A stretch of DNA of 25,136 bases, taken from positions 1 through 25,136 of IMG/VR virus record IMGVR_UViG_3300023174_000599. One strand, given 5' to 3'. The position numbers were made by a program, and so were the translations under genes. Under the pieces are notes generated by a model. The model did no database searches and was not told the origin of the DNA. It saw only the letters and a list, made by a program, of their open reading frames with translations. This document shows, piece by piece, positions 1-25,136 of this stretch (its first letter is position 1; each line of letters opens with the position of its first letter). Source of the stretch: a virus.

Positions 1-339
1 TTGATTCTCGATTGGAAAACCACCGCAAGGGGATGGTTTAGAGAGAAGCGATCAGATGACATGGTGAAAGCCCAGCTTGCACTCTATAAAAACTATTGGT
101 GTCAAAAGAATCCACAGGTCGATACGAAGAATGTTCGATGCGGATTTGTTCTTCTAAAGAAAGCAGCCAAGCCAGGAAATCACTGCGAGTTATTCTCTGT
201 CTCTCTTGGAGAAGTGCCCATCAAGCGATCTCTTAAGGTCGTTAGCAACATGATAACCTCAGTAAAAAGAGGCGTCGCGTTAAAAAATCGAGACGCTTGC
301 ACTTGGTGCGAATATAAAGGTACGTCGCATTGTACCTAA
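1..339 (+). CDS. PD-(D/E)XK (RecB/Cas4-like) nuclease, 5'-truncated
   Basis: Only the C-terminal 112 codons are in the window. The frame is open at base 1, so the TTG there is most likely an internal Leu codon. The fragment opens with ILDWKTT, which fits the D-x-K motif III of PD-(D/E)XK nucleases. About 20 residues later QLALYKNYW matches the Q-x3-Y motif IV of the RecB subgroup. The end carries CTWCEYKGTSHC, a C-x2-C-x7-C arrangement like the C-terminal part of the Fe-S cluster in AddB/Cas4-type nucleases, where a fourth Cys lies near the N-terminus (not visible here). Phages use such enzymes for DNA end processing in recombination and replication. The 42-base gap before the next gene holds only its ribosome binding site. 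The family call is fairly sure; the exact role (recombination exonuclease or other) is inference. Confidence 0.75.
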   Translation: MILDWKTTARGWFREKRSDDMVKAQLALYKNYWCQKNPQVDTKNVRCGFVLLKKAAKPGNHCELFSVSLGEVPIKRSLKVVSNMITSVKRGVALKNRDACTWCEYKGTSHCT

Positions 340-381
340 AAAAGATTACAAGACTCAAAAAATAGTTACGATAGGATAGTA

Positions 382-1632
382 ATGAGCAACAAGAAAACTA
401 TTTTAATGTTGAGCGATCATCCGCTATCAACGTCAGGCGTCGGCACGCAAGCTAGATGGCTAATTCATGGATTAATTAATACCGGAAAATATAGCTTCAG
501 GTGTTTCGGTGGTGCCGTAAAGCACGAGGACTATAGTTTGAATGTAGTCAATCAAGATTTTATTGTTAAACCTACTGATGGTTTTGGAGACAGGAACTTA
601 CTAAGACAAACGTTGGTTCAACTCCGACCTGACGCTTTAATGCTTTTTACAGATCCACGTTTCTTTATTTGGGTCTGGGAAATGGCCGACGAAATTAAGC
701 AAATTTGTCCCATAACATATTGGCATCTATGGGACAACCACCCTTGGCCAGATTTTAATAGAGTTCTTTATGAGTCGACCGACTTAATCAATTGTATCAA
801 CTGGCCGACGTATCAGATGGTAAAAGAACGCTTTCCAGAAAAGACGAATTATATACCTCACGCTGTACCAAAGGAAGTTTACAAACCACTTCCCGAAGCC
901 AGCGTTTTAGCGTTTAAGAAAAAACTTTTAGGAGAGAACAAGGCTGACCATTTCGTCGTTGGTTATGTGAGTCGTAATGCTCGTCGAAAAATGCCGGGAG
1001 ACATCTTAGTTTCTTGGAAGATGTTTCTAGAAAAGCTAGAACAAAAGTACGGACATCGCAAAGCGACAATGGTCATGCACACTGAACCGCTAGATCCGGA
1101 AGGACCAAATCTATATCATGTTATAGACATGTTGAACATACAAAAGGACGTCGTTTTTTCTAAGAGCAGAACTCATTTTGAAGACATGGCTTTGTTGTAT
1201 AATTCTTTCGACACGATAGTCAATCGTAGTTGTAACGAAGGATTCGGTTTGCCCACGTTAGAATCGATGATGTGTGGTAAACCCATTATAACGATTAAAA
1301 CTGGCGGTCTAACCAGACAGGTCGAAGACTTAGAAACGGGCGAACAGTTTGGAATAGGGTTAGATCCTGAAGTGAAATCGCTAGTTGGCAATCAAATGGT
1401 TCCATACATCTATGAAGATTTTGTTTCTCACGAGACCCTCGCGGACGCATTTATGAAGATGTACGAGTTAGGGTCTGAAGGTCGCAAAGAGTTAGGGCTA
1501 AAGGCTATGACTCACGCCCACAAAGATTATGATCTAGAAAATATGGTTGGGGCTTGGGATAAAACGTTATCGAGCACAATAGACACTTGGAAAAACAATA
1601 AGCCCAAGTTGTGGTCTCACGTGGAGATTTAA
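382..1632 (+). CDS. GT-B glycosyltransferase (GT4-like), first of a pair
   Basis: This 416-aa protein looks like a complete retaining GT-B glycosyltransferase. The N-terminal Rossmann half starts ILMLSDHPLSTSGVGTQAR, the usual beta strand plus Gly-rich acceptor loop. The linker has IPHAVPKEVYKPLP, a common GT4 signature near the domain junction. The C-terminal half starts VVGYVSRNARRK (donor-phosphate loop with basic residues) and contains EGFGLPTLE, the E-x7-E nucleotide-sugar motif at E286 and E294. Length is normal for the family. The ATG at 382 is preceded by an AGGAT-like ribosome binding site about 6 bases upstream. One base separates its stop from the start of a second glycosyltransferase, so both are probably made from one message. 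The acceptor is unknown: virion protein glycosylation, host surface modification or modified DNA bases are all possible. Confidence 0.85.
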   Translation: MSNKKTILMLSDHPLSTSGVGTQARWLIHGLINTGKYSFRCFGGAVKHEDYSLNVVNQDFIVKPTDGFGDRNLLRQTLVQLRPDALMLFTDPRFFIWVWEMADEIKQICPITYWHLWDNHPWPDFNRVLYESTDLINCINWPTYQMVKERFPEKTNYIPHAVPKEVYKPLPEASVLAFKKKLLGENKADHFVVGYVSRNARRKMPGDILVSWKMFLEKLEQKYGHRKATMVMHTEPLDPEGPNLYHVIDMLNIQKDVVFSKSRTHFEDMALLYNSFDTIVNRSCNEGFGLPTLESMMCGKPIITIKTGGLTRQVEDLETGEQFGIGLDPEVKSLVGNQMVPYIYEDFVSHETLADAFMKMYELGSEGRKELGLKAMTHAHKDYDLENMVGAWDKTLSSTIDTWKNNKPKLWSHVEI

Positions 1633-1633
1633 T

Positions 1634-2812
1634 ATGAAAAAAATCGTCGTAAGGGGTCCTGCATTAACTCAGTCTGGATATGGCGTTCATTGTAGGCAAG
1701 TAGCAGCGTGGCTCTTATCCAAACCCAACCTGGACGTAAAATTCCAGGTTCTACCATGGGGAGACACCCCCTGGATATTAGATAAAAATGTCCAAGGAGG
1801 TTTAATAGACAAAATTGCAAAAAATTCTGTAGAGCTATCTGTGCCCAAGGAAAAGCAATACGACGTTTCTTTTCAATTACAACTTCCCAACGAGTGGGAT
1901 CCATCGATTGCAAAATTTAACGTTGGAATGACTGCCGGCGTCGAAACTGACGTTTGCAATCCAGATTGGGTCAAAGCGTGTAATAGGATGAACTTGATCA
2001 TCGTGCCATCAAAACACGCTGCAAGTTCTTTGAAGAATGCAGGACAGATAGACGTACCTGTTGTCGTAGTTCCTGAATCTTTTTGCGACGAGATACTGGA
2101 AGAAAATTCCGAAGATCGAGTCGATCAATTCCCGAATTTTTCTACGAACTTTAATTTCTTGATCTTCGGTCAAGTTACGGGAGACAATCCATTTAATGAT
2201 CGTAAAAATATTTTGTTTACCGTTAAATGGCTTTGTGAAGTCTTTAAAGACGACAAAGATGTTGGTATCGTAGTGAAAACCAACCTCGGACGTAATACGC
2301 CCATTGACAAAAAACGCACCGAGCAATTGATGAAAACTTTGGTCAATGAATGTAGAAAAGGCGATTTTCCGAAGATACACTTATTGCATGGAGAGATGTC
2401 GAATTCTGAAGTCGCTGCTCTTTACAAACACGAACAGATAAAAGCGCTGGTGTCTTTGACTCGTGGCGAGGGATACGGTCTACCGATCCTTGAAGCTGCA
2501 GCATCAGGTTTACCAGTTATCGCGACAGGATGGTCAGGTCATACTGAGTTTTTAAATCACGGTAAATATATTTCTATATCTTACAATCTAAAGCAGATAC
2601 ATCCGTCGAGAGTCGACAACAAAATATTCGTTCCTCAGGCAAAATGGGCCGAAGTAGTCGAAGAAGACGTTAAGAAAAAATTAGCAAAGTTTCGGAGCAG
2701 TTATTCAACGCCCCGCGAATGGGCAGCAGAATTAGCTTCCGTCATAAAACAGAAGTATTCTTCTGAAGCCGTATTCAAAATATACGACGAGGTGACTAAA
2801 GAAATAGTATGA
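1634..2812 (+). CDS. GT-B glycosyltransferase (GT4-like), second of a pair
   Basis: This 392-aa protein is a second GT-B enzyme. The start, IVVRGPALTQSGYGVHCRQ, is the N-terminal nucleotide-fold strand with a Gly-rich loop. The C-terminal half begins near residue 175 (FLIFGQVTGDNPFNDRKN) and carries GEGYGLPILEAA, giving the E-x7-E motif at about E279 and E287, followed by a G-x-P-V-I-A strand typical of GT4/GT1. The sequence differs clearly from its upstream partner, so this is not a recent duplication. The start is supported by GGAG in the end of the upstream gene (about 1621-1625) with a spacing of about 9 bases. The stop overlaps the next start as ATGA, a sign of translational coupling. 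Donor and acceptor sugars cannot be deduced. Two different enzymes in a row suggest a glycan of at least two residues (inference). Confidence 0.82.
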   Translation: MKKIVVRGPALTQSGYGVHCRQVAAWLLSKPNLDVKFQVLPWGDTPWILDKNVQGGLIDKIAKNSVELSVPKEKQYDVSFQLQLPNEWDPSIAKFNVGMTAGVETDVCNPDWVKACNRMNLIIVPSKHAASSLKNAGQIDVPVVVVPESFCDEILEENSEDRVDQFPNFSTNFNFLIFGQVTGDNPFNDRKNILFTVKWLCEVFKDDKDVGIVVKTNLGRNTPIDKKRTEQLMKTLVNECRKGDFPKIHLLHGEMSNSEVAALYKHEQIKALVSLTRGEGYGLPILEAAASGLPVIATGWSGHTEFLNHGKYISISYNLKQIHPSRVDNKIFVPQAKWAEVVEEDVKKKLAKFRSSYSTPREWAAELASVIKQKYSSEAVFKIYDEVTKEIV

Positions 2813-3105
2813 TTGTTTTAATTCTTGTTTTATTGATGATTTCTGCGGCTTCTCTTTATGCTTTTTATCGTAGCGTAAAAAGAAACTTCGAACTTGTCGA
2901 GCTGTTGGAAGAAACTAACGAACAAATCGAAACCGCCATAGAAACTCTAAATCATTATTACAAGAGGATAGATAAAAAAACTAAACTTGAATTATTTTCG
3001 GATGACCCCGCTGTTAGAGAATTAGTCGAAGACATGAAGCAAGCGCGCCGTGCAGTTTTACTAATTTCCGAAAAACTGACAGGAGAAAAAAGCGAAGAAA
3101 AATGA
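2809..3105 (+). CDS. Small membrane-anchored coiled-coil protein
   Basis: This 98-aa protein has a hydrophobic N-terminal segment (about residues 2-21, IVLILVLLMISAASLYAFY) that should form one membrane anchor, followed by a basic RSVKRN stretch. By the positive-inside rule the long C-terminal part lies in the cytoplasm. Residues 28-98 are highly charged and predicted helical, with a likely coiled coil around VELLEETNEQIETAIETL. No cleavage site of a signal peptide is visible. Its start overlaps the stop of the glycosyltransferase gene (ATGA), and its own stop overlaps an ATG at 3102. I do not recognise a family. A role in membrane association of phage factors, or an accessory to the glycosyltransferases, is speculation from position only. 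Confidence 0.7.
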   Translation: MIVLILVLLMISAASLYAFYRSVKRNFELVELLEETNEQIETAIETLNHYYKRIDKKTKLELFSDDPAVRELVEDMKQARRAVLLISEKLTGEKSEEK

Positions 3106-3206
3106 AGATACAATTCAGCAAGAAAGTTAATGATGATGACAAGAAAAGGCAAAGAAAAAGAAGAGAAAAAGCAAGACAAGAAGCGAGAAAGAGTAAAAAA
3201 AATTGA
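3102..3206 (+). CDS. Possible small basic ORF, or frameshifted N-terminus of the sigma factor
   Basis: A 34-codon frame begins at an ATG that overlaps the upstream stop as ATGA, the same coupling seen between neighbouring genes. It encodes MKIQFSKKVNDDDKKRQRKR and continues as a very basic tail ending at TGA 3204-3206. It overlaps the first 25 codons of the sigma gene in a different frame. Its last codons lie on an eight-A run (3195-3202). Removing one A would join this frame directly to IDPLKLYF of the sigma factor. It may therefore be the true N-terminus of that protein, separated by an assembly indel or a +1 shift, or a tiny leader ORF, or chance. Strong A-richness makes open frames here easy to find, so confidence is low. 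Confidence 0.35.
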   Translation: MKIQFSKKVNDDDKKRQRKRREKARQEARKSKKN

Positions 3207-3891
3207 TCCATTAAAACTATATTTCAACGCTGATACCCAAAGGGCTATTGTCGAATTTCAATCAGCAACAATCAAAAAAGAGCGAGATCAGTTGTATGTA
3301 AAAGAGATCATGCCAGCATTCGAGAAGTTGGTAGAGAATCTCATCAACATCCACAAGTTCGCGGGTCTCTACGATTCGTATGACGATTTAAAGAACGATT
3401 GCGTTAACTTTCTCTTCGAGACAATTGGTAAGTTCGACGATTCGCGCGGTACAAATGCATTTTCTTATTTTAACGTCGTAGCAAAAAATTGGTTGATAAT
3501 AAAAACCAAACAAAAATCTCAAAAATCTAAAAAGAACGTTAGCTTAGATGACCCCAGTCTTCTTTCTTCTCACGAAAAAAACATATTAGAAGAGCATAAC
3601 GTCATACCATCGCAAGATTTATTTCTAGAAGGCTTGACATCTTCTGAAACTATATCTACGGTACTTTACGATATTAGAGAAAAGGTGAGAACAGAAAACG
3701 AATTGATGTGCATTAATTCCATCATAACGATATTTGAAAATATAGAAGAAATAGATCTATTAAATAAAAATGCAATATTGTTATACATGCGAGAGTTGTC
3801 AGGACTAAGTCCCAAACAGTTGACGACGACGATGCAAGCGATCAAAAAGCACTACAAAAAAATTAAAGTAGAACAAAGAAACGAGGTTTGA
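3130..3891 (+). CDS. Late-transcription sigma factor (T4 gp55-like)
   Basis: This 253-aa protein resembles the sigma factors that T4-type phages use to direct host RNA polymerase to late promoters. The core is the sigma-2-like stretch at about residues 100-127, containing GKFDDSRGTNAFSYFNVVAK; the FSYF...AKNW pattern is typical of region 2 sigma helices that bind the polymerase coiled coil and the -10 element. Upstream, a helical segment (LVENLINIHKFAG...YDDLKNDCVNFLFE) fits the preceding sigma-2 helices. The C-terminal 35 residues (LYMRELSGLSPKQLTTTMQA) could form a helix-turn-helix. T4 gp55 is shorter (185 aa). Its start is uncertain: three ATGs in a row (3130, 3133, 3136) have only a weak ribosome site, and an overlapping frame from 3102 is an alternative N-terminus. 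It sits just before the structural genes it would switch on. Confidence 0.75.
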   Translation: MMMTRKGKEKEEKKQDKKRERVKKIDPLKLYFNADTQRAIVEFQSATIKKERDQLYVKEIMPAFEKLVENLINIHKFAGLYDSYDDLKNDCVNFLFETIGKFDDSRGTNAFSYFNVVAKNWLIIKTKQKSQKSKKNVSLDDPSLLSSHEKNILEEHNVIPSQDLFLEGLTSSETISTVLYDIREKVRTENELMCINSIITIFENIEEIDLLNKNAILLYMRELSGLSPKQLTTTMQAIKKHYKKIKVEQRNEV

Positions 3892-4248
3892 GTGGAAACG
3901 CTACTAGAAGAATCAGAACTCAAATTAGAAAGCAAAGTAAGAGATTTTTCTAGTTTGCTTGACCAAATAGAAGGCTTGTCGGATAAAAAGAAAAAACTTT
4001 GGAAAGAGATATATGAAAATGCCGTTTGTGATCGTCAGAACGCCTACACTCTTTTTGCTAAGTTAGTCAATATCGCTGAAGACAAAAGTACCGAACACGC
4101 GGTACACGGAAAAACGATGGCTACCTACATCGAAAAAATGAGTAAGGCTAACGATCAACTAATTCGACTCGCGGAGCTCGTCGCGAAGGCTGAAAAAACT
4201 AATGATGAGATAGATTCCGAAGAGATGTTTAAAAAGATAAATGGATAA
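3892..4248 (+). CDS. Small helical protein next to the sigma factor, unknown function
   Basis: This 118-aa acidic, Lys/Glu-rich protein is predicted almost wholly helical. It starts with GTG directly after the TGA of the sigma gene; a GAGG about 8 bases upstream supports this start. A mid-protein stretch (DRQNAYTLFAKLVNIAEDKS) and a second one (TYIEKMSKANDQLIRLAELV) look like packed helices, and the C-terminus IDSEEMFKKING is acidic with hydrophobic residues. No family is recognised with certainty. Two ideas from context are a late-transcription co-activator analogous in role to T4 gp33, whose C-terminus also contacts the sliding clamp, or a small terminase-like helical protein. Neither is shown by the sequence. 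Tight spacing to both neighbours (0 and 3 bases) indicates co-expression. Confidence 0.65.
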   Translation: METLLEESELKLESKVRDFSSLLDQIEGLSDKKKKLWKEIYENAVCDRQNAYTLFAKLVNIAEDKSTEHAVHGKTMATYIEKMSKANDQLIRLAELVAKAEKTNDEIDSEEMFKKING

Positions 4249-4251
4249 AAT

Positions 4252-5787
4252 ATGTCGTTGTATAACAACATAAAACCCGGTAACATGATTACGCGCCTCG
4301 GAGACGGTGGCGTACCAAGGGTTATAAATCAAATTAAAGATGCGATTCAAGTACCTCAAACTACTTTCAAACGCATGATAGTGCTGGATGTTATACACGA
4401 TCCACAGATAATAGACGATAACAAAATAGACTATTGGAAAAACGTAATTAAAGTTGCGAATGTTAGATTCGCGAATATCTTACCGCGCAATTCTATCATA
4501 GCCCAAGCCGCGACGATATCTACGACCAGAATCTCGCAACCAATGTTTTTGTTACCGTTTTTTCCATCCCACTTAGCTTTACCCTGCAAGCCAGGCGAAA
4601 TGATTTGGACGATGTTCGAAAATCCAAACGCCGAAGTCATAGAAATGGGATATTGGTTTTGTCGAATTACAGAACCTCATTTTATAGATGACGTAAATCA
4701 TACCCATCACGCGATGCAACTTGATCAATCCCTAAACGTCTCTATAAAAAAGAAGATGGAAGGCGAAAATAAACCCGTTTATGAGCTGAGGAACGGAAAA
4801 ACCATAAGGTCTAAAGACGGAGTTAGGTCTACTGTCTCTGATTCTAAACTAATACAATCTGAAGATGAATCGATATTCGAAAAACTAATAACGGATTCTG
4901 ATGCCGCACAAGTTATTCAATACGAATCTATTCCAAGATTTAGAAAACGTCCGGGAGACATAGCCCTAGAGGGTAGCAATAACGCTTTAATAGTTTTAGG
5001 TACAGATCGTTTAGACAAGGCTGCCGAAGTCCCTCTAGACGCTTCAGCTCCATCTAGGGGAATATTGCCCCAACGCACAATGGATTTTTTTGGATATTCT
5101 GGTGCTATAGACATCGTCGTTGGAAGAGGAATGACCGCCCCCACAGGCGGCTTGATAGCGTCGACTAAAAGAATAGCAGACGGAGAAGAGTTAAAAAAAG
5201 AAATTTCGAAAATTCCAGACACCTTAGCCCGAGAAGAAGGAAATCCTGATTTTTCGCAAGATCGTAGTAGAATTTTAATTTCTCAAAAGACCTTACCCGA
5301 TGCGAACTTTGGTCTAAAAGACTACATGAGTAAAAAATTCGCTAACAACACGATGGTAGATAATGCCACTGGCGACGCTAGCGTTGTAATAAAATCCGAT
5401 AAAGTTAGAATTATAGCTCGTTCAGACATTTCCTTCATCGTTACGAATTTCGAAAACTTACCGAGTGTAGATCCGCAACAGACCATAAAGTCTAGTTCAA
5501 CAGACACGACGCAATGGGCTTCCATCACGATAAAAGCCAATGGAGATATCGTTTTTACTCCCAGCGATAAAGGTTATATTAAGCTCGGCGGAGACGACGC
5601 AAAGCAGGCAATAGTCTGTACGGCAAATCCAGCCAGCGCTTCTGATGGTCTGGTTAAATCTTTGCCCGTCGCGACGACGGCAGGTGGATTCATCGGAACG
5701 ACTGGCGGTAACGTAGATAGTTCTGCAATTGGACTATCTGCTGCTCCTGATTTGGGAACTTTTTCTAAAAAGGTTTTAATTAAATGA
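4252..5787 (+). CDS. Baseplate hub/virion structural protein, OB-like (gp5-type) domain
   Basis: This 511-aa protein has features I associate with structural proteins of T4-like marine phages. The segment at about residues 98-143 (FLLPFFPSHLALPCKPGEMI, then WTMFENPN and GYWFCRITEP) looks like an OB-fold half in which proline/glycine turns separate beta strands, as in the N-terminal domain of gp5-like hub or spike proteins. A second conserved block at about 235-255 reads RPGDIALEGSNNALIVLGTD. The C-terminal third (about 405-511) is beta-rich and Gly/Ser/Asp-rich, with YIKLGGDDAKQAIVC and a terminal KKVLIK, as expected for a tail-spike or hub extension. No lysozyme domain is present. The next gene supplies a separate hydrolase, so the two may divide tasks that T4 gp5 combines (inference). 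Three bases separate it from the previous gene. Confidence 0.6.
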   Translation: MSLYNNIKPGNMITRLGDGGVPRVINQIKDAIQVPQTTFKRMIVLDVIHDPQIIDDNKIDYWKNVIKVANVRFANILPRNSIIAQAATISTTRISQPMFLLPFFPSHLALPCKPGEMIWTMFENPNAEVIEMGYWFCRITEPHFIDDVNHTHHAMQLDQSLNVSIKKKMEGENKPVYELRNGKTIRSKDGVRSTVSDSKLIQSEDESIFEKLITDSDAAQVIQYESIPRFRKRPGDIALEGSNNALIVLGTDRLDKAAEVPLDASAPSRGILPQRTMDFFGYSGAIDIVVGRGMTAPTGGLIASTKRIADGEELKKEISKIPDTLAREEGNPDFSQDRSRILISQKTLPDANFGLKDYMSKKFANNTMVDNATGDASVVIKSDKVRIIARSDISFIVTNFENLPSVDPQQTIKSSSTDTTQWASITIKANGDIVFTPSDKGYIKLGGDDAKQAIVCTANPASASDGLVKSLPVATTAGGFIGTTGGNVDSSAIGLSAAPDLGTFSKKVLIK

Positions 5788-5788
5788 C

Positions 5789-8521
5789 ATGGGCGTCTTA
5801 GACGACATAGGAATTTTAAACAATAAGCAGCTTTCTAAAAGTGCTTTTTCTGGTTTTATTATAGACGTAAAAAAACGACTGAAAACAGGAAACGGAATAT
5901 TCAAATCTCCCGCGGTCGGTAAACAAGCAGACCCTATAGAAAATTCTGACCTCGCGAAGATAGAAGACCAGTTTTTATTTCCAGAGTTTCATAGAATCTG
6001 GAAAGAAAGATACACAAAAACTGTCCAACAGCTAAATCTCCCGGGAGCTTATCAAGCTGTTCCTAAAATTCCGCTAGCTCCCCTGATAGACCCTACGGCT
6101 TTGGCTAAAGTAATGGGCGTGAAAGACGCAAAGCCCGTTAAGTTTCCTGACATATTATTCGAGATACAAGGCCTCCCTCCCCCAGGAGCGCCTCCTGCGC
6201 CTCCTGCCACCATAAAAGATGTTTTAACTAATAATCTAGTAAAGACTGTGGAGTTTTTTGACCAATATTTAAAAGGGCTAAATCCGTTAGATCCTAAAAT
6301 AATAGAAAAACTAATAAACATAGTTAATAAAGCACCTGGTGCAATAGTTCCGCAACTACCCGATCCACGCGTACTAAAGCACGGATACACCCAACAACAC
6401 AATTTCGAAAAATCCATATATCTTGCACAAGAAAAAGCGCACTTGGAATTAATGGCCCGCTCCAAGGACCCAACATTTTTACCTAATTTAATTGCGCAAA
6501 TGGCATCGGGACAAAACGACATACTTCTTACAGAAGTGTATGCAATCGCCTCAAAACATCAACCTACCCCAATGTCGACTAGTGACTTTGAAATTGCAGC
6601 GCAAGAAGTACTTTTACAACATCAAGTAAAGCTAGAGTGCATCGCCCTATTAGGACAAAATATAGGCAGCGGTGAAATAATAAGGGCTCTCGCGGCTACT
6701 CCAGAAGATCAAGGCGGATTAGGTTTGCTAGACATGTCAAAGTCAAAAAGTGATCAAACTTCTGGCAACGAAAATCCTCAAGGAGCGACTACGGCAAGCG
6801 GTGGTTCTACGACGATATCGTCGACTACGACTCTTTCAGGTATGCCGGCTCAAACCGGCGGTAATGAAAATGTCAGTCAAAGTCCATTCGCGGCGAGCGG
6901 ACAACCTGTACAAGACGAAGCCCCACCAGGCGCTAGTGGAACCGGCGGGTCCAGTAGTCCTAGTTATGGAAGCGGATATGGCATGGGCGGAGAAACGCCA
7001 GCCGACGAATATCCTCCGCCGCCTGGTGCTAGTCCCGGTGGCTCTGCACAACAGCCCTCTGGGTTTGGCTTTGGTGGACCATCTGACGAAGTACCTCCTG
7101 GGGGTAGTCAAGGACAGGGATCTTTAGGATCCGGACCCCAGGGAAGCGGTGGCCCCGCGGGGCAGCAAGGTTCTCCTTTTGGATTTGAGGCTCCTCCTGA
7201 TGAAGTGCCACCGCCTGGTGCACAAGGTGGCGGAGGTAATGCTCAATCTAACGTTTCTCCGTGGGCCGGACCTCCCGCCGACGATTATCCCAATCAAGGC
7301 AACCAAGGTCAGGCTACACCACCAGGTTGGGGTGGCGCGCCTCCTGATGAAGGGTCTCAACAACAAGAACCTCCCAAAATACCTCAAGATAGTCCCGAGG
7401 GTGGAGAAACGATGGGCACAGAAAATCCGACTGATCCACAAGGAGACCCAGACGTGCCCATCGACCCGCCACCGAATACTACTTCTAAGGACATGAATAT
7501 TCCCGAAGGTATAGGAAATTCTTATTCCTCCGGTGATGATGATGACAATGAAGGCGACGGCGGTTCCTCGGGAAGCAGCAAAAAAGGATTTAAAAATACG
7601 AGTGTTAGAAGAAGAATAAAAGACCTCATCGAGGGAGGCAAAACATGCGTTGGTGGTTGCTTGGGTCCTGCCCCCGATTTTGCAAAAATGCCCATGCCAG
7701 GAGGAGGGTCGGGAGGTTTTATTCAAGAGACTTTCAGGGGTTTTACAGGTAGCGACGCCTCCGTCCACCCCGCGTGGGCAAAGGTGATAGATGGCGCTGG
7801 TACCACCATTGGTGGTGGATTCTCGAGTGTGGCCGGAATTAAGGATGTAATGGGAAAAGCTAATCCGGATAACCCAATTCAACCCGTCGCGACGTCTTGT
7901 GGTCAATTATCTAGTTGGCTCATAAGAAATGTAATCATGCCTACTTCGCGGGCAAATGGTGCATCGGTATCGATTCCTTGGGACAAGCAAGTAGCTGATG
8001 AGAATTTTAAAAAATCAGGTATAACAAAAGGCGCAGAAACAGCTTACAAAACCAAAGACTCAATAGGCGGTACAGGTTTTGAATTTGCGTATACAGCGGC
8101 GGCACTTGGAGCGTGGGTTAGCCTAGATAATTCTAATGTAACTGATCCGTTGAAGGCTCCCGCGCCGAGTTATGGAGACGTTTATTTAACGATAGACGGT
8201 GAAAACAACGTTCGCCACACTGGCATAATAATAGATTGGCGCCCGTCAGAAGGGTGGTGGGCTACAGCGGACGCGGGACAAGGAAATATGGGCGCCGCCG
8301 CGGGAGACCCGGCTAAGGCTTCACAAGGCATGGCATATTGCAAAAGAGTTTTAAAATTTGATGGTACCAAATATTTGGTCACGGCTGAAGCCGCGCAAGC
8401 TGCATCTGGTCAATTGAAGCGTTTTCACGGATACGTAAATATGGATATTTATGTAAAAAAATTCAAAACTGATTATAGCGGTGTTTGGGATAAGATTGGA
8501 ATACCCGACTGGTGTAAGTAA
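5789..8521 (+). CDS. Tail-associated Cys-His peptidoglycan hydrolase-like protein with repeat linker
   Basis: This 910-aa protein has three parts. Residues 1-317 are a mostly helical N-terminal region with a Pro-rich patch (LPPPGAPPAPPAT), likely the virion docking part. Residues about 318-605 are a low-complexity Gly/Ser/Pro/Gln linker with recurring P-x-D-E-x-P-P-P-G-A units, ending in an acidic DDDDNEGD stretch and a basic VRRRIKDLIEGG stretch. The C-terminal domain, about 690-910, fits the CHAP/NlpC-P60 papain-like fold: Cys704 in TSCGQLSSWL starts a helix, His810 lies in VRHTGIIIDW on a beta strand after GDVYLTIDG, and D828 in ATADAG could be the third polar residue. Such domains cut peptide or amide bonds in peptidoglycan. 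Location between hub-like and gp25-like genes suggests local wall digestion during DNA injection. A Cys pair (CVGGC, about 628-632) could form a disulfide. The catalytic triad is my assignment from motifs. Confidence 0.65.
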   Translation: MGVLDDIGILNNKQLSKSAFSGFIIDVKKRLKTGNGIFKSPAVGKQADPIENSDLAKIEDQFLFPEFHRIWKERYTKTVQQLNLPGAYQAVPKIPLAPLIDPTALAKVMGVKDAKPVKFPDILFEIQGLPPPGAPPAPPATIKDVLTNNLVKTVEFFDQYLKGLNPLDPKIIEKLINIVNKAPGAIVPQLPDPRVLKHGYTQQHNFEKSIYLAQEKAHLELMARSKDPTFLPNLIAQMASGQNDILLTEVYAIASKHQPTPMSTSDFEIAAQEVLLQHQVKLECIALLGQNIGSGEIIRALAATPEDQGGLGLLDMSKSKSDQTSGNENPQGATTASGGSTTISSTTTLSGMPAQTGGNENVSQSPFAASGQPVQDEAPPGASGTGGSSSPSYGSGYGMGGETPADEYPPPPGASPGGSAQQPSGFGFGGPSDEVPPGGSQGQGSLGSGPQGSGGPAGQQGSPFGFEAPPDEVPPPGAQGGGGNAQSNVSPWAGPPADDYPNQGNQGQATPPGWGGAPPDEGSQQQEPPKIPQDSPEGGETMGTENPTDPQGDPDVPIDPPPNTTSKDMNIPEGIGNSYSSGDDDDNEGDGGSSGSSKKGFKNTSVRRRIKDLIEGGKTCVGGCLGPAPDFAKMPMPGGGSGGFIQETFRGFTGSDASVHPAWAKVIDGAGTTIGGGFSSVAGIKDVMGKANPDNPIQPVATSCGQLSSWLIRNVIMPTSRANGASVSIPWDKQVADENFKKSGITKGAETAYKTKDSIGGTGFEFAYTAAALGAWVSLDNSNVTDPLKAPAPSYGDVYLTIDGENNVRHTGIIIDWRPSEGWWATADAGQGNMGAAAGDPAKASQGMAYCKRVLKFDGTKYLVTAEAAQAASGQLKRFHGYVNMDIYVKKFKTDYSGVWDKIGIPDWCK
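6914..7356 (+). repeat. Imperfect ~27-residue Pro/Asp-Glu repeats in the hydrolase linker
   Basis: Six degenerate units centred on a [DE]-x-P-P-P-G-A core begin near 6914 (DEAPPGAS), 6999 (ADEYPPPPGAS), 7082 (SDEVPPGGS), 7195 (PDEVPPPGAQ), 7276 (ADDYPNQG) and 7342 (PDEGSQQQ). Spacings are about 85, 83, 113, 81 and 66 bases. Each core is usually preceded by an aromatic/Gly segment such as GFGFGGP, PFGFEAP or SPWAGPP. The period and conserved acidic-proline core indicate repeated duplication of a flexible linker or short binding module. Confidence 0.75.
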
Positions 8522-8531
8522 GCGGGTTTAG

Positions 8532-8560
8532 TTTTAATAAGCCGACATAGTTAGGACTGT
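8532..8560 (+). promoter_or_regulatory. Leader of the gp25-like gene with ribosome binding site
   Basis: The 39-base gap after the hydrolase gene is one of the two longest gaps in the window (the other is 42 bases, at 340-381). It holds TTTTAATAAG (8532-8541) and an AGGA ribosome binding site about 5-6 bases before the ATG at 8561. The same 10-mer occurs before the gene at 15894. No hairpin or exact T4-type late -10 element is visible, so promoter activity is only possible. Confidence 0.3.
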
Positions 8561-9034
8561 ATGGCGTCAACAATAAGTTTTAAAAGCGTAGGCATGACGG
8601 GTCAAAAACTCATTGAGAGTAATTTGATACCCAGCTTGACGCCTATCGGAATAAAGACGCCACTAAAACTAGGTAAAAAATATGGAATATTCGACATGTA
8701 TACTAACATGTCTGATACTATCCACGACAATTTAAGGAATTTAATACTCACCAACTGGGGAGAACGATTGGGGCTTTATTATTTTGGCGCCAACTTGAGA
8801 CCATTGACAACAGAATATTCAGTTCAAGAAGAATTCGATTCCGAGGCAGTGATTAGAATAAAGACTGCTACGGCGACGTGGATGCCCTACATAAATCTAA
8901 TAGATTATGTGTCGGATTTCGAAAGTTACACGAAACTTTCTTCAGTCGCTCAAATAAAGTTATTGATAACCTATTCAGTTCCACAATTAGCTGTCGAAAA
9001 TCGTAAACTACGAATTAATTTGTTCGTACTATAA
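8561..9034 (+). CDS. gp25-like baseplate wedge protein
   Basis: This 157-aa protein matches the GPW/gp25 family of baseplate wedge proteins, with a somewhat longer N-terminus than T4 gp25 (132 aa). The family core is visible: a Leu-rich helix (SDTIHDNLRNLILTNWGERL, residues about 50-70), then a Gly turn and NLRPLTTEY strand region, followed by a beta section with EAVIRIKTATATWMPYI and a closing strand pair (LLITYSVPQ...LRINLFVL). In contractile tails this protein joins wedge core and sheath and helps start sheath assembly; relatives share the fold with type VI secretion TssE. The gp6-like gene follows after 16 bases, a common order in contractile-tail clusters. An AGGAC ribosome binding site precedes the ATG. 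Confidence 0.88.
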   Translation: MASTISFKSVGMTGQKLIESNLIPSLTPIGIKTPLKLGKKYGIFDMYTNMSDTIHDNLRNLILTNWGERLGLYYFGANLRPLTTEYSVQEEFDSEAVIRIKTATATWMPYINLIDYVSDFESYTKLSSVAQIKLLITYSVPQLAVENRKLRINLFVL

Positions 9035-9050
9035 TGGAAATCAAGAAAAA

Positions 9051-10907
9051 ATGGCCACTGAACCTAAAAAAATTACAAAAGAGATAAGACAGCGACGTTA
9101 TTTGGCTCGCGACTTTGATTCCCTACGTCAGTCGTTACTAGACTACGCGCGCCAATATTATCCAGATCGCATTCAAGATTTTTCAGAGGCGTCTATAGGT
9201 GGCTTGTTTTTAGATATGGCCGCATACGTCGGCGATAATTTGTCATTTTACTTGGATCACCTCTACGGTGAACTAAACCCAGAAACTGCAGTTGAAAATG
9301 GTAGCATAGAAAGAGCTTTAAGAAGTTCTGGTGTTACTATCGCAGGAGCTTCCCCCGCTACAGTTAATGTCACTACGTATATTGAAGTACCAACAGCCTC
9401 ACCCGGCGACGATGGACCTGATTTAAGTCTTTTGCCAGTTGTCAAAGAAGGTTCTATTTTTACGAGCGATAGCGGTATTCCTTTTACTTTGATAGAAGAC
9501 ATAAGATTCATAGTAGATCCAGACGAAAATGGTACCTATATCATAAATCCCGCGATAAAGAAAAAAGTTGGCCGCCGCCGAGCTGATGGTGCTATAGTGA
9601 GTTATTTTCTTTCGCTAGACGGACTTTGCGTTTCTGGTAGAGAGGTTAGACAAGTAACAACAGTTGGAAGCTTTACCCCTTTTCGTAGAATTCAACTAGA
9701 GCAACCCAATATCACAGAAATAGTAAACGTATATGACGATTACGGTAACACGTATTATGAAGTTGGAGCCTTGTCTCATGACGTAGTCTATAGAAACGCC
9801 CTAAATTCTTCTTCTGACAGCGATCTCGTAAAAGATGGGTTGAGAGTAATTCACGCTCCTTATAGATTTACTAAATTGACTGACCTTGCTACGCGCAAAA
9901 CGACGTTACTATTTGGAGGGGGTTCTGCGGCTTCGTTAGAAGACGACGTCATTCCAGATCCGACCGAATTTGCTTTACCCTTACCGTACTCGAAGACGAT
10001 AAAAAGGACTTCTTTAAATCCTGAAAAATTATTAACTACGAACACCCTAGGTGTAATATCTTCTAACACAAATTTGACGATTACATACAGGTATGGTGGT
10101 GGCTTAAGTCACAACGTTACGCCAAATTCCATATCATCTATTACGAGTTTATCGTTGGCTTTTCCTAGAAATCCACCCAACAGCGACGCTGTAAAAGTTA
10201 GAAATTCTCTAGAAATAAGTAACGCCATGGCGGCTTCTGGTGGCGAAGACGCTCTCACACCTCGTGAACTGATAGCGCTAATACCAGCAGTAAAAAATTC
10301 TCAAGAAAGAATCGTGACTAAGGAAGACTTGTTGGCTCGAGTATATACGATGCCATCCAACTTAGGAAGAGTATTTAGGGCGTCTATAACGCCAAATCCG
10401 AATAACCCTCTTTCGACGCAACTATTCATTATATCAAGAGACAACAACCAAAGACTGATCATGTCACCAGACAGTCTAAAGTTAAATTTAAGAAAATATC
10501 TTAACTCTTACAGGATGATATCAGACGCTATCGATGTCCTCGACGCGCAAGTCGTTAATCTACAGTTAAAATTTACCGTCGTAATTGACCCTTCATTGAA
10601 TAGAACGTCTGTGTTATCCGTCGTTTTAGCAAAATTACAAAAGCAGTTTGAAATTAGAAAAATGTATATAGATCAACCGATCATTATTTCAGACGTAATT
10701 AATACGATTTATTCGACACAAGGCATCGTCGCAGTCGACTCAGTGGAGTTAATAAATATTTCTAACGTAGTTGACAATAGGATTTATAGCGACGTCGTAC
10801 ACGACGTAAAAAGCAATACAAAGCGCCAGATGTTATTTCCTCCGACGGGAGGAATATTCGAAATAAGATATCCTGACGTCGATATCATAGCCAAGGTGGT
10901 GACCTGA
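9051..10907 (+). CDS. gp6-like baseplate wedge protein (baseplate J family)
   Basis: This 618-aa protein is close in length to T4 gp6 (660 aa). The N-terminus has the typical gp6 start: RRYLARDFDSLRQSLLDYAR, then SEASIGGLFLDMAAYVGDNL followed by SFYLDHLYGELNPETA, a helical bundle found in many T4-like wedge proteins. The baseplate-J-type region lies around residues 397-440 (GGEDALTPRELIALIPAVKN, SQERIVTKEDLLARVYTMP). The C-terminal part (DVINTIYSTQGIVAVDSVEL) is the usual final alpha/beta segment. gp6 forms the dimeric ring that links the wedges around the hub. An internal out-of-frame ATG at 9034 was not used; the chosen ATG at 9051 gives the conserved start. Its stop shares one base with the next ATG (TGATG), a tight coupling. 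Confidence 0.9.
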   Translation: MATEPKKITKEIRQRRYLARDFDSLRQSLLDYARQYYPDRIQDFSEASIGGLFLDMAAYVGDNLSFYLDHLYGELNPETAVENGSIERALRSSGVTIAGASPATVNVTTYIEVPTASPGDDGPDLSLLPVVKEGSIFTSDSGIPFTLIEDIRFIVDPDENGTYIINPAIKKKVGRRRADGAIVSYFLSLDGLCVSGREVRQVTTVGSFTPFRRIQLEQPNITEIVNVYDDYGNTYYEVGALSHDVVYRNALNSSSDSDLVKDGLRVIHAPYRFTKLTDLATRKTTLLFGGGSAASLEDDVIPDPTEFALPLPYSKTIKRTSLNPEKLLTTNTLGVISSNTNLTITYRYGGGLSHNVTPNSISSITSLSLAFPRNPPNSDAVKVRNSLEISNAMAASGGEDALTPRELIALIPAVKNSQERIVTKEDLLARVYTMPSNLGRVFRASITPNPNNPLSTQLFIISRDNNQRLIMSPDSLKLNLRKYLNSYRMISDAIDVLDAQVVNLQLKFTVVIDPSLNRTSVLSVVLAKLQKQFEIRKMYIDQPIIISDVINTIYSTQGIVAVDSVELINISNVVDNRIYSDVVHDVKSNTKRQMLFPPTGGIFEIRYPDVDIIAKVVT

Positions 10908-12415
10908 TGTTTCGCGTATTAAAAGCCGACAAAGACACATATATTACTAACAAATACGTAGATGGCATCCAAGCTAAAAGCGGTAACGTCGGTACTGCAG
11001 GTACAATGGACCTTTTCAAGCTATATGGAATCACTACCGTCAACAATATAGCACAAATCGAATTATCCAGAATTTTAATACACTTTGACCTAAATCCATT
11101 AAGAGATTTAGTCAACAATGGAAAAGTTGACATATCACACCCAAGTTTCAAATGTCAATTGAGTTTAAGAGACGTATATGGCGGACAAACTACGCCTAAC
11201 AATTTTACGGTAGATATTTTTCCGCTATCGGCTTCGTTCGACGAAGGATCGGGCAAAGATACGGCGTACTATGTCGATGAAGATGTCACAAACTTTTTTT
11301 CTGCCTCTAGAGAAGCTGCGTGGCTCCAAGAGGGTTGCTCGGCGGCTCGTTTTTCGACGAGTCCCGGAGATTATATAACCAGTTCTATTACGATCAACAA
11401 CACCAAAGCTTCTCAGACTTTTATAACGGGAGAAGAAGACTTACTCATCGATGTAACGAATATCGTGTCGGCGACCTTGAAAAAAGACTTGCCAGATTCG
11501 GGTTATAGAATTTCTTTTAGCGATACAATTGAGTCTGATACTTACACTTATTTCGTTAAAAGATTCGCCTCGCGGACGGCTTACGACGAAACAAAGCGAC
11601 CGCAGCTTCAAGTTAAATTCGACGATTCGATATTCGATGAAACGTCCAATCTACGAATCGACTCGCCATATCCTGCTAGCTCATTTCTTTACAACTATGT
11701 TCATGGTCAATTGACTAACTTAGTTTCGGCTTCTTCTCTCATTACGGGATCCAACTGCATTCTACTAGAACTTAAAACCGAAGCGTCTGGCGTCGGATCT
11801 TATTCGTTATTCTTTACGGGGTCGCAGCATTATTCTGGTATCAACCCTGCAACCGGGATATATTCTGCTTCGATATCCCTACCACTAACCAATCCCAAAA
11901 TTAAAGCAAGCTATTTGCAAACAGGCTCCATTAATTTTGTACCGGTGTGGAGTTCTATAGATCGAACGATAGCCTATGTAACAGGATCGAAAATAACAGC
12001 GTACGCGCCAGAGAGGATCGATCGTAGATTGAATCCCAGGAGATATACGGTCGGTGTGTTGGGAATAAGCACCGATTATGCAGAGGCAGAAGAAGTAACG
12101 TTAAGAGTAAATATTTTTGATCAAAATAGTCCTGTAATCAAGGCGGTTAGATTGCCACATGAATTACCTGGGTTGGCCCTAAAGAATTCTTATTACGCCA
12201 TTAGGAATTCTGTGACTAACGAATATGTGATACCTTTTGATTCTGAAACTAATTCTACCAAATTAAGCAGCGATTCTAGCGGTATGTATTTTAATTTTAA
12301 CACTTCGACACTTACGTCGCAGCGCTCGTACGTAGTCGATATAATGACTATAGTCGATGGTCAACAACAGAAATACTTGAATGCTTCACCCGTGTTTAGG
12401 GTAATAAAAATCTAG
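10907..12415 (+). CDS. Virion/baseplate structural protein, DNRLRE-like N-terminal region
   Basis: This 502-aa beta-rich protein follows the gp6-like gene with a one-base overlap. Its start (MFRVLKADKDTYITNKYVDG, then AKSGNVGTAGTMDLFKLYG and SRILIHFDLNPLRDL) resembles the DNRLRE-type jelly-roll pattern, in which an early alanine-aspartate strand is followed by a small-residue loop and an aromatic R-x-L-x-x-F-D strand. A second block (LLIDVTNIVSATLKKDLPDS...GYRISFS) fits the later strands of the same domain. The C-terminal half has repeated Thr-Gly-Ser turns (SLITGSNC, FFTGSQHYSG, YLQTGSINF) and ends in a short beta domain (YVVDIMTIVDGQQQKYLNASP). Position between gp6-like and the large LamG protein argues for a wedge or peripheral baseplate role. 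It may replace a T4 wedge subunit, but no direct match is claimed. Confidence 0.6.
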   Translation: MFRVLKADKDTYITNKYVDGIQAKSGNVGTAGTMDLFKLYGITTVNNIAQIELSRILIHFDLNPLRDLVNNGKVDISHPSFKCQLSLRDVYGGQTTPNNFTVDIFPLSASFDEGSGKDTAYYVDEDVTNFFSASREAAWLQEGCSAARFSTSPGDYITSSITINNTKASQTFITGEEDLLIDVTNIVSATLKKDLPDSGYRISFSDTIESDTYTYFVKRFASRTAYDETKRPQLQVKFDDSIFDETSNLRIDSPYPASSFLYNYVHGQLTNLVSASSLITGSNCILLELKTEASGVGSYSLFFTGSQHYSGINPATGIYSASISLPLTNPKIKASYLQTGSINFVPVWSSIDRTIAYVTGSKITAYAPERIDRRLNPRRYTVGVLGISTDYAEAEEVTLRVNIFDQNSPVIKAVRLPHELPGLALKNSYYAIRNSVTNEYVIPFDSETNSTKLSSDSSGMYFNFNTSTLTSQRSYVVDIMTIVDGQQQKYLNASPVFRVIKI

Positions 12416-12428
12416 GCCTTGATTCGTC

Positions 12429-15400
12429 ATGATTAGAAAAAAGAACTACATACAAGCGCCATCGTTTATTAAAGCTGCGTTAACCGAGACTAGACCAGTA
12501 CAGCTAACGTTTCGAGACCTATTAAACACGAACATAGAAAGTACTTCGTCTTTTCAATACGACCCGCTGGATTATCCTGTAAAAAGCACGCAACAACTCA
12601 ACGTTGATTGGTCAAAATTCGAAGAACACACATTCTTCCAGTCTGCCGAAGTAAAAACCAATGTCGCTTTTGATCAGATCGTCAATGGATTTCCATTCGA
12701 CGGTACAAGAATTGATGTTGAAAGATTTTTTGAAAAATTAACAGGCTATGAAAAGTGGGTATATGATCAATTCCCAAGATTCGCTGGACAGCTACATTTT
12801 TCGGGCACGCAGGTAGGAGAAGATCCCTTTAACGGTTTTGCTTCGGGATTAGGAACGCGCGTCGAAGTTAAAGACTCTGCGGGATGGTTGTTCCCAGACA
12901 TATCTAAGAACGATACGGGCGAGCCCATATTGAATCCACCCGCCAATAAGTCGTTCACAATTGAAACCCATATATTCGTCCCGAATCAAGGCAACGATGG
13001 ACAAGTTGTTTTTCAAAAGTTATCACCTGATAAAAGTCAAGGTTTCACTTTTTACTTAGAACCCTCAACGAACGCGTACGCAACAGGTACTTTCTGCATA
13101 GTTTCCGGTAGCGTTAACAACTTTGTAGACTGCAGCTTCCGCAAGGGAGAATTTAATCATCTTTGTGTATCCTTGAATCGAGAAGTAGGCGACAATTATC
13201 TGCAAGTTTTTGTTAACGAGCGCCTACAAAATGAAAGTAAAAAACAAAAAGTTATTGGCGAATTTATCGACACGTCTTCTTTAGTTATCGGTTCGGGATC
13301 TTCTTTTTACGTCGATGGTGTATATACGACGCCACAACAAACCTTCAGCGGTACCCTTGACGAATTTAGAATATTCCATGCCTATAGGTCTATTCAACAA
13401 CAAAGAAACTATTCCTCTAAGGGTCTATATTCGACAGATTCTTTAAAACTGTATTTTAGATTTAATGAACCATCGTCGTCCTTATCTTCTAATCCTAACG
13501 ATCTTGTTAATGCCATAGTCTTGGACAGCTCGGGAAATTCTCTGCATGGACTTATACAAAATTTCGATAACTCTTTGCGACAATCGGCGATAGACGACCC
13601 GTTAAGTTCAATGACCGCAGAGAGACCCGAATTCACAGTAGTGTTATTTCCCTATAATCCCGATGTCGTCTCGTTAAATACGAGATTATTGTCTTCGGCC
13701 AGTATATACGATCAGGTTAACCCAAACTTGATCACAAAATTAATTCCACGACACTATCTTCGAGAAGGTGGAGAAGAAGAAGGGCTAAAGCGCGACGAGA
13801 TAGAGGGAACGATCGGCGAGGCTTATGGCGGAGAAGGTATACCGGGACAAGGACAGCTAGGTTCTACACAGATAATTTTAACTTTTCTCTATATCTGGGC
13901 TAAGTTCTTCGATGACATAAAAATGTTCGTCGACGCATTCGGTACGTTAAACACGGTAGACTATGCGCTCCCGAACACCATGCCAGATAATTTTTTAAAT
14001 AACTTTGCTAATTCCTATGGTCTATTTCTACCGTCGTTCTTTAACGATGCTAGCATACTCCAGTACGTCGATGGCGAGGACATCAGCGAAAGTGGTTTGT
14101 CGACGTACACCTTAAAACAAATACAGTCTAATTTATTAAGACGTGTCTTGGTAAACATACCCGATATCTTGAAATCTAAGGGTACACAACACGGTATTAG
14201 GTCTTACTTAAGGTCAGTTGGAATAGACCCAGATAACAGCGTACGAATTAGAGAATTCGGCGGACCTTCTTTAAATCAATTTGGAACGAGCAGAGAAACA
14301 AGAACCGAATACTCATCGGCAGTAGATTTCCAAACGGCTTCAATCGTCACAACGTCGTTTCTTTCGGCTTCGAGAGTGGAGCCTGGATTCCCTGACGTCA
14401 TCGGTCCATTTAGCGAAGGAATATCGACGAATAAAAATGATGGTCTATTGACATCTGGTTCCTGGACATATGAAGGATGTTATCGATATACCGCAGAAAA
14501 TTTGGCGAAATTTGATGGCGAGTATCAATCACTAGTCAGATTCGAAACGACGGGGTCGGCGACAACTGCCCAACCAGGAATTATTCTTAACCTCGTTGCG
14601 TCAAGTTCTTTGATGGCCTATATTCGACCTGGCATGTCGGCGACTTCGCCAGCGCTACAGTTGATGTTGCCCATTAACGTGTTCGATGGCGAAAAATGGA
14701 ATATATCTGTAGGTTGTTATCGTAATGACTCTATAAAGAGTGCAGTATCGTCTTCCTACTTCTTAAGAGCTGCAACACAAAATAACGGAGATATTTCGAG
14801 GATATACACGACGTCTTCATTCTTTTATGAGACTCCCTCGGGAGAAAATAACGCGTTTAGAATATTGTCGGCAGCCAACAACGCGTCGGGATCTAGAATC
14901 GCGATAGGAAAAAACAACAACATCCCAGAAGGTGGCATGGGCTATCTGTATCTCAATAGTACGCTGGATACGCCAGACATCGCTAGAGAAACTCAATGCG
15001 TCGGTCAAGTTAGTAACATTCGTTTTTGGTCTAAGGGTTTGACGGAATCTGAGTGGAGAGAGCATGTTAGAAACCCCAAGTCTGTTGGCGTCGAAGACGC
15101 GTTAACAAACTACAATTACGTAACCTCTAAAACAGGTTCATTCGAGAAATTAAGATTAAGCACTTTAGAAAAGCAGACGGCTAGAACGGCTTCATTGTCT
15201 GGAGAAATAGTGTTTAATGATTTTAGCGAAAATGGTGTCAGAGTCTTCGGGTCGCAATTCCCCGCCAGCCAGCAGGTTTTCATAGGTGACATTTATGGTT
15301 ATAGTTATTTATCGCCATATTTCGATGAATATTCTTCTACTGAAAAAATTCGAATTAGGGGATTCAAAGAATTCGAATATTTGAGCGACGCACCATACGC

Positions 15401-15878
15401 CACGATAGGACCAGCTTACGAACTTCCGCCTGGCGAGACTCCTCAAGATGACGTCAGGTTCTCAATAGAGTTTTCACTATTAGATTCTCTGAACAAGGAC
15501 ATCGTCAACATGTTTGCAACGCATGATGTTCTGTCGACAGCCATAGGTTCGCCCGAGTTGATGTTTTCCCCAGATTATCCAGATTTAGAGAAATTGCGGG
15601 ACATTTATTTTAATCGTCTAAAAGATAAAATGAATTTTAGAAACTTTTTCGAATTCTATAGATGGTTCGATTTATCGATGGGTAATTTCATAGAACAGCT
15701 TGTTCCGAGAAAAACTAGATTCAAAGGAATGAATTTCGTAATAGAATCTCACGTGCTCGAACGTCACAAGATGGAATACAAGTCAAATGAAATTTATCTA
15801 GGAGACTCCGGTTTGCGTAGTCGTCTTAGAGATGTTCTGCTGAGCCAACAGATCGTGGGAAATATAAATAGATTTTAA
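12429..15878 (+). CDS. Large baseplate wedge-like protein with two LamG-like modules
   Basis: This 1149-aa protein is near the size of T4 gp7 (1032 aa) and sits close behind gp6, as gp7 does in T4. Residues about 1-130 form an N-terminal region. A LamG/concanavalin-like jelly roll spans about 170-325 (KSFTIETHIFVPNQGNDGQV ... SGTLDEFRIFHAYRSIQQ), the typical beta-sandwich with a final D-E-F-R strand. The central part (about 430-610) has a helical segment FLYIWAKFFDDIKMFVDAFG and DILKSKGTQHGIRSYLRSVG, a motif seen in tail proteins of the gpI/gp7 type (from memory). A second LamG-like module is at about 670-890, ending VSNIRFWSKGLTESEWREHV. The C-terminus (about 1050-1140) has FIEQLVPRKTRFKGMNFVIE. 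The LamG modules may bind glycans or protein partners. A gp7-like role is inference from order and size. Ribosome site before ATG is weak. Confidence 0.65.
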   Translation: MIRKKNYIQAPSFIKAALTETRPVQLTFRDLLNTNIESTSSFQYDPLDYPVKSTQQLNVDWSKFEEHTFFQSAEVKTNVAFDQIVNGFPFDGTRIDVERFFEKLTGYEKWVYDQFPRFAGQLHFSGTQVGEDPFNGFASGLGTRVEVKDSAGWLFPDISKNDTGEPILNPPANKSFTIETHIFVPNQGNDGQVVFQKLSPDKSQGFTFYLEPSTNAYATGTFCIVSGSVNNFVDCSFRKGEFNHLCVSLNREVGDNYLQVFVNERLQNESKKQKVIGEFIDTSSLVIGSGSSFYVDGVYTTPQQTFSGTLDEFRIFHAYRSIQQQRNYSSKGLYSTDSLKLYFRFNEPSSSLSSNPNDLVNAIVLDSSGNSLHGLIQNFDNSLRQSAIDDPLSSMTAERPEFTVVLFPYNPDVVSLNTRLLSSASIYDQVNPNLITKLIPRHYLREGGEEEGLKRDEIEGTIGEAYGGEGIPGQGQLGSTQIILTFLYIWAKFFDDIKMFVDAFGTLNTVDYALPNTMPDNFLNNFANSYGLFLPSFFNDASILQYVDGEDISESGLSTYTLKQIQSNLLRRVLVNIPDILKSKGTQHGIRSYLRSVGIDPDNSVRIREFGGPSLNQFGTSRETRTEYSSAVDFQTASIVTTSFLSASRVEPGFPDVIGPFSEGISTNKNDGLLTSGSWTYEGCYRYTAENLAKFDGEYQSLVRFETTGSATTAQPGIILNLVASSSLMAYIRPGMSATSPALQLMLPINVFDGEKWNISVGCYRNDSIKSAVSSSYFLRAATQNNGDISRIYTTSSFFYETPSGENNAFRILSAANNASGSRIAIGKNNNIPEGGMGYLYLNSTLDTPDIARETQCVGQVSNIRFWSKGLTESEWREHVRNPKSVGVEDALTNYNYVTSKTGSFEKLRLSTLEKQTARTASLSGEIVFNDFSENGVRVFGSQFPASQQVFIGDIYGYSYLSPYFDEYSSTEKIRIRGFKEFEYLSDAPYATIGPAYELPPGETPQDDVRFSIEFSLLDSLNKDIVNMFATHDVLSTAIGSPELMFSPDYPDLEKLRDIYFNRLKDKMNFRNFFEFYRWFDLSMGNFIEQLVPRKTRFKGMNFVIESHVLERHKMEYKSNEIYLGDSGLRSRLRDVLLSQQIVGNINRF
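15863..15870 (+). promoter_or_regulatory. Exact T4-type late promoter -10 element, TATAAATA
   Basis: TATAAATA, the consensus -10 of T4 late promoters recognised by gp55 sigma, lies in the end of the 1149-aa gene, 23 bases before the ATG at 15894. A start of transcription about 6 bases downstream would leave a short leader with a GGAAT ribosome site. I saw no second exact copy on the + strand by eye and one on the - strand inside the fibre gene, so chance is a real alternative in this AT-rich sequence. Confidence 0.35.
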
Positions 15879-15893
15879 TAAGTCGGAATAACC

Positions 15894-16838
15894 ATGGCAG
15901 TATTTTCAAAGAACTTTTATTCGTCTATCCAGCAATACGATGTGTTAGAAGAACGAGCCTTCATCGAGGGTCCTCGAGTCTATGATACCGTCATTGGTGT
16001 CAACTCTTCTAGCATCAATACTTCGGCGATCGATGCCTTTAGGCAAGGCGTAGAAATTACTTTAGAAAAACACGCGGTAGGTTCTTTCAAAATTACGGCA
16101 GGAACCCCTGGTCACATTATTAGACCTATCTGTTATGGTATTAACGAACTAGACATTATATCCACAGGATCATTCGTCGAAGTCGATTATTTTAATCCCG
16201 TCAATTACTTACGCTTACAAGAACCTGGCGGCGATCTCGGCAAAGTCATCACGTTCCCCATAATCACTTCCGACAGTAATCAGGTCGAAAACTATATTCT
16301 GAATGGTATCATTGAACCCTTGACGATCCGACCCGTTATCTCTTTCTTTTCTATAGAATTTCCTTATGAATCTCACGCCTTTAGAGCCGATATGATGGCC
16401 GGCAATTGGGAACACTTTAAGTTTTCTAGTGACAGAATTTTAACAGTAGATTACACACCTAAAAAACTAGTACCAATAAAAACATTGACGTCGGGAACAG
16501 TCTCTACTCGCGCATTTGTCAATAACGAACAATACCTCGACGCATTTGAAGTGATCAGGTCAGGCTCGTCAGTAGCCAGACAAAGCATAGGTTTCTTGAA
16601 CGATCAGCACAACTATGTAGACAGCTTCGTCGACGGCGGCGAATTCGATTACCTGAAGAGTCTAGGAATCACTGTCGAAACTCACGGAGAAGACATGGTA
16701 AAAGTCTTCCAAGTCATGACTGGTTCTACGGACAACTACGTGCCACCCGGTAAAAAATCTGCGACAACAGGTTTTGTATATGATAATATAGGATACGCAG
16801 GAACTGATTCGATCGCTTTCGGAGGCATGACGTATTGA
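15894..16838 (+). CDS. Virion structural protein, unknown family (314 aa)
   Basis: This 314-aa protein is rich in beta-forming residues with few long helices. The start MAVFSKNFYSSIQQYDVLEE is followed by repeated Ser/Thr-rich turns and two beta pairs (IRPICYGINELDIIST; GSFVEVDYFNPVNYLRL). The middle has FFSIEFPYESHAFRADMMAG, and the last third carries Asp/Gly-rich loops (FVDGGEFDYLKSLGI) and ends GTDSIAFGGMTY. No signal peptide, membrane segment or enzyme motif is seen. It is similar in size and order to T4 gp8 (334 aa, after gp7), but I see no convincing residue pattern to call it that. It follows the LamG wedge protein by 15 bases and may have its own late promoter (TATAAATA at 15863). Confidence 0.6.
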   Translation: MAVFSKNFYSSIQQYDVLEERAFIEGPRVYDTVIGVNSSSINTSAIDAFRQGVEITLEKHAVGSFKITAGTPGHIIRPICYGINELDIISTGSFVEVDYFNPVNYLRLQEPGGDLGKVITFPIITSDSNQVENYILNGIIEPLTIRPVISFFSIEFPYESHAFRADMMAGNWEHFKFSSDRILTVDYTPKKLVPIKTLTSGTVSTRAFVNNEQYLDAFEVIRSGSSVARQSIGFLNDQHNYVDSFVDGGEFDYLKSLGITVETHGEDMVKVFQVMTGSTDNYVPPGKKSATTGFVYDNIGYAGTDSIAFGGMTY

Positions 16839-16839
16839 G

Positions 16840-19800
16840 ATGGCTACATCAAAATTATTGAGGACACCACCACCAAAAAATCTGGAAAATTACGTCACAA
16901 CGATCAGAAAAATATTCAGCGATCCTGAGACCGCACCAGACTCTAAATTTAGTTCTGGTGGGACTTACGCAGTTACGTTTGAAAGCTCTATGCTCGCCGG
17001 AGACGCAGACTTAGGTTATTCGGTATCCAATCCTATCGGCTTTGACATAACCATAAACGGAAAAACATACCAGGAGTTCTCCGTCGCCGGCGCTGGCTGG
17101 ATGATGTTACGAGATCCCGACGGTGGAACGACAGGGGCTACGTGGTGGTACGACGTACTTGACTCGACAGACCCCAATGCCGACATATACACTAATGAGT
17201 ATATCAACTCTGATTTTTCTTACGATCACATCATACTTGCACCGTGGTTTGATAGGACGTGGGTGACATCGGCCAACTTAACGCAATTAAAGAATGGTCT
17301 GTATCTAACGGACATAACATCGACTGTGGAAGACAACATCATCAAAGGCGCCGATTCTAATATCTGGCCCTACGACACTATCGACCACGGTGTTAGGTAC
17401 GTCAATGGTTATGATTCGAAAAAAGGAAAATATTTACTAGTTAGGTGGACCAATACGGAGTCGCAATACAATAGCAGACTAAAGCTTGAAGTAACGCTAT
17501 TCGAAAATGGGACTATCGAATATCGGTATTGGCCTAGAAACCAATACAAACGACCCGTTTCGTATCCTTCTTATTTGAATTTGTGTGGAACTATCGGCGC
17601 GTTTTGGTCGGGTCCCTCGATGGGGTCTAATAAATTTAGAGATTTTTCGACTCTTTTAGATTACGACACAAAAAGAAAATTATCAGAGCTGGGTGGATCG
17701 GAATATTCTCCATCTTACTCAGAGACGTCTTTAACGTATGCGAACAATAGACCGTATTCCTTAAACGTCGGAAGCGCTAACTGGCCGAAGAATGGTGCGA
17801 TCATAACCTTTTCACCGCCTGTCAATCCAGGTAAATTTTTACCGCGAAAATTAATTTCTACGATGTCTTCCACCAAGCGTCTTACTTCGCCAGGGGGATT
17901 ATTCGACGATAGAAAAACTATTAATTTTTTCTCGGGAGGCAACGTCGTCGTCCACATGCCCTCGACTCTACCATCCAGGTTGATCGGTAACACTAGTGAC
18001 AACATTAATTTGCCTTTGAGACAACTTTTGTTTACACGCGATAGTCTTAGGGTCACAGGTAGTATGAAAGTTGGTGTAATAGATTCTCATCTAGAAGTTT
18101 TAGATGCTTTAGATAAGTTGCATGAGCCTTCAAAAAATTCTTTCAACGAATCACAAAAAAATTATCAAGAAACAGCATTGACATCGAGTTTCTATGCAAC
18201 TGGTTCATCATTAGAAATATTTGGTGGAGGTTTCACGGCGCCGCTTAAATCAAAGACTCAATTTCACTTTTCTTTACCCGTGACGAAACAAACAACGATG
18301 CCCCCCGCTACGGCGTCGTTTTATTATTATGACGGTAATAAAAAAACGTGGACGCTGGTCGACCCAGACGGTTACAGCACTCCCGCGAGCTCTTTTAGCG
18401 ATTATAGAGAGGGAGAAGTAGCGGCGAATATAAGATTTCGTGATGGCGCCGGGACTGACGAATTAAGCAGCTATCAATGGCCGACCTATCGTGTTGTTGA
18501 AACCTCGCGGGGATTCGATGCTGCGGGAAGAAAAATAGTGTCAGGAACGAACTTCGTTAATTACACAGCTCAAACTCCTTCGTGGGTTCCACTTTCATAT
18601 CAAACTGACTCTGCGATAGGTTCTCTTTACAACGTTCAAAAATTTGATGGTGCCGTCGGTGCCACATGGTTCCCAAGAACGCAGTTTTTAGAAGAATCAA
18701 AATCTGTTACTTCTAGAGAATATCGAAATAGCGTAACAGATAATTCAAGTTTTTTCCCACAAAAATCTCAAATGTTCGACTTCGCGATCGACCAACCTTT
18801 CTTAATAGAAAAAGTAGTTGTAAGCGTGCCTCTTTACATAAACGGAGCGTGGTTTAACGATGTAACAACCTGCACGCGACCATTCGTTGATCCAACTTAT
18901 TCGATTAACGATCCAGAGGCAGCAGGGAGATTCATAGGGCCTATAGACTTTGGAGGACCAGGAATAACATTCGCTTTAATGTGCGCTCGTCGAGGAGAAG
19001 GTCAAAATAATTCATATCTTGATTTAATCGCGTCAGGTACCATCACGCACGTAAACGATATGACAGCCAGCGTAATTCTAAAAAAAGATCCTGGTATGGA
19101 ACATCACTGTATGAGACCGGTGGGATTTACTTCTTTTTCTAATCCAACATGCGTATTATCAGGAATTAATAACGTCTACGAAGGAAATGTCAAACTGGAA
19201 ATGGAAGCGTCTGTCGCTGGAGGATTAACCTTCGCTAGGAATGACCGGTCATACTTAACCGCGAGTTTTTATTATGACGGTACTCCCGCTGAAATCGCTG
19301 ATGCAGCGGCATACGTTCAAAGCAATAGAGGTAAAGCCGAATTTTTACTGTGTTCGCCCGAGCTTCCGCCCGAAGGAGAAACTTACGCAAATACCTACGA
19401 CAGAATTTCTAGCGACGTATTAGTACCAGGTGTCGGCTTCGTAAACATCGTCTCAACATTGTCAGCGTATCTAGATCGATCGCCTAGAGTTTATCTGCAA
19501 CAAATAAGTCCGCTCGCCCGTGGTACTACTAAATTGAGTTTTAGCGGCAATTCAATCTTGGGTGGAAATATTGCCGCGTTTAATTCTGAAAACAAAATAC
19601 GTAATCCGTTATACTCTGGATACACGAAAGCTTCGTTACCCTCCATTTATACTGATCAAATTAATAGTGCCAGTTTTCGTTTCGACGCTGTTAGCGTATA
19701 TTCTACCGTCGATTCAAGACCATCGCCATATTTGATGTTGCCCGGTGATAAACTTACTATCTCTATGTCAAAAACTAGACCTGCTATCGATAGAGCCAAA

Positions 19801-19962
19801 GATTCGGGTACTCAATTTCAGCCCTTCATGGGCCCATCAGGCGCTCGCTACAACAACTATATTTTAACAGGCAGTCATGGAACAGTCATGTTAAATACGG
19901 GGTCTATCAATATAACGGTATATGGTAGTTATATTCAAGAAGGTGAGGAGTATCACCCATGA
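16840..19962 (+). CDS. Large virion structural protein (1040 aa), unknown family
   Basis: This 1040-aa protein is a multi-domain beta protein without an enzyme motif that I recognise. Residues about 40-260 form a first domain with many Trp and Tyr (AGAGWMMLRDPDGG, WWYDVLDSTDPN, ILAPWFDRTWV) and a closing pattern RLKLEVTLFENGTIEYRYW, reminiscent of nidogen-like or lectin-type extracellular beta domains. Later sections (about 460-560, 640-780) repeat strand-turn patterns with aromatic pairs (SFYYYDGNKKTW, SQMFDFAIDQPFLIEKVVVS), consistent with jelly-roll modules. The C-terminus (MLPGDKLTISMSKTRP ... TGSINITVYGSYIQEGEEYHP) looks like a strand-rich assembly domain. Probable role: baseplate periphery or adhesion. 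It starts one base after the previous stop and overlaps the next gene by 4 bases (ATGA), so it is likely made together with the 486-aa protein. Confidence 0.65.
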   Translation: MATSKLLRTPPPKNLENYVTTIRKIFSDPETAPDSKFSSGGTYAVTFESSMLAGDADLGYSVSNPIGFDITINGKTYQEFSVAGAGWMMLRDPDGGTTGATWWYDVLDSTDPNADIYTNEYINSDFSYDHIILAPWFDRTWVTSANLTQLKNGLYLTDITSTVEDNIIKGADSNIWPYDTIDHGVRYVNGYDSKKGKYLLVRWTNTESQYNSRLKLEVTLFENGTIEYRYWPRNQYKRPVSYPSYLNLCGTIGAFWSGPSMGSNKFRDFSTLLDYDTKRKLSELGGSEYSPSYSETSLTYANNRPYSLNVGSANWPKNGAIITFSPPVNPGKFLPRKLISTMSSTKRLTSPGGLFDDRKTINFFSGGNVVVHMPSTLPSRLIGNTSDNINLPLRQLLFTRDSLRVTGSMKVGVIDSHLEVLDALDKLHEPSKNSFNESQKNYQETALTSSFYATGSSLEIFGGGFTAPLKSKTQFHFSLPVTKQTTMPPATASFYYYDGNKKTWTLVDPDGYSTPASSFSDYREGEVAANIRFRDGAGTDELSSYQWPTYRVVETSRGFDAAGRKIVSGTNFVNYTAQTPSWVPLSYQTDSAIGSLYNVQKFDGAVGATWFPRTQFLEESKSVTSREYRNSVTDNSSFFPQKSQMFDFAIDQPFLIEKVVVSVPLYINGAWFNDVTTCTRPFVDPTYSINDPEAAGRFIGPIDFGGPGITFALMCARRGEGQNNSYLDLIASGTITHVNDMTASVILKKDPGMEHHCMRPVGFTSFSNPTCVLSGINNVYEGNVKLEMEASVAGGLTFARNDRSYLTASFYYDGTPAEIADAAAYVQSNRGKAEFLLCSPELPPEGETYANTYDRISSDVLVPGVGFVNIVSTLSAYLDRSPRVYLQQISPLARGTTKLSFSGNSILGGNIAAFNSENKIRNPLYSGYTKASLPSIYTDQINSASFRFDAVSVYSTVDSRPSPYLMLPGDKLTISMSKTRPAIDRAKDSGTQFQPFMGPSGARYNNYILTGSHGTVMLNTGSINITVYGSYIQEGEEYHP

Positions 19963-21419
19963 GTCACTACGTAAATTCAGAATCGATATTTAGCGTTATT
20001 GGCGACTATCCGGTCACCGATCAGTACGATATCCTATATTCGAACCTACAGGCCGGCTCAACATATGACAATTATGTCACGGGTTCATTATTGACTAAAG
20101 TAAACGTGTTAGGTACACCTACGTTTATTCAAGGGATAAGGGGGTTAGCCTTCAGCAAACTAACTGTCGAACGACATCAACGACCGAGTCCTCTTCTAAC
20201 TAGCAACGCTGCTTACAATCTACAACCGTGGCGAGAGCGCGCCGGGACAATAAGAAACGTAAGATTGTTTTCTAACGCCGAAAGATTCTACGATTCATTA
20301 ACGCCTAATCTCGTCGAGTCATTTAATACGCTCGGAGGCAAAATTATAAGAGTAGATTTTTCTTTGTACGGCTTCGGCGTACACAATCAAATAGTATTTG
20401 ATAATGATCTATTTAATCCATACGAAGAGATCACGGGTCTAAGTCCGATAGGATTCGAAGCGTCTTTCCCTTTTGAACCCGCCTTTTCGAAGGTAAAAAG
20501 AGATAAATCCGTCGCCGAATCATTCGTTTCCAGATCAGAGCTGGTTGGTGCAACGCTGGTACAAAGAAACGAATATAAAACTAGCAAATTGTTGATAGTT
20601 GAATTAAGCTCAGGTTCTAATTTTTCAGGTTCTACAGTGCCGGTGCTAACGCCATACACGCCATATCCAGGTACATCTTTTGATGCTAATTATTGGGTAG
20701 ATAATCTTAGATACACTCTCTTCGGTGACGGTACACCCGCTAGAGAAACGACAAAAATTCTATTCGGATTTGGAGACAGACGATCAATAAAATTACAAAA
20801 ATTTTTAGGAATCGATATAGTTGTAGGAAGAAATAATTTAGTTGGAAGAAGGTTTAGCCCTATTCCAGATGGGTCAGGTTATTATCTTTCTTTAGGCGCG
20901 ATTGTTAGGGGTTGGAAATATGGGCTGATAGATGGCAACCCTCATTACACTAGTTGTGTATTTCGTCGTGATAGATTCGGACAATTTAGGGACATGCTTG
21001 AACAGCGCCTTAATTCTACTTTTACTCACGACGAAAACAACGCGCCATTAAGATATTCGGGCGGTGTAGAGCAACCTGCATTATCCGCCGCCGAAACGTC
21101 TAAGTCACAATTATCTGTAGGCGGATTCTCATTATCTAGTGCGGCGACCAGCCTACCGTCCATAGACAGTGTCATTAACGATTCGCCAGTAAGAGTTAAC
21201 TTTACCAGACTGACATATATTGAAAACACGAGAGAGTTAGCATATTTCTCCGAAAAACCAGAGAACACGTGGTCGTCTAATTTAAGTTTATATGCTACTT
21301 CGTCTCTTCCGTACTTCGATGACATTAGTAGGAATAGAAATCAAATCACGACGCCGCCTGGAACGATCGTTCTGTCTTCTCTTTCCGACTTATTCGGTAA
21401 TACAACCATAGGAACGTAA
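19959..21419 (+). CDS. Virion structural protein coupled to the 1040-aa protein
   Basis: This 486-aa protein begins at an ATG inside the previous stop (ATGA), so its translation is probably coupled. Sections with recognisable pattern but no known family: SIFSVIGDYPVTDQYDILYS near the start, a Gly/aromatic segment (RVDFSLYGFGVHNQIVFDND, about 130-150), KILFGFGDRRSIKLQKFLG (about 264-282), and CVFRRDRFGQFRDMLEQRLN (about 331-350), a basic/aromatic helix that looks conserved-type. The last 140 residues are Ser/Thr-rich with an IENTRELAYFSEKPENTW segment. No hydrolase or binding motif is evident. The tail fibre gene follows after one base, suggesting a connector or fibre-attachment role (inference). 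Confidence 0.65.
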   Translation: MSHYVNSESIFSVIGDYPVTDQYDILYSNLQAGSTYDNYVTGSLLTKVNVLGTPTFIQGIRGLAFSKLTVERHQRPSPLLTSNAAYNLQPWRERAGTIRNVRLFSNAERFYDSLTPNLVESFNTLGGKIIRVDFSLYGFGVHNQIVFDNDLFNPYEEITGLSPIGFEASFPFEPAFSKVKRDKSVAESFVSRSELVGATLVQRNEYKTSKLLIVELSSGSNFSGSTVPVLTPYTPYPGTSFDANYWVDNLRYTLFGDGTPARETTKILFGFGDRRSIKLQKFLGIDIVVGRNNLVGRRFSPIPDGSGYYLSLGAIVRGWKYGLIDGNPHYTSCVFRRDRFGQFRDMLEQRLNSTFTHDENNAPLRYSGGVEQPALSAAETSKSQLSVGGFSLSSAATSLPSIDSVINDSPVRVNFTRLTYIENTRELAYFSEKPENTWSSNLSLYATSSLPYFDDISRNRNQITTPPGTIVLSSLSDLFGNTTIGT

Positions 21420-21420
21420 G

Positions 21421-24400
21421 ATGTCTAATAATCCGACGGTCGCAAAAATTGGAGAGTCTGGTCTCGTCTTCGCGAAAGACAAAACGACGAATCAAGTCAC
21501 CACCATCGCCACGACGGCCGACATGCAAATAGGTTTGCCCAATCAGTCTGCCAACCTATCCTTGACCGGCGCGATCGGTCTAAGCACTTTAGACATAACA
21601 ATAGCGGAAGGCTCCACGCGGAGCATTCCCGATTCGCTAACTAGCATAAACGTTACGACTACAGGAGCTTCTGGAACAGCGACGCTCCGTCTCCCCGCGG
21701 CTCCAAAAAAAGGTCAACTCGTCTATATCAAGGATGCAGGTGGAAACGCAGGAACAGTATCAATTACTGTAGTCGGTTCTCCCGAAGGAACGAAAACCAA
21801 CAAAGGTACGACATCGCACCTAATCGACGGAAGTACCTCGAAGACGATAACGGCGAATTATGGAATATTGCAGCTATTGTGGAATAGCTCAAGTTGGTCG
21901 GTAATATCTAGCACGGCGTCGAGTGCCCCACTCGACGCTTCCTATGTTGTCATCGGTTCTAACGCTACGTTGACGAACGAAAGGATACTCACCGCTGGGT
22001 CAGGTATTTCTATAGTAGACGGTGGAGCAGGAGCTGCTGTTACAATATCAGCTACGGGAGGAGGTTCAGGCGACGTAGTTGGACCAGCATCATCTACCGA
22101 TAACGCTATTGCTAGATTTGATCTAACAACTGGCAAGCTAATACAAAACTCAGGCGTAACAATAAGCGATTCAAATGATATTATAACCCCAGGGGACGTA
22201 GCTATTAACGGTGGGGATTTAACGTCCACCGCTACCACGTTTAATTTATTAAATTCTACTGTAACAACCCTTAATGTTGGGGGTGCAGCGACTACGGTCA
22301 CCGTGGGGGCATCTACGGCAGATGTCGTAGTTGGTCGTGCTGAAATCGGTGCTTGGCCAGCAGGAACAAGTTATGCCTTTTTTGGAAATAGCGATTACAA
22401 TCATTCTGTTGCGGGAAATTACGCGTTAATTCAAGCTTCATCTGCCGGCACAAAAAACACGTGGTTAAATGCCCCAACCGGCGGAAAAGTTTACATAGCT
22501 AATAATGATGCTGCGCTAGGTTATCTAGACGATAACGAAATTTCCTTAACAGGAAAAGCCAGCACAACCCAGACAGTAACCCTGGGATCAACGTATGGGG
22601 CGTCTTCGTTAACATTAAATGCCGGAACAGGTAACATCGGCATAGAAACATATAATGGATTATCAACGATAAGCATCGGTACTGTTAACCAGCCAAGAAC
22701 GATCGAGATTGGAACTGCTTCGACTCAAGCACAAACAGTTAACATCGCGACGGGTGGAGCTACCAACGATATAAACATCGGCAATTACGTTGCTGGCACT
22801 AATACCACAATTGCTGGTGATGGTGTTCAAGTCTACACTAACGGCGGAACAATTGCAATTGACAGTTCAGGCACGGGTGGAACAGTTAACATAGACGCCT
22901 TCGGGTACAACAGCTCTGTTAATGTAGGGACCGGCCCCGCTATCAAAACAGTGACTGTTGGTTCGACTACGTCCACATCCACGACGACAATTCAAGGAGG
23001 ATCCTCGGGAGTATCTGTAAATTCCAGCAATGGAAATATTGTCCTAAATCCCACCGCTGTAAATGGAACGATCTACCTAAGAAACAACGGTAGCGATCTG
23101 GCTACGTTCTCTTATAACAACGTTTTAGGAAATACTTTTTCTAACATCTACTTGACTGGAAAAAGCGGAGACGATACCTTCGTAGATATAGGAAGTTCAT
23201 ACGGCTCATCGAATGTAAACATATACGCTGGTACCGGTGGAATACTTTTGTCTGGATCCACCACGATTATTTCATCATCACTTGATGTTGCATATTATTC
23301 TTTCTCTCGTGCAGATGCAAGATTAGGAAATGCAGAAGTTGGTTCTTGGCCTTGGGGTAATTTCAATGACTATGCATCTCATTTTGCGATGTTTGGTAAT
23401 GAAGCGTTAGATCACTCTATCATAAGCAATTATGCACTTCTACAAGACAAATTAGGATACACTTACCTGAACGCAGCTTCAGGAAAATCTTTACACCTAC
23501 GTTCTAATAACACAGATTATGCTGCGATTAATCCCACGGAGGGTGGTTCTCCAACTGACAAAGTCGTTATTTATAAAGTTCTTTCAGCGTCAGGCGGAAC
23601 TACAACATATACAGACGCTGTCTTGGGCAATGCGTCTATAGGATCTTGGCCCGGTTACGAAGGCGGAGCGTTCAAAGAATGGTATGCAATCTTCGGTCAT
23701 AAGACGTTAGATCATACTACGACGACGTTAAAAGCAGGATTAGCTCAGTTATATACAGGCGATACGTGGCTAAATTCGCCAGCTGGAAACAAGGTTTATC
23801 TTTCGAATAATGGTAACACAATAGGATACTTCGATGACAACGAAATATCTTTAACCGGTAAAGCTAACGTAGATCAAACGATAACGTTGGGTAGCAACTA
23901 TGGCGGATCTTACACAAGAATAGATGGCGGATTTCTTGGGGTTTTTATTTCTGGTTCCCTAATAACCCTAACAGGCTCTTCTGCAAATGCAAGCCTCTCC
24001 GCCGACGCAAGGATCGGCTCTGTAGAAATTGGAGGCCTTCCCGGATACGGAAATTCTGTGGCCATGTTTGGTCACACAGATTTAAATCATGCCTATAACA
24101 ACGATACCTCAGCGGGTATGGGAAATTATGCTCTAGGACAATCTAACGACGGGTCTACATACATAAACTCTCCTCAAAATAAAGGAATTTATTTCCTCAC
24201 TTCAGGCGCTTCAGGATTACCCCTTGGAAGAATCTACTTTAAGACTTCTACGTTAAGCTCTGAATTAATTTTAACAGGCGCGTCATATTTCAACTCGAAC
24301 GTCTTTCTAGGTAGTTCTTACGGTCAAAGCAGCACATCGATTTATGCAGGAACAGGCGGAATCATTCTATCAGGTTCCGGAGCATCAACAATAATAACTG

Positions 24401-25136
24401 GTTCTACTTCTACCCAAGCTGACGCATATATCGGTTCAGTTGAAGTCGGCACACATCCTTTCTGGGGTAGAAATTACGCCATGTTCAGCCACAAGGACAT
24501 GGATAACAGCGTAGATGGAAACGCAGCACTAATCCAGGCATACGATGGAGATACATTCTTAGGCGCAAAATCTACAAAATCGATATTCATAAAAAACGGA
24601 ACATCATTCATCGGCAAATTTGATAACGATAACATTGAACTGACAGGAGATACATCTACTTCAACTGCAACAATATTGGGAAATTCCTATGGATTGTCTT
24701 CTACAAAAATGTATGCAGGTTTGTTTGGAATAACACTTTCAGGATCTGCGACGACAACAATTACAGGATCTTCCAGCACAAACGCAGAAGCCTACATCGG
24801 AACAGCTGAAGTCGGAGAATTGCCCTATACTAGAACTAGCTTTCCAAACTATTTTGCCATGTTTGGGCATAAAACGTTAGATCATTCTTCTAATGGAAAC
24901 TACGCTCTTGTACAGTCTTACGACGGCGATACGTTCTTAAATTCTGCTAATTCAAAATCAATCTATCTTCAAAATGCAGGAAACCTAATTGGGACATTAG
25001 ATAATGATAACATATCTTTAACAGGACAAGCTAACACTTCTGTCGCAACAGAAATTGGAAGCGTTTATGGTCTGTCTTCCACAACCATCAAAGGCGGATT
25101 ATTTGGTCTAATCCTAACAGGTTCGGGAACGACCAT
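21421..25136 (+). CDS. Repeat-rich tail fibre protein, 3'-truncated at window edge
   Basis: An ATG one base after the previous stop, with AGGAA about 8 bases upstream, opens a frame read here for 1238 codons with no stop up to the window end. The N-terminus (MSNNPTVAKIGESGLVFAKD ... ATLRLPAAPKKGQLVYIKDA) looks like a virion-attachment and small beta domain. Residues about 215-245 (GDVVGPASSTDNAIARFDLT, then KLIQNSGVTISDS) are a segment common in phage tail fibres. The shaft at about 270-300 and 410-545 has short T-x-N-I/V-G strand repeats, likely a trimeric beta structure. From about residue 300 onward the protein is built of recurring modules of about 105-140 residues with the core AMFGHKTLDHS and ISLTGKAN. 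Codon choice differs between N-terminal and distal parts. Function: host recognition. The true C-terminus, possibly with a self-cleaving chaperone domain, is outside the window. Confidence 0.88.
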   Translation, partial: MSNNPTVAKIGESGLVFAKDKTTNQVTTIATTADMQIGLPNQSANLSLTGAIGLSTLDITIAEGSTRSIPDSLTSINVTTTGASGTATLRLPAAPKKGQLVYIKDAGGNAGTVSITVVGSPEGTKTNKGTTSHLIDGSTSKTITANYGILQLLWNSSSWSVISSTASSAPLDASYVVIGSNATLTNERILTAGSGISIVDGGAGAAVTISATGGGSGDVVGPASSTDNAIARFDLTTGKLIQNSGVTISDSNDIITPGDVAINGGDLTSTATTFNLLNSTVTTLNVGGAATTVTVGASTADVVVGRAEIGAWPAGTSYAFFGNSDYNHSVAGNYALIQASSAGTKNTWLNAPTGGKVYIANNDAALGYLDDNEISLTGKASTTQTVTLGSTYGASSLTLNAGTGNIGIETYNGLSTISIGTVNQPRTIEIGTASTQAQTVNIATGGATNDINIGNYVAGTNTTIAGDGVQVYTNGGTIAIDSSGTGGTVNIDAFGYNSSVNVGTGPAIKTVTVGSTTSTSTTTIQGGSSGVSVNSSNGNIVLNPTAVNGTIYLRNNGSDLATFSYNNVLGNTFSNIYLTGKSGDDTFVDIGSSYGSSNVNIYAGTGGILLSGSTTIISSSLDVAYYSFSRADARLGNAEVGSWPWGNFNDYASHFAMFGNEALDHSIISNYALLQDKLGYTYLNAASGKSLHLRSNNTDYAAINPTEGGSPTDKVVIYKVLSASGGTTTYTDAVLGNASIGSWPGYEGGAFKEWYAIFGHKTLDHTTTTLKAGLAQLYTGDTWLNSPAGNKVYLSNNGNTIGYFDDNEISLTGKANVDQTITLGSNYGGSYTRIDGGFLGVFISGSLITLTGSSANASLSADARIGSVEIGGLPGYGNSVAMFGHTDLNHAYNNDTSAGMGNYALGQSNDGSTYINSPQNKGIYFLTSGASGLPLGRIYFKTSTLSSELILTGASYFNSNVFLGSSYGQSSTSIYAGTGGIILSGSGASTIITGSTSTQADAYIGSVEVGTHPFWGRNYAMFSHKDMDNSVDGNAALIQAYDGDTFLGAKSTKSIFIKNGTSFIGKFDNDNIELTGDTSTSTATILGNSYGLSSTKMYAGLFGITLSGSATTTITGSSSTNAEAYIGTAEVGELPYTRTSFPNYFAMFGHKTLDHSSNGNYALVQSYDGDTFLNSANSKSIYLQNAGNLIGTLDNDNISLTGQANTSVATEIGSVYGLSSTTIKGGLFGLILTGSGTT
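22324..25136 (+). repeat. Tandem ~105-140-residue modules of the tail fibre
   Basis: At least six modules are seen: about 22324-22650, 23308-23622, 23623-24000, 24001-24417, 24418-24783 and 24784 to the edge, plus a partial one at 23060-23280. Typical order in a unit: IGxxEVGxWP, then YAMFGHKxLDHS, NYALxQ, DGDTxLNSxxxKSIYL, NNGNxIGxxDDNEISLTGKA, LGSxYGxSST, YAGTGGIxLSGS and a TTTITGSSS linker. Later units (24418 on) are closest to each other. Divergence is high between others, so the duplication is old or selected for variation. Confidence 0.85.
22645..23050 (+). repeat. Short beta-strand repeats interrupting the fibre modules
   Basis: Between the first full module and the partial one, the protein switches to short T-x-x-I/V-x-I/V-G units, for example TISIGTVN, TIEIGTAS, TVNIATGG, DINIGNY, SVNVGTG and TVTVGSTT, each about 11-20 residues apart. 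This is the pattern of a beta-solenoid or triple-beta shaft segment. It carries no charged core and is almost entirely Thr, Ser, Gly, Asn, Ile and Val. Confidence 0.7.

Follow-up and report, generated by a model that had tools for sequence, protein, structure and literature searches.

A repeated fibre module shared among uncultured phages of divergent backbones

The stretch of DNA analyzed herein (the window) is the entire IMG/VR record IMGVR_UViG_3300023174_000599, 25,136 bp in length, and its last gene is a fibre open reading frame on the plus strand (21421-25134) that starts at 21421 and is still open at the contig end, leaving 1238 residues visible. Upstream, in the same tail/baseplate cluster, lies a gene for a Gp6-like baseplate wedge (PHROG 6, E 1e-14), the product of which matches over its full length proteins of Flavobacterium phage immuto, Microcystis phage Mel-JY01, and a 484-kb uncultured phage; this full-length relationship makes it probable that the phage is a large myovirus. 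The first-pass annotation had described the last gene as encoding a tail fibre of long modules, a reading upheld by the baseplate and tail gene neighbours and by the C1q or S74 ends of full-length relatives. The parts of the fibre protein are collected in Table 1.

Table 1. Parts of the fibre protein in order of their window coordinates, with the basis of each assignment.
Feature	Coordinates	Strand	Basis
N-terminal anchor domain, aa 1-172	21421..21936	+	homology to syntenic proteins
Linker (SYVVIGSNATLTNER..GDVVGPASSTDNAIARFDLTTGKLIQNSGV..), exchange anchor	21937..22314	+	DNA identity to L015, L002, and L004 starts exactly at 21937
M1, core and second half	22315..22653	+	profile E 6e-48; 21937-22632 is 98.9% identical to L015
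Beta-helix-like repeat spacer (..SIGTVNQPRTIEIGTASTQAQTVNIATGG..)	22654..23022	+	sequence inspection; 22633-23214 missing in L015
Orphan second half (YLTGKSGDDTF..YGSSNVNIYAGTGG), without the FGHxxLDH core	23023..23280	+	profile E 6e-15, model positions 42-120
M2, core only, without second half	23305..23610	+	profile E 5e-33; seven-strand core in model
M3, second half contains the L002 junction at 23872	23611..23997	+	profile E 5e-55; model
M4, 7-residue insertion after LNHA	23998..24417	+	profile E 2e-47; 100% DNA identity to L002 at 23917-24419
M5	24418..24783	+	profile E 8e-58; mean pLDDT 83 over M5+M6
M6, cut by the contig end	24784..25134	+	profile E 2e-53

Six full-core modules of approximately 100-140 residues each, together with one core-less second half, are contained within 22315-25134, which bears out the earlier claim of at least six related copies. 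Rescoring with a six-module profile returned every module at E values between 5e-33 and 8e-58 (6e-15 for the core-less half), and pairwise scores among the six modules ranged from 104 to 318, as against 89 or less in shuffled controls (200 shuffles per pair). The alternative that generic Gly/Ser/Thr composition alone produces the apparent repeat, raised at the same time as the claim, is thereby ruled out, the modules having beaten all shuffles. A tandem array at the DNA level, or slippage, is likewise rejected, as exact direct repeats of at least 15 nt are absent from 21421-25136; the copies are so diverged in their DNA that none remains, and the array is therefore old. The core follows the consensus [AT]DAxIGxAEVGxxP-loop-YAMFGHKxLDHSxxGNYALxQxxxGDTxLNSxxxKSIYLxNNG and the second half the consensus DDNEISLTGKA..LGSxYGxSSTxIYAGTGGIxLSGSxTTTITGSS, with columns G6, G11, P14, A25, F27, A41, L42, Q44, T50, and G81 (M6 numbering) invariant in all six modules. 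The uniform order of sub-motifs proposed earlier holds in general, although M2, the one module of six without a second half, lacks DDNEISLTGKA...YGxSST, and M1 and M4 carry extra insertions; similarly, the FGHKxLDH core is present but looser than was claimed, with FGN, FSH, DNS, and NHA variants.

Structure prediction with AlphaFold2 was carried out on monomers of M5+M6 (modelled from a 22-sequence alignment) and M2+M3, yielding mean pLDDT values of 83 and 76, respectively, and a pTM of approximately 0.5. The four modules so modelled share a single order of seven predicted strands (strand-strand-[loop]-strand-strand-strand-strand-strand), with the length-variable loop falling between strands 2 and 3 in each, whereas the second half is mostly coil, as would be expected if it needs partners in order to fold. 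The proposal that the module is a folding unit of a trimer thus stands as far as a repeated folding unit is concerned, the trimer itself being putative. In Foldseek searches against the PDB, the first 8-11 matches for both models were chains of the T4 proximal long tail fibre protein gp34, followed by the R2 pyocin spike, with none reaching significance for either model (best E 0.12 and 0.15). A fold search of BFVD gave nine matches at E<1e-3, including G8DHD1, R4THH8, R4TF36, R4TVM2, and G8DDY9; some of these presumably belong to algal large DNA viruses and are taken as a lead only. By sequence, the module has no family match in Pfam, PHROGs, or PDB sequences.

The core is present in about 20 uncultured viral contigs identified by IMG/VR scans (designated by L numbers), at one to five copies each. 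Tandem modules occur in L002/L003 (five), L005 (four), L010 and L016/L017 (three), and L009, L011, and L013/L014 (two each), and single modules are found in the very different fibres of L018, L028, L029, L031-L033, L035, and L038. A C1q domain (PF00386), scoring above the Pfam curated cut-off, ends the complete tandem fibres L002, L005, L009, and L010; in L002, two further modules, then beta-helix-like repeats and the C1q head, come after the counterpart of M6. The single module of L018 is instead followed by S74, the intramolecular-chaperone domain of other fibres (PF13884), which appears neither in the window nor in its tandem-module relatives. In the stretch of the window protein that is visible, Pfam returned no C1q match, the contig ending before the C-terminus. 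No module match was obtained by tblastn in 50,697 named phage records, nor were cellular relatives of the module found in a pattern scan of 84,980 genomes. Two side observations concern these relatives: L014:4456-9702, which by backbone is the nearest of the complete fibres, bears a different, unassigned C-terminal domain (..GAIWVCNINGNLENGDYITTCEIPGYG..) without a C1q match, and the fibre ORF of L031-L033 has, ahead of its single module, a collagen-like repeat of GTSGSSGTSGSSG that is near-uniform over about 430 residues (PF01391, E 1e-59 in L032).

The N-terminal domain shares 27-65% amino acid identity with the first ~165 residues of the syntenic protein in L039/L040, L042-L054, and L058 and is kept in about 15 records, among them phages without any detected module; on the strength of this conservation, it is most likely the conserved end that attaches the fibre to the tail. 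Within the linker lies the one segment of the fibre with matches in the named-phage search, the motif GDVVGPASSTDNAIARFD (window 21937-22176; Mycobacterium phage Boilgate, Rhodobacter phage RcKemmy), which may serve widely as a connector in fibres and an anchor for recombination.

Judged by the tail genes beside the fibre, the window groups with L041 (71-97% amino acid identity) and L039/L040 (56-85%), the same proteins being only 27-49% identical to those of the L002 group and 29-49% to those of L015/L046. In the fibre gene, nonetheless, the DNA of the window matches that of L002 at 98.4% over 23872-25136, with zero mismatches across ~500 bp (23917-24419), and aligns with L015 at 98.4% over 23215-23404 as well as over the block through M1 (98.9%); L015 lacks the intervening stretch, such that its M1 is joined to M2. 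The linker is also found in L002 and L004, and its left boundary at 21937 is common to three backbones (the window, L002/L004, and L015), upstream of which no DNA alignment to L015, L002, or L004 is obtained. As near-identical blocks sit beside distantly related tail genes, modules appear to have been passed between phages. Closely related pairs differ in a corresponding manner: L009 and L010 share a 99% identical backbone, yet their fibres, of 660 and 896 residues, are set apart by the gain or loss of a single module with its spacer, the join lying in the second half and both contigs extending beyond it on either side; L002 and L005 match at 96.6% as far as the anchor domain, after which their series of modules differ; and L038 has a module inside its homologue of the fibre gene L002:11269-12024, which is itself without one. 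Taken with the blocks shared with L002 and L015, these differences indicate that exchange acts on modules and linker. The breakpoints, of which a small number were seen, fall mostly in the linker or second half. A further tail-cluster protein of 1149 residues with a Laminin-G-3/ConA-like domain (window 12429-15878; PF13385, E 1.8e-8) is, unlike the fibre, strongly kept in backbone relatives (39-97% amino acid identity).

The near-identity to L002 could also arise from a chimeric assembly in which the 3' end of the contig derives from another co-occurring phage and was joined inside the fibre, and it does extend to the contig end; L004, L013, L015, L016, and L017 are contigs that stop inside the fibre as well. 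This explanation is nevertheless quite improbable, given that a second block (21937-22632), internal to the contig and with unique sequence to its left and right, is shared with a third backbone (L015), that the linker recurs in L002 and L004, that identity is 98-99% rather than 100%, that the fibre holds no exact repeat of at least 15 nt to mislead assembly, and that the module difference between L009 and L010 lies in contigs extending both ways. The junction at 23872 itself is represented by the window contig, since no second IMG/VR contig has the pattern across it. Still further from likely, to the point of being scarcely tenable, is a diversity-generating retroelement as the driver of fibre variation: C-terminal variability and the C1q tips of relatives would suit such an element, but no reverse transcriptase (PF00078) was detected in 14 fragmentary records, including contigs of 90-284 kb, in which controls were detected, and the changes are block-wise with synonymous differences instead of adenine-directed point changes.

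The loop between EVGxxP and YAMFGH had been proposed in the first-pass annotation to be a variable receptor loop. Its length does differ between copies (4, 10, 10, 5, 5, and 9 residues from M1 to M6), over a measured range of 4-10 residues in place of the ~3-11 claimed, and is fixed by module type as judged from sequence. Were selection driven by receptors to act on the loop, it should be the first place at which orthologous modules diverge. This is not the case, for across 14 orthologous module pairs the loops are 93.3% identical (84/90), the cores 92.9% (925/996), and the second halves 91.6% (554/605), a comparison in which the pairs are non-independent and the loop is short enough that weak effects could be missed. 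The receptor-loop claim is accordingly not sustained. A broader version of it, wherein the modules act as multivalent lateral adhesins that bind receptors or glycans from along the shaft, this loop being their recognition surface, gains something from the variation of loop length by module type, from the position of the loop between two predicted strands, and from the fact that close relatives differ precisely in module content. It is considered unlikely, however, as the loops vary no more than the core, no lectin or carbohydrate-binding family is matched in Pfam or PHROGs, tips with known binding folds exist separately, and the shared blocks differ little: the window/L002 block contains 14 synonymous and 6 nonsynonymous codon differences (approximately two thirds synonymous), and with differences so few and mostly synonymous, there is no sign of diversifying selection. 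What varies between phages, on the sequences compared, is module presence and order, plus the C-terminal tip.

The explanation that is favoured, and regarded as fairly probable, is that the modules are interchangeable "knob plus helix" shaft cassettes of a gp34-like trimeric fibre, exchanged by recombination, with recognition probably situated at the C-terminal tip. The conserved N-terminal domain, the variable series of modules, their exchange, gain, and loss, and the C1q or S74 ends of relatives are established from the sequences; the trimer, beta-prism, and beta-helix are drawn from analogy, and the tip as receptor binder and homologous recombination as the route are inferred. On this reading, the phage is large and myovirus-like and the protein is its long fibre, in which the N-terminal domain, found at a fixed syntenic place and followed by the linker and the variable modules, would hold the fibre on the tail. 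Each module would comprise a compact beta core (~70 residues, seven predicted strands, containing YAMFGHKxLDH), usually succeeded by a Gly/Ser/Thr-rich stretch that may form a triple-beta-helix shaft, and in the trimer the cores would build triangular beta-prism "knobs" with short triple-beta-helix segments between them. Module number would then set shaft length and knob pattern, and host recognition would most likely reside in the C-terminal tip beyond the window end (a C1q head in four complete relatives and a different, unassigned tip in L014). Modules, linker, and tip would be exchanged, gained, and lost by recombination, mostly within the second half or linker, leaving the attachment end undisturbed while the fibre is remodelled.

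The model for this arrangement is gp34 (PDB 4UXG/5NXF/5NXH), a trimeric triple beta-helix punctuated by antiparallel beta-sheet triangular domains (PMC5537660). Like the present fibre, gp34 is long and carries repeats with a loop of differing length; its shaft is interrupted by the sheet domains P3-P5, and it is the leading, albeit non-significant, fold neighbour of both models. It differs in lacking sequence similarity to the module fibre and in that its repeats are alpha-beta units of another kind, whereas in the module fibre it is the beta unit that recurs and is swapped; the fibre may be similar to gp34 in its working but is not classed in the gp34 family. Domain mosaicism of receptor-binding proteins, including that of metaviromic islands, also features a conserved N-terminus, shuffled downstream domains, and high identity across distant phages, and its variable recognition genes include ones for C1q proteins (Smug et al., 2023, PMC10684548; Mizuno et al., 2014, PMC3909814). 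In the present case, the exchanged pieces include tandem internal shaft modules that are 98-100% identical across backbones whose tail proteins are ~30% identical. Fibres with a C1q head (PF00386), such as the tail protein of jumbo cyanophage S-B05 (PMC7824862), share this head with L002, L005, L009, and L010, although the module itself is unrelated to C1q and the window stops short of the C-terminus.

Fibre mosaicism is usually described as the swapping of receptor-binding tips. The sharing of internal shaft modules between phages with distantly related tail proteins, and the existence of strains with 99% identical backbones that stand one module apart, make it possible to ask whether natural selection acts on the length of the shaft and its pattern of knobs as well as on the tip. 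More tentatively, large environmental phages with divergent backbones may pass around an undescribed family of fibre modules as exchangeable cassettes, such that recombination in the conserved second half and in a dedicated linker alters the length of the shaft and the pattern of its knobs independently of the receptor-binding tip. As far as the searches show, neither this family of sequences nor the swapping of modules internal to the shaft has been catalogued, although systems of the kind are known. A profile of the module would also annotate fibres currently labelled hypothetical.

Elsewhere in the window, a protein of 910 residues (5789-8521) has a long Gly/Pro/Ser-rich middle and a C-terminus that on visual inspection looks like a cell-wall hydrolase, with no match for the protein in Pfam or PHROGs. 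Two adjacent group-1 glycosyltransferases (382-1632 and 1634-2812; PF00534, PHROG 2170), which could modify virion or host glycans, are encoded close to the baseplate cluster and a late-sigma-like gene.
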